From the NCBI RefSeq assembly GCF_000020525.1, contig NC_011026.1, positions 1,532,001 to 1,596,000 on the forward strand: a DNA stretch of 64,000 bases, written 5' to 3'. Below the pieces are notes generated by a model. That model ran no database searches. It saw nothing but the letters and a program-made list of their open reading frames with translations, and was not told where the DNA came from. Origin of the DNA: Chloroherpeton thalassium ATCC 35110. GTDB lineage: Bacteria; Bacteroidota; Chlorobiia; Chlorobiales; Chloroherpetonaceae. A program made the position numbers and the translations under genes. Shown piece after piece: positions 1 to 64,000 of this stretch. Position 1 is the first letter of the stretch; every line of letters starts with the position of its first letter.

Positions 1-1
1 C

Positions 2-103
2 GAGTTCAAATATCGAATGGCGAACTTAGTGAATAAACTTCCAGATGAAATCGATATCAGTCTGATGCAATTTTGGGTTCACTTTTTATTCCCGATGTTA
101 TAA
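2..103 (+). CDS. Possible C-terminal end of a gene cut by the window edge
   Basis: The frame starting at base 2 stays open for 33 codons and ends at a TAA at 101-103; the other two forward frames close within the first 40 bases. The encoded tail is hydrophobic and aromatic near its end (residues WVHFLFPML). A hairpin follows ten bases later. The piece is too short to name a family, and chance openness is not excluded. Confidence 0.3.
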   Translation, partial: EFKYRMANLVNKLPDEIDISLMQFWVHFLFPML

Positions 104-112
104 GTTTTGAAC

Positions 113-157
113 AGTCCTTCTGGCGTAAAGTCGCGCCAGGCTTTCACCTGAAGGACT
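113..157 (+). other. Compact branched hairpin between the edge gene and the EamA gene
   Basis: An outer stem AGTCCTTC (113-120) pairs perfectly with GAAGGACT (150-157). Inside it TGGCG (121-125) pairs with CGCCA (134-138), and a short AGG/CCT arm remains at 138-149, giving a three-way junction. It is followed by TTTCATTTC rather than a clean U-run. It may be the terminator of the truncated upstream gene or a leader element of the EamA gene; I recognise no known riboswitch consensus. Confidence 0.35.
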
Positions 158-238
158 TTCATTTCACTGTTTTCTAAAGGTTTTCATCGATTTCACCCCC
201 GCCATCACGCGAATCAAACGAGTTTCCTGGCATCGCAT

Positions 239-664
239 ATGAAAGACACGCACTTTTATCTATCGCTTTTCATTGTTTTCTTTATCATTGGTTCGTTGCC
301 TGTGCTTGAAAAAGTGACTTTGGGACGGCTGTCGCCGCCGCAATTGGCGTTTTTGCGAGGTTTATCTCAAACGTTTTTTTATGGCGTGCTGCTTTATGCG
401 AGTGGTGGGCTTTTTGAGCTAAAAACGGCACCCGCCAAATTTGTCATTTTTGGACTTTTGCAAGGCGTGGCAACTGCCGTGATGCTTTATTTTTACTTTT
501 CGGCAATGCAGCATGGAGAAGCATCTACGGTAAAAACACTTACCTCAGCTTCCCCAATGCTGACCTATCTTTTAGCCATTTTTTTTCTGAAAGAACCGTT
601 TTCGCTCGAGCGCAGCATCGGGATTTTGCTCGTTATCGCGGGAATTTATCTTCTGATGAGATAA
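239..664 (+). CDS. Half-size EamA/DMT-superfamily membrane protein
   Basis: The 141-residue protein is almost entirely hydrophobic, with about five membrane segments (roughly 6-22, 38-56, 66-90, 97-115, 121-140). The stretch GEASTVKTLTSASPMLTYLLA followed by a final helix ending in an LxxAGIYLL pattern is typical of one EamA repeat. Most EamA transporters carry two such repeats (about 290 residues); this one has a single repeat, so it should act as a dimer, as small DMT proteins do. The substrate cannot be predicted. It starts at ATG 239 without a clear Shine-Dalgarno site. The next gene converges on it with 9 bases between stop codons. Confidence 0.75.
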   Translation: MKDTHFYLSLFIVFFIIGSLPVLEKVTLGRLSPPQLAFLRGLSQTFFYGVLLYASGGLFELKTAPAKFVIFGLLQGVATAVMLYFYFSAMQHGEASTVKTLTSASPMLTYLLAIFFLKEPFSLERSIGILLVIAGIYLLMR

Positions 665-673
665 AGGCCTGAA

Positions 674-1108
674 TTAATGCTTGTGATCTTTATTGCAGGA
701 GCATTTTGGCGGTTCTAAATCATCGTCGTCTTCGTCTATTTGTTCGGCTGCTCCAGCAAAAATCGTGTAAATTTGCTCTTCCGTAAAGCCTTGTTTCTCC
801 AAAAATGACATAAATCGAAACATCCCTAAATCCGCGAGCATGGCTTTCGGCTTCTCTTCGTCCGAGATTTCATAAGCTTTGCAGTTGCTATTCGAAGCGG
901 CGATCCATTTTGAAATAAACGCAGCAGCTTCGCCTTTTTCAGTGAAATATTCCGTGATGATGCGCACCGCATCGTCGTAAGTTGGGTTCGGATTTTCCGT
1001 AAAGATTTTTTCCATGTCTCTGGAAATCTTGCCAAATTCGGTCATGCCGGGGCCGTCGAGTGTCTCTTCAAGCAATTCGATCGCTTTGTCACTTAAATTC
1101 GTGTTCAT
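674..1108 (-). CDS. Conserved hypothetical protein with Cys/His tail
   Basis: The protein has 144 residues if begun at the ATG at 1108; a TTG two codons upstream is also in frame. It is acidic and predicted helical, with no signal peptide or membrane segment. The C-terminus carries a run of Asp/Glu (EDDDDLEPP) and then CSCNKDHKH, a plausible metal-binding tail. I do not recognise the family. It is transcribed divergently from the EEP-family hydrolase, and the two share the 88-base interval 1109-1196. Confidence 0.7.
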   Translation of the reverse strand: MNTNLSDKAIELLEETLDGPGMTEFGKISRDMEKIFTENPNPTYDDAVRIITEYFTEKGEAAAFISKWIAASNSNCKAYEISDEEKPKAMLADLGMFRFMSFLEKQGFTEEQIYTIFAGAAEQIDEDDDDLEPPKCSCNKDHKH

Positions 1109-1196
1109 CAGCAAAATCAGATTTATTAGTGAAAGTAAAATAGGTACTTTTACAACCGATTCCGGTAAGATACACCTTTAACTCATTTTTACTATC

Positions 1197-2231
1197 ATGT
1201 CAATAAAACCCTTTTTCTTGCTACTACTTGGTTGGATTTTCTTTTGTCAAAGCCCATTATTTTCTCAAAATAAGCCCGATTCGCTCCTCCTGGCTTGGTG
1301 GAATGTTGAGAATCTTTTCGACACAACCGACGATCCGCAAACCAAAGATGAGGAGTTTACGCCCAACGGAAAAAAACAATGGACAGAAGTTCGACTTGCG
1401 CAGAAAATGAAAAATTTGGCACAAGTGATTCTCGATATGAAAACTGCGCCAATCGCGTCCGGCAAAATGCCTGACATAATTGGTTTTTGTGAGGTTGAAC
1501 ATCAGGCGCTGTTGGATACGCTTTTCTGTGATTATATAAAATCAAGAAATTATGCGTTTATATACAAAGAGACGGAAGATTTTCGCGGCATCGATATTGG
1601 ATTTGCTTATGATAAAAATCGGTTGCAAGTGAAAAGCTTTAAAGCGCATCCGGTTGTTATCAACGAGGAGCATTCACGAGATATTCTGGAAGTTGAATTC
1701 GAGGTTCAAGGAAAAACGCTGGTTGTGTTTGGAAATCATTGGCCATCGCGTTCCGGCGGAAAAAAGCGTTCTGAGCCGAAACGCGCAAAAGCCGCTGCAA
1801 TTTTGCGCGCTGCAATAGATGCGCGCTTGGCTAAAAATCCCTCCGCCGACATTGTGCTGCTTGGCGATTTCAACGACGAGCCGAAAAGTCCGTCCATCAA
1901 AAAGTCGCTCAAGGCAAATGGTTCGTTTGAAGAAGTCAAGCAGGCCAGCGACGGCAGGCTCTACGATTGCTGGAAAGGCAGTGATGCTCCCGGATCATAC
2001 ATTTACAAAAATGAATGGAACAAGCTCGATCATGCCATTGTTTCGAAAGGGTTACTGGACGAGCAAGATTTTTATATTACCAAAAGCTCGTTCGTGTGTT
2101 TCCGCCCCGGCTATTTAGTAAAATCTTCAAAAGGAAACGCTTATATCGCAAGGACTTATAAAGGAAAAAACTATGATCCCGATGGCTATTCAGATCATTT
2201 GCCGTTGCTTTTATTGCTTTATGTGAAGTAA
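1197..2231 (+). CDS. Exported endonuclease/exonuclease/phosphatase-family protein
   Basis: The 344-residue protein begins with a signal peptide (about residues 1-23, FFLLLLGWIFFCQS...FSQ), so it should be exported. The mature part shows the EEP fold landmarks in order: WWNVENLFD (metal-binding Asn/Glu strand), GFCEVE, GNHWPSRSGG, LLGDFND and the terminal SDHLPLLL with the catalytic Asp-His. This fold hydrolyses phosphodiesters or phosphomonoesters. Proteins of this architecture are common in Bacteroidota as secreted nuclease-like enzymes; the substrate (DNA, RNA, lipid or inositol phosphate) cannot be told. A strong hairpin 5 bases after the stop suggests a monocistronic unit. Confidence 0.88.
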   Translation: MSIKPFFLLLLGWIFFCQSPLFSQNKPDSLLLAWWNVENLFDTTDDPQTKDEEFTPNGKKQWTEVRLAQKMKNLAQVILDMKTAPIASGKMPDIIGFCEVEHQALLDTLFCDYIKSRNYAFIYKETEDFRGIDIGFAYDKNRLQVKSFKAHPVVINEEHSRDILEVEFEVQGKTLVVFGNHWPSRSGGKKRSEPKRAKAAAILRAAIDARLAKNPSADIVLLGDFNDEPKSPSIKKSLKANGSFEEVKQASDGRLYDCWKGSDAPGSYIYKNEWNKLDHAIVSKGLLDEQDFYITKSSFVCFRPGYLVKSSKGNAYIARTYKGKNYDPDGYSDHLPLLLLLYVK

Positions 2232-2235
2232 ATCC

Positions 2236-2275
2236 TTGATAGGATAGACTGCGTTCGTGCAGTTTATCCTATCAA
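2236..2275 (+). terminator. 17-bp hairpin after the EEP hydrolase gene
   Basis: TTGATAGGATA (2236-2246) pairs with TATCCTATCAA (2265-2275), and after a G-U pair ACTGC pairs with GCAGT around a six-base loop. It begins 4 bases after the stop codon. The downstream tract is ATTTGG rather than a long U-run, so termination strength is uncertain. Confidence 0.6.
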
Positions 2276-2391
2276 ATTTGGATGGATTAATTTTCGCAGC
2301 GGCGAATTTTTCGCTTTTTAACTCTGAAGAATCCTTTATATGTTTACCATATTTAATGGCCTAAAGTCAAAAACGCCGAAAGGAGTTTGCA

Positions 2392-4998
2392 ATGCCAAGC
2401 AAAACAAACACGCAAGACCCCTGCCTATCGTCACCATCTGAACCCGCTCGTCCGATCGCAGCGGCATTAGAGGAAAAGGATTTTAGCCAATCATGGCAAG
2501 ATCATCTTCGCTATTCCTTAGCAAAAGACGAGTTTTCCGCCACTCGAATAGATTGGTATGTCAGTTTGGCGCTTGCGATTCGTGATCGATTGGTTAATCG
2601 CTGGATTCGCACACAGCAAACGTATTATGAAAAAGATGCGAAACGCATTTATTACCTTTCAATGGAATTTTTGATAGGTCGCTCGCTTGGGAATGCGCTG
2701 ATTAACCTCGGCCTCAGCGACGCCGCGCAAAATGCTTACGCAGAAATCACCAAAGTTTTAAAAAAGACAAAGCACGCCAAAGCACTTGAAGAATTTGGAA
2801 AAGCGTTAGAAGATATCGAAGAAAAAGAGCCAAACGCAGCGTTAGGGAACGGCGGGCTTGGCCGGCTTGCCGCTTGCTTTTTGGACTCCATGGCCACGCT
2901 CGAATTGCCGGCATATGGCTACGGCATTCGCTACGATTTCGGCATTTTCTTCCAAAAAATTCAAGGTGGCTATCAAGTTGAAACGCCTGATAACTGGCTC
3001 CGCTATGGCAATCCTTGGGAGCTGGCTCGCCCGGAAGGCATTTATCGCGTGCAATTTTACGGGCATGTCCATCAATATCACGACGATAAAGGTATTTTAA
3101 AAACCGATTGGGTTGAGACGGAGCAGGTCATGGCAATGGCCTATGATACACCTGTGCCTGGTTATCAGAATAACACGGTCAACAACATTCGCCTTTGGGC
3201 TGCCAAAGCCACTCGCGAATTTGAATTTGGCTATTTCAACGATGGCGATTACGAAAAAGCCGTTTCCAACAAAGTCCACACGGAAATTATTTCGAAAGTA
3301 CTTTATCCGAACGATTCTATGTCGCAAGGCAAAGAACTTCGGTTGAAGCAGGAGCATTTCTTTGTGTCGGCGTCGTTGCAAGACATTGTCGGGCGCTATA
3401 AAAAGACACACGACATAAACTTTGATTGTTTCCCAGATAAAGTTGCCATCCAGCTCAACGATACGCATCCTGCCATCGCGGTGGCGGAGCTGATGCGCAT
3501 TCTGCTCGATCATGAAGGGCTTTCTTGGGATAAAGCTTGGAGCATTACCGTCAATACGTTTGCTTACACAAATCACACGGTTTTGCCGGAAGCGCTTGAA
3601 AAATGGTCGGTGGATTTGATGGGGAGCGTTTTGCCGCGCCACTTGCAAATTATTTATGAGATCAATCATCGATTTTTGCAATTGATTCGCCAAGTTTTTC
3701 CTGGCGATGAGCAGCGCGTCATGCGCATGTCGCTTATTGAGGAGGGCTCGCCGAAAAATGTCCGAATGGCCTTTTTGGCGATTGTCGGTAGCCACTCGGT
3801 GAATGGTGTTTCGGAATTGCACACGGAAATCATCAAATCAACACCGTCGCTATTTAAAGATTTTTATGAACTTTGGCCGGAAAAATTCAATGCAAAAACC
3901 AATGGCATTACACAGCGCCGCTGGCTCTTGCTTTGCAATCCAAGCCTTTCAAAAATCATTTCAGATAAAATTGGCAGCGAGTGGGTCACCGATTTATATA
4001 AATTGAGAAAGCTTGCCAAATTTGCCGACGACAAAGATTTTCAAAAGCTTTGGCAAAAAGCAAAGCGCGAAAGCAAACAGCGGCTTGCCGATTACATTGC
4101 CAAAAACAACAACCTGAAAGTTAACGTGAATTCCATGTTTGATTTTCAGGTCAAGCGAATTCACGAATACAAGCGCCAGCTTTTGAATGTGCTCCATGTG
4201 ATTTGGCGATACAACCAAATTAAGACGAATCCGAGCGCGAATTTTGCCCCGCGAACCGTGATTTTTGCCGGAAAAGCTGCTCCGGGCTATTTCATCGCCA
4301 AGCTTCTCATCAAACTTATCAACAATGTGGCCGATGTGATTAATCACGATGAACAGATCGGCGATAAGCTCAAAGTGGTGTTCTTGGAAAATTATTCCGT
4401 GTCGCTCGCGGAAATCATTATGCCAGCGTCCGACCTTTCGGAGCAGATTTCAACGGCTGGAACGGAAGCTTCGGGCACGGGCAACATGAAATTTGCGCTA
4501 AACGGAGCACTTACCATCGGCACGCTGGATGGCGCAAATATTGAAATCATGGAGGAAGTTTCTGCCGAAAATATGTTTTTGTTCGGGCTAAACGCGGAGC
4601 AGGTTCTTGAGTTGAAAAATAGCGGCTATTCTCCGAGAAAATATTATGAAGAAGATGCCGCGTTGAAGCATGTGATTGATATGATTCAGAACGGCTATTT
4701 TTGCTCGCCCGCCGAGCCTGGACTTTTCCAACCGATTATAAATAATTTGCTCGGTGAAGATAAGTTCCTGCTGCTGGCCGATTTCCGTGACTACTTGCGC
4801 GCGCAGCTGGAAGTGGATGAAACTTACAAGAATAAAGAGGCCTGGACGAAGAAATCGATTTTGAACGTGGCCAACATGGGGCGCTTTTCCAGCGACCGCA
4901 CCATTCAAGAGTATGCGGAAGAAATCTGGTCAGCCAAACCGGTCAGCATCACCTTTAACGGGCGTTCAAAAAAATCAAAACCAAAGAAAAATGGTTAA
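2392..4998 (+). CDS. glgP: Glycogen/alpha-glucan phosphorylase
   Basis: The 868-residue protein matches GT35 phosphorylases over its full length. It removes glucose-1-phosphate from the non-reducing ends of glycogen using pyridoxal phosphate. Clear landmarks are the N-terminal YYLSMEFLIGRSLGNAL, NGGLGRLAACFLDSMATL, the middle VFPGD and NGITQRRWL blocks, and the PLP/phosphate site EASGTGNMKFALNGALTIGT with its lysine. The last dozen residues are a Lys/Ser-rich extension (RSKKSKPKKNG). AAAGGAG lies 8 bases before the ATG. Its last 8 bases overlap the start of the following small gene, so the two are probably co-translated. No other glycogen gene is in the window. Confidence 0.96.
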   Translation: MPSKTNTQDPCLSSPSEPARPIAAALEEKDFSQSWQDHLRYSLAKDEFSATRIDWYVSLALAIRDRLVNRWIRTQQTYYEKDAKRIYYLSMEFLIGRSLGNALINLGLSDAAQNAYAEITKVLKKTKHAKALEEFGKALEDIEEKEPNAALGNGGLGRLAACFLDSMATLELPAYGYGIRYDFGIFFQKIQGGYQVETPDNWLRYGNPWELARPEGIYRVQFYGHVHQYHDDKGILKTDWVETEQVMAMAYDTPVPGYQNNTVNNIRLWAAKATREFEFGYFNDGDYEKAVSNKVHTEIISKVLYPNDSMSQGKELRLKQEHFFVSASLQDIVGRYKKTHDINFDCFPDKVAIQLNDTHPAIAVAELMRILLDHEGLSWDKAWSITVNTFAYTNHTVLPEALEKWSVDLMGSVLPRHLQIIYEINHRFLQLIRQVFPGDEQRVMRMSLIEEGSPKNVRMAFLAIVGSHSVNGVSELHTEIIKSTPSLFKDFYELWPEKFNAKTNGITQRRWLLLCNPSLSKIISDKIGSEWVTDLYKLRKLAKFADDKDFQKLWQKAKRESKQRLADYIAKNNNLKVNVNSMFDFQVKRIHEYKRQLLNVLHVIWRYNQIKTNPSANFAPRTVIFAGKAAPGYFIAKLLIKLINNVADVINHDEQIGDKLKVVFLENYSVSLAEIIMPASDLSEQISTAGTEASGTGNMKFALNGALTIGTLDGANIEIMEEVSAENMFLFGLNAEQVLELKNSGYSPRKYYEEDAALKHVIDMIQNGYFCSPAEPGLFQPIINNLLGEDKFLLLADFRDYLRAQLEVDETYKNKEAWTKKSILNVANMGRFSSDRTIQEYAEEIWSAKPVSITFNGRSKKSKPKKNG

Positions 4999-5293
4999 AC
5001 ATCTTGTTTTTTGGCGACTTCACGAAACGGCTGAGGGAAAATCGAAGGACGAAAATGCGCAGAAAATCAAGGTCTTAATTGAAAGCTTGAAAAGCGTGAT
5101 TCCTGAAATTCGTAGCGTTGAAGTCGGATTGAATTTTACGGAAAGCGCCGCGGCATTTGATGTCGCGCTTTATTCGGAGTTTGAGACAAAGGACGCGCTG
5201 AATGTCTATCAGCAGCACCCGGAGCATGTGAAGGTGGCAGGCTTTATCAAAAACGTGACTATTGAGCGCTGCGTCGTAGATTATGAAATTTGA
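4991..5293 (+). CDS. Dabb-family (stress-responsive alpha/beta barrel) protein
   Basis: The 100-residue protein starts MVKHLVFWRL, the usual opening of Dabb ferredoxin-like barrel proteins, and continues with VEVGLNFTES, FDVALYSEF and YQQHPEHVKV, all family landmarks. The start is ATG 4991 inside the end of glgP (ATGGTTAA overlap); the frame is open further upstream, but that part is glgP sequence read out of frame. Dabb proteins form dimers; some are enzymes of polyketide or terpene chemistry and many are uncharacterised. No specific substrate can be proposed. The overlap with glgP suggests co-expression only. Confidence 0.85.
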   Translation: MVKHLVFWRLHETAEGKSKDENAQKIKVLIESLKSVIPEIRSVEVGLNFTESAAAFDVALYSEFETKDALNVYQQHPEHVKVAGFIKNVTIERCVVDYEI

Positions 5294-5649
5294 ATCGGCA
5301 AATGACATAAACTTCCGGTCATTTCTGCAAAAGCCACCATCAATTTCGGCTGGAGAATGATTCAGAAAACCTTCGCACAACTATCTACAAAGCAGAAGGG
5401 GGGACTTTGAAAGTTCCCCCTCCTTTCCCACCTCAAAGAGAGAAACTCGGAGCAAAAAGGGAGCTTTTTTCACCTTAAAGGTAGAAAAAGCCGCCACAAA
5501 GGTTCGTCGCCGGGCTTTCGAGAGAAAAAGGGCAACCTCCGAAGCCGGGACAACCGCCCGAAAGGTGCGAATTTCTTTCTCTGAACGAGAAAACAGGGGG
5601 AAAAGAGGATTTTCGATTTTAAAAAGCCTCAGAAACCAAAACCGAAGCC
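5294..5649. other. Gene-free interval with several hairpins
   Basis: No credible ORF is present. AAATGAC (5300-5306) pairs with GTCATTT (5318-5324), starting 7 bases after the Dabb stop and possibly ending that transcript. GGGGGG/CCCCC with an inner ACTT/AAGT (5398-5420) forms a second hairpin. The rest is purine-rich (many AAAGGG and GAGAAA tracts) without a recognisable element. The interval separates the convergent Dabb and TIR-STAND genes. Confidence 0.5.
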
Positions 5650-8106
5650 CTATTTCATTTGTTTCAACAGAATGCTGAGATTATTTTGCACCGTTATTGT
5701 ATCTGGATGCTCGTTCCCCAATGTTTTCTCTAAAATTTCCACAGCACGGCGATAAAGCGGCTCGGCTTCGCCATACTTTCCTTGTATTCTCAGTAATTCA
5801 GCCAGATTGTTCAGGCTCGTTGCCACATCGGGATGTTCCTCTCCCAACTGTTTTTCCCGAATTTCAAGAGCACGACGATAAAGCGGCTCGGCTTCGGCAT
5901 ATTTTCCCTGATCATCCAGTAGCGCCCCCAGATTGTTCAGGCTCATTGCCACATCGGGATGTTCCTCTCCCAACTGTTTTTCCCGAATTTCAAGAGCACG
6001 ACGAATAAGCGGCTCGGCTTCAGCATACTTTCCCTGTGCTTGCAGTAGCAATCCCAGATTGTTCAGGCTCGTTGCCACTAAGGGATGTTCCTCTCCCAAC
6101 TGTTTTTCCCAAATTTCAAGAGCACGACGATAAAGCGGCTCGGCTTCGGCATACTTTCCCTGTGCTTGCAATAATCCCGCCAGATTGTTCAGGCTCATTG
6201 CCACATGGGGATGTTCCTCTCCCAACTGTTTTTCATGAATTTCAAGCGAACGACGATAAAGCGGCTCGGCTTCGGCATTCTTTCCCTGTGCTTGCAGTAG
6301 CAATCCCAGATTGTTCAGGCTCGTTGCCACTAAGGGATGTTCCTCTCCCAACTGTTTTTCCCGAATTTCAAGAGCACGACGCAAAAGCGGCTCGGCTTCG
6401 GCGTATGCCGCACGACCAAAATGATACAAACCCATGCTGTTTAACAGGATTGCCGTTTCATGCCATGCCTCATTGTCATTTGAAATATTTGCCGTGATAC
6501 TTTCGGCATGGGGCAAAAGTCGGGCACAGTCCGGCCAGCAAGTGGGATTATTGTATCCTTCGTCCGGGAATAAGTCGCTTAAGGCATTTATCAATGCGTT
6601 TTCGTACCGACGGCGTTCGGCTTCGGTTATTTGGTCGCGAATGACAGCTTGCACGAGGCGGTGCATGTTCATTTGTTCCGATTCAACGCTAAAAAGCGAA
6701 TAGGCGCAAATTTTTCCGACGGCATCGTCAAAATCAAATTCATCTACGGCTTCCGGTTTTCCTTCATCGCCCTTCAAATAGGCCAAAGCGTTTTGCAAAA
6801 GGTCGGTTGGAATGGCGTTGGGCGCTAAAAGGGCGCAGAGGGAGAGCATCTCTTTTGCAAGCGGGACATTTTGAATTTCGCCGAAGGCAAGTTCCCATGT
6901 GGTGGCAACGGTGTCGGGATAATCGTTTGGGCATTTTTCCCTTTGCCAAAGCTCTCGGCGGCGAGAATTAAACAGCGCAAGATAGTCGGCAAAAGTTTTT
7001 TTTCGCGTATCGATATAGGCCGCCGCCTGCTCCAAAGCCAGCGGCAAATCGCCGAGCGCTTCGGCGATTTCATCCGCGCCTTTTTCGTCCTTTTGTCCCG
7101 TGCGTTTTAGCAAAAAGTCAACAGATTCTTCCCGGCTCCAAACCTTAAGTTCCAATGACGCGCAAATCGGTTTCCAATTTTGATTTCTGGAGGTAATCAG
7201 CACATGCCCGCCGTGAGCTTGCGGAAGATATTTGCGAATGCTTCCCGCATCTTCGGCGTTGTCAAACACAAGCAACCAACCGGTATTTTTATTCAGCCAT
7301 TTCAGCACGGCCTTCAGTACAATCTCTTCCCCCGTTTCGTCTTCCTTAAGCAAATCAAGCGCCATCGCCAGCGAGGAAAAGTCAGCAAAAAGGGTTGAGG
7401 TTGTATCCGCACGCAGCCACCAAATCAGGTCGTAAGAAGCGGCGTGGCGGTGCGCATATTCCAAGGCCAACTGCGTTTTGCCGATGCCGCCAAGTCCGTA
7501 AAGCGCCTGCTGCGTAACGGCGGTGCTTCCGCCGCGTTTCAAAGACTTGCGAAGTTCCTGCAAAATTATGTCGCGCCCGGTAAAGTTCGGGTTGGGATGA
7601 GAAAGATTGCACACATCGGGAAGCGTGCCTGGAAAGCGAGGTTTCGGGCGATTCGTCAGAGGTTCTTTTTCATAACTCGGTTTTTCCTTCGGCTTTGCTC
7701 GTTCCCTTTTAATTCCCTTGAGCAATGCGCTTTGAGCCTCATCTTCATTTAAGCCGACAAAGGAGATATAATTCAGTCGGGACAGAATCCCGTCAATTTC
7801 GTGCTCACGCACAATAATTGGGATAAGTAAGCCTACTTCTCCTTCAGGGTCTTTTTTCACGGCGGTCTCCCACTCCGAAACGGTATAGCGGGAGTTAAAA
7901 TAATCCGGTGAAATAACGGCAATCGTTCGTTCGGATTGTATTGTCGCCGTATTGATGTTTCCGATGATACTTCGCCCTGCCGTATTGAAGTCCCATGGTT
8001 GGAAAATGACACCAAAATGGGCTTCTTCCAATACGTAAGCAATCCAACTTGCTATTTGCTCGTCGGCACCGGTATAGCTAATAAAAAAATCCTTTTTTCC
8101 TGCCAT
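5650..8106 (-). CDS. TIR - STAND NTPase - TPR protein (NLR-like)
   Basis: The 818-residue protein has three parts. Residues 1-135 are a TIR domain (KDFFISYTGAD, then PWDF, ERTIAVISPDY and SEWE, where E78 or E80 is the candidate NADase glutamate). Residues about 165-500 are a STAND/NB-ARC ATPase: P-loop GLGGIGKT near 203, Walker B LLVFDNAED near 278, ITSRN sensor near 305, GDLPLALEQAA (GLPL-like) and MHRLVQ (MHD-like) near 482. Residues about 550-818 are six 42-residue kinesin-light-chain-type TPRs plus a partial one. Known bacterial TIR-STAND proteins sense an invader through the C-terminal repeats and then degrade NAD+. The gene stands alone. An abortive-infection defence role is inference; a signalling role is possible. 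Confidence 0.9.
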   Translation of the reverse strand: MAGKKDFFISYTGADEQIASWIAYVLEEAHFGVIFQPWDFNTAGRSIIGNINTATIQSERTIAVISPDYFNSRYTVSEWETAVKKDPEGEVGLLIPIIVREHEIDGILSRLNYISFVGLNEDEAQSALLKGIKRERAKPKEKPSYEKEPLTNRPKPRFPGTLPDVCNLSHPNPNFTGRDIILQELRKSLKRGGSTAVTQQALYGLGGIGKTQLALEYAHRHAASYDLIWWLRADTTSTLFADFSSLAMALDLLKEDETGEEIVLKAVLKWLNKNTGWLLVFDNAEDAGSIRKYLPQAHGGHVLITSRNQNWKPICASLELKVWSREESVDFLLKRTGQKDEKGADEIAEALGDLPLALEQAAAYIDTRKKTFADYLALFNSRRRELWQREKCPNDYPDTVATTWELAFGEIQNVPLAKEMLSLCALLAPNAIPTDLLQNALAYLKGDEGKPEAVDEFDFDDAVGKICAYSLFSVESEQMNMHRLVQAVIRDQITEAERRRYENALINALSDLFPDEGYNNPTCWPDCARLLPHAESITANISNDNEAWHETAILLNSMGLYHFGRAAYAEAEPLLRRALEIREKQLGEEHPLVATSLNNLGLLLQAQGKNAEAEPLYRRSLEIHEKQLGEEHPHVAMSLNNLAGLLQAQGKYAEAEPLYRRALEIWEKQLGEEHPLVATSLNNLGLLLQAQGKYAEAEPLIRRALEIREKQLGEEHPDVAMSLNNLGALLDDQGKYAEAEPLYRRALEIREKQLGEEHPDVATSLNNLAELLRIQGKYGEAEPLYRRAVEILEKTLGNEHPDTITVQNNLSILLKQMK
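5704..6459 (-). repeat. Tandem 126-bp TPR-coding repeats
   Basis: Six 126-bp units encode 42-residue TPRs of the form LNNLxxLLxxQGKYAEAEPLYRRALEI-EKQLGEEHP split over the unit. Units at 5830-6333 are nearly identical in DNA as well as protein; the outermost units have diverged more. This points to recent unequal exchange or gene conversion within the sensor region. Confidence 0.9.
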
Positions 8107-8264
8107 GAAAGGAATGGGATTAGGGTTGAAAAAAGCGTTTTGAAAAAGATAACGTGATTGTGGGGGAGTTCAAATTGAAAGCTGCCTCTGGTGAGGTGGC
8201 GCGATGTTGCTCGTCGCCCGGTGGATGCTTCGCCAAGAGGCTCAGAAGGACATACGCTCTTGCT

Positions 8265-8330
8265 TGCCATACTGAACGCAATGAAGCCTCCACTTGGCCT
8301 GTGGATTGCCACGCTTCGCTCGCAATGACA
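8265..8330 (+). repeat. Copy of interspersed ~70-nt palindromic repeat (diverged)
   Basis: It starts GCCATACTGAACGCAATGAAG and ends GCTTCGCTCGCAATGACA, aligning with the copies at 8343, 37992 and 38074 but with several changes. It lies in the gene-free interval 8107-8450 between the TIR-STAND gene and the exporter operon, which holds no ORF. A further degraded fragment (GGATGCTTCGCCAAGAGGCTCAG) precedes it near 8222. Confidence 0.65.
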
Positions 8331-8342
8331 TACTCATTCCCC

Positions 8343-8414
8343 TGTCATGCTGAACGCAGTGAAGCATCCACTCGATTTCCTTATGGATTCTTGGTTAAGA
8401 AGCTCAGAATGGCA
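8343..8414 (+). repeat. Copy of interspersed ~70-nt palindromic repeat
   Basis: It begins TGTCATGCTGAACGCAGTG and ends AAGCTCAGAATGGCA; the ends are imperfect inverted repeats. GAAGCATCCACTCG and GGATTCTTGG in the middle match the other family members. Confidence 0.75.
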
Positions 8415-8450
8415 GTGCATATGTCATGTAGAAGGTAATGAAGCACTGCC
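8411..8450 (-). terminator. Hairpin abutting the stop of the last exporter gene
   Basis: GGCAGTGC (8411-8418) pairs perfectly with GCACTGCC (8443-8450), directly after the TAA of the leftward permease gene. The loop is long (24 bases) and no U-run follows on the minus strand, so it may stabilise mRNA rather than terminate. Confidence 0.4.
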
Positions 8451-9584
8451 TTACGCTGATGCCTTGCGGTAGCGATTAACCGATAGGCCAATCATCACCA
8501 CAGCGTAGCCCGAAAGCGCCAACACTTCGGTTTGAATGTCCGCAAGGCCAGAGCCTTTGAGCATCACGCGGCGCATAATGTCCACAAAATAGCGCACGGG
8601 ATTAAACAGCGTAATGGTTTGCGCCCATTTCGGCATGCTTTCCACCGCCGTAAAAAGTCCGCTCATCAACACAAAAATAACCATGAAAAACCACGCAATG
8701 AACATCGCTTGCTGCTGTGTATCTGTTAGGGTAGAAATGAAAAGACCAATACCTAACACCGCGAGCAAATAAATCGCGGCCACAAGATAAATCACCCAAA
8801 AGCTGCCTTGCATCGGCACATGAAAAACAATCCTTGCAATGGCGAGTCCGAAAGTCAACTCTCCAATTCCGATAATCCAAAACGGGAGCAGCTTTCCAAC
8901 GATAAATTGATAGCGCTTAATCGGCGTGACATTAAGCTGCTCGATCGTGCCAATTTCGCGCTCCCGCACGATGTTCATTCCCGAAAGAAACAGCCCAATC
9001 ATGGTGATAAGCACCACCAAAATGCCTGGCACCATATAAATTTTATAATCCAATTCGGGATTGTACCAGCTTTGCGCCCGAATTTCAATGCCGGTTTTGT
9101 CGAGCAGTTGCGGTTCAGCGCCGAGTTTCACGCCGTAAGTTTCCAAAATGCTTTGGTTGAACGATTGCAAAATGCTCGCCGTGTAGTTCTGCACGATGCC
9201 GGCGGTGTAGCCGTCTTGCGCGTCCATAATAATTTGTACCTTTGCCGAACCTAACGTGAGCAAATCTTTCTCAAAATCCTTTGGCACAACAACGAGCATT
9301 TGCGCCTCATTATGCAAAATTGACGCAATTCCCTGCGTTTCCACCGGATCTTCGCCCTTCAGCGTAAAATAGCCAGACTCATAAAAATGCTCTGAAAGCC
9401 TTGAGGAAATAGCAGAACGATCTTTATCCACGAAATGGTAATTCACATTTTTCACGTCAAATGTCGCGGCATTGCTGAGTATGATAAGCTGAATGACCGG
9501 CATGGCGAACATAATTGGGAGCATTCCTTTGTTTCGAAAAATTTGCAGGAATTCTTTTTGGAGCAGAAATTTTATCGTGCGCAT
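8451..9584 (-). CDS. ABC-2 type exporter permease (second of pair)
   Basis: The 377-residue protein opens MRTIKFLLQKEFLQIFRNKG, the typical ABC-2 permease start, followed by one membrane helix, a large extracytoplasmic domain (about 45-185) and five C-terminal helices. The REREIGTIEQLNVTPI coupling-helix block lies near residue 220. The ATG at 9584 has AAAGGA about 9 bases upstream and is preferred over an in-frame start 96 bases earlier inside the neighbouring gene. It sits 11 bases after the first permease; the two should form the heterodimeric channel for the two ATPases upstream in the operon (YhhJ/YbhR-like). The substrate is unknown; drugs or other amphiphiles are usual for this class. 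Confidence 0.9.
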   Translation of the reverse strand: MRTIKFLLQKEFLQIFRNKGMLPIMFAMPVIQLIILSNAATFDVKNVNYHFVDKDRSAISSRLSEHFYESGYFTLKGEDPVETQGIASILHNEAQMLVVVPKDFEKDLLTLGSAKVQIIMDAQDGYTAGIVQNYTASILQSFNQSILETYGVKLGAEPQLLDKTGIEIRAQSWYNPELDYKIYMVPGILVVLITMIGLFLSGMNIVREREIGTIEQLNVTPIKRYQFIVGKLLPFWIIGIGELTFGLAIARIVFHVPMQGSFWVIYLVAAIYLLAVLGIGLFISTLTDTQQQAMFIAWFFMVIFVLMSGLFTAVESMPKWAQTITLFNPVRYFVDIMRRVMLKGSGLADIQTEVLALSGYAVVMIGLSVNRYRKASA

Positions 9585-9595
9585 CGCTTTTTCCT

Positions 9596-10702
9596 TTATT
9601 GAAGACGGATTTTGAATTTTTTCACGCTGACGATCATTAAAATTAAAGTCATCGAGGCCAAAACAAGTGTTTCCTGCCAAAACGCTTCAATGCCGACGCC
9701 CTTGAGCATGATGCTTCGAACGATAATCAAGTACCACTTTGCAGGCATAATATTACTGATAATTTGTAAGGGCATCGGCATACTGGTTATCGGAAAAATA
9801 AATCCTGAAAGCATGACCGTCGGAAGCAGCAGACCAGCGAGGGAAATCATCATGGCGGTTTGTTGCGAATCGGCAATGGTAGAAATCATAATCCCAAGTG
9901 AAAGCGCGGTGACAATATAAAGCAACGATTCGGCGAGCAACAATAAAATGCTCCCATTGCACGGCACGCCAAAAATAAATTGCGCCAAAATGATAATCGT
10001 GAGCACATTAATGAACGATAAAATCAGATAGGGAATCGTTTTTCCTAAAATGATTTGATAGGGTTTGAGCGGCGAGACGAGCAAAATTTCCATCGTCCCA
10101 AATTCCTTTTCGCGCGTGATGGTGATGGAAGTCATTAGCGCGGAAACGAGCATCAAAATCAACGCCATGAGGCCGGGTACGAACAAATAAACGCTTTTCA
10201 GCTCGGGATTGAACATCATTTTTAATTCCGGCTCAATGCGGAGCATCTGGCCGGAATTTTCGGACAAACTTTCCTGATAATCTTGAATCACCGTTTTCGT
10301 GTAGCCTTCAACCACGCGCGAGACGTTCGGGTCTGAACCGTCGGTGATAATTTGAATGGTGGCGCGGCCTTCTTTAAATAGATTATGGGCGAAATTCGCT
10401 TCAAAAACGATAACCTCATTGATGTGCCCCGAACGAAATGCCGCATCGATTTCGTCGTTCGTCGTTAAATTTTTGATAGGAACAAAGTAGCCGGTCGAAA
10501 GCAGTTTATTGATAATTTCCTGCGAAACATAATCATTTGAGCGGTCTAAAATGGCGATTTTCACTTCTTCAATTTCGTTGCGAATCGCGTAGCCAAAAAG
10601 CAGAAGTTGCACGACTGGCAGCCCGAAAAGAATCAGCATGGTGCGCCGGTCGCGAAAAATGTGAAAAAATTCCTTTTTCAAAAATCCGAAAAAGCTGTTC
10701 AT
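9596..10702 (-). CDS. ABC-2 type exporter permease (first of pair)
   Basis: The 368-residue protein begins MNSFFGFLKKEFFHIFRDRRTMLILFGLP, has one N-terminal helix, a soluble loop of about 140 residues and five helices in the C-terminal half. TREKEFGTMEILLVSPLKPYQIILGK is the conserved ABC-2 coupling block (compare YbhS). It lies between the ATPase gene (29 bases upstream) and the second permease (11 bases downstream) in the leftward exporter operon. It is the closer paralogue of YbhS-like proteins; the substrate cannot be told. Confidence 0.92.
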   Translation of the reverse strand: MNSFFGFLKKEFFHIFRDRRTMLILFGLPVVQLLLFGYAIRNEIEEVKIAILDRSNDYVSQEIINKLLSTGYFVPIKNLTTNDEIDAAFRSGHINEVIVFEANFAHNLFKEGRATIQIITDGSDPNVSRVVEGYTKTVIQDYQESLSENSGQMLRIEPELKMMFNPELKSVYLFVPGLMALILMLVSALMTSITITREKEFGTMEILLVSPLKPYQIILGKTIPYLILSFINVLTIIILAQFIFGVPCNGSILLLLAESLLYIVTALSLGIMISTIADSQQTAMMISLAGLLLPTVMLSGFIFPITSMPMPLQIISNIMPAKWYLIIVRSIMLKGVGIEAFWQETLVLASMTLILMIVSVKKFKIRLQ

Positions 10703-10731
10703 GGGTTTCTATTTTGCTTTCTTTTTAAACG

Positions 10732-11469
10732 CTATTTGGCTTTTTCCGGTCGGACGAGCCTAACAAATACATCGTCCATAGAATCCGCCTGAAAAGTTGA
10801 TTTCAGGTTGCGAGGCGTGTCCAATGCCTCGATTTTTCCGTCGACCATGATAGAAACGCGGTCGCAATATTCGGCCTCATCCATGTAGTGCGTGGTAACA
10901 AAAATCGTGACGCCAGCAGCCGATGCTTCGTAGATCAAATCCCAAAACCTGCGGCGCGTAATCGGATCGACCCCGCCCGTCGGTTCGTCCAAAAAGACGA
11001 TTTTCGGCTCGTGCAAAACCGCAACTGAAAACGCCAGTTTTTGTTTCCAACCCAGCGGGAGCGAGCTAATCAGGCTATTTCGCGCATTTTCGAGTTCCAA
11101 ACGCGTAAGCAAACTTTCCGTTTTTTCCAGGATTTGCGCATCCGTTAGGCCATAGATGCCACCATAAAAACGAATATTTTCCCAAACGGTTAAATCCTCA
11201 TAAAGTGAAAATTTTTGGCTCATGTAGCCGATATTTCGCTTGATGGATTCCGGCTCACGATAGACATCAAATCCGCTGACGGTTGCTTTGCCCGATGTCG
11301 GAATCAAGAGGCCGATGAGCATTTTCATGGCGGTAGTTTTGCCTGCTCCGTTTGCGCCCAAGAATCCGAAAATTTCCCCACGCCCAACAGTGAAGGAGAT
11401 TTTATTCACGGCACAAAACTTCCCGAAGCATTTTGTTAGGTTTTCCACTTCTATGACATGCTCAGCCAT
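10732..11469 (-). CDS. ABC exporter ATP-binding protein (second)
   Basis: The 245-residue ATPase carries Walker A GANGAGKTT, the Q-loop (MSQKFSLYEDLTVWEN), signature-like LISSLPLGWKQKLAF in place of LSGGQ, Walker B IVFLDEPTGGVDP and an H-loop TTHYMDEAE. The ATG at 11469 overlaps the end of the preceding ATPase gene by 8 bases, so translation is coupled; a start four codons upstream is possible but less likely. Its signature motif is SLPLGWKQ, a variant known in YbhF/CcmA-like exporters. It should pair with the other ATPase to power the two permeases. Confidence 0.92.
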   Translation of the reverse strand: MAEHVIEVENLTKCFGKFCAVNKISFTVGRGEIFGFLGANGAGKTTAMKMLIGLLIPTSGKATVSGFDVYREPESIKRNIGYMSQKFSLYEDLTVWENIRFYGGIYGLTDAQILEKTESLLTRLELENARNSLISSLPLGWKQKLAFSVAVLHEPKIVFLDEPTGGVDPITRRRFWDLIYEASAAGVTIFVTTHYMDEAEYCDRVSIMVDGKIEALDTPRNLKSTFQADSMDDVFVRLVRPEKAK

Positions 11470-12406
11470 TATCGCCCGCACCTTTCTTTTCCATTAAGTC
11501 CATAAATGTATCCTCAATGCTTGGCTTAATCGGCAACACTTCCACTTTTTGAAATCCTTTTTTTTGCAGAAACTCGCGCAATTCTTTGCTGCAATCGGCC
11601 TGGCGCTTATCGGTGTAGTGCAAATATTCACCGAACGCATAAACTGTATGAGCGTTAGGCAACGCACGAAGCACGGAAATGAGCCGTGGCATATTTTCGG
11701 CTTTCACGGCAAAAAGTGGTCGTTCAAATTGATTGGTAATATGCTCCGGCGAATCGATGCCGAGCAGCGTTCCATTTTGTATCAGCGCCACGCGCTCGCA
11801 AAGCGATGCCTCGTCCATATAGGGCGTGGAAACCAAAATCGTGATGCCGTTTTCCTTCAACTTTTTGAGCATTTGCCAAAATTCTTTTCGGGAAACCGCA
11901 TCGACGCCGGTGGTTGGCTCATCCAAAAACAAGACATTGGGCTTGTGAATCAGCGCGCAGCTTAAGGCCAATTTCTGTTTCATGCCGCCAGAAAGTGCTC
12001 CAGCGCGGCGCGTTTTAAACGGCTCTATTTGCTGATAAATATCTTTGATAAGTTCATAATTTGCTTGAACGGTTGTGCCAAAAACGGAGGCGAAAAATTC
12101 CAAATTTTCTTCAACGCTTAAGTCCTGATAAAGCGAAAACTTGCCGGGCATATAGCCGATTTTTGAGCGAAGCCGCCAAAAGTCTTTCACGACATCCACG
12201 CCGGCGACGCTCGCAGCGCCTTCATCGGGCAAAAGCAGCGTGGTGAGAATTCGAAACAGTGTCGATTTTCCGGCGCCATCTGCTCCGATAAGACCAAAAA
12301 GCTCCCCAGAGTTCACCTCAAATGAAATCCCTTTGAGCGCTCGTTTTTCACCGTAGCTTTTTCTGATGCCTTCAACCCTAACGGCTATGTTTTTCGCCTC
12401 GCTCAT
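11462..12406 (-). CDS. ABC exporter ATP-binding protein (first)
   Basis: The 314-residue protein has Walker A GADGAGKST (Asp where Asn or Ser is common), signature LSGGMKQKLAL, Walker B VLFLDEPTTGVD and an altered H-loop position (STPYMDEA, where Pro replaces the usual His). After about residue 220 there is a C-terminal accessory domain typical of DrrA/YbhF-type exporters. The ATG overlaps the DUF2147 stop as ATGA and its own end overlaps the next ATPase by 8 bases. Loss of the switch His suggests this subunit may be catalytically degenerate in a heterodimer. That is inference from one residue. Confidence 0.92.
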   Translation of the reverse strand: MSEAKNIAVRVEGIRKSYGEKRALKGISFEVNSGELFGLIGADGAGKSTLFRILTTLLLPDEGAASVAGVDVVKDFWRLRSKIGYMPGKFSLYQDLSVEENLEFFASVFGTTVQANYELIKDIYQQIEPFKTRRAGALSGGMKQKLALSCALIHKPNVLFLDEPTTGVDAVSRKEFWQMLKKLKENGITILVSTPYMDEASLCERVALIQNGTLLGIDSPEHITNQFERPLFAVKAENMPRLISVLRALPNAHTVYAFGEYLHYTDKRQADCSKELREFLQKKGFQKVEVLPIKPSIEDTFMDLMEKKGAGDNG

Positions 12407-12858
12407 TTGTCCTCAACCCGCGTCCAATAAGTGGTTCTTCCGAGAAGCGAAATGCCGATGAAGCCGCGCACGCGAAGTTTGTTAGGTGTCTCCAAAACCA
12501 TGTAGCATGAATAGGTTTTCCCGTTTTTTGGGTCGTAAATTTCGCCGTCTTCCCATTCATCTTCATCAAAAATGAAATTTTTGATCAGCACCAAACCAAC
12601 AATTGGCCGTTGGCGCAAGGCTTCATCGGGATTGTTTTTATCTACTTTCGGGTTGCCGGTGGCTGTGTCAATCGGATTTTTTAGCCACACAATTTTTCCA
12701 TGATATTTCTCGTCTTCTTTGTACATCTCAATTTTCGCTGTTTTTTCATCGTTATACCAAATCCCTAACACATCGTCGGCATGAAATTCCTGAGCCAAAG
12801 TTGTTTTAGCAAACAGCGAGATGACGAAAAAAAGCAAGGCGATTTTGAGCGTTTTCAT
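12403..12858 (-). CDS. DUF2147 exported protein
   Basis: The 151-residue protein starts MKTLKIALLFFVISLFAKTTLAQ, a signal peptide cleaved after about residue 22. The mature part shows the DUF2147 pattern: VLGIWYNDEKTAKIEMY, YHGKIVWL, a central DPKNGKTYSC and LRVRGFIG ending GRTTYW. DUF2147 proteins are periplasmic or surface beta-barrel-like proteins without known function. An in-frame start 14 codons upstream would spoil the signal peptide. Its stop overlaps the start of the first ABC ATPase (ATGA), so it is a translationally coupled member of the exporter operon and may assist export at the envelope. Confidence 0.85.
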   Translation of the reverse strand: MKTLKIALLFFVISLFAKTTLAQEFHADDVLGIWYNDEKTAKIEMYKEDEKYHGKIVWLKNPIDTATGNPKVDKNNPDEALRQRPIVGLVLIKNFIFDEDEWEDGEIYDPKNGKTYSCYMVLETPNKLRVRGFIGISLLGRTTYWTRVEDK

Positions 12859-12940
12859 AAGCGTTAGGTTTAATTTTGTGCTCTGATTGAGCGAATACAT
12901 AATTTTTATCTGATAGAGTAATGAGCCACTAGTGGCTTGA

Positions 12941-12970
12941 GGATTCTTCGCTAAGAATCTCAGAACGACA
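12941..12970 (-). repeat. Fragment of interspersed palindromic repeat
   Basis: GGATTCTTCGCTAAGAATCTCAGAACGACA matches the right half of the repeat family (GGATTCTTCG...CTCAGAATGACA). It lies in the gap between the HlyD and DUF2147 genes, the only sizeable gap in the exporter cluster. Confidence 0.5.
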
Positions 12971-13067
12971 TCATTTTTTGCGATAAAACAGCTCTTTTCT
13001 TTGTGTGTCAGGCTTGAGCGGAGCGACGCCCTAATATATATGTATCGTAAGTGCTTTTCGGGAGCAG

Positions 13068-13961
13068 CTATTTGAAATTAGCTTCACCGGGCATGCCGAT
13101 TTTAAGCGAGCCGTCATTTTGCAGCTTGATTTTCACGGCATAAACCATGCTCACGCGCTCGTCTTTGGTCTGGATAATTTTCGGCGTGAACTCCACTTTA
13201 TCGGAAATCCAACTCACTTCGCCTGCCAATGCCTGGTTTTCTGTGTCGGTCTTATCAATTAGTACCTCCACTTTTTGCCCAATTTTAACCTTCGGGAGCA
13301 TATCGCCGCTAACATAGACACGCAAAAACATGGTGTTTAAATCAGCAATTTTGTAAAGCGGTTTTCCGACAGCGGTTAGCTCGTGCGGCTCAGCGTATTT
13401 TGTAAGTACCACGCCATCAATCGGGTTCCGAATCACGCAGCGCCGGATTTGATCATCCAGCTGCGCAATTTGCGCGTCCATAGCCCGAACCTGTCCTAAA
13501 ATATTTGCGTTCTGCGTTTCGGTAGCACGAATGCGCTTTTCCGTCACAGCGATTTTATCATTGATATCGTCGAGCTGTTTGGTTGGAACGGCTTTATCCG
13601 TCACCAGTCGCTCGTAACGCTCCCGTTCTTTTTCAGAAATCGATTTCTCTTCTTCAAGCACCGCAATTTCTGAGAGAACGCTGCTAATTTGCGCACTGAG
13701 CGATTGGCGACGCATAGCAAGCTCTCGGCGCTTTAATGAAAGTTGCACGGTATCGATGTAGCCAACCACCGCGCCCGCCTGCAATTTTTTGCCTTCTTCA
13801 ATGTCAAACCGCATCAAATTGCCATTGCCTTCAGCGGAAATCAAAATTTCAGTCGATTCAAAGTTGCCATACGCGTCCGACTTGCCATTATTTCCGCATC
13901 CGTGAAGCAGGAGCATGGCAAGAGCAAAAAGAAAAAATTGAAAAACAGGCCGCTTGGTCAT
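13068..13961 (-). CDS. HlyD-family membrane fusion lipoprotein
   Basis: The 297-residue protein has a lipobox (LLLHGC, Cys near residue 22), so it is likely a lipoprotein facing the periplasm. A first lipoyl half (ILISAEGNGNLMRFDIEEGKKL), a helical hairpin rich in Glu/Arg/Gln (about 75-165) and the second lipoyl half (RNPIDGVVLTKYAEPHE) follow, then a beta-barrel. This is the adaptor joining an inner-membrane pump to TolC. GGAG lies 9 bases before ATG 13961; an upstream TTG overlaps the TolC gene. The gene starts 1 base after the TolC stop. Order and content resemble E. coli ybhG-ybhFSR. Confidence 0.92.
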   Translation of the reverse strand: MTKRPVFQFFLFALAMLLLHGCGNNGKSDAYGNFESTEILISAEGNGNLMRFDIEEGKKLQAGAVVGYIDTVQLSLKRRELAMRRQSLSAQISSVLSEIAVLEEEKSISEKERERYERLVTDKAVPTKQLDDINDKIAVTEKRIRATETQNANILGQVRAMDAQIAQLDDQIRRCVIRNPIDGVVLTKYAEPHELTAVGKPLYKIADLNTMFLRVYVSGDMLPKVKIGQKVEVLIDKTDTENQALAGEVSWISDKVEFTPKIIQTKDERVSMVYAVKIKLQNDGSLKIGMPGEANFK

Positions 13962-13962
13962 A

Positions 13963-15234
13963 TCACATATCTCCAATTATGTTTAGGTATTGAACTTTGG
14001 CTTTCACCAGTTGAATCTGATGAATGTTCATGGTTAGTTGAGCTTGGATTTTTGCGTTTAGATCCGTTAGGTAATCGGTAGCTGTAATGAGACCATTATC
14101 GAGTTTGCTGGAAGCTTGATCGGAAATGCGTTCTCGCAAATCAATAATTTCCCTATCGGTTTTTAGCAAGGCTTCCAACTTTTCTATTTCGCTTTGGCTT
14201 TTATAAACGGCAATAGAGAGATTTTTTGAGAACGTTTCTTCATCGGCTTCTGATTGCTTTTTTTGAATTTGAAGCACTTCGCGGTTGCGGTCGGTGCGTC
14301 GCCAATTCCAAAGCGTCCATTTGGCTTGAACGCCAGCTATAAAGTAGCTTTTAAAGTCTGTTTCGAAAACGTTTAAACTGGGGCGGCCATAAGCATACTC
14401 GAAAAATCCGCTTAATTTTGGATAATACTCCGCCGAGTAGAGGTCGTCGTAGCCTTCGAGCAGATCGCGCGAAAGTGCAAAAGCTTTGTATTCTGGACGA
14501 TTATTTTCATTTTTTTTGTTAGGCTTATAAGCCGGTTTGGGCAAACCAAACCTTGTATTTTTGGTAATTGGAAGGTCGATGTACTCTTCAAGCACTTTTC
14601 CAGCAGCCTTGCGGTCGTCGTCGGTTTCGATCAGATTTTGGTTTGTTTTCAGCAGTTCGGCTTTTAAAATATCGGCGTTGCTTTCGGTCGCTAAGCCGTT
14701 TCGTACTTGCGATTCCACGATTGCCAGCTTGGCTTGTAGCTCTTTTTTGAGCAGTTCCAGCGAGCTTTTTCGCGTATCGGCAAGCAAAATGGCAAAGTAC
14801 GCATCGTTGACTTTTTCATGAAGCGCGTGCAGATCAACCGCCACATTTTGCACGGCCAGCTCTTTTTCCAATTCGGCAATGTCTTTTTGTGCCGCAACCG
14901 AGCCTCCATCAAACACAAGCTGCTCCACATTCAATGAAACTTCATAATTATCTTTATAAAATTCCATTGATTCTGCTCCAGGAATTGTAAATGGTAATTC
15001 GAGCAATTGTGATTGATACGTGGCTTTGCTATTTAGAGAGACTTGTGGTAAAAAATAACTCGTTAGGATTCCTTGCTTCAGCTCCTCAATCCTTTCTTTC
15101 TGACGAATTTTTTTGCTTAATGGATACTTCTGTTCGGCAAACTTGTAGCAAGTTTCCAGCTGAAGCGTATCGCTTGCCATTGCCTCTGTCAGGAAAAGGA
15201 AATTGGTTAGGAAAAAAATTAGTATGCGCCTCAT
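13963..15234 (-). CDS. TolC-family outer membrane efflux protein
   Basis: The 423-residue protein has a signal peptide (MRRILIFFLTNFLFLTEAMA). It then shows two repeats of long amphipathic helices flanking short beta segments, as in TolC/OEP proteins: LETCYKFAEQKYP, VSLNVEQLVFDGG, and in the second half GVQAKWTLWNWRRTDRNREVLQIQKK and ISDQASSKLDNGLITATDYL. It should form the trimeric outer-membrane duct for the exporter encoded downstream. Its ATG overlaps the TetR stop (ATGA) and its stop abuts the HlyD start. Confidence 0.93.
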   Translation of the reverse strand: MRRILIFFLTNFLFLTEAMASDTLQLETCYKFAEQKYPLSKKIRQKERIEELKQGILTSYFLPQVSLNSKATYQSQLLELPFTIPGAESMEFYKDNYEVSLNVEQLVFDGGSVAAQKDIAELEKELAVQNVAVDLHALHEKVNDAYFAILLADTRKSSLELLKKELQAKLAIVESQVRNGLATESNADILKAELLKTNQNLIETDDDRKAAGKVLEEYIDLPITKNTRFGLPKPAYKPNKKNENNRPEYKAFALSRDLLEGYDDLYSAEYYPKLSGFFEYAYGRPSLNVFETDFKSYFIAGVQAKWTLWNWRRTDRNREVLQIQKKQSEADEETFSKNLSIAVYKSQSEIEKLEALLKTDREIIDLRERISDQASSKLDNGLITATDYLTDLNAKIQAQLTMNIHQIQLVKAKVQYLNIIGDM

Positions 15235-15842
15235 TTTTTTATCGCGTTAAGAATGAGTTTCGGAATCTCTTTTTTTCGTTCGTCCAAAATGTTCTGATAA
15301 GTAGCATCATCCAAGCTCAAAATCGCTTGAAGAGTGGGGCGGGCCGCGAAAGGAAACGCACAAAGTGAAAAAATATGTATGAAAAACTGTTCAGCAGAAA
15401 TTTCACGATATTTTCCATCTCGAATGCCTTCATCAAGCTGCTCCCGAACTTTATCCAGTTTAATAAACGCCCGCACCTGTGTGCTCAAAAATCGCGTCAA
15501 ACGCTCCCGATTCGTGTGGATTTCGTGCATGATAAAGCCAGGAATGAACGGGTGTTTGGAGACCGTTTCAATGTAGTTTACGACAAATTTTTCCACCTTT
15601 TCCTCAAGTGGAATATCATCTTCCAAGTAAGCAAATAGCTTGGGCCCAATTCGGGTCAAGGCTTCGTTTAAAACGGCTTCAAACAGATTGTCTTTGCTAC
15701 GATAATAATAATGCAAAAGCGCTTTGTTTATTCCCGCTTCATCGGCAATGTCCTGCATTCTTGTGCCATTAAATCCACGCTTTTGAAACACCGTGCGTGC
15801 TGCGCTGAAAATCCGCTCTTCGGTGGCCCCTTCATTTTCCAT
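15231..15842 (-). CDS. TetR-family transcriptional regulator
   Basis: The 203-residue protein has an N-terminal helix-turn-helix (ERIFSAARTVFQKRGFNGTRMQDIADEAGINKALLHYYYRSKDNLF split over residues 8-52), the standard TetR DNA-binding block. The C-terminal ligand-binding half is helical and typical of the YbiH/CecR type that sits before ybhG-like exporters. As first gene of the leftward cluster and 4-bp overlapped with tolC, it likely represses its own operon and responds to an exported compound. That role is inference from position. Confidence 0.92.
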   Translation of the reverse strand: MENEGATEERIFSAARTVFQKRGFNGTRMQDIADEAGINKALLHYYYRSKDNLFEAVLNEALTRIGPKLFAYLEDDIPLEEKVEKFVVNYIETVSKHPFIPGFIMHEIHTNRERLTRFLSTQVRAFIKLDKVREQLDEGIRDGKYREISAEQFFIHIFSLCAFPFAARPTLQAILSLDDATYQNILDERKKEIPKLILNAIKK

Positions 15843-15890
15843 GTTCTTGTAACTTCAAACAGCTGTTATCTCTAAAATTAAACTTTTTTA

Positions 15891-15908
15891 TTTAACTATC
15901 CGGTTAAA
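15891..15908. promoter_or_regulatory. Candidate operator for the TetR regulator
   Basis: TTTAAC (15891-15896) and GTTAAA (15903-15908) form an inverted repeat with a 6-base spacer, 48 bases upstream of the TetR start. Location and symmetry fit autoregulation; half-sites are AT-rich and could occur by chance. Confidence 0.35.
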
Positions 15909-15976
15909 CTTAAAAGAAAAAATTTTAAAAGTCAACTATCGGCCAACCTTTTTGGGGATTTTTATCGATGATGGAT

Positions 15977-17329
15977 TTACTCAGAAAGCAAGTGTACCAA
16001 TTCGGCAAGTTTTCGCGAAGATTCCCTGCGCGTGTATTTTTTTATCAGATTTGGGTTGCCTTGCCAAAGCGGCTGTTGCTCTAAAAATCGTTGATAATAA
16101 TCCAAGAAAATGGCTTCGATTTCAGGTTGTTTATTGAAATTGGCCACTTGGCCAGCATTCGTTTCACGAATCAATCGGGAAATCGCGCCGTCTAAGGCCA
16201 GCGTGATGGTCGGGCGCGACGTGCCGATGTATTCAAAGACTTTGCCCGGCACGATTTCCTCGCTTCCCGCCGCATCATCCACCACGAGCAGCAGCGCATC
16301 GGAGCGCAGCAGTTCCAACACGCTTTCCGAATGTGGCATGTAAGATTTTACCTCAATCGCAGATTGAAGTGTCTCGTCCTCAAAAAAAGGTAAAATGGAT
16401 GCTCCGAACCGCCCGATAAATTTTAGTTTAATCTTTTGGACATCGACTTTCCCTTGCGTTACAAGAGTTTTGACCGCGTCCAAGAACTGTTTGGGCGAAC
16501 GCTTTCCGTACATTGATCCCGTATAGCAAACGGTGAATTTCTGATTCTTTGGCGGAGGCAGATTGGGAATATCCTCCTCGTCGAAACCATTTTCAATATG
16601 CAGGCATTTTTCGGTATTCACATCGGGATATTTTGCCGCAAAATTTTTAATAATGCCTTGCCACGCAACTTCCATCCGGTCGCAATCTTGGAAAACGTCA
16701 TGCTCCAGCGATAGATCAATTTTTTTTGCCAATCCATGGCGAACCGGTGTTGAAAGAAATCCCGACCAAGGGTCGCGAAATCCGGCAATCCAAGGCAGGC
16801 CAGTTTTCTTTTTCAGCGTTCGTGCAATCACGGAGCATGTATAAGGTGGCGAGGATGAATAAATACAATCGATTTTTTCCGACTCGATGATTTCCAAGCC
16901 TTTTTTCACGGCGTAGGGATGCCACCCGATTCGTGCATCGGGAATAAAAAAATTGCTTCGGACAAATTCCGAAACTTGTTCGGTTAGGGAAGCCTTTTCG
17001 CCCGGCTTCGGAATCGTGTTGACATCAACGGGTGTGCCTTCTGGCTTACCGGTGAATTTCCGATACAGCGTGTAAGGCTCGGGAATGAAGGTTCGATAAA
17101 CTTTCACGTCGGTGGGAATTTCATGGAGCAAGCTTTCGTCGCGAGCAGGAAAATCGCCGTTCGCTACCGTTAAGACAACGGGGCGAACCTGAAATTCGCG
17201 CAAATATTTTACAAATTTCAAGACGCGCTGAACGCCCGGCCCGCCTGACGGCGGAAAGTAATATGCGATGATGAGAAGATTTTTCAATGTTCTGTGTTGG
17301 TTTTGGTAAATGCTACATGCAGCACTCAA
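15977..17329 (-). CDS. GT4-like glycosyltransferase
   Basis: The protein has GT-B features: an N-terminal IIAYYFPPSGGPGVQRVLKF loop, a central linker, and the C-terminal sugar-nucleotide site VCYTGSMYGKRSP...EEIVPGKVFEYIGTSRPTI with the Glu pair of GT4 enzymes. It probably transfers a sugar to a surface polysaccharide or lipid in the cytoplasm. No ATG fits the N-terminus. TTG 17329 gives 450 residues; TTG 17284 gives MKNLLIIAYYFPP, the usual family opening, and may be the true start. A DUF4159 gene lies 23 bases upstream in the same direction. No sugar-pathway gene is adjacent. Confidence 0.87.
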   Translation of the reverse strand: MSAACSIYQNQHRTLKNLLIIAYYFPPSGGPGVQRVLKFVKYLREFQVRPVVLTVANGDFPARDESLLHEIPTDVKVYRTFIPEPYTLYRKFTGKPEGTPVDVNTIPKPGEKASLTEQVSEFVRSNFFIPDARIGWHPYAVKKGLEIIESEKIDCIYSSSPPYTCSVIARTLKKKTGLPWIAGFRDPWSGFLSTPVRHGLAKKIDLSLEHDVFQDCDRMEVAWQGIIKNFAAKYPDVNTEKCLHIENGFDEEDIPNLPPPKNQKFTVCYTGSMYGKRSPKQFLDAVKTLVTQGKVDVQKIKLKFIGRFGASILPFFEDETLQSAIEVKSYMPHSESVLELLRSDALLLVVDDAAGSEEIVPGKVFEYIGTSRPTITLALDGAISRLIRETNAGQVANFNKQPEIEAIFLDYYQRFLEQQPLWQGNPNLIKKYTRRESSRKLAELVHLLSE

Positions 17330-17352
17330 TTTTCCTGGTGTTAGCGCGCCGG

Positions 17353-18021
17353 TTAATGCGTCAGCGCATAAAGCACGATATTTGTTCCGATGCGAAACGC
17401 GGCTTCGCGTTTTTCCGGCGGGTCGTTATGAATGTCGGCATCCGCCCAGCCGTCGCTCGGATTGGTTTCGTACGTGAAAAAAATGACCAGTCGCTCGTTG
17501 TAAAAAAGCCCATAGCCCGCAGGTGGTTTTCCATCGTGCTCGTGAATTTTGGGCAAGCCGTTTGGGAATTGGTAATAAATCGTATAAATCGGGTGCGAAT
17601 ACGGGAGTTCCACGAGTTCTGTTCCTGGAAAAAGTCGTTCGGCCTCGCGTCGGAAACTTGGGCTCATGCCGTAATCATCATCGGCGTATAGAAATCCGCC
17701 AGCTTTGAGATATTCGCGAAGGTTTTCCAGTTCGGCGTCGGAGAAACGAACGTTGCCGTGTCCGGTCATAAAAAGGAACGAGTAGCGAAAAATATTCGGA
17801 CTGGACGGCTCGATGGTCTCTTCATCTTTGGGCGTGCGCACGCCGGTTTTTTCGCGGATGTAGGCCATGAGGTTCGGAATGGCGGAGCGGTCGTTATACC
17901 AATCGCCGCCGCCGGAATATTTAAGCCGGGCGCAGCGAAACGCCGGCGAATCCTCCGCCCAAGCGCCAGCCACTGTGAAAAGTAAAACAGCGGTGAGAAA
18001 AAAAATCCGAAACGTTGGCAT
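17353..18021 (-). CDS. DUF4159 exported protein
   Basis: The 222-residue protein has a signal peptide (MPTFRIFFLTAVLLFTVAGAWA). The mature part carries DUF4159 landmarks: RLKYSGGGDWYND, FLFMTGHGNVRFSD, YLKAGGFLYADDDYG and a C-terminal IGTNIVLYAL. The fold resembles class-I glutamine amidotransferase-like domains without the catalytic Cys, and DUF4159 proteins are often near MoxR/DUF58 genes; here none is present. GAGG lies 8 bases before ATG 18021; an upstream ATG (18069) has no such site and would bury the signal peptide. The function is unknown. Confidence 0.85.
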   Translation of the reverse strand: MPTFRIFFLTAVLLFTVAGAWAEDSPAFRCARLKYSGGGDWYNDRSAIPNLMAYIREKTGVRTPKDEETIEPSSPNIFRYSFLFMTGHGNVRFSDAELENLREYLKAGGFLYADDDYGMSPSFRREAERLFPGTELVELPYSHPIYTIYYQFPNGLPKIHEHDGKPPAGYGLFYNERLVIFFTYETNPSDGWADADIHNDPPEKREAAFRIGTNIVLYALTH

Positions 18022-18131
18022 GGCTAAAACCTCAGGATTCGTGTTCTTAGAAAGTATAAATTTAATCATGCGTTTGGACGATTAAAATACGAGTAGGAAA
18101 ATTTTCCCCTTTTCTCCGCTCTTGTTTCGAA

Positions 18132-18262
18132 CGGGCTTGCCCGATCAGTTTTCGCATGTAAAAAAACGATCAGCAAATTAGAGCGTTTAGTTGAAAAGCA
18201 AATAGGTGTAGAAAAATCGCCTTTTCATCAGAGCGGAAAAGGCCGTGTTTTTAAAACGCAAA
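18132..18262 (+). promoter_or_regulatory. Structured rpmB leader with terminator-like hairpin
   Basis: In the 335-base interval before rpmB, CGGGC/GCCCG (18132-18143) forms a small hairpin. GCCTTTTC (18229-18236) pairs perfectly with GAAAAGGC (18246-18253) and is followed by GTGTTTTT. No rightward gene lies upstream (the neighbour is divergent), so this is not an ordinary gene-end terminator. It may be an attenuator for L28 or the end of a small RNA. The rest of the interval holds no ORF. Confidence 0.4.
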
Positions 18263-18356
18263 GGATTTGGTAATTTTACCAGATAAGCTTTTTCTTAAAA
18301 TAAAAATACCTTATATTGGAAGTTCATTGCTAAAATTTAATCTGTAATTACGAAGC

Positions 18357-18581
18357 ATGTCAAAGGTTTGTATTTTAACGGGAAAAAAGCATCAATACGG
18401 AAATACGGTCTCGCACGCAAATAATCATCGCAGAACTCGTTTTGAGCCGAACATACAGGCAAAGCGCATTTGGCTTGAAGAAGAAAAGCGCTGGGTGAAA
18501 GTAAAGCTTTCAGCAAAAGCTATCAAAATTATTTCCAAGCGTGGCACTGCCGAGCTTGCGAAGCTGTTGCAAGGAAAATAA
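18357..18581 (+). CDS. rpmB: 50S ribosomal protein L28
   Basis: The 74-residue basic protein begins [34 protein letters not shown], the standard L28 sequence, and ends with the [10 protein letters not shown] block. It belongs to the large ribosomal subunit. Only one Cys is present, so this is the zinc-free form. A rho-independent terminator follows 36 bases after the stop. The bacterial partner L33 is not adjacent. Confidence 0.96.
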
Positions 18582-18616
18582 GAAGTGCGTACCTGCTTTA
18601 AAGATTCGTGTTTAAA

Positions 18617-18648
18617 TGCTCAATCAGACTCTCGGTTGGGCATTTTTT
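18617..18648 (+). terminator. Rho-independent terminator of rpmB
   Basis: TGCTCAATC (18617-18625) pairs with GGTTGGGCA (18634-18642, wobbles included) and is followed by TTTTTT. Confidence 0.85.
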
Positions 18649-18683
18649 ATTTATAGGCGGCGAAATGTTTTATATTTGCACAC

Positions 18684-19124
18684 ATGAAACAGGTTGTCAT
18701 TTATACTGATGGTGCGTGCAGCGGCAATCCCGGCAAAGGCGGTTGGGGCGCGGTTCTGATTTTCGGCGAAAAACGAAGAGAAATTTCCGGCTACGAAGCC
18801 CAAACCACCAACAACCGCATGGAAATGATGGCTGCCATTCAGGCTTTGGAGCAATTGAAAGAACCCTGTGCCGTCGATTTATATAGCGATTCCAGCTACC
18901 TGGTCAATGCGTTTAACGAAGGCTGGATCGACGGTTGGCTAAGGCGTGGATGGAAAACAGCCGGCAAAAAACCTGTTTTGAATCAAGATCTTTGGCAACG
19001 CCTGCTCGGCTTAACGAGCTCGCACCAAGTGACTTTTCATAAAGTAAAAGGTCACAGCACAGACGAACTCAACAACCGATGCGACTTTTTAGCCACAGAG
19101 GCCATTAAAACTGAAGGCGCATAA
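18684..19124 (+). CDS. rnhA: Ribonuclease HI
   Basis: The 146-residue protein is a full-length RNase HI, which cuts RNA in RNA-DNA hybrids. The carboxylates are visible: D9 (IYTDGACSGNPG), E47 (NNRMEMMAA), D69 (LYSDSSYLV) and D134 (NRCDFLA), with the loop His at 124 (KGHSTDELN). It retains the basic handle region (WLRRGWKTAGKKPV). The ATG has no Shine-Dalgarno site; TATATTTG lies only 8 bases upstream, so the mRNA might be nearly leaderless. The next gene begins 24 bases after its stop. Confidence 0.96.
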   Translation: MKQVVIYTDGACSGNPGKGGWGAVLIFGEKRREISGYEAQTTNNRMEMMAAIQALEQLKEPCAVDLYSDSSYLVNAFNEGWIDGWLRRGWKTAGKKPVLNQDLWQRLLGLTSSHQVTFHKVKGHSTDELNNRCDFLATEAIKTEGA

Positions 19125-19148
19125 ACTGAAACTGTAACGCCCGTAGCT

Positions 19149-20258
19149 ATGTCAGAGAAATCGTCATCTGAAAACTCCGAACAACAAACCCCACGATTAG
19201 ACCCGCGTCTTAGCAAACTTGAGTCAACCGATCCGCTGGGAAGCATTTTCCCCAAAACGAAAAAAAATAAAATAGCGGCGGTGGTTTTCGTCTCGATCAT
19301 TTCTTTGTTTTTTATGAGCATCGCCGTGTGGATTAACTGGCCGAAATCGCGCCCAGAAGCTGAGCCGCTCGCGCCAGCCGTGAAAGAACGGCTTTCGCGA
19401 TTGCCGGGCGGCACAAACGTGCTGATTTATCTTGGCATGAAAGACATTCGCCATTCGGATTTCTGGCAAAAAATCATACCGGATTCCATTAAATCCGCGC
19501 GCCTGTTTGCCGACACCTCCGCGCTGGGGCGTTTTTCAACCGCTACGGGATTTGATTTTTTAAACGACGCCGATACGATGATTTACGCGGCGCAAAGCAA
19601 TGCAGCGCGAAGTGATAAATTCATCAGTATTATTACAGGTGATTTTCAATCCGATAGCGTAAGTGCTTATCTTGAAAAGACTTCCGAAAACGCTCGCCTA
19701 TATGACAGCTTGCTAATTTATCGTACCGACCCGCGCTTGTGGGTTTCTTTAACTTCGCCGAATGAATTGGTTTTGGCGTCCTCCGCCGATATGATTGAGC
19801 ATTATCTTTCCACTGAGAAAAACTTTTTTGAAGCGGATACCTTGCTCACCTCGTTGCTTGAGCGCACGGAATATAAATCGCACCTTTGGATGGCGCTTGG
19901 GCAAGCCGGTTGGGCAACGGGCGCAATGATGGGACTCACGGCTGCCAATAAAGAATTAAAAAGCATGGGCAATCTGCGGCGAATTAAGCAATTGGTGCTT
20001 GCCATGAAATTTGGCGACGGCATCAAAATGCAGACGGAGTGGGTTTATGACAGTCGCTCTTCTGCGTTTTTTGCTTCCGGGTTGCTTTGGCTTGCCTTGA
20101 GAGTTTCTGGTTCAGAAGGCACGCGATTGAAAGAAAGTGAAAAAGCATTTCTCAATCAGATTGAAATGCAACAAAACCTTGAATCGATTATCCTTCGCGG
20201 CAACTTTTCGAATGACATGATTGAACAATTTCGGAAGTCAGAGTTTGAAGAATTTTAA
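19149..20258 (+). CDS. Single-pass membrane protein of unknown function
   Basis: The 369-residue protein has a cytoplasmic N-terminus of about 41 residues, one membrane helix (about 42-62, IAAVVFVSIISLFFMSIAVWI) and a large periplasmic domain. The domain alternates beta-like strands and contains DADTMIYAAQS, FISIITGDF, LASSADMIEHYL and LAMKFGDGIKMQTEWVYDS, a layout resembling DUF3352-type exported proteins, but I do not recognise it firmly. The gene ends inside a frame overlapping the upstream region of the lipoprotein peroxiredoxin (13 bases apart with the preferred start), so co-transcription with it is likely. Confidence 0.75.
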   Translation: MSEKSSSENSEQQTPRLDPRLSKLESTDPLGSIFPKTKKNKIAAVVFVSIISLFFMSIAVWINWPKSRPEAEPLAPAVKERLSRLPGGTNVLIYLGMKDIRHSDFWQKIIPDSIKSARLFADTSALGRFSTATGFDFLNDADTMIYAAQSNAARSDKFISIITGDFQSDSVSAYLEKTSENARLYDSLLIYRTDPRLWVSLTSPNELVLASSADMIEHYLSTEKNFFEADTLLTSLLERTEYKSHLWMALGQAGWATGAMMGLTAANKELKSMGNLRRIKQLVLAMKFGDGIKMQTEWVYDSRSSAFFASGLLWLALRVSGSEGTRLKESEKAFLNQIEMQQNLESIILRGNFSNDMIEQFRKSEFEEF

Positions 20259-20271
20259 ACCAACACGCGAA

Positions 20272-20790
20272 ATGGCAACCCACATTAAATTTCTTCTTTC
20301 AGTCTGGATTTTCTTTTTAGTCGGATGCGGCTCGGGAAAAGAAGGTTTGGAAATCGGCGATAAAGCGCCGGATTTTTCGTTGCCGAGCGACGACGGACAG
20401 TTGATTTCGCTGAGCGAGTATAAAAATCACCAAATCGTGGTGCTTTATTTTTATCCGAAGGATAACACGCCGGGCTGCATTACAGAAGCGTGCTCATTTC
20501 GCGACCGAGTGGAAGAATACAAAGCTGCTGGCGTAGCTGTGATCGGCGTCAGCACGGACGACGCGGAGTCGCACAAGGATTTTCGCGAAACCCACAAACT
20601 GAATTTTACCCTCATTTCCGACACGAAGAAAAAAACTACTGAAGCCTACGGAGCGCTTACGTCACTGGGATTTGCCCGTCGCATGACCTTTGTGATAGAT
20701 AAGTCGGGCATTATTCGAAAAATTTATCCTGATGTCACGCCAAGCGGCCATGCAAGCGAAGTGCTTGAGTTTATTAAAAGCTTGGAGTGA
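20272..20790 (+). CDS. Lipoprotein peroxiredoxin (BCP/PrxQ type)
   Basis: The 172-residue protein has a lipobox (FFLVGC, lipid Cys19) before an AhpC/TSA domain: IGDKAPDFSLPSDDG, VVLYFYPKDNTPGCITEAC and DKSGIIRKIY. C69 is the peroxidatic and C74 the resolving cysteine, the spacing of BCP-type enzymes that reduce peroxides with thioredoxin-like donors. Export as a lipoprotein is less usual, since most BCPs are cytoplasmic. The ATG at 20272 is preferred; an in-frame TTG further upstream would overlap the previous gene. Confidence 0.9.
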   Translation: MATHIKFLLSVWIFFLVGCGSGKEGLEIGDKAPDFSLPSDDGQLISLSEYKNHQIVVLYFYPKDNTPGCITEACSFRDRVEEYKAAGVAVIGVSTDDAESHKDFRETHKLNFTLISDTKKKTTEAYGALTSLGFARRMTFVIDKSGIIRKIYPDVTPSGHASEVLEFIKSLE

Positions 20791-21009
20791 CGCGGTTCAG
20801 ATTTTCTTTCCATTCTATTCGCCGCTCAAATTGTCATTTATTTGGCCGCAAAAATGCCCAGTTGCATATAAAAAAATCACTTTATTGTTAGTACCTTTAG
20901 GGTCTCGAAAAGCACACCGCTTGCAAAAGAAAACAGCATGACTGCAATTTTGCCGGCGGCTTTATGGAACTGATGAATTTTGACCTTAGTCTGAGCGGAA
21001 GTACTTATT

Positions 21010-22317
21010 ATGAAACCTACTGTTGCCATTGTCGGGCGACCAAATGTCGGAAAATCCACCCTATTTAATCGTATTCTCAACAAGCGAGTCGCCATTGTGG
21101 ATGATGTGCCAGGCGTCACGCGCGATCGAAATTTTAGCGAGGCCGAGTGGTGCGGAAAGCAATTTAGCTTAATTGACACCGGCGGCTACTCGCGCACGGG
21201 TGATACGTTTAGCGCGGCGGTTTTGGAGCAATCGCTTATTGCGCTTCAAGAAGCCAATATTATTATTCTCGTGGTCGATTTGCGGACGGGCATCACCGAT
21301 ATTGACCTTGAAATTACCGAATTGCTTCGCAAGCAGGCCAGCGAAAAAACGGTTTTCCTTGCCGTCAATAAAGTCGATAACAACCTCATGGAAAGCGACG
21401 CTCAGCTCTTTCGCAAGCTGGGACTTAGCGAACCCTATTTTGTCTCGGCGCTTGATGGCAGAGGCGTTGCTGAATTGCTCGACGCCGTTATTGCGCACAT
21501 CCCGGAAGACGACGCGCCAGAGTCCGACGACACGGTGAAGCTCACCGTGATTGGGCGACCGAATGTGGGAAAGTCCAGTTTTGTAAATGCCATTTTGGGG
21601 CAGAATCGCCAAATTGTTACAGATATTCCTGGCACAACGCGCGATGCGGTTGATAGCCGCTTCAAGCGCAATGGTCAAGATTTTCTTTTAATTGACACTG
21701 CCGGTTTGCGGCGCAAAGCCAAAGTGGATGATAACATCGAGCTGTTTAGCGCGCTTAGAACCGAAAAGGCAATCGAGCGCTGCGATGTGGCGATCATTTT
21801 GCTCGATGCCACACAAGGTCTTGAAAACCAGGATTTGAAAGTCATCAATGCGGCGGCGCAAAAAAAACGCGGAATGGTTATTGCCGTCAATAAATGGGAT
21901 TTGATAGAGAAAGACGATAAAACCGCCATCGCCTATGAAAAACGCCTGCGCGAGGAATTGCGCAATCTTTCTTATGTGCCGTTGCTTTTCATTTCGGCAT
22001 TAACGAAACAGCGCATTTACAAAGCCATCGATATTGCCTATCAGGTTTGGCAAAATCGCCGCATGAAGATCGACACCAGTCGCCTCAACAACCTGATGCT
22101 GAATGATATTAAGCGCACACCGCCTTCGTCAAAAAGTGGTAAGGAAATCAAAATTAAGTATTTGACGCAGCTTGCCACCGAGCCACCGCTCTTTGGATTG
22201 TTTGCCGGAAACCCACAACTCATTGAGGAACATTACAAGCGCTTCTTAGAAAGAAAGCTCAGGGAGCATTTCGGCTTTGAAGGAACGCCAATTGAACTCA
22301 AGTTTAGAAGAAAGTAA
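21010..22317 (+). CDS. der: Ribosome-assembly GTPase Der (EngA)
   Basis: The 435-residue protein has two tandem GTPase domains: G1 GRPNVGKST near residues 8 and 182, DTGG and DTAG switch-II motifs, and NKVD and NKWD specificity motifs. A C-terminal KH-like domain (FAGNPQLIEEHYKRFLERKLREHFGFEGTPIEL over the last 45 residues) completes it. Der acts in 50S subunit maturation. The gene stands alone with 219 bases upstream and 465 bases downstream free of genes. Confidence 0.97.
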   Translation: MKPTVAIVGRPNVGKSTLFNRILNKRVAIVDDVPGVTRDRNFSEAEWCGKQFSLIDTGGYSRTGDTFSAAVLEQSLIALQEANIIILVVDLRTGITDIDLEITELLRKQASEKTVFLAVNKVDNNLMESDAQLFRKLGLSEPYFVSALDGRGVAELLDAVIAHIPEDDAPESDDTVKLTVIGRPNVGKSSFVNAILGQNRQIVTDIPGTTRDAVDSRFKRNGQDFLLIDTAGLRRKAKVDDNIELFSALRTEKAIERCDVAIILLDATQGLENQDLKVINAAAQKKRGMVIAVNKWDLIEKDDKTAIAYEKRLREELRNLSYVPLLFISALTKQRIYKAIDIAYQVWQNRRMKIDTSRLNNLMLNDIKRTPPSSKSGKEIKIKYLTQLATEPPLFGLFAGNPQLIEEHYKRFLERKLREHFGFEGTPIELKFRRK

Positions 22318-22782
22318 CATTCGGAATGTGACGGTTTGCTTGATTCTGCCTAAAAATTGCCATGGCAGCGCAGGCGCGTTTTTAGTGCAGCGCTGAACAA
22401 GCCGATCGTTTCTAAAAGGGAGCTTGTCCAAAATGACGCCAAGCAAATCCTTTGCAATTGAAACGGTTGAATAGAAAAAAACATTGACGTTACACAAGGA
22501 AATTTTGAGGCGCTAAAATTCGGTCTTCGTCTCTGCTTAGGGTGACAAAAAAGAAACCAGTCACTTTCGGCGTCTTAGCGAAGAATTCAGACGCTCGCCA
22601 GGATGAATGCTTCACTGACTCAGAAACGTGTCGTTTAGCATGACAACGTTTTCATCATCCAGCAATTTATCTTTTTCCGCATCGGAAAAATCATCGGTTT
22701 AGATCGGAGCGAGCTTGTGCTTTTTAGCGTCTAAACATTTATAAGTTTATCTATGCAACTCAAACTCAAAACAATCTGAAAC
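22318..22782. other. Gene-free interval with degraded repeat
   Basis: No credible ORF fills these 465 bases. The stretch 22561-22648 (CGTCTTAGCGAAGAATTCAG, GAATGCTTCACTGACTCAG, AGCATGACA) is a strongly diverged, reverse-oriented member of the interspersed palindrome family. The remainder, directly before mrp, shows nothing recognisable. Confidence 0.5.
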
Positions 22783-23877
22783 ATGTCACAGATAACAGAA
22801 AAACAAGTCATCGATGCGCTGCGAAATGTCATCGAGCCAGACTTGCAGCGCGACCTGATTTCTCTCAACATGGTCAAAGACGTTGCGATTGATGCGGACA
22901 ATAATGTCTCCTTTACCGTCGTTTTAACTACACCGGCTTGTCCACTTAAAGAAATGATTAAAACGGCCTGTATCAATGCCGTTCGACATTTTGTGCAAGG
23001 CGCCAAAGAGGTAAAAGTTAACATGACGGCAAATGTGACTGGCGGCGGAAAAACAAAAACGAAAGATGCGGCCAATCCGCTGGTTAAAGTGCGCAATACA
23101 ATTGCCGTTGCTTCGGGCAAGGGCGGCGTTGGCAAATCCACGGTGGCGACAAACCTTGCCGTGGCGCTCGCCAAAACCGGCGCGCGTGTCGGGTTGATTG
23201 ATGCCGATATTCACGGTCCGAGCATTCCAACTATGTTTGGCTTAAAAAATGAAAAACCGGATGTGCTTGGAAAAACCTTAATTCCGCTGGAAAAATACGG
23301 CGTTAAACTCATGTCCATCGGCTTTTTGGTCGATCAGAAAACGGCGGTCGTTTGGCGCGGTCCGATGGTTTCGAGCGCACTTCGCCAATTTATGAACGAT
23401 GTGGCCTGGAACGAACTGGATTACCTCCTTTTTGATTTGCCTCCAGGCACCGGCGATATTCAGCTCACGCTGGTGCAAACAGTTCCGTTAACCGGTTCGG
23501 TTGTGGTTACCACGCCGCAAGATGTGGCTGTGGCGGATGTGGAGAAAGCCATTTCTATGTTCAAAAGCGTGAAAGTGCCGGTGTTGGGCATCATTGAAAA
23601 CATGAGTTATTATTCGCTGCCAGATGGTCATCGGGAATATATTTTTGGACAAGGTGGCGGCAAAAAACTCGCTGAATCGCACAGCATGCCGTTCCTTGGT
23701 GAAGTCCCGCTTGGCGCGGATGTTCGCATGGGCGGCGACGAAGGCGTGCCGGTTGTGATTCGCAATCCTGAGTCTGAGCAGGCCAAGCTTTTCACCACTG
23801 CAGCTGAAAAACTCGCGCAGCAAATTGCCATTCGCAACGCCAATGTTGGTTCAGGCAAAGTCGAAATAGAACTTTAA
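22783..23877 (+). CDS. mrp: Mrp/ApbC-type Fe-S cluster carrier ATPase
   Basis: The 364-residue protein has an N-terminal MIP18/DUF59 domain (about 1-90, with VIEPDLQRDLISLNMV) and a ParA-type ATPase: deviant Walker A GKGGVGKST at 112-120, IDADIHGPS, LFDLPPGTGD and NMSYYSLPDG. It binds and transfers Fe-S clusters in the cytoplasm. The typical CxxC of the C-terminal half is not seen here (the NMSYY position lacks Cys), which occurs in some homologues. A terminator and then a NifU-like gene follow, a fitting neighbour. Confidence 0.95.
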   Translation: MSQITEKQVIDALRNVIEPDLQRDLISLNMVKDVAIDADNNVSFTVVLTTPACPLKEMIKTACINAVRHFVQGAKEVKVNMTANVTGGGKTKTKDAANPLVKVRNTIAVASGKGGVGKSTVATNLAVALAKTGARVGLIDADIHGPSIPTMFGLKNEKPDVLGKTLIPLEKYGVKLMSIGFLVDQKTAVVWRGPMVSSALRQFMNDVAWNELDYLLFDLPPGTGDIQLTLVQTVPLTGSVVVTTPQDVAVADVEKAISMFKSVKVPVLGIIENMSYYSLPDGHREYIFGQGGGKKLAESHSMPFLGEVPLGADVRMGGDEGVPVVIRNPESEQAKLFTTAAEKLAQQIAIRNANVGSGKVEIEL

Positions 23878-23891
23878 TTTTGAAGATTTGA

Positions 23892-23925
23892 AGCGAGCTT
23901 GGGTTGCATTCCAAGCCCGCTTTTT
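23892..23925 (+). terminator. Rho-independent terminator of mrp
   Basis: AGCGAGCTTGG pairs with CCAAGCCCGCT around GTTGCATT, followed by TTTTTC. It begins 14 bases after the stop. Confidence 0.9.
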
Positions 23926-23979
23926 CTAAATTGGCGTGAGTGTTAAGTAATCGTTTTTATAACTACAAAGAGAATTTTT

Positions 23980-24267
23980 ATGTCTGCAAAAAATGAAGGA
24001 AACCCCGTTCAAGACAAGCAATATTTGCCAGGAAACGATCCCATTTATGCACGGGTAACAGAAGCGCTGAATAGCATTCGTCCGTATCTTCAAGCCGACG
24101 GCGGCGACTGCGAGTTGGTTGGAATCACTGACGAGCAAGTCGTTGATTTGCGTCTTGTAGGCGCATGCGGTTCTTGCCCAATGAGCGCCATGACCCTTCG
24201 CGCCGGTGTAGAGCAAGCCATCAAGCGGGCTGTTCCAGAAATTGTTCGTGTTGAAGCTGCGCCATAA
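23980..24267 (+). CDS. NifU C-terminal domain (Fe-S scaffold) protein
   Basis: The 95-residue protein is a stand-alone Nfu domain: RPYLQADGGDCELV, then GACGSCPMSAMTLRAGVE with C63 and C66 as the cluster-binding pair. Such proteins carry 4Fe-4S clusters to apo-enzymes, which suits the upstream mrp gene, though a terminator between them argues for a separate transcript. The first 18 residues are a non-conserved extension. AAAGAG lies 8 bases before the ATG. Confidence 0.93.
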   Translation: MSAKNEGNPVQDKQYLPGNDPIYARVTEALNSIRPYLQADGGDCELVGITDEQVVDLRLVGACGSCPMSAMTLRAGVEQAIKRAVPEIVRVEAAP

Positions 24268-24296
24268 TCGGCTTCATTGCATCGATAGTTTTCAAA

Positions 24297-24333
24297 AGCG
24301 TTCAATTGCAAATTTGTGATTGAGCGCTTTTTT
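24297..24333 (+). terminator. Rho-independent terminator of the NifU-like gene
   Basis: AGCGTTCAAT (24297-24306) pairs with ATTGAGCGCT (24319-24328) with one wobble, followed by TTTTTT. Confidence 0.9.
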
Positions 24334-24405
24334 CGTTTTCAGCCCATTTCTATTTTCCCGAAAAAGAGCTTCCCTTTTGTTTGAATTATCTGAGAGGATG
24401 TTTGC

Positions 24406-25338
24406 ATGTTCACATTTGTTACGCACCGTTTGCTTTACGCCATTGTGGTTATCTACGGCGTTATGACCATCACCTTTTTTTTGATGTACATTCTGCCCGG
24501 CGATCCCGCCAGATTGATGCTTGGGCAACGCGCCGACGTGCAATCCATCGAGGCGATTCGGACGGAACTCGGTCTCGATAAGCCGCTTCACGAACAATAT
24601 TTCGCCTTTTTGGCAAACGCGGCTCAGGGCAATTTAGGGCGCTCCTACGCGACCAACCGCGATGTGCTGGAAACGATTTTAGAGCGATTTCCCGCAACGG
24701 CTTTGCTTGCCGTTTCGTCGCTTGCGATTTCCACCGTGTTGGGTATCGCCATCGGCGTGCTTTCGGCGGTGAAGCCTTACACTTGGCTGGATAATCTGTT
24801 TATGCTGTTTGCGCTTTTGGGCATGTCGGCGCCGGGCTTTTTTGCAGGACTGCTTATCGCGTGGGTTTTTGGTTTCCTTTTGGGTTGGTTTCCGATTTCG
24901 GGCTACATCTCTGAAGGATGGCAACATCTCGTTTTGCCAATGACGACTTTGGCGTTGCGACCGCTTTCTATCAACGCGCGCCTGACTCGCTCGGCCATGC
25001 TGGATGTGCTTTCGCAGGATTATGTGCGCACGGCGTTTGCAAAAGGCGTTTCGTTTCGAAGCGCGATTTTTCGACATGCGCTGCGCAACGCGCTCAATCC
25101 AGTGCTCACCGCTGTGAGCAGTTGGCTGGCGGGATTGCTTGCCGGCTCGTTTTTCATTGAGTTTATTTTCAATTGGCCGGGCATCGGACTTTTGGCCATC
25201 GACGCTATTCAAAAATTAGATTTTCCGATGATTCAAGGCGTGGTGCTTTTCACCGCCGTGATTTTCATCATCATCAACATCGCCGTTGATATGCTTTACG
25301 CCCTGCTCGACCCGCGTGTGAAGCTTAGCGTGAATTGA
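24406..25338 (+). CDS. DppB/OppB-type ABC transporter permease
   Basis: The 310-residue protein has six membrane helices. It shows the N-terminal MFTFVTHRLLYAIVVIYGVMTITFFLM block and ILPGDPARLMLG, usual for peptide/nickel-type permeases, and a C-terminal EAA-like loop (TAFAKGVSFRSAIFRHALRNALNPV). It forms half of an inner-membrane importer channel for peptides, opines or metals. The partner permease, ATPases and binding protein are not adjacent, so they must be elsewhere. GAGAGGA precedes the ATG by 7 bases. Confidence 0.92.
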   Translation: MFTFVTHRLLYAIVVIYGVMTITFFLMYILPGDPARLMLGQRADVQSIEAIRTELGLDKPLHEQYFAFLANAAQGNLGRSYATNRDVLETILERFPATALLAVSSLAISTVLGIAIGVLSAVKPYTWLDNLFMLFALLGMSAPGFFAGLLIAWVFGFLLGWFPISGYISEGWQHLVLPMTTLALRPLSINARLTRSAMLDVLSQDYVRTAFAKGVSFRSAIFRHALRNALNPVLTAVSSWLAGLLAGSFFIEFIFNWPGIGLLAIDAIQKLDFPMIQGVVLFTAVIFIIINIAVDMLYALLDPRVKLSVN

Positions 25339-25416
25339 CAAAGTAGCGGTTATTTTTTACGTTGTTTTTAAAATCGGCGAGCATTTTGCAGCAACCATTT
25401 TAAACCAAGCACGCCA

Positions 25417-26511
25417 TTGTCACAGGAAGAAAAACAGTCGGCTTTAAATGTCATGCAAGGAGTCAGTCAGCCCAGCTCGATTAATCCGCTTCATGCCAAA
25501 GGGCTTCATCGCGGGCGACGCAAAAAGCGTTCGGCGCAGGATTACGCCGCGGGGGTTTTGTCGGGCGACCGCGTCGTACTTGGGCAAGCCATCACGCTGA
25601 TTGAAAGCACGAACGCGGAGCATCGCAAGCTTGCTGAGGAAATCATAGAAAAATGCCTCGCGCACACGGGCAAATCCATTCGAATTGGCATCACGGGTGT
25701 GCCGGGCGTTGGGAAAAGCACGTTTATTGAATCGTTTGGCATTTACTTGATTTCACAAGGGCGCAAGCTGGCCGTGCTGGCCGTTGATCCGAGCAGCAGC
25801 CGTTCGAAAGGCAGCATTCTTGGCGACAAAGTCCGCATGGAATCGCTCGCGACCAACCCAAATGCGTTTATTCGGCCATCGCCTTCTGGCGGTTCGCTTG
25901 GCGGCGTGGCGCAAAAAACCCGCGAAACCATTTTGCTTTGCGAAGCTGCCGGCTACGACACCATTTTGATTGAAACCGTCGGCGTTGGCCAATCTGAAGT
26001 TGCCGTTCATTCGATGGTCGATTTCTTTTTGCTTTTGCTGCTGGCCGGCGCAGGCGACGAGCTGCAAGGCATCAAGCGCGGCATTATGGAAATGGCCGAT
26101 GCGATTGCCATCACCAAAGCCGATGGCGAAAACGCTGACCGCGCCCGCCGCGCCCGCTCCGAGTTTGAATACGCCATGCGCTATTTTCCGACCGCAAATT
26201 CGGGTTGGAAACCGCAAGTGCTCACCTGCTCCGCGCTCACCAAGGAAGGATTGGCCGATGTTTGGAAAAGCATTCAAGCTCACCATCGCTTGATGGTAGA
26301 TCGTGGATTATTCGACGCGCGTCGCCAAAACCAGACAAAAACCTGGATGCACGAGACCATCGAAGCTTTTTTAAAAGAGCGATTCTACCGAAATGCAAAT
26401 GTGAAAGAAGCGCTTCAAGGTGTGGAAACGCGTGTGCTGACCGGCGATTTGCCGCCGCTTGCTGCGGCGCGTCAGCTTTTGGAACTGTATAACTTACCTG
26501 CGAAGGATTAA
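25417..26511 (+). CDS. meaB: MeaB-type GTPase of methylmalonyl-CoA mutase
   Basis: The protein belongs to the MeaB/ArgK G3E GTPases that load and protect the B12 cofactor of methylmalonyl-CoA mutase. Landmarks are GITGVPGVGKST near residue 94, AVDPSSSRSKGSILGDKVRM, IRPSPSGGSLGGVAQKTRE, ETVGVGQSE and the AITKADG specificity loop. TTG 25417 gives 364 residues; ATG 25453 gives 352 and is equally possible, as neither has a clear ribosome site. The mutase genes are not in the window. Confidence 0.93.
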   Translation: MSQEEKQSALNVMQGVSQPSSINPLHAKGLHRGRRKKRSAQDYAAGVLSGDRVVLGQAITLIESTNAEHRKLAEEIIEKCLAHTGKSIRIGITGVPGVGKSTFIESFGIYLISQGRKLAVLAVDPSSSRSKGSILGDKVRMESLATNPNAFIRPSPSGGSLGGVAQKTRETILLCEAAGYDTILIETVGVGQSEVAVHSMVDFFLLLLLAGAGDELQGIKRGIMEMADAIAITKADGENADRARRARSEFEYAMRYFPTANSGWKPQVLTCSALTKEGLADVWKSIQAHHRLMVDRGLFDARRQNQTKTWMHETIEAFLKERFYRNANVKEALQGVETRVLTGDLPPLAAARQLLELYNLPAKD

Positions 26512-26574
26512 AGTTTATGTTTTTATAAGCTTATATGTTTTAAAACTCGCTGATTCATTTCTAAAAAAGTCCCA

Positions 26575-26603
26575 AAAATAAAAAAGCCGCCTTGCCGGCG
26601 GCC
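26575..26603 (-). terminator. Leftward terminator-like hairpin without a gene
   Basis: GCCGCC (26586-26591) pairs with GGCGGC (26597-26602) around TTGCC. The U-run lies on the minus strand (AAAAA at 26581-26585, more A beyond), so it would stop leftward transcripts. The flanking genes both run rightward, and bases 26604-26870 hold no ORF. See findings. Confidence 0.5.
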
Positions 26604-26870
26604 CTAACAAAAACAAAAGACAAATGAACAACAAATAGTACCTATAAACCACTTGCGTAACTTAAAAAAAGTTTTTGCACATGCAAGGCATTTTCTTTTG
26701 ATTTTTCCTGTATCAAAATTTCCTGCAATTCCTTATACTTTGCTTTGTCACACTGTTTGCAACGCACGTTGCTCAATGAAAACGCAGTGGGAGCTTGGCT
26801 GACGACATGAAAGGTTTAAATTCCCCCAACCGAGACAGATTTTTACAGAAAGGAGTTTGAACCGACTTTT

Positions 26871-27674
26871 ATGGACGAAGAACGCACGACTTCGGCGAGA
26901 TTTAAAAATTATTACGAAGTTTTAAGAGTTCGGCCTTATGACTCGCCGGAACTGATTCAAGCCGCTTTTCTGGCGCAAATCAAGCAATGGCATCCCGACC
27001 GATACGCCACTGCCGACGAGGACTCCAAAGCCGTGGCGGAGCATCGCACCAAGCTGATTTTGGAGGCTCGCCACCATCTTTGCCATCCCGACCGCAAATC
27101 GGCCTACGACCAAGAATTTGCCGAGCGTTACCCAAAACGCTTTGAGAAACTTTCCAACAAAGCGCGTCCCAAAGAACGCAAGCTCAATATCGATGATTTG
27201 CTCAATCGAGGCGCGTCCAAAAATTTAGAATCTCACACGCCCGAGTCTTGCACTTGCCAGTGGTACGATTTTTCCACGCGCATCAACCGCCGAACCAAGC
27301 AAGTGGTTTTCAACGCCTCGCATTTTCTTGAAGCCAATCCCACTTGCGATGTTCGTTTTCGCTTTAACTACAACCAACCTTGGACGCCCTTTGATCGCTC
27401 GCACAATCGGCGTGTTCAGTACGGCGACCTGAAGGTTGCCTTAGCCGAAATGCAGGCGCGCTATGTCGATGGCAAAGGCCGCGTCCATTACGCCAAGCCG
27501 CTGCGCAAGGTGATTATTTTATCGATTGATCCGTTTGAAGCCATGCGCGAAAAGGCGCTGATTTTGGAAGGGGAGTTGCGCAAGAAAAACCGCCTGGCGC
27601 TGAAAGTGGTCAGTGCGCTTGTCGGCGTGGGTCTTTTTGCCGTTCATGCGATTGAGCACAAGGTGTTTGGGTAG
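26871..27674 (+). CDS. Membrane-anchored J-domain protein
   Basis: Residues 12-90 of the 267-residue protein form a J-domain: YYEVLRVRPYDSPELIQAAF, the HPD triad at 41-43 and ARHHLCHPDRKSAYDQEF. It should stimulate an Hsp70 ATPase. The middle (about 105-235) is an unrecognised basic domain with SCTCQWYDFSTRINRRTKQVVFNASHF. The C-terminus is hydrophobic (about 243-263, LKVVSALVGVGLFAVHAI), suggesting a tail anchor with the J-domain in the cytoplasm. It lacks the Gly/Phe and zinc regions of DnaJ. AAAGGAG lies 14 bases before the ATG. Confidence 0.88.
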   Translation: MDEERTTSARFKNYYEVLRVRPYDSPELIQAAFLAQIKQWHPDRYATADEDSKAVAEHRTKLILEARHHLCHPDRKSAYDQEFAERYPKRFEKLSNKARPKERKLNIDDLLNRGASKNLESHTPESCTCQWYDFSTRINRRTKQVVFNASHFLEANPTCDVRFRFNYNQPWTPFDRSHNRRVQYGDLKVALAEMQARYVDGKGRVHYAKPLRKVIILSIDPFEAMREKALILEGELRKKNRLALKVVSALVGVGLFAVHAIEHKVFG

Positions 27675-27697
27675 GAATTTTTACGCGCCATCCTTTG

Positions 27698-27726
27698 GCC
27701 GCACGAGCACGCGCGGCGCTTTTTTT
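27698..27726 (+). terminator. Terminator of the J-domain gene
   Basis: GCCGC (27698-27702) pairs with GCGGC (27713-27717), followed by GCTTTTTTT, 24 bases after the stop. Confidence 0.75.
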
Positions 27727-27749
27727 AACCTTGAAAATCCTTACAAACT

Positions 27750-27780
27750 TTTGCCGATTGCCTTGGGTTGCGTACTTTTC
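27750..27780 (+). promoter_or_regulatory. Candidate FCB-type promoter of prfB
   Basis: TTTG (27750-27753) is separated by 19 bases from TACTTTTC (27773-27780), close to the Bacteroidota TTTG-N19-21-TAnnTTTG promoter. It lies 60 bases before the prfB ATG and after the preceding terminator. Confidence 0.35.
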
Positions 27781-27839
27781 TGGTTGCTTTAATTTTTACC
27801 GTAAAAAGTTTTACCAATAACCAATCAGGAGCACAACCC

Positions 27840-28941
27840 ATGTTTGAATTGCAGCGCGAAAACTTACAAGACATTTCAGAGCGACTTTCTTTGCTACGGG
27901 GGTTTCTTTGACATCGACGCACGCTTGAACGCAATTGCCGAACTGGAAAAAAAGACGGCAGCCGAGGGCTTTTGGAGCAACCAAGAATCGGCGCAAAAAG
28001 TCCTAAAAGAAATTAGCGGCCACCGCGAATGGACGGAAGATTTTCTCGATCTTGAAAAAACACTTCAAGGCGAGGAGGAATCGCTGGAAATCGCCGAAGA
28101 GCTGGAGGATGAATCCTATTTGGCTGAGGCTGAAAAAAATATAGATAAGCTGGATCGCGCGGTTCATGCGCTCGAATTTCGCAACATGCTCTCCGGCGCA
28201 GACGACAAGCGCAACGCCCTGCTTACCATCCATGCGGGCGCGGGCGGCACGGAGGCGCAAGATTGGGCAGACATGCTCTACCGCATGTACATGCGCTGGG
28301 CCGAACGGCGCGGCTTCAAGGTTTTCACCGACGATTATCAAGAAGGCGATGGCGCAGGCATCAAAACGGCCACGCTGGAAATTCAAGGTGATTATGCCTA
28401 TGGCTACTTGAAAGCCGAAAACGGTGTGCATCGCTTGGTACGCGTTTCGCCCTTCGATGCCAATGCACGCCGTCATACCTCGTTTGCCAGCGTTTATGCT
28501 TACCCCGAAGCGCCGGACGATGTGGAAATCGAAATTCGCAAGGAAGATTTGGAAATGGACACCTTCCGAAGCGGCGGCAAAGGCGGGCAAAACGTTAATA
28601 AAGTGGAAACCGCCGTGCGCATCAAGCACGTGCCATCGGGCATTGTGGTGGCCTGTCAGCAAGAGCGCTCTCAGTTTCAGAACCGCGAACGCGCCATGAA
28701 AATGCTTCGCTCAAGACTTTATCAGCTTAAGCGCGAAGAGGAAGAAGCCGCAAAGCTTGCGCTCGAGGGCAAAAAGAAGAAAATCGAGTGGGGCAGTCAA
28801 ATTCGCAGTTATGTGCTCGACGACCGGCGCATCAAAGACCATCGCACCAACCACGAAAGCTTCAATGTGGAAGCCGTTCTGGACGGCGACATCGATCAAT
28901 TTATCGAACGCTACTTGGCTGAATTCGGCGACGAAGGTTAA
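27840..28941 (+). CDS. prfB: Peptide chain release factor 2 with programmed +1 frameshift
   Basis: Translation starts at ATG 27840 (AGGAG 9 bases upstream), reads 23 codons and reaches an in-frame TGA at 27909-27911. A +1 slip at CTT-TGAC resumes at GAC 27910 and gives a protein of 366 residues. The slip site has the classical stimulator GGGGG three bases before CTT, as in E. coli prfB. The protein shows SPF (203-205, recognition of UGA/UAA) and GGQ (248-250, peptide release). The frameshift makes RF2 control its own synthesis: scarce RF2 favours the slip. Annotating only the long frame would give a false N-terminus. Confidence 0.96.
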
Positions 28942-28962
28942 ATCAAATGGCAATCGGAAACT

Positions 28963-29046
28963 TGTCATGCTGAGCTTCTTCTGGCAAAGCATTCAATTCG
29001 TCCAGTTTCCGTTAGATTCTTCGGCTAAGAAGCTCACAGAATGGCA
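28963..29046 (+). repeat. Copy of interspersed palindromic repeat (longer variant)
   Basis: It begins TGTCATGCTGAGCTTCTTC and ends GCTAAGAAGCTCACAGAATGGCA, with GATTCTTCGGC in the middle. It lies between prfB and nth. The rest of 28942-29172 shows no ORF. Confidence 0.7.
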
Positions 29047-29172
29047 TCGGTTTTTGTCATTGGTAGCGGAGATGAAGGTCGCTTGAATAAGAAGTTTGTC
29101 TCCGCTCAGCCAGCTACAGGTTGATTTTTTTTGCGTAAATAATTTCATGCTTAGCTAAAACGAATTTATAGG

Positions 29173-29211
29173 GCCGACTTTCTGAAAATATCTTCGGAAA
29201 TCGGCTCTTTT
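29173..29211 (+). terminator. Terminator-like hairpin just before the nth start
   Basis: GCCGACTTTC (29173-29182) pairs with GAAATCGGC (29197-29205), followed by TCTTTTTC. It ends about 9 bases before the next ATG. It may end prfB transcription 230 bases after its stop or regulate the following gene. Confidence 0.65.
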
Positions 29212-29219
29212 TCATTTTT

Positions 29220-29903
29220 ATGATAACTCAAAAAATTCACGAACTCACGCGCCAGCTTGAATCAATTTATGGCGAGCCGGCGGCGCGTAGAGAAGAGGCT
29301 GAAGGCAGCAATTGCTTCCAATCCACGCTGCTTGACGAACTTGTTGGGACGATTCTTTCTCAAAATACCAACGACCGCAACAGCTCGCGTGCGTTTGCTT
29401 CGCTCAAATCCGAATTTCCTGAATGGGCGATTTTGCTCGATGCGCCGGTTGCGGAAATTGCCAAATCGATTGAAATCGGTGGGCTTGCCAATCAAAAAGC
29501 GCAGCGCATAAAAGCGATTTTGCAGGAACTGGTGCGCACGCAAGGCGCGCTAAGTCTTGACTTTCTGGCCGATTTTTCCGACAAAGCCGTGCTTGAATTT
29601 CTCACTTCGTTTAAGGGCGTCGGTGTGAAAACAGCTGGCTGTGTGCTGCTTTTCGGACTTGGGCGCGATGTGTGCCCGGTGGATACGCACATTCACCGAA
29701 TTTTGAATCGGCTCGGCATTTTCAGCACCAAACACGCCGACGAGACCTTCGCCGAATTGCAACCGCATATTCCAACGGGAAAAGCTTATTCGCTTCATGT
29801 GAATCTCATCCGGCACGGCAAGCGCGTGTGTTGCGCGCGAAAACCCAATTGCCAAACCTGTATGCTTGCGGAAGATTGCGAATTTGCCCGAGCGAGTGAT
29901 TAG
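29220..29903 (+). CDS. Endonuclease III-like DNA glycosylase/AP lyase
   Basis: The 227-residue protein is an HhH-GPD base-excision-repair enzyme. It has TILSQNTNDRNS, the hairpin FKGVGVKTAGC with catalytic Lys137, and PVDTHIHRI with Asp155. A 4Fe-4S cluster loop C-x6-C-x2-C-x5-C ends the protein (CCARKPNCQTCMLAEDC). It removes oxidised pyrimidines and cuts abasic sites. It differs from canonical Nth by a longer N-terminus with an acidic insert. No Shine-Dalgarno site is seen because the hairpin described above occupies the leader. Confidence 0.93.
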   Translation: MITQKIHELTRQLESIYGEPAARREEAEGSNCFQSTLLDELVGTILSQNTNDRNSSRAFASLKSEFPEWAILLDAPVAEIAKSIEIGGLANQKAQRIKAILQELVRTQGALSLDFLADFSDKAVLEFLTSFKGVGVKTAGCVLLFGLGRDVCPVDTHIHRILNRLGIFSTKHADETFAELQPHIPTGKAYSLHVNLIRHGKRVCCARKPNCQTCMLAEDCEFARASD

Positions 29904-30234
29904 CGAGGTTTCAATCGTTTTTCAGAAAGGGCTGAAACCGAAGGAGGGTTTTAATTTTAGGCCAGGCCAAAAAAAGTTAAAAAAAGAGATAAATATATTT
30001 GATTTTTCGAATCAAAAGTTTGCGCGCTGCGTACAATGCTAAGTGAGTTTTGAATGTTCTTTGATGATTTGCGATTCCGGCACCACGGGACATAGATGAG
30101 GGAAACATAGATCTGATGGATATTCGTCTCTTAGTATGGGTTCTGCCAACTGCTAAGAAGACATTGAAAAGACTGGAAAACTTGAATGGGTTGTCGGAAT
30201 CGCATTTATTTGGATTTAAAGTTTTGCAAAATAG
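29904..30234. other. Gene-free interval ending at a strong terminator
   Basis: No ORF with coding character is seen; overlapping short frames on both strands have atypical composition. A strong rightward terminator closes the interval more than 330 bases after the nth stop, so the transcript has a long 3' tail or a small RNA is encoded here. Confidence 0.4.
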
Positions 30235-30267
30235 AGCTTCAACGAGCGTTTTGTTGAAGCTTTTTTT
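30235..30267 (+). terminator. Rho-independent terminator
   Basis: AGCTTCAAC (30235-30243) pairs perfectly with GTTGAAGCT (30253-30261), followed by TTTTTTT. It also separates the convergent gene ending at 30284. Confidence 0.9.
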
Positions 30268-30283
30268 ACGTCCACTCGACTTT

Positions 30284-31555
30284 TCAGGTTTTCTGTTTCT
30301 TTTTTTGTGCGGCGGGAAAAAGCACATTGTTCAAGATTAATCGGTAGCCAGGCGAATTTTTATGCAAATTCAAGTCGGTTGGCGGCTCGCCCACATGATG
30401 CTGATAGTCTTCCGGATCGTGCCCGCCGTAAAAGCAAAACTGCCCACGACCATAATTTCCATGAATATATTTCACTTCCTCCGAGCCTTTTTTTTCACCC
30501 ATAATAACGATCGATGATTTCACGCAGGATTTTCGAAACGAGGTTGTTTGACCGTAAAAATTTTTAATCACCGACGTGTGGCATTGCGTGAGCATGGTTG
30601 GCACGGGATCGTATTTGGCGCTAAATTCGAACAGTGTGAAATAATCGTTTTCCTCGCCGGTGGCGCTGCCGGTCATCTGCGGATTGATGTCGATGTCAGA
30701 TTTTGAATATTGGAAGGGGTTCATGTTGATGGTAAAATTCTCGAACGCGAAAGTTTTCTTAAAATCAATTTGCGATTGTGCGTTTGGGGTGGTTGGGTCG
30801 CCGTCGAATTCAGCCGGCACGATATCAATGCCTTCAGCCGAAAGTGCAATATCGTAGCTGTCCGGTGCGGAGCACATGGCGAACATGAATCCGCCCTGCG
30901 CCACATAGTCGCGAATGGCGCGCGCAACGGCTTTTTTTTGCTCGCTAACTTTTGAAAATCCGAGCCGTTCGGCCAGCTGTTCAGCGCTACGAACTTGACG
31001 AATGTACCAAGGCGCGTTGCGAAAAGCGGAAAAAAATTTGCCGTATTGTCCGGTAAAATCCTCATGGTGCACGTGCAGCCAATCGTATTTGGCCAAGTCG
31101 CCGCGCAAGACTTCCTCGTCCCAAAGTTTGTCGTAAGGAATTTCGGCGTAAGTTAAAACGAGCGTAACGGCATCGTCCCAAGGCAAGTTGGTTGGCGGCA
31201 CATAAACCACAATTTTGGGGGCTTTTTCAAGCTTCATGGTCGCCATGTTGTTGTCGTTTTGGGCAATGGATGCGAGCAGTTCGGAAGATTCTGCACTGGA
31301 AATGTCATCGAAGCTCACGCCGCGAATGGCAAGTTCGGTTTGTAGCGCTGGCAAAGCATCTACCAAAAACGAACCGCCGCGATAATTCAAAAGCCATTCC
31401 ACCGTAAGACCATGAGCCAAGCACCAATACGCGACGCCGTAAGCCTTCAGATGATCGGTTTGGTGCTTGTCCATAGGAATTAAAATCTTTTGAGCAGCGG
31501 CAAAATGTGGCGCAAAAAGAAATGCGAAAAGAATCAGAAAAAAATGTTTTTTCAT
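30284..31555 (-). CDS. Exported conserved protein, glutamine-amidotransferase-like
   Basis: The 423-residue protein has a signal peptide (MKKHFFLILFAFLFAPHFAAAQ). The mature part starts KILIPMDKHQTDHLKAYGVAYWCL and carries IVVYVPPTN, DWLHVHHEDFTGQYGKF, a GGFMFAMCSAPDSYDIAL strand-turn and GRGQFCFYGGHDPEDYQHH. Together these suggest a ThuA/BPL_N-type class-I amidotransferase-like fold, possibly with C in FAMCSAPD at the nucleophile-elbow position. Relatives have been labelled asparagine synthetase B, but I see no support for that chemistry. The ATG at 31555 is chosen because it starts the signal peptide. The TPR-like lipoprotein gene lies 49 bases upstream. Confidence 0.75.
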   Translation of the reverse strand: MKKHFFLILFAFLFAPHFAAAQKILIPMDKHQTDHLKAYGVAYWCLAHGLTVEWLLNYRGGSFLVDALPALQTELAIRGVSFDDISSAESSELLASIAQNDNNMATMKLEKAPKIVVYVPPTNLPWDDAVTLVLTYAEIPYDKLWDEEVLRGDLAKYDWLHVHHEDFTGQYGKFFSAFRNAPWYIRQVRSAEQLAERLGFSKVSEQKKAVARAIRDYVAQGGFMFAMCSAPDSYDIALSAEGIDIVPAEFDGDPTTPNAQSQIDFKKTFAFENFTINMNPFQYSKSDIDINPQMTGSATGEENDYFTLFEFSAKYDPVPTMLTQCHTSVIKNFYGQTTSFRKSCVKSSIVIMGEKKGSEEVKYIHGNYGRGQFCFYGGHDPEDYQHHVGEPPTDLNLHKNSPGYRLILNNVLFPAAQKKKQKT

Positions 31556-31604
31556 CGTGACGGTTTTTTCAAAAAAATCGGTCTTGCCGTTGGCGTCCTG
31601 AAGT

Positions 31605-33116
31605 TTACTTGCCGGCAAGTTGGCTCTGCTCTACCCTTTTGGTATGGTTGAAGCGAGCCACTTTTGAGAGCGCTTTTGCCCGGAAATATGTTGAAACAAT
31701 GCTCTCGGCCAGTTCTTGGGCTTCATTCTGCTTGCCAACGGTGGCCAGCGCTTCTACGATTTCCGCTTGAGCTTCTCCACGACAAAATAGAGACGGAAAG
31801 TACGCCCATTTAACCTCATGTTTCGCTTGGAGCGCTGCTTTCTCGGCTTCAAGTTTGTGACCAGCAAAAAAATAACTTGTTGCGATTCGCGCAAGCCCAA
31901 CAGGCTGCAGCGCTTCTGGTGCTTCCGACAAAAACATTTTCGCAAAAGTAGGATTGCCCAACGCGGCAAATCGCTGGGCGGTCAAAATCAAGGCGCGTGC
32001 TTTGAACAGCGTCGAGGGATCATAAGGATATATCTGCCCGGTGCTTGCCAAATTCAAGTCCGTTTGGCGAGCCATGTTTTCAAAAGCATCCAGAAGCTTA
32101 TACTTTACCCAAAACGTCTCATCAAATTTTCCCAGCCGGTCGTATTGGTAGAGCGCATGTGAAAGTGCATAAATTCTAACGTGAATATTTGGGCAAGTTC
32201 GAGCGGCTTCCCAAGCAAGGGTTAGAAAGTAGAGTCCATTATTTTCATCGTTTTTGGCAAAATAGGCCGTCATAACTTTGGTGAGCGTTTTGGCGCGAAC
32301 TTCACTATACCAAGCTGACTCAGCGAGCCTTCCCGCTTCATCGAGCAAGGCTTTGGCGGCTTTCGGTTCGCCCAATTTTCGCGATTCTTCGGCAACGCTC
32401 AGCAGCAAATCGACTTTTGTTTCTGTGAGCTCGTCGGCGTTTGTGCCCTGAAGCATTTTAAGCTCGGAAATGAGCTGTGTTGCGTCTTTTAAGCGGCCTC
32501 TTTCGGCAAAGTTCGTCGCCACTTTTGAAAGCAATTCAGCTTTGTGAACGGAATTTTGCAATACGCTTTCAAATTCAAGTGCGTGCTTGTTGCGATTTTT
32601 ATCCGCGTAAAGTGCGGCAATTTTGAACCACGCCTCATCGCGCAAAAGCGAATCTTGAATTTCCAGAATTTGAGAAAAAGCTTGATTTAAAAATCCTTTT
32701 TGAGCGAAGTTGACCGCGAGCGTCGCTTGTGCTTTTTGGCGTAAATCCTCTTTTCTAATTGCGGAAATCAGCGATTTTGCTTTTGCATGATTGCCGATTT
32801 GGGCAAATCCTTCAGCGAGTTCTGCGAGATGAAAATCCTGCCAGAGCGGTTTTTCCCTAAGCGCGTAGGTTTCCGCTTCATCCAGCAGCCGCTCAGCCTC
32901 AGCGCTATCGTTAATTGCCGATAAATCACGAGCGATGGCAAGCAAGGCCAAAAATTTCAATTGCGGGGTTTCAATGGTTTGCGCGGTGGAAATGGCGCGC
33001 TCAAAAGATGGGGTTTTGGAAGCGGGTTGCGCGAGCTCCGCTGCTTTTGATTGGGTGCAGCTTGCCAGAAAAAGCAGTGCACTTAAGCCGATACCGATTT
33101 GCCGAATTTTTCTCAC
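31605..33116 (-). CDS. TPR-like helical-repeat lipoprotein
   Basis: The 503-residue protein starts at GTG 33116, where AAAGGAG stands 5 bases upstream; a GTG 48 bases earlier is less likely. MRKIRQIGIGLSALLFLASC is a lipoprotein signal with Cys20. The rest is all-helical with TPR-like pairs (LLDEAETYALREKP, LAEGFAQIGNHAKAKSLI, ALYADKNRNKHALEF, VATNFAERGRLKDA, SYFFAGHKLEAEKAAL). It probably acts as an envelope protein-protein scaffold. Partners are unknown; its neighbours on both sides are also exported and share its orientation. Confidence 0.8.
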   Translation of the reverse strand: MRKIRQIGIGLSALLFLASCTQSKAAELAQPASKTPSFERAISTAQTIETPQLKFLALLAIARDLSAINDSAEAERLLDEAETYALREKPLWQDFHLAELAEGFAQIGNHAKAKSLISAIRKEDLRQKAQATLAVNFAQKGFLNQAFSQILEIQDSLLRDEAWFKIAALYADKNRNKHALEFESVLQNSVHKAELLSKVATNFAERGRLKDATQLISELKMLQGTNADELTETKVDLLLSVAEESRKLGEPKAAKALLDEAGRLAESAWYSEVRAKTLTKVMTAYFAKNDENNGLYFLTLAWEAARTCPNIHVRIYALSHALYQYDRLGKFDETFWVKYKLLDAFENMARQTDLNLASTGQIYPYDPSTLFKARALILTAQRFAALGNPTFAKMFLSEAPEALQPVGLARIATSYFFAGHKLEAEKAALQAKHEVKWAYFPSLFCRGEAQAEIVEALATVGKQNEAQELAESIVSTYFRAKALSKVARFNHTKRVEQSQLAGK

Positions 33117-33158
33117 ACGCACTCCTTTTGTCGCTAAAAAATTCAGGACTGTTTTTGC

Positions 33159-33190
33159 AATCACAGGCTGCGCCGCAGCTGTGATTTTTT
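33159..33190 (+). terminator. Rightward terminator-like hairpin without a gene
   Basis: ATCACAG (33160-33166) pairs with CTGTGAT (33179-33185) with CTGC/GCAG inside, followed by TTTTTT on the plus strand. Both neighbours run leftward, so no annotated transcript would use it. Confidence 0.5.
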
Positions 33191-33319
33191 ATTTCGGAAA
33201 TAGCTAAAACGATAAAAAATCGCTAAACGCTCCAGTTCAGCTTGAGGTGGTCATTTTTCCATAAAAGAAAAAACGCGATTTCAACTTCAGGTCAGTTTCA
33301 AGCGGCTTTGTCGCCAAAA

Positions 33320-34162
33320 TTACTTTTTCACAATGCCAATCACATTTGGTATGGGCGCGATGGTTTGGCTGCTGACGGGCGTTGTCAGAACCGATTCGTA
33401 AACGCCAGATTCATCTATTTCGATATGCTTATTTGAAAAATAAAGTTGCGCAACAGCGCCGCCATCGAGATACATGGCGCGCTGAATATCAATCGGAAGC
33501 TCAAGCAAAATATTGATAAAATCGTGCACCGTGTAGGGCGAGCGGCTGAAAATAAAGAGAATATTTCCATCGCCATCACTGCCGAGCGCGGCGATGCTCC
33601 ATTCATCGGGTTGCTCTTGCCAGACATTTTTTCGTCCGGGGGCAATCATCCGAATGCCTTGAAATTGAGATTGGTAAACGCTTTTCAGCGCGTCGTAATT
33701 TTGAACAGTTCGATCGATGATTTGCGCTTTTGGCAAATCTTTTTTTGTCGGATTGAACGCAAAAATCGTGTTGTCTTTGCTCAGGCGAGGATTATTAATA
33801 TGCGCGAAATTTTTCATCAGCGAGACCGCGCTGAGCATGTCGGCTTGAAACATCCCTGCATTGATAGCCGAAATAAGTCCGTGCTGCTTGCACCAGGCTT
33901 TAACCGAAAGCGGCGTTTTTGCGTGCTCAGACGCGCACATCAGCTTAAACGCATAATGCTCGGGGTTAATGCGAATCACGTAAATTTGCGAACTGCCAAT
34001 GCGTGAAGTTTGTGGCGATAAAAATCGTCCCACTTCCAATCCATTATCGATTTTTTGCCACGCGCTTCCTTGACTGTGAGAAATTTCTCCCGTTAGCAGC
34101 GTGAAAAATACGGTGGCAAGCATCCCGATAAAGCGGATATATTTATATCTCTTTCGCTGCAT
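33320..34162 (-). CDS. Exported phosphodiester glycosidase-family protein
   Basis: The 280-residue protein has an N-terminal signal or anchor (about 9-30, FIGMLATVFFTLLTGEISHS). It then shows NAGPA/DUF2233 landmarks: IYVIRINPEHYAFKLM, SAINAGMFQAD, GIRMIAPGR, WSIAALGSDGDGNILFIFSRSP and MYLDGGAVAQLYF. The fold is that of the uncovering enzyme that removes GlcNAc from phosphodiesters; bacterial members act in the envelope on unknown phosphodiester-linked sugars. It is the first of three leftward genes for exported proteins. Confidence 0.85.
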   Translation of the reverse strand: MQRKRYKYIRFIGMLATVFFTLLTGEISHSQGSAWQKIDNGLEVGRFLSPQTSRIGSSQIYVIRINPEHYAFKLMCASEHAKTPLSVKAWCKQHGLISAINAGMFQADMLSAVSLMKNFAHINNPRLSKDNTIFAFNPTKKDLPKAQIIDRTVQNYDALKSVYQSQFQGIRMIAPGRKNVWQEQPDEWSIAALGSDGDGNILFIFSRSPYTVHDFINILLELPIDIQRAMYLDGGAVAQLYFSNKHIEIDESGVYESVLTTPVSSQTIAPIPNVIGIVKK

Positions 34163-34268
34163 TTCTCTCCGCGATTGCGGCCATTTGCCCTGCGCAAACG
34201 GCCATTTTTAAACTGCGTTTCTAATTTGTAAAATGAGACTGAAAATTGGATAAAACAAATTCGTTTTG

Positions 34269-34964
34269 TTAGGAAATCTCCGTTGACGCATCGGATAAAG
34301 AAACAGGTTTAAAGCAGGCTTCGCTGTTATTTTTCGGCGAATTGACGAGCGATGAAATTTTGTAAGCGGCCATTTTTTCAGAGGGAAATGGTTGAAGCAA
34401 CTGGTGCAATTGAGCCGTTTCCGAAATCGAACGATCCAACCAACTGTCAATATTCGCTGGTGATAAAATGGCCGGCATTCGATTGTGAATGCTTGCCATC
34501 AGCGAGTTTGGCTCGGTGGTCACAATCGTGCAAGTACCGAGCGATTCGCCCGCCGGCGTGCGCCAAATTTCATAAAGTCCTGCGAGCGCAAACGGCTTTT
34601 CCGATTTCTGATAAATGTACATCGGAACTTTTCCCTTCGCCGATTTGCGCCATTCGTAAAATCCATTGGCGGGAATCATGCAGCGGCGTTTTTTAAACGC
34701 TTCTCGAAAACTTGGCTTTTCAGCAAGTGTTTCCGCCCGCGCGTTGATGAGCTTTTGGCCGATTTCCTCGCTTTTTGCCCAAGCGGGCACAAGTCCCCAG
34801 CGCAGCGCGCCCAGCCTGCGATTTTCATGCCCGACGATGGCTCGCAGAAATTGCTTGGGTGCAAGATTGTAGCTCGGCTCGGGAATGAACGCCGCAAATT
34901 CCCGAACGGAAAACAGTTCCGCCAGCTCATCAGGATTTGAGAATTGCGTAAAACGCCCGCACAT
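34269..34964 (-). CDS. SRAP protein (HMCES/YedK type)
   Basis: The 231-residue protein begins MCGRFTQF, and Cys2 is the residue that bonds covalently to abasic sites in single-stranded DNA, so the start at 34964 is fixed by function. YNLAPKQ, RWGLVPAWAK, NARAETLAEKPSFREAF, CMIPANGFYEW and HNRMPAIL (catalytic His) are all present. It protects replication forks from cleavage at abasic sites. The divergent metallophosphoesterase gene starts within 10-170 bases, depending on its true start. Confidence 0.95.
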   Translation of the reverse strand: MCGRFTQFSNPDELAELFSVREFAAFIPEPSYNLAPKQFLRAIVGHENRRLGALRWGLVPAWAKSEEIGQKLINARAETLAEKPSFREAFKKRRCMIPANGFYEWRKSAKGKVPMYIYQKSEKPFALAGLYEIWRTPAGESLGTCTIVTTEPNSLMASIHNRMPAILSPANIDSWLDRSISETAQLHQLLQPFPSEKMAAYKISSLVNSPKNNSEACFKPVSLSDASTEIS

Positions 34965-35134
34965 TTTTTTCTGATTTGATTTTACATGGTAGTCACTCAT
35001 TTTCAACGGCGTTTTTTAACTGGCGGTTTCGCAAGGCGAAGCATTCCATCGAGATAGATTTCAAATCGCGGCTTGATTTTTCAAGGCATTCGCGTACGTT
35101 TGAGCAAATTTTTCAAATCCAAAAATCGATTGCT

Positions 35135-35968
35135 GTGGCCAAACTGCTTTTTTCCTTCGGAATTGTAACGGACATTCAATACGCCGATATTGAGAATCGC
35201 AAGCAACATCTGTTTCGCGCCGCGCCGCAAAAGCTTGCTAAATGTGTAACGGATTGGAATCAGCACGATTTGGCTTTTGCCGTGCAGCTCGGCGATATTG
35301 TTCAGGGCAACGGCGAAAAAACGCTCGGCGAACTTGAGCGTGTGCTGGAGATTTTATCGGACTTTCAGAAACCGATGTATCATGTCATCGGAAATCATTG
35401 CTTAGAAATTAGCTTGCCAGTTTTGCTCGAAAAGTTCGGTTATCCTGCGCCGTATTACGATTTCGCCGTGAAAGGATTTCGATTCATTGTGTTGCACAGC
35501 ATGGAGGTGAGCATTTTCAGCAGGCCGAAAGACGGCGCGGCGTACCGAATCGCGGAGGCGACGCTGGAAAAAAATCCCGAACTGAAATTCTGGACGGGCG
35601 CGCTTTCCGTTTCGCAAATTGAATGGCTTCGGGCAAAGCTTGCGTTTGCAAAATCGCAAAACGAGCGCGTGATTATCCTGAACCATCTTCCCGCCCACGA
35701 AGAAACGACGGATGGCGAGAGCGGACTTTTGTGGAACGCGCAAGAACTGCGAGAATTGCTCGCCGAGTCGGGTTGTGTGATTGCGCATTTGAACGGCCAT
35801 CATCATCCAGGCGGCTATGCGAAGGATCGCAGCGTGCATTTCGCCACGCTCGAAGCCCTGCTCGACTCGCCCGAACACGGCACGGCCTACGGCATCGTGG
35901 AAGTCTATGAAGATCGGCTTTTGCTGAAAGGAATGGGTTCGCTCACAAGTCGGGAACTCGGGTTTTGA
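35135..35968 (+). CDS. Metallophosphoesterase, ADPRibase-Mn-like
   Basis: The protein carries the metal-binding blocks FGIVTDIQYAD, AVQLGDIVQGNG, VIGNHC, ILNHLPAHE and LNGHHHPGGY in the order of Mn-dependent ADP-ribose/CDP-alcohol diphosphatases. It should hydrolyse a nucleotide-linked pyrophosphate in the cytoplasm. GTG 35135 gives 277 residues starting MAKLLFSFGIV, fitting the family. The frame is open back to a TTG at 34976, but those 53 residues look non-conserved. No Shine-Dalgarno site supports either. Confidence 0.82.
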   Translation: MAKLLFSFGIVTDIQYADIENRKQHLFRAAPQKLAKCVTDWNQHDLAFAVQLGDIVQGNGEKTLGELERVLEILSDFQKPMYHVIGNHCLEISLPVLLEKFGYPAPYYDFAVKGFRFIVLHSMEVSIFSRPKDGAAYRIAEATLEKNPELKFWTGALSVSQIEWLRAKLAFAKSQNERVIILNHLPAHEETTDGESGLLWNAQELRELLAESGCVIAHLNGHHHPGGYAKDRSVHFATLEALLDSPEHGTAYGIVEVYEDRLLLKGMGSLTSRELGF

Positions 35969-36077
35969 GAATTTTTGTGCAAGCTTTTCAGAGTGGTATT
36001 TTCTAACCAAAAATGGCCGAGCGAAACGGGCTCAAGAACCTGGCGCTAATTTTAAATTTTTCTACACAATACATTTT

Positions 36078-37010
36078 ATGAACATGCTTCGACGCGACGA
36101 CGAACTTCAGATAAAAGAGAATTTCATTTTTAAATTTCACGGCCATCGATTGGATTTTCTTGAGCGACCTCAAATTATGGGGATTTTGAACATCACGCCC
36201 GATTCGTTTAGCGACGGCGGGCGATTTGTGAAAAATGGCATGTCGCAAATCGACGTCGACAAAGCCGTGCTGGAGGCTGAACAAATGGTTCAGGATGGCG
36301 CGGACATCATCGACATTGGCGGCGAGTCCACGCGGCCAGGCTCCGAGGAAGTCTCGGTAGCTGAAGAAATCCGCCGAACTGCGTCCGTGATTGACGCGTT
36401 GGCTCGCAAAATTCACGTGCCGATTTCGATTGACACGTGGAAATCCGAGGTTGCGGAAGCGGCGCTCAAGGCCGGCGCAACCATCGTGAATGACATTTCC
36501 GGCTTTCATTTTGACGAAAATCTTGCGCCGCTTTGTGCTCGTTATCAAGTGCCGGCTATTTTGATGCACATTCGCCAAAAGCCGCACGACATGAGCTGGA
36601 GCTTCAACGACACCACAACCTACCGTGAGCTTGTCGCTGAAGTCAAAGCGTTTTTGGCCGATTCGCTCAAACTGGCTGAAGCGCATGGCGTCACGCAAAC
36701 CATTTTGGATGTCGGATTTGGGTTTGGGAAAAATGTTCAGGGAAATTTTGAATTGCTTGCGTCGTTAGCCGAATTCAAATCATTTGAAAGGCCGCTGCTT
36801 GCCGGACTTTCGCGTAAATCGTTTATCGGACAGGCGCTTCAAAATGAAAAAAATGAACACGTGCCGACCCATGCGCGGCTTTTTGGCACGGTGGCTGCAA
36901 ACACCATCGCCTTGATGAACGGCGCAAATGTGCTGCGCGTGCATGATGTGAAAGCCGCCGCCGACGCGATGAAAATTGTGCGAGCAACCAAGCTGGCACA
37001 GGCAAAGTAA
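36078..37010 (+). CDS. folP: Dihydropteroate synthase
   Basis: The 310-residue protein joins pABA to the pterin pyrophosphate in folate synthesis. Seen are IMGILNITPDSFSDGG, DIIDIGGESTRPGS, ISIDTWKSEVAE, ATIVNDISGF and the end block AGLSRKSFIG. The usual DPGxGFGK loop reads DVGFGFGK, with Val for Pro. The N-terminal 35 residues are an extension. The diadenylate cyclase gene follows after 39 bases, an arrangement known from many Bacteroidota and Chlorobiota. Confidence 0.95.
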   Translation: MNMLRRDDELQIKENFIFKFHGHRLDFLERPQIMGILNITPDSFSDGGRFVKNGMSQIDVDKAVLEAEQMVQDGADIIDIGGESTRPGSEEVSVAEEIRRTASVIDALARKIHVPISIDTWKSEVAEAALKAGATIVNDISGFHFDENLAPLCARYQVPAILMHIRQKPHDMSWSFNDTTTYRELVAEVKAFLADSLKLAEAHGVTQTILDVGFGFGKNVQGNFELLASLAEFKSFERPLLAGLSRKSFIGQALQNEKNEHVPTHARLFGTVAANTIALMNGANVLRVHDVKAAADAMKIVRATKLAQAK

Positions 37011-37049
37011 TCGCTCACTTTCGGGAACAGCCAATAGATTTTATTTACA

Positions 37050-37838
37050 ATGGAACTTTTCAGAATCGGCTTTTTATCCTTTACGCTGCTGGATTTGGCG
37101 GACGTAAGCTTGGTGGCTTTCATGTTGTACAAAACCTATCAGTACATGAAAGGCACGCTTGCCGCGCAAATTTTTCTTGGTTTGCTGGTACTTTTGGCTG
37201 GTTCAGCGGTGGCGAGCTTTTTAAACCTGACTTCGCTCGACTGGATTTTCAGTCGTTTGACCAGTATTTGGTTTATCGTGGTTGTGATTTTATTCCAGCC
37301 AGAAATTCGCCGGATGCTGCTTTTCTTAGGCCAGCATCGAATTTTCGGGAAGTTTTTCCAAAATAGCAGCGAAGAGGTAATTAACGCGGTTGTCAGCGCT
37401 GTTGGGGAATTGGTGGATTTGCATTACGGCGCGTTGATTGTGTTTGCGCGAAACACCGGTTTGCGCATTTATGTAGAAACCGGCGAGCAAATCGGCGCAA
37501 AAGTTTCCAAGCGGTTGCTGGTTTCGTTGTTTTTTCCGAACACGCCCTTGCACGATGGCGCTGTTATCATCAAAAATGCTACGATTGAGGCCGCGCGCTG
37601 CGTATTGCCACTCACGCAAAATGAATCGATTTCTGAAACATTTGGGATGCGCCATCGCTCGGCGCTGGGCATTTCGGAAATTTCCGATGCGTTTGTGGTA
37701 ATTGTTTCGGAAGAAAGCGGGCGGGTTTCGGTTGCCGAAAACGGACAGCTTTTCAGCGGATTAAGTTTGCCGGAACTGCGCGAACGACTTCGCCACGCAC
37801 TTTCTGAAAAACATGTGCCCGCTGAGGAAACGGTTTAA
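37050..37838 (+). CDS. cdaA: Diadenylate cyclase (CdaA type)
   Basis: The 262-residue protein makes c-di-AMP from two ATP. Three N-terminal membrane helices (about 8-30, 36-58, 64-80) are followed by the DAC domain with DGAVII near residue 170 and RHRSALGISE near 200, the two catalytic motifs. It lies in one operon with folP. c-di-AMP usually controls potassium and osmolyte balance; no target gene is nearby. Confidence 0.95.
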   Translation: MELFRIGFLSFTLLDLADVSLVAFMLYKTYQYMKGTLAAQIFLGLLVLLAGSAVASFLNLTSLDWIFSRLTSIWFIVVVILFQPEIRRMLLFLGQHRIFGKFFQNSSEEVINAVVSAVGELVDLHYGALIVFARNTGLRIYVETGEQIGAKVSKRLLVSLFFPNTPLHDGAVIIKNATIEAARCVLPLTQNESISETFGMRHRSALGISEISDAFVVIVSEESGRVSVAENGQLFSGLSLPELRERLRHALSEKHVPAEETV

Positions 37839-37991
37839 TACATCTGGCGCGTCGGAACTTGATATTGCTGAATAAATTGCACACGATTTCATGGTATGAT
37901 CATTTTTACCGGAGAGCTTTTTATATTCGGGCTGTCAATCGCGACGCTCAGTGTTTTGACCGATTGAAATCGCATGCAATCAAGGATTTTA

Positions 37992-38060
37992 TGTCATGCT
38001 GAACAAAGTGAAGCATCTACCCGTCATGCGGATTCTTCGCCTGGTTGGCTCAGAATGACA
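37992..38060 (+). repeat. Interspersed palindromic repeat, tandem copy 1
   Basis: TGTCATGCTGAACAAAGTGAA opens and GGCTCAGAATGACA closes the 69-base unit; the ends are inverted copies of each other. The interval 37839-38268 contains no ORF; these two copies fill about a third of it. Confidence 0.85.
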
Positions 38061-38073
38061 GGAAAAAAACATT

Positions 38074-38142
38074 TGTCATGCTGAACAAAGTGAAGCATCT
38101 ACTCGTCATATGGATTCTTCGTCTGGTCGTCACAGAATGACA
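38074..38142 (+). repeat. Interspersed palindromic repeat, tandem copy 2
   Basis: It is 69 bases long and about 90 percent identical to copy 1, separated from it by 13 bases. It closes with CACAGAATGACA. Confidence 0.85.
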
Positions 38143-38268
38143 TGGATGTGCCGCCATTCGGTCAGAGGCGCAAGCGTCTTTCGTCATTTATAGCGGGAAT
38201 GAAAAACGTTTTTCGTCCGGTGTTGCGTTCGCTGAGCCGGATACATTTTTTAGTTTATCACAGATAGT

Positions 38269-40212
38269 ATGTTTGAAGCACGAAATTTATCACTTACGGT
38301 CGGAATTAAAGAATTATTGGTTGAAACCTCCTTTCGCATCGGCGACAAGGACAAGGTCGGGCTTGTGGGGCTGAACGGCACGGGCAAATCCACGCTCATG
38401 CGCCTCATCGCCGGGACGCAATCCGAACAAACACTGAGTGTGTCCGGCCAAATGCTCAAGTCGTCCGACACGACCATCGGCTATTTGCCGCAGGAAATTT
38501 CCTTTGAGGACGACCTTGAAAAAACGGCGCTTCAATACGCCATTCGCGCCAACGAGCGACTCTACGACCTCTCGCTCGCCATTGACACCATGCAGCACGA
38601 ACTCGCCTTGCCCGATCAAGACCACGAAGGCGACGAGTATCACGACCTCATCCACCGCTTCACCGACGCCACGCATGAGTTCGAACGCTTGGGCGGCTAT
38701 AAAATGCAATCCGATGCCGAAAAAGTCCTTTCCGGCTTGGGCTTTAGCGAGGCGGATTTTCATAAAAAGGTCAAGGATTTTTCCGGCGGTTGGCAAATGC
38801 GCCTGCTCATCACGCGGCTTTTGCTCCAAAATCCGACCTTGCTGTTGCTCGACGAGCCGACGAACCACCTCGATATCGACTCGCTTCGCTGGCTTGAAAA
38901 TTATCTGCTCGGCTATGAACACAGCTTTCTGATTGTCTCGCACGATCGCTTTTTTCTTGATAAACTCACCTCGAAAACTTTTGAAATCACGCTGCGGCGC
39001 GTCGACGAATACAAAGGCAATTATTCGTTTTATGAGAAAGCTAAGGCCGAACGCTACGAGCAACTCGCCGCGAAATACGAAAACGACCAAAAGAAAATCG
39101 CGCATTTGAATTCGTTCGTCGAGCGATTCCGCGCCAAAGCCACCAAAGCGCGGCAGGCGCAAAGCCGATTGCGCCAAATGCAAAAGCTGCAAGCCGAATT
39201 GGAAGCGCCGGAGGAAGACCTTTCGCAAATTTCCTTCCGTTTTCCGAAAGCCATGCCGTCGGGCAAAACGGTTTTGACGATGAAAAATCTGCGCAAATCC
39301 TATCCCTTGCCGGACGGCGGCAAAAAGGAAGTTCTGCGCGGCATCGATACGGAGGTGCAACGCGGCGAGCGCATTGCGATTGTCGGCTCGAATGGCGCGG
39401 GAAAAACCACCTTTTGCAAAATTTTAGCCGGCGAAACCGATTACGACGGCGAAATGACGCTCGGGCATAATGTCTCGCTCAGCTATTTTTCGCAGCATCA
39501 GACCGAGCGGCTCAATCCCGACCGAACGATTTTGGAGGAGATGAACGAGTCGGCGCCCGACTCGGCGGCGCGAATGAAAGTTCGCGACATTTTGGGCTGT
39601 TTCCTCTTCAGCGGCGAGGCGGTCGAAAAGAAAATCCGAGTGCTGTCGGGCGGCGAAAAGTCGCGTGTGGCGCTGGCCAAAATTCTGCTGCTTTCCTCAA
39701 ACCTGCTCGTCTTGGACGAACCGACGAACCATCTCGACATTCGCTCGAAGGAAATGCTCATCGAGGCGCTGGAAAATTATGACGGCACGCTGCTCATCGT
39801 TTCGCACGATCGCTATTTCTTGGACAGCCTCGTCGATAAAGTTTATGAAATCAAAAACGGCGGCCTGCGCGAATATCTCGGCTCGTATGCGGAGTTCATG
39901 GAAAAATGGGAAAAGTCGCTTGAGGAGGAAAAACTTTTGCAACAGCAACGCGCCGCGGAGCAAAAAAAGAAAGTCGTCCAAAAATCAGAACCGGCGAAAA
40001 AACCCGCGCCGAAAACGAATCAAAAAGAGATTTCCAAATTAGAGCGAAAAATCGAAGAATTGGAAACCAAAAAATCCGATTACGAAACCCAAATGGCCGA
40101 ACCGGACTTTTACGCGGACGAAAAAAAATCGCAAAAAACGCTCGGTGAATATGAACGCGTTACGGCTGAATTGGAAAAGTTGTATGAAAGCTGGGATGCG
40201 GCGGCTTCTTGA
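38269..40212 (+). CDS. ABC-F family ATPase
   Basis: The 647-residue soluble protein has two ABC domains and no membrane helix: Walker [10 protein letters not shown] and GSNGAGKTT, signatures FSGGWQMRL and [11 protein letters not shown], Walker [13 protein letters not shown] and [13 protein letters not shown] helical linker (about 240-310) matches the P-site tRNA interaction motif of ABC-F factors. The C-terminal 100 residues form a charged coiled coil, as in Uup. ABC-F proteins act on ribosomes, relieving stalls or giving drug resistance; which applies here cannot be told. Confidence 0.94.
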
Positions 40213-40297
40213 CGATGAGAGAAGCAGAACGAATTGATACTTTATAAACTAACCGGTTATGCCAGTGTCTCATATTTAATTACAAAAAATTGATTTT

Positions 40298-40774
40298 TTA
40301 TAATTCGTTTATTCTACTCAAAAATTTCACATACACATTTTTTGAATACCACCGTCCTTTTGCTATCATTTCGTCAAGTAAAGGTTTTATTTCGGATATT
40401 ATTCCTTTTTCTTTTGCTTTTAACAGAATGGAAAGTGTTCTGATAACGTCCAAGCCGGAATTTCTTGCAATTTTATAACCGATATTCTCATCAATCAAGA
40501 CATAATCGGCGTTTATTTCTTTTGCCAGAATTATTGTTTCGGCTTCCCCCAAATCCAACTGATTTAACAATAAGTCTCTATAAATTTCGCCTTTGATTGA
40601 TTGAACTTTTATAAAATCCAACTCAACTTCATCATATCCGTAACTTTTCTTTTCTTTAATTTCATCATACACAGCCTCACTTATGATGATTTCATTAAAC
40701 AAATCTTTTAAAATGTCGATTTTTCCAATTGAACTCAAAGAAATTATCGGTGTTGTGTTTGAGACGATTATCAT
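40298..40774 (-). CDS. DUF3368 PIN-like toxin of a toxin-antitoxin pair
   Basis: The 158-residue protein matches DUF3368: MIIVSNTTPIISLSSIGKID, then LDLGEAETIILAKE and YVLIDENIGYKIAR. PIN nucleases use acidic residues at the ends of these strands; the first is Asn here (VSNTT for VSDTS), while the Glu of GEAE and the Asp of IDE remain. Its ATG overlaps the antitoxin stop (ATGA). DUF3368 is the usual partner of UPF0175. The gene is clearly more AT-rich than its neighbours, suggesting transfer. Confidence 0.87.
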   Translation of the reverse strand: MIIVSNTTPIISLSSIGKIDILKDLFNEIIISEAVYDEIKEKKSYGYDEVELDFIKVQSIKGEIYRDLLLNQLDLGEAETIILAKEINADYVLIDENIGYKIARNSGLDVIRTLSILLKAKEKGIISEIKPLLDEMIAKGRWYSKNVYVKFLSRINEL

Positions 40775-41046
40775 TTTATTTTTATCGAATCTTCGAAGAT
40801 TTCGTCCATTTCTTCTTCGTTATAATCAAATATTGATTCTCCTTCTCTTTGTAATTTTTCAATAAATTCAATTTTTTTATATCCGGCAAGTTCTGCCGCT
40901 TTCCCAAGCGACAATCGTCTTTTCCGGTAAAAATACAAGGCTGATAAATACATGATTTCGTTTGTGAACTCATCTTTTGTTTCTTTTGCCGATAACAAAA
41001 TATTTTCTTTTATCGGGAAACAAATATTAATTATTCTTTCTTGCAT
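40771..41046 (-). CDS. UPF0175 antitoxin
   Basis: The 91-residue protein has the UPF0175 pattern: a short N-terminal strand (INICFPIKENILLS), then EIMYLSALYFYRKRRLSLGKAAELAGYKKIEFIEKLQREG split over residues 30-70, a helix-turn-helix-like block. It should neutralise the DUF3368 toxin and repress the operon. It precedes the toxin gene with a 4-bp overlap. AT-rich like the toxin gene. Confidence 0.88.
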   Translation of the reverse strand: MQERIINICFPIKENILLSAKETKDEFTNEIMYLSALYFYRKRRLSLGKAAELAGYKKIEFIEKLQREGESIFDYNEEEMDEIFEDSIKIK

Positions 41047-41108
41047 TTTTAAAGCTCCAAGAGTTTATTGCTCATTAGACGAAATTTCAAGCTTTTATAT
41101 CCAAAATC

Positions 41109-41360
41109 TTAATTAGGCACAATGTCAACCGACGTCATCTCTTCAATGAGTGTTTCCGGCGCAATATCTTGCTCGTGCGGCCAAGTAACCGCGCCAAAAA
41201 CAATCCCGACCTGATTGAAATAATGCTCATCTTTGAGTTCTCGAAAGACGCCGAAATCAAGGTAAGGCTTCATATCAAAGATGCCTTGACGACCATCTTC
41301 AATTTCAACATAAATTCGATAATCGGATAACGGTTTGACAACTTTTACATCCCAATACAT
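41109..41360 (-). CDS. DUF2442 protein
   Basis: The 83-residue protein matches DUF2442: VKVVKPLSDYRIYVEIEDGRQGIFDMKPYLDFGVFRELKD over residues 6-45, then FGAVTWPHEQDIAPETL. DUF2442 genes usually sit directly after DUF4160 genes, as here, in pairs suspected to be toxin-antitoxin modules. The function is not established. It starts 7 bases after the DUF4160 stop. Confidence 0.9.
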   Translation of the reverse strand: MYWDVKVVKPLSDYRIYVEIEDGRQGIFDMKPYLDFGVFRELKDEHYFNQVGIVFGAVTWPHEQDIAPETLIEEMTSVDIVPN

Positions 41361-41367
41361 AAAGCCC

Positions 41368-41632
41368 TCACAACGGTTTGATTTTATAAGGTTCTTCTCC
41401 GTTAATCGCCAACTCCCAATTAGCCGTCAATTCATCACGATGTAATTCAATCCACGCTTGCACTAAGCGGAGTTGCTTGCGAGGCAGATTTCCTGCTAAA
41501 ATCTCTCCGTCAGCAATATCCACAGGCGCTTCAAATTCCGCGTATCTTGCATGGATGTGCGGTGTTATGATGTTTGTTATCAAGAAGATACAAACGAATA
41601 ATAATTCCATAAAACATGGATATGATTGGCAT
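41368..41632 (-). pseudogene. DUF4160 gene broken by a frameshift
   Basis: From ATG 41632 the frame reads MPIISMFYGIIIRLYLLDNKHHN, the standard DUF4160 N-terminus. From about 41562 the next frame reads PHIHARYAEFEAPVDIADGE and on to LINGEEPYKIKPL-like family sequence ending at 41368. The two halves join near 41563, where one extra base (or two missing bases) separates AAC from CCG; relatives read HNPPH here. A TG start at 41610 would give only an 80-residue form with an unrelated N-terminus. It is either a true pseudogene or a sequencing error. Confidence 0.8.
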
Positions 41633-41992
41633 TCAAATCTATTTATAATTTCAAAGTTGCTATTTGGATAATTTTCGAAGTTGAGTTATAGCCAAAACAA
41701 TAAACCTCTCACGTTAAAAAGAATTCCTGTAAAGCGCAAAAAGGGATAGACTGTATCGTGGCTTTCTGAAGCACTGTTTAATAGAAGTAATGGTTAGTTT
41801 AATCTCTTCATTTGCACGAAAATGATTTGCAAGGATTTGGTTTTGGGCATTCATTTAGTTCTTTTTTTGTTGGACTTAAATTACTAACGTTTTTCGCTGG
41901 GGTAATTAAAACGCCAGTAAAAAGCTCGTGGGCAAAAAACCCGGTGAGCCTTTTCCCTAATCCCTAAACAAACCCTAAAATTCAATCCAACA
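41633..41992. other. Gene-free interval with leader hairpin before the decarboxylase-like gene
   Basis: No ORF is seen. AAAAAGCTC (41920-41928) pairs with GAGCCTTTT (41947-41955, one bulge) with GGG/CCC inside, 38 bases before the ATG at 41993. Because the upstream neighbours run leftward, this hairpin is in the leader of the following gene. Its U-run is short (TTTT). Confidence 0.4.
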
Positions 41993-43750
41993 ATGAATAA
42001 TCAAAATGCTGTCTCCCAACTATCGGTTGAGTCGCAATCTCCTAAAGGTTGCGCTGGTATCGGTTCGGATGTTTTTTATGCCAAATTTCAACTTGGCCAA
42101 ACATTTCTGCAAGCATTGCACAAAGAACCTCTCGCGGAAAATGATGGTAGAGGATTGAATGTGGTGCAGTATGATCCGGTCACGCTTCAGCCTGTAGATG
42201 GGGTGCAGTCCTTCGACACTTACGGGAATAAGGCAACAGAATCAGCGAAGTTTAAAGCCTATGTTGATAGTATTCCTGACGATGCGATTGTTGCAATCGC
42301 CGTTTGCGATTCGGCGGTGACTTCAGGCGGAAGTTTATCGAATGATGTCATTGCGGCCTGCCAAAGTTTGGGAAGTACCAACATCGAAAATGTTGCTTAT
42401 CGTGTGCCATGGGCGATGGTTGCTCAAAAAGGCTCGTCTAAGCTTGCTGAAAAAATTGGCATCCATAGCCAAACCGAACGCCAAGTTCTGAAAATTTATG
42501 CCTCCTGTGTTGCCGAAACGTCCGATTCCGTCATTAGTTCATTGGAAAATGAAGCGCCATATTTGACCGTTAGTTACGATGGAAAAGAAGTCACGCTTGA
42601 AGAAGCCCTAACCGAATCCGTTCAGGCTGCGCAAAAAAGCGCGGCGCAGTCTCTTGATGCTGATTTGTATAAAGGCTTGGCAAAAGTCAATGGGTTGCCC
42701 GTCGGTTGGCCGCTGTCTTTCGAGGATTACATTGTGTATTTACAGCAGTTTGCGGAGTACATTCCCAAGCAAAGCGACGATGCCGCGTGGGTAAAGCCCG
42801 GAACTGAGGAATATCAGGAAATTTATGACCGACTTTGCCATTTCTATTTCTTGGTGAATCAAACGGACACGCCAATCCAAAACAATGCGTGGTTTAGCAA
42901 ATGGCTCGTAAAATATGCCAATGCGTGGGGCAGCTTCCTCAACACCACCGCGTCTTTCTCAGCGGAAACCTTGCAATCTTTTAGGGACAGAGCGCCAGAA
43001 TATCGGGTGGAAGATTCCATGATTGACGGTAGGCCAAACAATCCGAGCGGCTGGCTGACCTTCAATCAGTTTTTTGCCAGAGAGCTAAATCCCGGCTTGC
43101 GCCCGATTGCCAGTCCAAGCGATAACACCGCTGTCACTTCGCCCGCCGACTGCACATACAGAAATCATTTTCAGATTGATGAAAACTCAAAAGTCGTCAT
43201 AAAAGGCACGCATACTTATTCGGTGGAGCAGTTGCTCAAGGGCAGCAAATATCAAGATACGTTCGCCGGTGGCGTTTTCTTTCATTGCTTCTTAGGCCCG
43301 TACTCTTATCATCGTTTCCATACGCCTGTGTCTGGCAAAATTGAGGAATGCTACGCCATCAATGAAAAGGTTTATCTCGAGGTCAATATTGATGACAAAG
43401 GCCAGTTTGACGCGCCGGATAGTTCTGCCGGAGGATACGAATTTTCTCAAGCAAGAGGCGTGATTACAATTGACACCAAAGATTCGCCTTATGGTGATGT
43501 TGGCGTCGTGGCGATTATTCCTATTGGCATGGCTCAGGTTTCCTCAGTCAACATGACTGCAGTCGCCGGCAACGAGACGCTCAAAGGCGATGAATTTGGC
43601 TATTTCCTTTTTGGCGGCTCGGACATCATTATGCTCTTTGAGAAAAAAGTCAATGCGCAGGTTGTGCCGGCAATTATGCAAGAAAGCAGTTCGAGCAACG
43701 AATTGCCATATCTTCATTACGGCGAAAAGGTCGTTGAACTCACCGTTTAA
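41993..43750 (+). CDS. ILEI-like domain fused to phosphatidylserine decarboxylase-like enzyme
   Basis: The 585-residue protein has no signal peptide. Residues about 50-150 resemble the ILEI/FAM3 lectin-like fold: GRGLNVVQYD, SFDTYGN, DDAIVAIAVCDSA, LGSTNIENVAYRVPWAMVAQKG. Residues about 235-330 resemble the PSD-associated domain, and about 335-570 the pyruvoyl decarboxylase: WLTFNQFFARELNPGLRP, TSPADCTY (Asp), SYHRFHTPVSG (His) and FGGSDII, where self-cleavage before S543 would make the pyruvoyl group. The usual LGST reads GGSD. The family includes amino-acid decarboxylases (PsiD type), so a free amino acid rather than phosphatidylserine may be the substrate; the lack of a membrane segment supports this. 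Confidence 0.85.
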   Translation: MNNQNAVSQLSVESQSPKGCAGIGSDVFYAKFQLGQTFLQALHKEPLAENDGRGLNVVQYDPVTLQPVDGVQSFDTYGNKATESAKFKAYVDSIPDDAIVAIAVCDSAVTSGGSLSNDVIAACQSLGSTNIENVAYRVPWAMVAQKGSSKLAEKIGIHSQTERQVLKIYASCVAETSDSVISSLENEAPYLTVSYDGKEVTLEEALTESVQAAQKSAAQSLDADLYKGLAKVNGLPVGWPLSFEDYIVYLQQFAEYIPKQSDDAAWVKPGTEEYQEIYDRLCHFYFLVNQTDTPIQNNAWFSKWLVKYANAWGSFLNTTASFSAETLQSFRDRAPEYRVEDSMIDGRPNNPSGWLTFNQFFARELNPGLRPIASPSDNTAVTSPADCTYRNHFQIDENSKVVIKGTHTYSVEQLLKGSKYQDTFAGGVFFHCFLGPYSYHRFHTPVSGKIEECYAINEKVYLEVNIDDKGQFDAPDSSAGGYEFSQARGVITIDTKDSPYGDVGVVAIIPIGMAQVSSVNMTAVAGNETLKGDEFGYFLFGGSDIIMLFEKKVNAQVVPAIMQESSSSNELPYLHYGEKVVELTV

Positions 43751-43782
43751 CTTTTGGCAAAAAACACTGTCGTGTGAAAATG

Positions 43783-43817
43783 AAAAAGCCCCTTGCTAAA
43801 ACACGAGGGGCTTTTTT
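43783..43817. terminator. Bidirectional terminator
   Basis: AAAAAGCCCC (43783-43792) pairs with GGGGCTTTTTT (43807-43817). It lies between the convergent decarboxylase-like gene and lysC and can serve both. Confidence 0.9.
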
Positions 43818-43835
43818 GTATCAAAAAAAATTCGG

Positions 43836-45233
43836 TTAAGCAAAAACATCGCTGCCGGAAACTTCCGAGAAAAATTCGTTGTGTAAGGCTTTGACTGCTT
43901 TTTCCAAATCCTTTTCCGAAATCACAAAGCCGACATTGATTTCCGACGCGCCTTGCGAAATCATGCGGATATTGACGCCGTGCATCGCATTGAAAATTCT
44001 TCCGGCCACGCCCGCCGATGAACGCAGCTTATCGCCGACAACGCAAACGATCGCGGCATTGTGCTCGACATCGACTTCTGCATAATGCTTCAGATCTTCA
44101 ATAATTTGGTTGAGGTTTTTTGTGTTGCTAATCGTGAGTGAAACGGACACCTCGCTGGTTGAGATCATGTCGACGGAGGTTTCGTTGTCCGCAAACACCC
44201 GGAACACATCGGCAAGAAAACCATAAGTTCCCAGCATGTTGGTTGAGCGCACGTTGATAATGCTCTGGGCTTTTTTGTAAGCGATCGATTTCACCATGCC
44301 GCTCACCGTCATGCCTTTGAGCAATTCAGGATCGTTCGTAATCAAAGTGCCTTCCGATTCGGGGCGCTTGGAGTTTTTGACATAAACCGGCACATTGTTT
44401 TTCACAGCAGGATGAATGGTGGACGGATGCAGCACTTTTGCGCCAAAATAGGAAAGTTCTGCAGCTTCGCTAAAAGTCATCACTTTCAAGCGTTTGGCTT
44501 CGGGCACCATGCGAGGGTCGCAAGTCAGCACGCCATCGACATCTGTCCAAATTTGAATGCTGGCGCGATTGAGCAGTGCGCCAAAAATCGCTGCTGAGTA
44601 ATCCGAGCCGCCGCGCCCCAGCGTTGTGGTTTTTCCGGCGCGATTGCTGCCAATAAACCCTTGCGTAACCACCACGATTCCGGCCTCCAGCTTCGGCAGC
44701 ACAACCGTGTTCAGGTTTTCCTGCGTAATGTCCCAAAGCGGCTGAGCTTGGCCGAAATTATCATCTGTGATGAGCACTTGCCGGGCGTCGAGCCACTCGG
44801 TTTTGATGCCGCGCTCCTGCATGGCAGCAGCCAAAATGTTGGTAGAAAAAAGTTCGCCGTAGGAGTAAAATGCGTCAAGGGTGCGCGGGGTAAGTTCCCC
44901 CACAATATCTACACCTTTGATGAGCGTGTTGATTTCATCGGTGTATTTATTAACCAGCTCGTGCAGAGATTTTCTGAGCGACTCGGTTTGAATGAGATCA
45001 TCAATGACTGTTTGATGATGCGTTTTAATTTCATTGGAGAGCGAAAAAGCTTCTGGGCAAGTTTCTTCCGCAGCATCGTGGGCTAAGGCAACCAGTTTAT
45101 TGGTGATGCCTGAGCAAGCACTGGAAACGACTAATGGTGCAGTTTCCTTAATTTCACCACGAATAATATTAATTACATTTTCCATCGCGGCAGCATCGGC
45201 AACCGATGTGCCTCCAAATTTCATTACCGGCAT
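43836..45233 (-). CDS. lysC: Aspartate kinase (monofunctional)
   Basis: The 465-residue protein phosphorylates aspartate, the first step to Lys, Met and Thr. It has VMKFGGTSVADAAAMENV at the start, the TTTLGRGGSDYSA nucleotide loop, the VDGVLTCDPRMVP substrate segment and two C-terminal ACT domains (about 310-465, SINVRSTNMLGTYGFLA and AAIVCVVGDKL), so it should be feedback-regulated, probably by lysine. A second aspartate kinase is part of ThrA at 58765. The upstream side is a tandem repeat array, and no leader structure is evident. Confidence 0.95.
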   Translation of the reverse strand: MPVMKFGGTSVADAAAMENVINIIRGEIKETAPLVVSSACSGITNKLVALAHDAAEETCPEAFSLSNEIKTHHQTVIDDLIQTESLRKSLHELVNKYTDEINTLIKGVDIVGELTPRTLDAFYSYGELFSTNILAAAMQERGIKTEWLDARQVLITDDNFGQAQPLWDITQENLNTVVLPKLEAGIVVVTQGFIGSNRAGKTTTLGRGGSDYSAAIFGALLNRASIQIWTDVDGVLTCDPRMVPEAKRLKVMTFSEAAELSYFGAKVLHPSTIHPAVKNNVPVYVKNSKRPESEGTLITNDPELLKGMTVSGMVKSIAYKKAQSIINVRSTNMLGTYGFLADVFRVFADNETSVDMISTSEVSVSLTISNTKNLNQIIEDLKHYAEVDVEHNAAIVCVVGDKLRSSAGVAGRIFNAMHGVNIRMISQGASEINVGFVISEKDLEKAVKALHNEFFSEVSGSDVFA

Positions 45234-45340
45234 TTTGATATGATTTTCAAATTAATTGAACTTGCAAACGTAAGAAAAAGTGGTCAATGCTTCAAGCAAA
45301 TATCAAAAGACAAATGATGATGAAAAACCGTAGTCGGGCG

Positions 45341-45609
45341 AAAAGCTCATGTCATTCTGAGCCTAAGGCGAAAAATCCAGAAATCGAGCGGATGCTTCGT
45401 CTCGCTCAGCATGACAAATGTTTTTTCGCGTCATTCCGAGTCGCATCGTAAAAAGCTCATGTCATTCTGAGCCTAAGGCGAAGAATCCAGAAAGCAAGTG
45501 GATGCTTCGTCTCGCTCAGCATGACAAATGTTTTTTCGTGTCATTCCGAGTCGCATCGTAAAAAGCTCATGTCATTCTGAGCCTAAGGCGAAGAATCCAG
45601 AAATCGAGC
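45341..45609 (-). repeat. 110-nt tandem array of the palindromic repeat
   Basis: A unit starting AAAAGCTCATGTCATTCTGAG recurs at 45341, 45451 and 45561, exactly 110 bases apart; the third copy stops after about 49 bases. Each unit contains the reverse-oriented ~70-nt palindrome (TCATTCTGAGCC ... GGATGCTTCG ... GCTCAGCATGACA) and about 40 bases of conserved spacer. Together with 45244-45340 and 45610-45789, which show no ORF, it makes up the gap between lysC and porX. Confidence 0.9.
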
Positions 45610-45789
45610 AAAATCGGCTGGCTTTTTACCAAAAGATTTCCTTAAGTTTTAAACCACTTCCATCTTTAGTTGTCAGTTAAGGGTTTAGGGGACTGTTTCG
45701 ACCCTTATGGAACATCGCCGAAAAAAGGCTCGTAACTTTTTACTTGCTAATTCATTCTTCATCAATTCAGCTTTGATTTTAAATGGCTT

Positions 45790-47343
45790 ATGAAATACAA
45801 AATTCTTTGGGCAGATGATGAGATAGATTTTCTCAGACCACATGTCATGTTTCTCAGCGACAAAGGTTATGACGTCACTTGCGTGATGAATGGCGCGGAT
45901 GCTCTCGAGCGCGCTCGCCAAAACAACTACGACCTTATTTTTCTGGATGAAAAAATGCCAGGCATTAGCGGGCTCGATACGCTAAGCGAGATTAAAAATA
46001 TTTCCCCAGCTACGCCTGTGGTGATGATTACCAAGAGCGAGGAGGAATCGCTCATGAACAAAGCCATCGGAAAGAAAATTTCGGAGTATCTGATTAAACC
46101 GGTTAATCCCAACCAAATTTGGCTGGCTTGCAAAAAACTGCTTGAATCGAATCGACTGAAAGAAGGTGCGGCTGCGCAAGATTATATTTCCGAGTTTAAT
46201 CGAATTACCCAAGAACTGATGGGCCCAATGGATGATGAGGATTGGCGCGATTTGCATCGGCGGCTTTCTGAATGGGAAGTTGAGCTCGATGAGCATCCCA
46301 ACCTAGACTTGCGTGAAACGCTCGTGGGGCAAAAGCGCGAGTGCAATTTGGCTTTTTCCCGGTTCATAGAAAATAATTATGCCGATTGGTGCGCAACTGA
46401 AAAGGATACTCGCCCGATGCTTTCGGTAGATGTGCTTGAGAAAAAAGTGATTCCAGAATTAGACAACGATGGCTCCGTGTTCTTTTTCGTGATCGATTGC
46501 CTGCGTTACGATCAATGGCTTATTTTGGAGCGCACGCTTCAAAACTATTTCAACATCGAGCACGATAGCTACTTTTCCATTTTACCTTCGGCCACGCCTT
46601 ACGCGCGAAATGCGATTTTCAGCGGCTTATTTCCGGCTGACATCGCCAAACGCCTTCCTTCAAAATGGATTATTGCGCCTGAAGCTGAGCAAAGTCGCAA
46701 CAGTTTTGAGCAAGACTTTTTGGAGGATTTTTTAAAACGCCGCCGTGTTTCCGTGAAGAGCGCCAAATATACAAAGCTGATTGGCGCTGATGATTCTCGG
46801 ACGTATGAGCAAACCATTTTGGGGCAGGTTAAAAATAAATTGAACGCCGTGGTTGTGAATTTTGTCGATATTCTGGCGCACAGCCGCTTCGATTCGCAAG
46901 TGATTCGCGAACTTTCACCCGATGAGGCGGCCTATCGTAGCCTGACGCAAACTTGGTTTGAATATTCCTCGCTGCACAGAACGCTGAAAGCTTTAGCCAA
47001 TGAAAAGGTGACGATTATTTTAACTACCGATCATGGTAGCATTCGCAGCATGAGGCATACGAAAGTCATCGGCGATCGGGAAGCCTCCACCAACCTTCGC
47101 TACAAGTTTGGGCGAAATCTTCAATGCGACCAAAAGCACGCCATCTATATCAAAGATCCCGCCACGTATAGATTGCCTCGCCAAAAACTCAATGAAAACT
47201 GCATTATTGCTAAAGAAGATTATTACTTTGTTTACCCAACGAACTATCACAAATTTATTAATCAGTATAAGGATTCATTTCAGCATGGCGGCGTTTCACT
47301 TGAGGAAATCGTGGTGCCGTGTATGCGATTAACACCAAGGTAA
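45790..47343 (+). CDS. porX: PorX-type response regulator with PglZ-like domain
   Basis: The 517-residue protein has a CheY-like receiver (residues 1-125; acidic pocket D9/D10, phospho-acceptor D53 in LIFLDEKMPG, Lys in YLIKP), a helical middle and a C-terminal alkaline-phosphatase-superfamily (PglZ) domain. The latter shows FFVIDCLRYDQW, SATPYARNAIFSG with Thr269 at the nucleophile position and TTDHGS. This is the architecture of PorX, which with the kinase PorY controls type IX secretion genes in Bacteroidota and hydrolyses oligoribonucleotides. No PorY or secretion gene is nearby, so the output here may differ. A cupin gene follows after 12 bases. Confidence 0.93.
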   Translation: MKYKILWADDEIDFLRPHVMFLSDKGYDVTCVMNGADALERARQNNYDLIFLDEKMPGISGLDTLSEIKNISPATPVVMITKSEEESLMNKAIGKKISEYLIKPVNPNQIWLACKKLLESNRLKEGAAAQDYISEFNRITQELMGPMDDEDWRDLHRRLSEWEVELDEHPNLDLRETLVGQKRECNLAFSRFIENNYADWCATEKDTRPMLSVDVLEKKVIPELDNDGSVFFFVIDCLRYDQWLILERTLQNYFNIEHDSYFSILPSATPYARNAIFSGLFPADIAKRLPSKWIIAPEAEQSRNSFEQDFLEDFLKRRRVSVKSAKYTKLIGADDSRTYEQTILGQVKNKLNAVVVNFVDILAHSRFDSQVIRELSPDEAAYRSLTQTWFEYSSLHRTLKALANEKVTIILTTDHGSIRSMRHTKVIGDREASTNLRYKFGRNLQCDQKHAIYIKDPATYRLPRQKLNENCIIAKEDYYFVYPTNYHKFINQYKDSFQHGGVSLEEIVVPCMRLTPR

Positions 47344-47355
47344 CCAGAAATTTTT

Positions 47356-47769
47356 ATGCAAAAACAAAACGGCGTTACAATTCAGCATTTGAATGATTTT
47401 GGCGACACGCGCGGCGAGATGTTTCGCCTTGATGAGGAAAGCGTCGCTTTTGTCGGCAATTTACAAGATATGCACTTTGGTGCCATTTTGCCTGGCGCTG
47501 TGCGTGGCAATCATTATCATATCGCACGAAAAGAATTGCTCATACTCATTCACAAGGAAGCGTGCACGGTTGCCTGGCAAGAAGGCGAAGACGGTGAAAT
47601 TGTGCGCCAGGTTTTTGACGGGAACGGAACGGTTGCGCTTGGATTTGAAGCAGGTGTCACTCATGCGATAAAAAATACGGGGAGCGTGCCGATGTATTTG
47701 ATTGCGCTTTCAAACGATTCGGTTCAAGCACAAAAGCCAGATGCCGTTCGCAATGTGATTTTGGAATAA
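47356..47769 (+). CDS. Cupin-fold protein
   Basis: The 137-residue protein has a single cupin barrel: MHFGAILPGAVRGNHYH with the metal His pair (GNHYH), ELLILIHKEACTVAW and FEAGVTHAIKNTGSVPMYLIAL. It resembles WxcM/FdtA-type and capsule-related cupins that isomerise or bind nucleotide sugars, but no sugar gene is adjacent. Start ATG 47356 is 12 bases after porX, so the two are likely one transcript. A 12-bp perfect hairpin follows at 47804. Confidence 0.83.
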   Translation: MQKQNGVTIQHLNDFGDTRGEMFRLDEESVAFVGNLQDMHFGAILPGAVRGNHYHIARKELLILIHKEACTVAWQEGEDGEIVRQVFDGNGTVALGFEAGVTHAIKNTGSVPMYLIALSNDSVQAQKPDAVRNVILE

Positions 47770-47803
47770 AAAACGCAACTCGATTTTTTTCATGAACAAA
47801 TTG

Positions 47804-47834
47804 CAAGAGCGTTCCGCGTTTTGGAACGCTCTTG
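47804..47834. terminator. Perfect 12-bp hairpin after the cupin gene
   Basis: CAAGAGCGTTCC (47804-47815) pairs with GGAACGCTCTTG (47823-47834) around GCGTTTT. No U-run follows, so it may stabilise the mRNA end or act as a weak terminator. Confidence 0.5.
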
Positions 47835-47918
47835 ACAATGAAATGCGCCTCCTTGTTTTCGTTGAAATTCGTATTTTCCTCCGCGTTTAAGATTTTCAAT
47901 TCAAGCACACCTTAAGAC

Positions 47919-48905
47919 ATGCGAAACTCGGTTGTTTTTTTATTACTCCTGTTTTTTCTCATCAGTGCAATGGGCTGCAATCGCACGCGCGAAAGTTCTC
48001 GTTTGGTGCCGATTAAGTACAAAAATCAATATGGTTTTGTCAATGAATTTGGGGAAATCGTGGTTGAGCCTGACTACACCGATGTGCTGGAATTCTCGGA
48101 AGGCTTAGCGGGCGTTCGCGAAAAATATCTGTATGGATTTGTTGATACAAAAGGAAACCTTGCCATCGGCATGAAATATGGGAGCGTGAGGCCTTTTTCA
48201 GAAGGCTTTGCGATGTTTACTTCTGCCTTCAAGTATGGGTTTATAAATCGGCAAGGAGAAATTGTGGCTAAACCAGAGTATAGCGCGGCGCAGAGCTTTT
48301 CGGAAGGATTGGCTGCGGTAAAATATGCTGGAAGATGGGGCTACTTAGACACGCTTGGCCACATGAAAATTTTGGCGCAATTCAAATATGCGCAGCCTTT
48401 TTCGGAAGGGCTTGCTTGGGTGCGGCTCGATAGCCAGTATATCTGCATGAATAAAAAAGGCAAGCAACTTTGGCGATCGCGTTTCGACGATGCCTCGCCA
48501 TTCTCGGAAAAAGTGGCTGCCGTCAAAATAAGCGGCACTTGGGGTTTTATCGATGCGGATGGAAAGCTTGTCATTCAGCCGGAATATGCTTACGCGCGAT
48601 CGTTTAAAGATAGTTTGGCTGCCGTTCGCGTCGGTGAAAAGTGGGGTTTCATCACGCATGCCGGCAGTTTTGCGATCGAGCCACAGTTTGACGATGCGCA
48701 TCTATTTTCCGAAGGCCTTGCATCGGTCAGAATGAAGGATAAATGGGGCTATATAGACAAAAATGGAAAATGGATCATCGAGCCAAATTACGACTACGTC
48801 GGCGATTTCATTGATGGCATTGCGCCCATTCGCGACGGTAGCATGTGGAGCGGTATAACAAAAAGCGGCCAGATCATTTGGACGCCGCCGCAAGAAACCG
48901 ATTAA
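47919..48905 (+). CDS. WG-repeat lipoprotein
   Basis: The 328-residue protein has a lipoprotein signal (LLLFFLISAMGC, Cys near 20). From about residue 30 it consists of roughly seven WG/KWG repeats of about 42 residues, each of the form YGFI-x-GEIVxxPxY-x-FSEGLAxV. WG repeats form beta-propeller-like or solenoid binding surfaces and are common in Bacteroidota envelope proteins. No enzymatic motif is present. It converges on the hydrolase gene, with a large hairpin between them. Confidence 0.88.
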   Translation: MRNSVVFLLLLFFLISAMGCNRTRESSRLVPIKYKNQYGFVNEFGEIVVEPDYTDVLEFSEGLAGVREKYLYGFVDTKGNLAIGMKYGSVRPFSEGFAMFTSAFKYGFINRQGEIVAKPEYSAAQSFSEGLAAVKYAGRWGYLDTLGHMKILAQFKYAQPFSEGLAWVRLDSQYICMNKKGKQLWRSRFDDASPFSEKVAAVKISGTWGFIDADGKLVIQPEYAYARSFKDSLAAVRVGEKWGFITHAGSFAIEPQFDDAHLFSEGLASVRMKDKWGYIDKNGKWIIEPNYDYVGDFIDGIAPIRDGSMWSGITKSGQIIWTPPQETD

Positions 48906-48913
48906 AATAGAAA

Positions 48914-48966
48914 AGCGAGACGAAGCATTTTTCAGCAAAACTTGCTGTTTATTTCTTCGTCTCGCT
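48914..48966. terminator. Large repeat-derived hairpin between convergent genes
   Basis: AGCGAGACGAAG (48914-48925) pairs perfectly with CTTCGTCTCGCT (48955-48966), and CAGCA/TGCTG pairs inside. AGCGAGACGAAGCAT is the same word found in the palindrome family at 45 kb (reverse strand), so the hairpin seems derived from that repeat and may serve both genes as terminator. Confidence 0.6.
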
Positions 48967-49003
48967 GAAACCTAAAAATGTTGATAAACCGTCGCGCGAA
49001 AAA

Positions 49004-50224
49004 TTACTTGCAGCGCGACTTATTGGCATAATCAATGTAGCGGCCATCAGCGAACGGCACCAAATTGACATTTCCATCCGGGCTCTTTTTATCGAGCCAT
49101 TTGATAAAATCGCTCTTCATCCAGCCACAGAAATCCTTATCAAACTTTGAGCCATTTGGATACAGGCCAAGAAACTGGTCAAAAAGATCTATCGTGAACG
49201 CCGTTTCTGGGCCATTTGACTTGTAAACATCAACATCTGGGCAAAGCTTGCAGCTGTATTTTGCATCTGCCTGATCGCAAAGTTCATTGTTTGCAGTTAA
49301 ATATCCGCAGTGGCTGCCTTTTTCAACATTTGCCGCAACTGCCCACGAGTCGCTATTTTGAGGTGCTAACTGTGAAAATTCGGTCTCGGTATTTGGGTCA
49401 GATGACCAAGCCGGCGGGTTGGATTGTTGGAGCGCAGCGCAATCGCACTGGCCAAACACCATCACCATTGGCATGTTCATTTTGGATAAGGCCTCGCGAT
49501 AAGATGCCATGCCCATTTTAAGAAACGCGTTGGTCATATCAACTGGAGAAAGCTGTACGAGCCCAACCGGATTGGCTAAATCTTCTGGCTTCCAATCTGA
49601 GAATCGTTGAGTATGAGCCGGCAGCAGTTCGCGGTTGTAAATAATTGGGTTGAAGTCGAGACCAGATGATTCCCCAATGCAGTGAAGCTGTTCAAAGCCA
49701 ACCGCAGCGGCTTGCGCGTGCGCTCCGCCAACGGAGTGGCCGGCAAAAACGACGTTGTTGGTTTTCATAAACTTGGTTCGTTCTTCTGCCGGTTTATACC
49801 TGAAGAAGTTTGTAACGCCGTGACGAATAAGGTACGATGCCGCCGCGTAAGCCTCTTGCCCGACACGCGGATTTCCGCCAAAGTCAATCCAGGGAATGAG
49901 CTCACTTGCAAAATGTGAGGAGGTGACAAACGCCATCGCCCAGTTGTGTTTGACGGCTGCGGTGGTGTAGTTGTAAAAATGAGATGGGTTTTGGGCAAAT
50001 AGCGGGTAATCGTTAAACAGCGCTCCAAGGAGCAATTTCGGATAGTAAAACAGGCCTTGACCGATTAGAAAGCCGTGATCAAACATAATCAACCCTTTGG
50101 CATCGAGGTTTTTTGGGTAATACACCTCAATGACAAACTCTGTGAATCGTGGCTGCTTTGGAGAATATTGTATCCAAAGGTGGATGCGGTCGAAGCAGTA
50201 ATTGTCGATGCAAATGGGGTTCAT
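49004..50224 (-). CDS. Cysteine-rich alpha/beta hydrolase
   Basis: The 406-residue protein shows LIMFDHGFLIGQG (oxyanion-side strand), the nucleophile elbow FAGHSVGGAHAQA near residue 160 and MVMVFGQCDCAAL as the acid-strand region. GHSxGG and the overall length recall chlorophyllase-like and PAF-acetylhydrolase-like esterases. It has about eleven cysteines, clustered near the C-terminus (LCDQADAKYSCKLCPD), unusual for a protein without a signal peptide. AAAGGAG lies 8 bases before the ATG. The substrate is unknown. Confidence 0.82.
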   Translation of the reverse strand: MNPICIDNYCFDRIHLWIQYSPKQPRFTEFVIEVYYPKNLDAKGLIMFDHGFLIGQGLFYYPKLLLGALFNDYPLFAQNPSHFYNYTTAAVKHNWAMAFVTSSHFASELIPWIDFGGNPRVGQEAYAAASYLIRHGVTNFFRYKPAEERTKFMKTNNVVFAGHSVGGAHAQAAAVGFEQLHCIGESSGLDFNPIIYNRELLPAHTQRFSDWKPEDLANPVGLVQLSPVDMTNAFLKMGMASYREALSKMNMPMVMVFGQCDCAALQQSNPPAWSSDPNTETEFSQLAPQNSDSWAVAANVEKGSHCGYLTANNELCDQADAKYSCKLCPDVDVYKSNGPETAFTIDLFDQFLGLYPNGSKFDKDFCGWMKSDFIKWLDKKSPDGNVNLVPFADGRYIDYANKSRCK

Positions 50225-50619
50225 ATGGTGCTCCTTTTTGAAAATAGGGTTATCAGGTGCTTGTTAATTAGCCTATCAAATAGGTTGCTGCAATTTAATT
50301 TTATTCGGAATCATAAACCAATTAAGTTTTAGAAATCAGTCAACCTGCATGACTTGCGAAAGGACAGCTGATAAAAAAAGTGCCTGAATTTTTGGCATTT
50401 TGCGCGTCTGATTGCCTTTGGCCGAACGCGAAGGCTCGCCCAAGCGGAACGGCTTTTGGCTCAGGAGCTTTATTTTTAGTATGTAGAAAAGGCGTATATT
50501 AAAAATTTTCTAAGCCTACTTAGGCAACTGCGAATTTGACCTGTTTTTGCTGTCTTATTTTGAACAAACCCAATAGAAACAGGAAAATCGTTCGCTTTAA
50601 TTTTAAATGCTGGTGTTTT
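50225..50619. promoter_or_regulatory. Divergent intergenic region with a small dyad
   Basis: The region between the divergent hydrolase and RNase E/G genes must hold both promoters. CCTAT (50272-50276) and ATAGG (50280-50284) form an inverted repeat 48 bases before the hydrolase start, a possible operator. No ORF of coding character is seen. Confidence 0.3.
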
Positions 50620-52368
50620 ATGAAAACAGTAAAGAAACAACTTTTGATGAACAAATCCGGTGATGAAGTTCAGGTTGCGCTGGTCGAAGATGGCAGGCTT
50701 GCTGAAGTATTCATCGAGAGGCCGGAAAGCACTCGAAACGTTGGGGATATTTACCTTGGCAGAGTTCAGAAGGTTGTCGAAGGCTTGCAAGCCGCTTTTA
50801 TAGATATTGGTCATAGCTCGGATGGATTTTTGCACTTTTCTGATGTGGGCACAACGAATGAAGATTATCGCGCGCTGCTCGGTGAAGACACGGATGATGA
50901 TGATGATGACGATTCCGATACGGATACGGATTCCGACTCCGACTCCGATTCGGATACAGATGCCGATGCAAGCTCAGATGATGAATCCAATCCGCCCTCG
51001 CAGGAGGCAACCAAGAGCAGCAGTCGCTCAAGAGGTCGCCGAGGCCACGATAACAACACGCAAAATGCTTCGGGTGAAGACGCCGCAGGGGAAAAACGCA
51101 ATCGCCGCATGAGCTATACGCAAATGATCGCCAGTAAGCTCAAGCCTAACGATAGTATTTTGGTGCAAGTCATTAAAGAGCCCATTAGCAATAAAGGCGC
51201 AAGACTGACTTCTGATATCACAATTGCGGGGCGTTTTATGGTGCTTTTGCCGTTTGGAAGCGGACATTTGGCTATTTCCAAGCGCATTGTAAATCGTCGC
51301 GAACGCCGTCGCTTGAAAGGGATTGTTCGCTCCATTTTGCCGAAAGGCTTTGGCGCGATTGTTCGAACCGTAGCGGAAGAACAAGATGAGCTCCTGCTAA
51401 AAACCGACCTGGAAAAGCTGCTTGCCAAATGGAAGCAAATCGAGGAAACCGTGAAAGATGCCAAGCCGCCGAAACTCATTTTCAAGGAAGATACCATGAT
51501 TTCGAGCGTCTTGCGCGACTCGCTCACCGAAGATGTCACCGAGCTCGTGACCAATTCGCAGCATATTTATAAAGAAACCTTAACGTTTGTGCGTTGGGCT
51601 GCGCCCGAAATGGAAAAGCGCGTTTCGCACTACAAAGGCAAGCTTCCACTGTTTGAAAGCTACGGCATTGCCAAAGATGTGGAATCCATTTTTTCGCGAA
51701 AGGTTTGGTTGAAATCCGGCGGATATTTAATCATCGAGCACACAGAAGCGATGGTTGTAATTGATGTGAATAGTGGGCGCTACGCGGCAAAACGCGAGCA
51801 AGAGGAAAACTCCCTGAAAACCAACTTAGAGGCGGCAAAGGAAATCTCGCGTCAGCTTCGGCTTCGCGATATTGGCGGCATTATTGTGGTGGATTTCATC
51901 GATTTGCTCGACGAGAAAAATGCCCGCAAAGTCTACGACACCATGAAAACGGAATTTCGGCGCGACCGAGCCAAGTCTAACATTTTACCCATGTCGGAGT
52001 TTGGGCTCATGCAAATCACGCGCGAGCGCATTCGGCCAAGCTTGATGCAGCGCATGGGCGATGAATGCCCGGCTTGTGGCGGCTCCGGCGTGGTGCAAGC
52101 GCGGCATACCACGATTCATCAAATTAACCGCTGGTTGAGAAAATATGCCCTGAATGGCAATCATGCGTTTGAGCGCTTAGACCTCTATGTTAGTCAAACG
52201 GTGGCGCAGCCGCTTTTCCAAGATGCGATGAATCCGCAGTGGAAATGGTTTTTGCAGCATTTGCTTTTCGTCAATGTCAAAACAGATGATAGTCTTCGCA
52301 GCGACGATTTTCGGTTCTATTTATCCAAAAATCATAGCGATGTTACGACTGAATACGCGGATTTATAG
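50620..52368 (+). CDS. Ribonuclease E/G family protein with acidic insert
   Basis: The 582-residue protein has an N-terminal S1 domain ([23 protein letters not shown]), the catalytic DNase-I-like region with VIDVNSG and DFIDL (two Mg-binding Asp) and the Zn-link motif CPACGGSG near the end. It processes rRNA and decays mRNA. The S1 domain is interrupted at about residues 88-164 by a low-complexity segment: a run of Asp/Ser and then a Ser/Arg-rich, basic part. ATG 50620 is chosen; an upstream in-frame start adds a Cys-rich non-family stretch. The C-terminal scaffold of E. coli RNase E is absent, as in RNase G. Confidence 0.93.
50881..50970 (+). repeat. Low-complexity GAT/TCC codon tract
   Basis: Repeated GATGAT and GATTCCGAT codons encode Asp-Ser runs in the RNase S1-domain insert. 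Mixed Ser and Asp codons show it is not a perfect microsatellite. Confidence 0.8.
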
Positions 52369-52416
52369 CGCGCTAAAAATTTTTTTCATCAAAATGAATA
52401 AAATCTTAGGAGGATC

Positions 52417-53289
52417 ATGAACCAAAGCTCAATAGACTCGATGCGCCAAAAAGTTGAAGCGCTTGCAGCAATGCCAGCCGGCACGCTGCAACAAGAACCC
52501 GGCATGCAAATGTTTTTTAAAGAATTTAAAACGGCGCTGAATCAAGGGCATATTCGCTCGGCAGAAAAAAAAGATGGCGTTTGGCAAGTGAATCATTGGG
52601 TGAAGCAAGGCATTTTGCTTGGCTTTAAATTAGGTAATTTAAAAGCGGGCGAAGTGGCTGTTTTCGGTGCGAACTACGCTTTTTCGTTCATTGACAAAGA
52701 CACATACCCTACACGCGATTTTTCGTTGGAAGACAAAGTTCGTATCGTTCCAGGTGGAACAGCGGTGCGCGATGGCGCTTATGTGGCGCCCGGTGTTGTA
52801 ATGATGCCGCCGGCTTATATCAATGTTGGTGCGTATGTGGATGCAGGCACAATGGTCGACTCGCATGCGCTGGTGGGGAGTTGTGCGCAAATTGGGAAGA
52901 ATGTTCATTTGTCTGCAGCCTCGCAAATTGGCGGCGTGCTTGAACCTATCGGTGCTATGCCTGTCATTATCGAGGACGAAGTGATGATTGGCGGAAATTG
53001 CGGCATTTACGAGGGAACGATCGTTGAGGAAAAAGCGGTGATTGGCACGGGCGTGATTTTAAACGCATCAACGCCGGTTTATGATGTCGTGAATGAGAAA
53101 ATTATCAGAAAAACGGAAACAGCACCGCTTACCATTCCGAAAGGTGCGGTTGTCGTAGCCGGCTCTCGACCGATAAAAAAAGGCGGCTTTGCCGAAGAAA
53201 ACGGTCTTTCTATTTACACGCCGATTATTATTAAATATCGAGATGATAAAACAGATGGCTCCGTAAGTTTGGAAGATTTGCTCAGATAG
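52417..53289 (+). CDS. dapD: Tetrahydrodipicolinate N-succinyltransferase
   Basis: The 290-residue protein has an N-terminal helical part and a left-handed beta-helix of hexapeptide repeats ([29 protein letters not shown] split over residues 112-145, then [14 protein letters not shown] and [17 protein letters not shown]). It succinylates tetrahydrodipicolinate in lysine and peptidoglycan precursor synthesis, using succinyl-CoA. AGGAGG lies 4 bases before the ATG. It follows the RNase gene by 48 bases and may be co-transcribed. Its presence shows the succinylase variant of the DAP pathway. Confidence 0.95.
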
Positions 53290-53550
53290 TTTACATTAGT
53301 CTCAAAGGGGGTAGGCATAGGCGAACAAATGGATTATTAACAAAGACTTCTCTCTGTTGAATAGTTAGTGGCTTGTTAATTTTACTGAAAAAGACCTCTC
53401 TTGTTTTTGTACGCCTGCCCCTTTTTCTTTTTAAAAATCCCCGTTAAAAGCTTTCCTTTTTTATCACAAAAGTCTTAAATACTTAAACGCATCGTCCTGA
53501 GCGGGTAACTTTTTTCCAAGCGGAAAAAAATCGTTGAATGACAAGCGCCT

Positions 53551-53632
53551 TCTCATGCTGAGCCTTCTTAGGCGAATCATCCATGTTGTTCGGTAACGTT
53601 GAATTCTTCGGCTAAAAAGCCTCAGAATGGCG
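53551..53632 (+). repeat. Copy of interspersed palindromic repeat (longer variant)
   Basis: TCTCATGCTGAGCCTTCTTAG opens and GCCTCAGAATGGCG closes the unit; GAATTCTTCGGC matches the copy at 28963. It lies in the 651-base gene-free interval 53290-53940. Confidence 0.7.
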
Positions 53633-53661
53633 CGGTTGTTTTTTGTGCCCGTGTTAAGAGC

Positions 53662-53738
53662 AAGGGGGGAACACATAGGTTCGCCCCTACAAAATCAACC
53701 GCCACCGATTTAGGGGCAGACCTACGTGTCTGCCCTGC
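53662..53738. repeat. Second repeat type: paired GGGC-rich hairpins
   Basis: GGGGGGAAC...GTTCGCCCC (about 53665-53690) and GGGGCAGAC...GTCTGCCC (about 53715-53736) are two hairpins in mirror arrangement around an AAAATCAACCGCC centre. Such CATAGGTTCGCCCCTAC-type elements are widespread mobile-looking repeats in bacterial genomes. The remainder of 53290-53940 shows no ORF. Confidence 0.6.
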
Positions 53739-53940
53739 TTTGACGGCATCAATTTATATGACATAAGGAATTGTCATCTTGCCCCTTTATCTTTTTCCGC
53801 TTCGGAAAAATGATCGGCTCAGATTGGCACGGATTCCGTGTTACTTTGTGTCCAAATATTTATACACTTGTCCATAGGACCGATTGCAATTTCATAACCG
53901 ATTTTTAGGCGAAAGTAAACTTGAGTAAGGAAACGAGAAG

Positions 53941-54195
53941 ATGGAAAAAACAATCACGGTAACCGTTAGGTGTTTTTCGTTGGTAAGCGACGCGCTTGGG
54001 AAATCGGCATTTGAGCTTGATTTGCCGCATGGCGCAACCGCAAAGTTGGTGTTGGAAAAAGTTCGTGAAAGGATGCCTGCCGAGCTAAACGCTTTGCCGA
54101 TTCGCATCGCAGTTAATCAGGAATATATTCTCGGCGACGCTGAGCTTCAGCATCAAGACGAAGTCGCATTGATTCCACCCGTTTCAGGAGGTTAA
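53941..54195 (+). CDS. moaD: Molybdopterin synthase small subunit
   Basis: The 84-residue protein is a ubiquitin-fold MoaD: VTVRCFSLVSDALGKSAFELDLPHG and the C-terminal VALIPPVSGG, whose Gly-Gly end is adenylated and thiocarboxylated to deliver sulfur. Its stop is directly followed by the moaE start. No other molybdenum cofactor gene is in the window. Confidence 0.95.
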   Translation: MEKTITVTVRCFSLVSDALGKSAFELDLPHGATAKLVLEKVRERMPAELNALPIRIAVNQEYILGDAELQHQDEVALIPPVSGG

Positions 54196-54582
54196 ATGAT
54201 AGAAATTCAGGTAACAACGGAAAAAATTCCTCCGCTCCAAAATGACGATTCTCATACGGCTGATGGTGCAGAGCTGATTTTTCATGGCCGTGTGCGCGAA
54301 GAAGAAGATGGAAAAAAACTCAGCGGCATTTTTTACGAGCACTATGAGGAAATGGCAGAGAATGAGTTGCAAAAACTTGCGGAAAAAACCGTGCAAAAAT
54401 TTCCGATTAGCGGCTTAAGCTGCGTGCATCGCGTAGGATTTGTGCAAAATGGCGAAGCCTCGTTGCGGGTGGTAATTTGGTCAAAGCATCGAGCCGAAAG
54501 CCTTGAAGCGATGGCATGGTTTATTTCGGAACTAAAAACTCATGTTCCGATTTGGAAAAAAGCCGTTTTAATGCGCGATTGA
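54196..54582 (+). CDS. moaE: Molybdopterin synthase large subunit
   Basis: The 128-residue protein has ELIFHGRVREEEDGKKLSG, VVIWSKHRAESLEAM with the His-Arg pair, and VPIWKKAV with the two lysines that bind the MoaD terminus. It converts precursor Z to molybdopterin together with MoaD. CAGGAGG, formed by the end of moaD, serves as ribosome site. It is slightly shorter than the usual 140-150 residues at the N-terminus. Confidence 0.95.
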   Translation: MIEIQVTTEKIPPLQNDDSHTADGAELIFHGRVREEEDGKKLSGIFYEHYEEMAENELQKLAEKTVQKFPISGLSCVHRVGFVQNGEASLRVVIWSKHRAESLEAMAWFISELKTHVPIWKKAVLMRD

Positions 54583-54596
54583 AAAACGGCTTTTTT
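54556..54596 (+). terminator. Terminator overlapping the end of moaE
   Basis: AAAAAGCCGTTTT (54556-54568) pairs with AAAACGGCTTTTT, followed by a further T. The left arm lies in the last codons of moaE. Confidence 0.8.
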
Positions 54597-54621
54597 CTAA
54601 ACACTAATACTATATTTTGGG

Positions 54622-55095
54622 CTAATCAGCGGTTTCTACGGCAAGCAAGCGATTGGCGTAGTTCGGTGATAGCATTCTTTTGGCAGCAAGTAAATGGCCA
54701 AGATATTCTTTGCTGGGCTTTAAGCCTTCCTTAATTTGGTCGTTGCACGCTATGTAGGTTTGAGCCGACATGGTTTTCCCGTTTTTCAGCTCGACCTGAA
54801 CATCTGTCCTGTAATAATGTCCAATCGTGACGCCCTCAAAAAGGTCTAATTTTTCGAGACCATCTTCATCCACTTCATAAAGAATGCCTTCTACAAAGGA
54901 ATTGGCGCGAGGAACAATGTTTGCAACACCAGCTTCTTGATCACGATTGCCAGGAGAAACTTTATTAAACACCAGCTCATAGCCGCGAAGAATGGCAGGG
55001 CGTTGACTAAAAAAATAAACCTGGCGATAACTATGAAGCCTTATCGGATTCATATTCGAGCCGTATGCAAAATATTCAACAGTGTGTTCATCCAT
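54622..55095 (-). CDS. Gamma-glutamylcyclotransferase-family protein
   Basis: The 157-residue protein starts with EYFAYGSNMNPIRL, the YGSN substrate loop of GGCT folds, and has SFVEGILYEV with the catalytic Glu and LDLFEGVTIGHYYR. It probably cyclises gamma-glutamyl amines or peptides to 5-oxoproline, but this superfamily is diverse. It follows aroA on the same strand with 15 bases between, so it is likely co-transcribed. Confidence 0.87.
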   Translation of the reverse strand: MDEHTVEYFAYGSNMNPIRLHSYRQVYFFSQRPAILRGYELVFNKVSPGNRDQEAGVANIVPRANSFVEGILYEVDEDGLEKLDLFEGVTIGHYYRTDVQVELKNGKTMSAQTYIACNDQIKEGLKPSKEYLGHLLAAKRMLSPNYANRLLAVETAD

Positions 55096-55110
55096 GGTAA
55101 TTCGGGCGGT

Positions 55111-56418
55111 TTACGTTTTTTGCATAGAATCAATCAATGAGAAGAAATTTGGAAAAGAAACAGCAATGGAACTGTTGTCGTCAAGCTGAATTTCAGCGTT
55201 TGAAAAATGTCCAGCAATGGCAAAACTCATCGCAATTCGATGATCATAGAAAGTTGTAATTTCTATAGTTCCTGTTGGATTGTGGGTGCGGCCTGTCACA
55301 CAAAATCCATCTTTATATTCCTCACAAACAAAGCCTAATCGTTGCAAATTCATCACCAGTGCGTGGATGCGATCGCTTTCCTTTGCTCGCAACTCGGCAG
55401 CATGATGCAACTCAAACTCTCCGGTTGCCATTGCGGAGAGAACCGCCAGCATTGGAATTTCATCAATGATGTCGGAAACAATTTGCGCATCGTTAATTCT
55501 AAGCGGTTTGGTGATGTAATCATTTGAAATAATGATATCGCCAAGCAGTTCGCCTCCGATGGTACGATTGTTTTCCGTTGGAAGTTTTGCGCCAGCTTCG
55601 CGCAAGAGTGAAAGGTAGCCGGCACGCGTATGATTGAGGCCTACATTTTTTAGGCGAATGTCTGATTTTCCAGAAAGCAGCCCCAGCGCAACTAAAAAGC
55701 AAGCACCAGAAGGATCTGCCGGAACCGTGAAGGGTTTCGCTTCAATGTTTTTTTGACCTTCAATAACAATTTTTCTTGAGCCATCCGGTTGTAGTTCGGG
55801 TTCGAGTCCCAACATCAACTCCGTATGATTTCTCGTTTGAATCGGCTCGATGATTTCAGAAATCCCATCAGCGTGAAGTGCGGCAAAAATAACCAACGAT
55901 TTTACCTGTGCGGAAGGAATTTTCTGATAAAACTGAATCGGAGATAGCGGCTTTTTTCCCTCAATTTCAATAGGTGGGGCACCGGTTTCGGATAGCTTAA
56001 TGGATGCGCCCATTTGTGTTAGCGGTTCGGCCACACGGCGCATAGGGCGTTTCATCAAGGAATGGTCTCCCACAAGGGTTGTGCGAAACGGCTGCGCGGC
56101 TAAAATGCCTGAGAGCATTCGGATGGTCGAGCCAGAATTGTTGCACATCAGTTCGCGTTTGCTGCGCGATAAGCTCCAAAGTCCAGATGACTTGATCACC
56201 ACTTTGCGTTGCTCATATCCATCGTTGGTTAGAAAAGACTCTTGCTGTATATCAACGCCTAAGCTTTGCAATACGCTAAGGGTGGTTTGGTTATCTAATC
56301 CTGCCGAATAGTTGGTGATTTCGGTAATGCCGTTGGAAAGAGCACCGATTAAAGCCGTCCGATGCGAAATAGATTTGTCAGGAGGAAGATTAAAAAAGGT
56401 TCCGTTAAATGTTTTCAT
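55111..56418 (-). CDS. aroA: 3-phosphoshikimate 1-carboxyvinyltransferase (EPSP synthase)
   Basis: The 435-residue protein catalyses the sixth shikimate step. Present are LPPDKSISHRTALIGAL, NNSGSTIRMLSG (the PEP/glyphosate loop, with Ser-Thr where many have Thr-Ala), RPMRRVAEPL, DEIPMLAVLSAMATG, RAKESDRI and FYDHRIAMSF. ATG 56418 is preferred over the TTG one codon upstream. It leads a small leftward unit with the GGCT gene. Confidence 0.95.
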   Translation of the reverse strand: MKTFNGTFFNLPPDKSISHRTALIGALSNGITEITNYSAGLDNQTTLSVLQSLGVDIQQESFLTNDGYEQRKVVIKSSGLWSLSRSKRELMCNNSGSTIRMLSGILAAQPFRTTLVGDHSLMKRPMRRVAEPLTQMGASIKLSETGAPPIEIEGKKPLSPIQFYQKIPSAQVKSLVIFAALHADGISEIIEPIQTRNHTELMLGLEPELQPDGSRKIVIEGQKNIEAKPFTVPADPSGACFLVALGLLSGKSDIRLKNVGLNHTRAGYLSLLREAGAKLPTENNRTIGGELLGDIIISNDYITKPLRINDAQIVSDIIDEIPMLAVLSAMATGEFELHHAAELRAKESDRIHALVMNLQRLGFVCEEYKDGFCVTGRTHNPTGTIEITTFYDHRIAMSFAIAGHFSNAEIQLDDNSSIAVSFPNFFSLIDSMQKT

Positions 56419-56584
56419 CAATGAGTATTATCGTAAAGGGTATCGGGAAATAAAAAAAGGCTGACCACGAAAGTCTCCATTCCAAGTAAAGTAAAAATAC
56501 GCTCAAAACTCTATAATTTACTTAACTTTGCTTCTAAAATGGAAACTTTAATTGTGGCAGCCTCAAAAAAGAGCTTAAATCGAT

Positions 56585-56782
56585 TTATGCGTTGCTTTCC
56601 TCATTCGCACGCTGTGCTCTGCGCTTGGAGCGGGCGCGCTTCAGACGATCATCTACGGACGGCTTTGTGTAGTAAGCGCGTTTGCGGAATTCTTTCAAAA
56701 CGCCAGCGCGTTCGTACTTCTTCTTAAAGCGTTTTAACAGCTTATCGATCGTTTCGTTATCCATTAATTGAACACCAACCAC
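56585..56782 (-). CDS. rpsU: 30S ribosomal protein S21
   Basis: The 65-residue basic protein begins at GTG 56782 (AAAGGAGGTGA about 10 bases upstream) as [27 protein letters not shown], the S21 pattern, and ends [15 protein letters not shown]. The strong Shine-Dalgarno site is notable, since S21 helps the 30S subunit use such sites, and most genes in the window lack one. Confidence 0.94.
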
Positions 56783-56823
56783 GTTGATCTCACCTCCTTT
56801 GCAATCGTGTCAGTCAAAAGTAT

Positions 56824-57495
56824 TTATGATTTTTTAATCTTTAACTTCATCTTCCCTTTTTTGGTCACCGTTCTTACCGTACCATCTGGGTTGATCGGAA
56901 TATTTTCTAAAAGTTGTTTATTTCCGTTCTTTCTAAACTCAACAATCACCACATTTGCGCCGCTTGCGGTTGTTTGCTTGCTGCGTACAATGCCAACATC
57001 GTCCAGCGTTGGGTGAAAAACAGCGTCGCCAACGGCATAAAGGCCTTGCGGGAAATATTTTGTACAGTCCTCAGGCTTTAAATCCTCAAGCTTGGGTTCG
57101 CGGTCGATTTGAATTTCCCATTCCTTCACCAACTGAACCTGCATACATTTTGGGCATTTAAGCCAATACTGATTTTCGGACTCTGTGGAAGCGGCTGCCT
57201 TAGCAGGTTTTTCTTGCTTGCCAGACGAATTTGCCACGTTTTCTTTTGGCTTATCGCATGGTTTCCATTCACCGACTAATAACTTTGGTACGTACTCGTT
57301 GCAAATATCGCAGAAAGAAGCTTTAATTTTTCCTGCTAAAATCCAATCTCGTTTCGTAACTAAGTGAGCTGTTCCGTTGCCGGAAACGGAAGTCTTGCTT
57401 CCATTGACATTTTTCGTGTGGCTTTCCACTTTCTTTCTGCTTTCAGCCTGCTGATTTTCAGATTGAGTTGAAACCCCTGATTGTTTCAAAACCAA
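56824..57495 (-). CDS. Zinc-ribbon-like protein of unknown function
   Basis: The protein has two CxxC pairs, FCDICNEY and LKCPKCMQ, about 68 residues apart, which could form one split zinc site. The C-terminal part (YAVGDAVFHPTLDDVGIVRSK, then VVIVEFRKNGNKQLL) resembles the small barrel seen in CarD- and UvrD-tail-like domains that bind RNA polymerase or nucleic acid. A Ser/Asn/Lys-rich linker (about 18-55) looks disordered. TTG 57495 has GGAGG 5 bases upstream and gives 223 residues; a longer frame to 57609 lacks support. A role in transcription is inference. Confidence 0.7.
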   Translation of the reverse strand: MVLKQSGVSTQSENQQAESRKKVESHTKNVNGSKTSVSGNGTAHLVTKRDWILAGKIKASFCDICNEYVPKLLVGEWKPCDKPKENVANSSGKQEKPAKAAASTESENQYWLKCPKCMQVQLVKEWEIQIDREPKLEDLKPEDCTKYFPQGLYAVGDAVFHPTLDDVGIVRSKQTTASGANVVIVEFRKNGNKQLLENIPINPDGTVRTVTKKGKMKLKIKKS

Positions 57496-57682
57496 ATCTT
57501 TCCTCCGATGATTAATTACCCCGTAAGGCAAGCGTGTTATAAAATCGGTTGAATATAAAAAACTACGTCTAAAATCAAGAAAAAAGTTTTGGCAACAACA
57601 TCTTAGCAAAAGCCCCGAACCGCCCTTCTTATTTTAGGGCGAAATCAGTGTCTACAAAACTTTTTCCGTCAAAAAAAGCGGC

Positions 57683-58342
57683 TTACTTTGTATAAGCTTT
57701 GGTCAATCGAGAAAGCGCTGCTTGGCTGATGTCATCGATTTCATCTGTTCCGGTAATGCAAATGGATAAATCGTGAAGCAGCCCATCCGAGAGGCCATAC
57801 AGCCATCCATGAATGGATAACTTTTGCCCGCGCGCCCATGCCGATTCCACAATGGTGGTTTGGCACACATTGATGACTTGCTCAACCACATTCAGCTCGC
57901 AAAGTTTATCCAGTTTTTCTTTTCCATCTGTTATAGTATTAAGCACTGAGCTGTGTTTTCTGATCACATCTTGAACATGACGAAGCCAATTGTCGATCAG
58001 CCCGTGCGAGCTATATTGCATCGCAGCCATAATGCCACCACAGCCATAGTGTCCGCAAACCATGATATGCTCCACCTGAAGTACGTCCACCGCGTACTGA
58101 ATCACCGATAAGCAATTCAGGTCGGTGTGAATAACCATGTTTGCGACATTTCGATGAACAAAAAGTTCCCCCGGCATCAGTCCCACAATCTCATTTGCCG
58201 GCACGCGGCTATCGGAGCAGCCAATCCACAGATACTTGGGTGCTTGCTGTTTGGAAAGTGTTGGGAAAAATTCCGGATCACGCTCCGTAATGCTTTTTGC
58301 CCATCTCTTATTGTTTTCAAACAGTTCGTGTAACGTCCGCAT
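57683..58342 (-). CDS. can: Beta-class carbonic anhydrase
   Basis: The 219-residue protein has the zinc ligands and catalytic dyad WIGCSDSRVPANEIVG and CGHYGCGGI, plus VHRNVANMV. It interconverts CO2 and bicarbonate; in autotrophs this also feeds carboxylating enzymes. Length and layout match E. coli Can. It is divergent from thrA across a 422-base interval; a CGGCTC/GAGCCG hairpin lies in its leader at about 58400-58418. Confidence 0.95.
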   Translation of the reverse strand: MRTLHELFENNKRWAKSITERDPEFFPTLSKQQAPKYLWIGCSDSRVPANEIVGLMPGELFVHRNVANMVIHTDLNCLSVIQYAVDVLQVEHIMVCGHYGCGGIMAAMQYSSHGLIDNWLRHVQDVIRKHSSVLNTITDGKEKLDKLCELNVVEQVINVCQTTIVESAWARGQKLSIHGWLYGLSDGLLHDLSICITGTDEIDDISQAALSRLTKAYTK

Positions 58343-58629
58343 AATTTTTTACGACTTGAATCAAATTTAAAATGATTGATAAAACCACTGCATTTGAGCG
58401 GCTCCGCTAACGAGCCGTTATTATAAGCGTTTTTTCTTAGGATTATCAATAAATTCTTGTGCTTTTGGTTATTTGGGGCAATTTTTAGGGCAAAAATTTT
58501 TGAAGCCAATTCGCAGGGTTGAGCAGAAGTGACTGTTTCACCATCCCAATATGAAATCATAAACTCACGCAAACAATGCGAACAAGTTTGAAAAAAGAAC
58601 GAAAACCAAAGGCTAAAGATTTTTTATCA

Positions 58630-58704
58630 TGAAAAAAATTGGTTCTATTTAAAGACGCGGCTCTTTTTCTTGCAAAAGCCTTTTTTGCAAGGCTTTCTTT
58701 TTTT
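58630..58704 (+). promoter_or_regulatory. Candidate transcription attenuator of thrA
   Basis: A 7-codon ORF, MKKIGSI (58630-58653), is followed by two mutually exclusive hairpins. CTTGCAAAA (58669-58677) can pair with TTTTGCAAG (58683-58691), or AAAGCCT (58675-58681) with AGGCTTT (58690-58696), the latter followed directly by CTTTTTTT. GGCT at 58659 could also pair with AGCC at 58677. No rightward gene lies upstream. The structure fits a leader-peptide attenuator; the peptide has two Ile codons but no Thr. Confidence 0.5.
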
Positions 58705-58764
58705 GCGTTATTTATTTGTCATAACAACTCAACTTGCTGCAAAAACGGCACAACATTTTCAGGC

Positions 58765-61224
58765 ATGAAAGTTCTTAAATTCGGTGGATCTTCGATCGCT
58801 TCGTCAAAGCGGATTAAAAATGTCATTCAGATTATTCACAACGCGGTTCGCAATGACAAAATCATTGTGGTCGTTTCGGCATTCGGCGGGGTTACGGATT
58901 TATTGATTGAAACCGGCCTGAAAGCCGAACAAGGCGACGCAAGCTACCGCGAGTCGCTGGCCAAACTGGAAGAACGGCATCGGCAAACGGCCATTGAATT
59001 GTTCTCGGAGGATGTGTATCAGGATGCTTTGCTGCATCTGAAAAAAGAATTCACAGAGATAAATAATGTCTTGCAAGGCGTGTTTTTGCTGCACGAGCGC
59101 TCCGCAAAAAGCGCGGACTTGATTTCAAGCTTTGGCGAGCGGCTTTCGGCCTACTTGATCAGCAGAGCCTTAACTTGCGAAGGAATAGACGCGTCGTATG
59201 TCGACGCGCGAAAATTAATTCGCACCGACCGTAACTACGGCCATGCTTGTGTATCCTTCGAAGAAACCAATGCGCGCATTCGTGCCTATATCGAATCCGA
59301 TTCTGCCTTGCCGGTTGTCACTGGCTTTATTGCGTCCGCCAATGATGATACCACGACGACGCTTGGCCGCGGCGGATCGGATTATACGGCAGCCATCCTG
59401 GCTGGTGCGCTGTCGGCTGCGGAAATCCAAATTTGGACAGATGTGCCCGGCTTAATGAGCGCCGATCCGCGTCGCGTGAAGGAGGCTTACACCTTGCCGA
59501 TTATTAGCTACGCCGAAGCAATGGAGCTTTCTCATGCTGGCGCGAAAGTATTGCATCCATACACCGTGCGTCCGGCTGTGGAGCAAAAAATTCCGCTCGT
59601 GATCAAAAATACCTTTGACCCGGAAAATCCTGGTACAACCATTGTTGAAAAAGCGGTTGAAGAAGGCGGGTTCGGCAGTGTAAAAGGGATTTCATCGGTC
59701 AATGATGTTGTGCTGGTCGATATTGCCGGCAGCGGTATGGTGGGCGTGCCGGGCATTGCCTCGCGGCTGTTTGCTTCGCTCGCACAAGCAGGCATCAATA
59801 TTATTTTCATTTCTCAAGCCTCTTCGGAACAATCGATTAGCCTTGCTATCAACCCCGATAAAGCGGAAAAAGCAAAGGCGATTGTGGAGAAAGAATTCGC
59901 GAGTGAAATTGCTGCGCGCCAAATCGAGCGCGTCTCGCTACGCATGGGCATGGCGATTATTTCCATCGTAGGCGACAAAATGTGTGGCAAGCCCGGTGTT
60001 TCTGCGCGGCTGTTTGAAACGCTTGGCAAAAACGGCGTGAATGTCTTTGCCGTCGCGCAAGGCGCAAACGAGATGAATATTTCCGTTGTCGTCGACAGCG
60101 TGGAAGAGGACAAGGCGCTCAATTGTATTCACGAATCGTTTTTCCTTTCGCGAAACAAAATTCACTTGTTTGTTGCCGGAACAGGCACCATTGCAAGCAG
60201 TCTGATTCGCCAAATCGCCGCGCATCGCGATACGCTGCGCAAGGAACTCAACCTCGAAATAGAAATTTGCGGCTTGGTCAACACGCGCAAAATGGCGCTT
60301 TCCAAAGATGGCATTTCACTTGAAATGTGGGAATCCGAAATGCAGCCTCATGAAGCGGGCAGCGGGATTGAGCAGTTCATTGACAACATTCGCAAGCTCA
60401 ATTTGCACAATTCCATTTTCGTGGATTGCACAGCCAGCCAAGTCGTTGCAGCGGCTTACCCAAGTTTGTTGGGTTCAAATATTTCTGTTGTGACGGCCAA
60501 TAAGCTTGGCACGGCGGGCTCGTTGGCGCTGTATCAGAAAATATGTTCTGCGTTGCGTCAAGGTCGGGCGAAATTTCTTTACGAAACCAATGTTGGCGCG
60601 GGTTTGCCGATTATCGGCACGCTTTCGGACTTGAAAAAAAGCGGTGATGTCATTGAAAAAATTGAAGGCGTCGTTTCCGGTACGCTCAGCTATATTTTCA
60701 CAATGCTAAAAACAGGAATGCGATTCAGCGAAATTATTGTTGAGGCAAAAGAGGCTGGCTATACCGAGCCCGATCCGCGCGAAGATCTTTCCGGTGCCGA
60801 TTTCGCTCGCAAGTTTTTAATTTTAGCGCGTGAACTTGGCCATAAAATGAACTTTGAGGATATCGAATTTGAAAATCTGGTGCCGGAGCCGCTTCGTGGT
60901 GATATTTCCGTCCAGGAATTTCTTGAAAAACTTCCAGCTTACGACAGCTATTTCGAAAACCTGTTGGCTGAAGCAAAAGCGAATCACGCCGTTTTGAGCT
61001 ACTTAGGACGGCTTGAAAACGGTGTGGTGAAGATTGGGTTATCTCAAGTTCCAGAAACCAGCCCAATTGCTACATTAACCGGAACGGAAAACATGATTTC
61101 CTTCACAACAGGTCGCTATCATCAAAATCCGTTGATTGTCAAAGGGCCAGGCGCTGGGGCGGAAGTGACTGCAGGCGGCGTATTTGCCGATATTTTACGG
61201 ATTTCCAACTACTTTGCCTACTAA
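58765..61224 (+). CDS. thrA: Bifunctional aspartate kinase/homoserine dehydrogenase
   Basis: The 819-residue protein equals E. coli ThrA in length and order. Residues 1-295 are the kinase (MKVLKFGGSSIASSKRI, TTTLGRGGSDYTAAI). About 300-460 hold two ACT domains (VLVDIAGSGMVGVPGIA, GDKMCGKPGVSARLF). About 465-819 are the dehydrogenase (LFVAGTGTIASSLI, TANKLG, YETNVGAGLPIIGTL, GVVSGTLSYIFT, DLSGADFARK). It makes aspartyl phosphate and homoserine for Thr and Met. ATG 58765 is chosen; the frame is open upstream but covers the leader hairpins. No thrB or thrC follows. Confidence 0.96.
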   Translation: MKVLKFGGSSIASSKRIKNVIQIIHNAVRNDKIIVVVSAFGGVTDLLIETGLKAEQGDASYRESLAKLEERHRQTAIELFSEDVYQDALLHLKKEFTEINNVLQGVFLLHERSAKSADLISSFGERLSAYLISRALTCEGIDASYVDARKLIRTDRNYGHACVSFEETNARIRAYIESDSALPVVTGFIASANDDTTTTLGRGGSDYTAAILAGALSAAEIQIWTDVPGLMSADPRRVKEAYTLPIISYAEAMELSHAGAKVLHPYTVRPAVEQKIPLVIKNTFDPENPGTTIVEKAVEEGGFGSVKGISSVNDVVLVDIAGSGMVGVPGIASRLFASLAQAGINIIFISQASSEQSISLAINPDKAEKAKAIVEKEFASEIAARQIERVSLRMGMAIISIVGDKMCGKPGVSARLFETLGKNGVNVFAVAQGANEMNISVVVDSVEEDKALNCIHESFFLSRNKIHLFVAGTGTIASSLIRQIAAHRDTLRKELNLEIEICGLVNTRKMALSKDGISLEMWESEMQPHEAGSGIEQFIDNIRKLNLHNSIFVDCTASQVVAAAYPSLLGSNISVVTANKLGTAGSLALYQKICSALRQGRAKFLYETNVGAGLPIIGTLSDLKKSGDVIEKIEGVVSGTLSYIFTMLKTGMRFSEIIVEAKEAGYTEPDPREDLSGADFARKFLILARELGHKMNFEDIEFENLVPEPLRGDISVQEFLEKLPAYDSYFENLLAEAKANHAVLSYLGRLENGVVKIGLSQVPETSPIATLTGTENMISFTTGRYHQNPLIVKGPGAGAEVTAGGVFADILRISNYFAY

Positions 61225-61243
61225 AACGCTTATTTGGAAAAAC

Positions 61244-61273
61244 AAAAAAGCCCGCATTCAATGCGGGCTTTTT
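61244..61273. terminator. Bidirectional terminator
   Basis: AAAAAAGCCCGCAT pairs with ATGCGGGCTTTTT around TCA-A. It lies between the convergent thrA and YtxH-family genes. Confidence 0.93.
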
Positions 61274-61294
61274 ATTTTGATGAACGAACTTTTG

Positions 61295-61582
61295 CTATTT
61301 GACTAAATCGCTTTCGATTTCTTCCGTGCTCGGACTTGACAAATCTATGTCATTATAGGCATGTTGAAGATGATGCGTGGCCTTTTTGGCCGCAGCCGCA
61401 GCTTCTTTTGCCGCATCAGCCGCTTCCTTCGCGGCTTTTCTGGCGGATTCTAAAGCATCTTTCGATGCGTGGCCAATATCTTCACGAAGCTCTTTGCCTG
61501 ACTTTGGCGCGAGCAAAAGTCCAATAGTAATACCAGCAGCAAACGATAAAATTCCCAGTGTGACATCTTTTGTTGTTGACAT
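61295..61582 (-). CDS. YtxH-family small membrane protein
   Basis: The 95-residue protein has one N-terminal hydrophobic segment (LGILSFAAGITIGLLLAPKSGKELR, the YtxH hallmark). It then has a long amphipathic Ala/Lys/Glu helix (AARKAAKEAADAAKEAAAAAK region) likely to form a coiled coil. YtxH proteins are stress-linked, function unknown. GAGGGGAGG stands before the ATG, a strong ribosome site. Confidence 0.9.
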   Translation of the reverse strand: MSTTKDVTLGILSFAAGITIGLLLAPKSGKELREDIGHASKDALESARKAAKEAADAAKEAAAAAKKATHHLQHAYNDIDLSSPSTEEIESDLVK

Positions 61583-61618
61583 ATCATCCTCCCCTCGGTT
61601 AAGTGTTTACTGATTGTA

Positions 61619-61897
61619 CTATGATCTTCGGATTTCAAAGCCTGTAAATTCATTGGTTGCTGGTTTTTGCAAACGACGTATTTTTAAAACCTGCGCGCCA
61701 AACGGACCTTTTTTGGCTTCTGCAAAAAACGCATCGAAGCGATCAGCTTCACCTTGAATGTCCATTTCAACCGTGCCGTCCGAAAGGTTTCTTACAAATC
61801 CTTTTAGCCCAAATCGCTTGGCCGCTTGTGCAATAAACCATCTATAACCAACACCTTGAACCAGGCCTTCCGCAATTACATGAAATCGCTGTTGCAT
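61619..61897 (-). CDS. acyP: Acylphosphatase
   Basis: The 92-residue protein has the whole acylphosphatase fold: [13 protein letters not shown] with the phosphate-binding Arg and loop, [16 protein letters not shown] with the catalytic Asn. It hydrolyses acyl phosphates such as carbamoyl or 1,3-bisphosphoglycerate. It lies 31 bases downstream of ftsH on the same strand and may share its transcript. Confidence 0.94.
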
Positions 61898-61928
61898 AAG
61901 AAGTCAACTACGTTTTTTTTCAGGATGT

Positions 61929-64000
61929 TCAATTTTTTTGATTTTGGCGCGACGCTTTGATTTTTTCCACCGCTTCTTCAAGCGATTTTCGTTCGTCTTC
62001 CGATAAATCAGGATTCAATTTAGACGTATCGGGTTCGCTTAATTCCAAGTTTGCTTCAGGTGTGATTTCAGCGCCTTCCGTCTCTTGAGTTTGGCCTGGA
62101 TGCCAAACGCCATCATCAAGGTTTGCGCGTTTGCCTAAAATTTCCTCGATATCCTTGTAATTCAGCACTTCGCGCTTGAGCAAATCGTTCGCCATTTTTT
62201 CAAGCTTATCGCGGTTTTCCATCAAAATTTCGCGCGTTTTGTGATGCGCCTCGCGAATGATGGCCGCAACTTCCTCATCGATAATTCGGGCAGTTTCTTC
62301 GCCGTATTTCTTATCAATGCCAGGGCCGCCCAAATACGGATTGCTGGAATCGAGATACGAGATGTAGCCCAATTTTTCGCTCATGCCATAAACCGACACC
62401 ATGCTATACGCGATTTCCGTCACGCGCTCCAAGTCGTTTTGTGCGCCGGTCGAAATTTTTCCAAAAACAATTTCTTCCGCCACGCGTCCGCCGAGCAATG
62501 CGCAAATTCGTTCGATGAGCTCGTCTTTCGTCATCAAATAACGATCCTCAAGTGGCATGTTGATGGTGTAGCCCAATGCGCTCACACCGCGCGGCACAAT
62601 TGAAACTTTCTGCACCGTGTCGTTTGTCGGCAGCAGCCAGCCAATAATCGCATGGCCGGATTCGTGATAGGCCACAATGCGTTTTTCCTTCGGATTGATG
62701 ACTTTATTTTTCTTTTCAAGACCCGCGATGACGCGCTCAATTGCATCTTGAAAGTCAATCATTTCAACGGCTTCTTTGCCGCGACGCGACGCAAGCAAAG
62801 CCGCTTCGTTCGCAATGTTTGCAATGTCGGCCCCTGCAAAACCCGGCGTTTGCGACGAAAGCACTTTCAAATCGACGTCTTTTCCGAGCGGAATATTTTT
62901 GGTGTGAACTTTGAAAATTTCAATCCGACCGTTCAAATCGGGCTTGTCGACCATGACTTGCCGGTCAAAACGGCCTGGACGCAACAGCGCGCTATCGAGC
63001 ACGTCGGGGCGGTTGGTGGCGGCCATCATAATTACGCCCTTGTCGGTTGCGAAGCCGTCCATTTCAACAAGCAATTGGTTCAAGGTATTTTCGCGCTCGT
63101 CGTTGATGCCCATCATCATGCCCTTGCCGCGACTGCGCCCGACAGCATCGATTTCATCGATAAAAATAATACACGGCGCTTTTTCCTTCGCCTGCTTAAA
63201 TAAGTCGCGAACGCGCGCTGCGCCCACACCGACAAACATTTCCACAAAGTCCGAGCCGCTGATGCTGAAAAACGGCGCGCCCGCTTCGCCAGCAACCGCT
63301 TTGGCCAAAAGGGTTTTTCCCGTTCCAGGAGGGCCGACAAGCAAAACGCCTTTTGGCAATTTGCCGCCAAGTTTGGTAAAGCGTTTTGGATCTTTCAAAA
63401 AGTCAACGACTTCCATCACTTCTTCTTTTGCCTCGTTCAGGCCAGCAACATCGGCAAAGGTTACTTTTGTGTCGTCATCTTCCTCATAAAGCTCGGCCTT
63501 GTTTTTCGCGATGTTCATCACCTGCGAGCCAGGATTCATGCGCCGGAAAACGAAGAAATAAATGCCGAGCAAAATGGCAAACGGGAAAACCCATTGCACC
63601 AGATCGGTGAACCAATTCCCATCTTGAATGCCCTGATAGCGGATCTTTTTCTCCTCAAGGCGCTCGATGAGGTTGTTATCTTTGACTGCCACCACAAAGA
63701 ATTCGCGGTTATTTCCCTTTGATCGGAAAAATGAAAATGGCTGGTTTTGCTTGTCGCGGCGAATTTCCTCGACTTCAGCTGTTCCTGGTTTGAGCAGCGC
63801 GTAAATTCTTGTGGGTGAGATTTTCACCGCATCGATTTTATCTTCTTCAATGAGTTTATGGAATTCGCTGTATGATTTTTCAGGCGTGGTGTTCGATAGA
63901 AAAAATGTGAGTTGAATGCCAATCAGCACCAAAATGGCCATAACATAATAGATCGCTGAAAACTTCGGCTTGCCGTTTTTCTTCTGTTCGTCTGAGTCGT
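61929..64000 (-). CDS. ftsH: ATP-dependent zinc metalloprotease FtsH, 5' end outside the window
   Basis: The frame runs to the window edge; 19 in-frame codons precede the internal Met at 63941 (tail [19 protein letters not shown]), so the true start lies beyond base 64000. Two membrane helices flank a periplasmic domain. The AAA domain has [23 protein letters not shown] and the second-region-of-homology RPGRFDRQV. The zinc protease has HESGHA and later the third ligand Asp. The C-terminus is acidic. FtsH degrades unstable membrane and cytosolic proteins. It is read leftward and followed by acyP. Confidence 0.96.

Follow-up and report, generated by a model that had tools for sequence, protein, structure and literature searches.

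One gene in the 64,000-nucleotide stretch of Chloroherpeton thalassium DNA analysed here (the window) encodes an ILEI/FAM3 domain joined to a pyruvoyl decarboxylase that resembles phosphatidylserine decarboxylase (PSD). We lean, with modest confidence in the statement as a whole, towards a self-processing, soluble amino-acid decarboxylase of the PsiD-like branch that carries an extra ILEI domain, proposed to bind a ligand; our confidence in the decarboxylase part taken alone is much greater. We saw no second ILEI-decarboxylase fusion among the relatives examined or across ~1,500 sampled genomes, and a literature search found no account of ILEI-PSD fusions. The features of the gene, in window coordinates, are as follows:

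41993..43750, + strand: ILEI – PSD-like pyruvoyl decarboxylase fusion gene (585 aa; the final codon is the stop)
42149..42436, + strand: ILEI/FAM3 (GG) domain, residues 53-148 (PF15711, structure matches, T4-type gp35 match)
42149..42151, + strand: R53, counterpart of POMGnT1 Arg129, a GlcNAc contact (PDB sequence/profile alignments)
42308..42310, + strand: D106, counterpart of POMGnT1 Asp179 (PDB sequence/profile alignments)
42401..42403, + strand: R137, counterpart of POMGnT1 Arg207 (PDB sequence/profile alignments)
42437..42541, + strand: linker, residues 149-183 (24-row alignment, N-terminal lengths of relatives)
42542..43747, + strand: PSD-like half, residues 184-585, comprising a helical N-terminal part and the PF02666 core (relatives, model, Foldseek)
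43061..43663, + strand: PF02666 PS_Dcarbxylase, residues 357-557 (Pfam scan)
43148..43150, + strand: D386 of SPADC, counterpart of E. coli PSD Asp90 (alignment)
43310..43312, + strand: H440 of YHRFH, counterpart of E. coli PSD His144 (alignment)
43613..43624, + strand: GGSD, predicted self-cleavage site, residues 541-544, cut between G542 and S543 (alignment with PsiD chains)

The fusion gene and its two domains

The reading frame at 41993-43750 (+) is intact and begins with ATG. An in-frame stop lies 16 codons upstream, and the ATG is the sole start codon after it when ATG, GTG and TTG are all considered. The merging of two adjacent genes through a missed stop was rejected, as the frame is open throughout and residues 142-184 contain no Met. 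With an intact frame and both Pfam domains above chance, the fusion of an ILEI and a PSD-like domain proposed by a sequence-only reading of this DNA is real.

The N-terminal domain matches PF15711 from end to end (profile positions 1-90 of 90) with E=4.8e-22 and 78.7 bits, far above the curated cut-off of 27 bits, which makes the proposed ILEI assignment significant. A search of the whole contig of 3,293,456 bases found no second ILEI domain in this genome. When the ILEI half was searched against PDB sequences, FAM3C, TMEM2, FAM3B, FAM3A, and POMGnT1 were retrieved, and a bacterial ILEI profile, which includes the ILEI domain of the fusion protein itself, matched FAM3B (2e-21), FAM3C (2.4e-20), and the POMGnT1 stem (5e-20). 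In phages, a related domain occurs in gp35, the long-tail-fibre connector of T4 type. Plasmid and phage searches with the ILEI part returned nothing beyond weak phage gp35 matches. Scans of genome and viral contigs with the protein alone, and of viral contigs with an ILEI alignment, were unproductive. The AlphaFold model left the ILEI part unfolded (pLDDT mostly <55), without the beta-beta-alpha fold of the family, because the input alignment contained no ILEI homologues. Residues 184-585 are modelled mostly with high confidence.

Neither a transmembrane segment nor a signal peptide was seen in the Kyte-Doolittle hydropathy profile of the fusion protein. The maximum 19-residue mean is 1.63 and falls within the catalytic core, in agreement with the earlier suggestion of a soluble protein that lacks a membrane segment; E. 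coli PSD (EcPSD) binds membranes through amphipathic helices, and hydropathy alone cannot exclude such helices here.

Self-processing and substrate of the decarboxylase half

Homology gives the decarboxylase chemistry a firm basis. The PSD-like domain named in the sequence-only reading was recovered as PF02666 with E=1.1e-43. The PSD-associated domain named alongside it was not: PSDC (PF12588), an N-terminal domain of PsiD-like decarboxylases, went undetected in the fusion protein even at E<=1, and it was not detected in a stand-alone relative (L036) either. Self-cleavage of EcPSD involves residues D90, H144, and S254 (PMC7952604), whose counterparts in the fusion protein are D386, H440, and S543. 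D386, H440, G542, and S543 are invariant in a 24-row alignment, and C387, H443, and S543 fall within the SPADC, YHRFH, and GGSD motifs, respectively. Of the complementary Asp pair of EcPSD, D90 alone has a counterpart, as D142 is replaced by S438. In PDB entries of PsiD, the aligned GG forms the very end of the beta chain, in support of a cut before S543. Cleavage is thus predicted between G542 and S543, with conversion of S543 to the pyruvoyl group. GGSD is found in 77 of 93 family sequences, amongst which SPADC is the most frequent form of its motif. Both motifs are therefore present as first described, but they are the family norm and do not mark a new specificity; the idea that altered motifs signal new chemistry was rejected for the same reason.

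We infer the cleavage, the cofactor and the amino-acid substrate, the last by analogy with the nearest solved enzymes. Foldseek placed PsiD (8zia, 8x4q) and the Aspergillus oryzae arginine decarboxylase (9jf5, 9jer) ahead of E. coli PSD, and a profile search gave 5e-29 for PsiD vs 5e-22 for EcPSD. The fusion protein fails all NCBIfam PSD equivalog cut-offs, its best score being 106.7 vs 371. There are two PF02666 proteins in the genome, the fusion and a separate protein of 221 aa. The latter scores 342 bits against an NCBIfam PSD equivalog cut-off of 284, so the phosphatidylserine decarboxylase of the cell is encoded elsewhere than in the fusion gene. As the nearest folds are fungal Trp and Arg decarboxylases, PSD equivalogs are failed and the genome has a PSD of its own, an amino acid is favoured over phosphatidylserine as substrate, as is the soluble amino-acid decarboxylase that had been proposed from the sequence alone.

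A generic annotation would instead assign the fusion enzyme to membrane lipid synthesis, as a phosphatidylserine decarboxylase. Membership of PF02666 and ~25% identity to EcPSD in the Foldseek alignment are in keeping with that role, but the failed equivalog cut-offs, the amino-acid decarboxylases as nearest solved relatives and the separate canonical PSD count against it, as do the lack of a membrane segment by hydropathy and the absence of the LGST motif. True PSDs have a phosphate contact at Tyr137 of EcPSD (or Arg; PMC7952604), and Tyr137 aligns with F433, a Phe, in the fusion protein. We consider this role very improbable, and phosphatidylserine was rejected as the substrate on the grounds of the equivalogs, the Tyr137 replacement and the separate PSD.

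As an amino-acid decarboxylase, the proenzyme would fold, and D386, H440, and S543 would promote its self-cleavage between G542 and S543. The predicted products are a beta chain of 59.4 kDa and an alpha chain of 4.8 kDa. The beta chain would comprise the ILEI domain, the linker and the greater part of the core, whereas the alpha chain would have 43 residues and be headed by the pyruvoyl group. The pyruvoyl group would then form a Schiff base with an amino acid, leading to the release of CO2 and an amine.

Stand-alone relatives, ancestry and genomic surroundings

A scan of genome contigs yielded at least 515 relatives of the decarboxylase half, mostly in frames of ~400-480 aa. Amongst 80 of these, the earliest residue matched is 142, so that residues 1-141 are covered by none of the 80. 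Stand-alone relatives mostly start at or near residue 178 of the fusion protein. The closest relatives among the matches listed are stand-alone proteins of ~400 aa that share ~60% identity with residues 184-585. ILEI aside, the fusion protein is an unremarkable member of a widespread family of soluble enzymes. Across 28 close relatives, 107 positions show at least 93% conservation; the fusion protein retains 105 of them, and on this basis the decarboxylase half should be active.

A quick maximum-likelihood tree puts the fusion sequence next to a protein from Celerinatantimonas (SH-aLRT 93), within a mixed clade that draws its members from Bacteroidota, Pseudomonadota, Acidobacteriota, Actinomycetota, and further groups. 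The Chlorobiales paralogues are far from it in the tree and just 32-35% identical. This placement amid several phyla and away from the Chlorobiales paralogues suggests that the decarboxylase was acquired horizontally. The ILEI fusion is most simply placed on its own branch and would probably have arisen in the Chloroherpeton lineage after acquisition of the stand-alone enzyme. Among the Chlorobiales paralogues (L005-L014), those of one family have a signal-peptide-like N-terminus and would be periplasmic pyruvoyl decarboxylases. A relative in Oscillatoria (L066:5899-7254) has an extra C-terminal hydrophobic segment after the catalytic core, resembling a membrane anchor.

The fusion gene is flanked by a toxin-antitoxin-like block on one side and an aspartate kinase gene on the other, both on the minus strand, and is not part of an operon. 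The block just upstream (40298-41610, -) is low in GC (~31-40%) and holds DUF3368/UPF0175 toxin-antitoxin-like genes and DUF2442/DUF4160 genes. Further along the window, an ORF at 45790-47343 (+) encodes a response regulator fused to a PglZ domain and is similar to PorX, a regulator of type IX secretion in Bacteroidota. Another at 47919-48905 (+) resembles a WG-repeat lipoprotein. The enzyme family has no conserved neighbour, bar a PSD-like paralogue in a few genomes, which contains PSDC where scanned. With neither an operon nor a conserved gene neighbour, there is no evidence either way for the earlier idea that the amine serves as a signal or osmolyte, which is unsupported. In five Flavobacteriaceae loci (L053, L054, L056, L057, L061), the PSD-like paralogue lies directly upstream of the GGSD enzyme, with PSDC in the one scanned. 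In a Saprospiraceae MAG, the two are joined in a single 857-aa frame (L043:5554-8124). The tandem placement and the 857-aa fusion suggest that paralogue and GGSD enzyme work together.

Role of the ILEI domain

PF15711 is present in 100 of 394 genomes of the same phylum group and in 8 of 98 of the same order, but in none of the 349 genomes of a Pseudomonadota set. In the sets around the Acidobacteriota, cyanobacterial, planctomycete, and myxobacterial relatives, it was found in 6/199, 2/194, 7/199, and 2/193 genomes, respectively. Two of the 47 genomes that hold enzyme relatives also carry ILEI, both in separate frames of ~1,650-1,700 codons, and the one that was Pfam-scanned is a C25 peptidase. 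Within the same phylum group, nearly all ILEI domains belong to frames 1,500-1,900 aa long; the Pfam-scanned ones are C25 peptidases, some with T9SS-type tails. Further ILEI partners include membrane or exported-looking proteins (DUF6311, PEP-CTERM) and an FGE-sulfatase-type protein, while other frames have no recognised second domain. In a planctomycete-group genome, ILEI follows an FGE-sulfatase (sulfatase-modifying-factor type) domain (L127:1-1830), which is another unusual partner. Beyond the fusion gene, ILEI did not share a frame with PF02666 in any of the ILEI frames scanned, which were a subset of the matches, some covered partially, and thus a sample and not proof of uniqueness. The fusion being widespread among relatives was rejected, with no second case there or in the sampled genomes. 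Bacterial ILEI proteins with a readable architecture mostly look extracytoplasmic or membrane-bound.

The sequence-only reading cast ILEI as a specificity domain. This is not supported, given relatives of ~60% identity that do without ILEI and the near-complete retention of conserved positions in the catalytic half. We propose that ILEI is a tethered ligand-binding module that may place or regulate the enzyme and would not set its substrate. The ligand would most likely be a sugar or sugar-bearing partner of GlcNAc type, as judged from R53, D106, and R137. In POMGnT1, Arg129, Asp179, and Arg207 contact GlcNAc (PMC9802357). Their spacing of 50 and 28 residues is matched in the aligned POMGnT1 sequence by the Arg in RGIH, the Asp in KDEGS and the Arg in GWRD. 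The Fam3L1 domain of Caenorhabditis elegans, which is non-binding, has lost two of the three sugar-contact residues (PMC9802357). The kept R53, D106, and R137 raise the likelihood of sugar binding but do not prove it; such R/D/R residues are widespread among ILEI domains and may be partly structural. Sugar binding by this ILEI domain and its role are accordingly hypothetical, and a glycan ligand in the cytosol would be odd given the mostly extracytoplasmic or membrane-bound look of readable bacterial ILEI proteins. A more specific proposal has ILEI bind a glycan or sugar metabolite in the cytosol and, by doing so, gate the pyruvoyl amino-acid decarboxylase or determine its location; it is tentative and on balance unlikely.

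Two other roles were weighed. ILEI could be a dimerisation or protein-docking module without a sugar ligand, bringing the decarboxylase together or attaching it to a partner, much as the related domain of phage gp35 has a structural part in a tail-fibre hinge. FAM3C has been reported as a domain-swapped dimer, and free glycans are scarce in the cytosol, where the domain resides here. All three sugar-contact residues are nevertheless kept, unlike in the non-binding Fam3L1, and we consider docking possible, if improbable. The joining could also be a recent, near-neutral accident in one genome with little functional effect, as the single example among all sampled genomes and the relatives without ILEI might indicate. 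However, the domain has diverged (20-28% identity to other bacterial ILEIs) with its full profile and key residues intact, which points to long retention under selection, not necessarily inside the fusion, and makes a chance fusion rather doubtful. If the ligand-binding module does regulate an enzyme inside the cell, it would give a new role to this fold, which is familiar from glycan enzymes and cytokines of animals. The molecular role of animal ILEI/FAM3 proteins is still unclear (PMC9802357). Should the domain bind sugar and affect the enzyme, the fusion would offer a simple soluble system for the molecular role of ILEI/FAM3 domains. It also belongs to a set of GGSD decarboxylases worth assaying, and does not itself settle the substrate of the family. 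To our knowledge, this wider bacterial GGSD family, spread over many phyla, has no assigned substrate.

Amongst known systems, FAM3A/B/C, the POMGnT1 stem, and TMEM2/CEMIP resemble the fusion protein in their full-length ILEI profile match and R/D/R residues. They are animal proteins that are secreted or located in the Golgi or at the cell surface, whereas the ILEI of the fusion protein is cytosolic and N-terminal to a decarboxylase. The C25-type peptidases of Bacteroidota carry the same Pfam domain within the same phylum group, but in frames of ~1,500-1,900 aa where ILEI follows the peptidase and some have T9SS-type tails; their ILEI is just 20-28% identical to that of the fusion protein. Psilocybe cubensis PsiD, an L-tryptophan decarboxylase (8zia, 8x4q), shares the pyruvoyl fold, the GG^S site and the layout of helical N-terminal part and core, but has ~18% identity, lacks ILEI, and has a Trp specificity that the fusion protein may not share. 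The A. oryzae pyruvoyl-type arginine decarboxylase (9jer, 9jf5) likewise shares the fold and the GGS motif at ~18% identity, lacks ILEI, and has an Arg specificity that the fusion protein may not share. The bacterial 'phosphatidylserine decarboxylase family proteins' (for example L036, L039, and L042) come closest, with SPADC, YHRFH, and GGSD in common and ~60% identity over residues 184-585; unlike the fusion protein, they are stand-alone enzymes of ~400 aa without ILEI.
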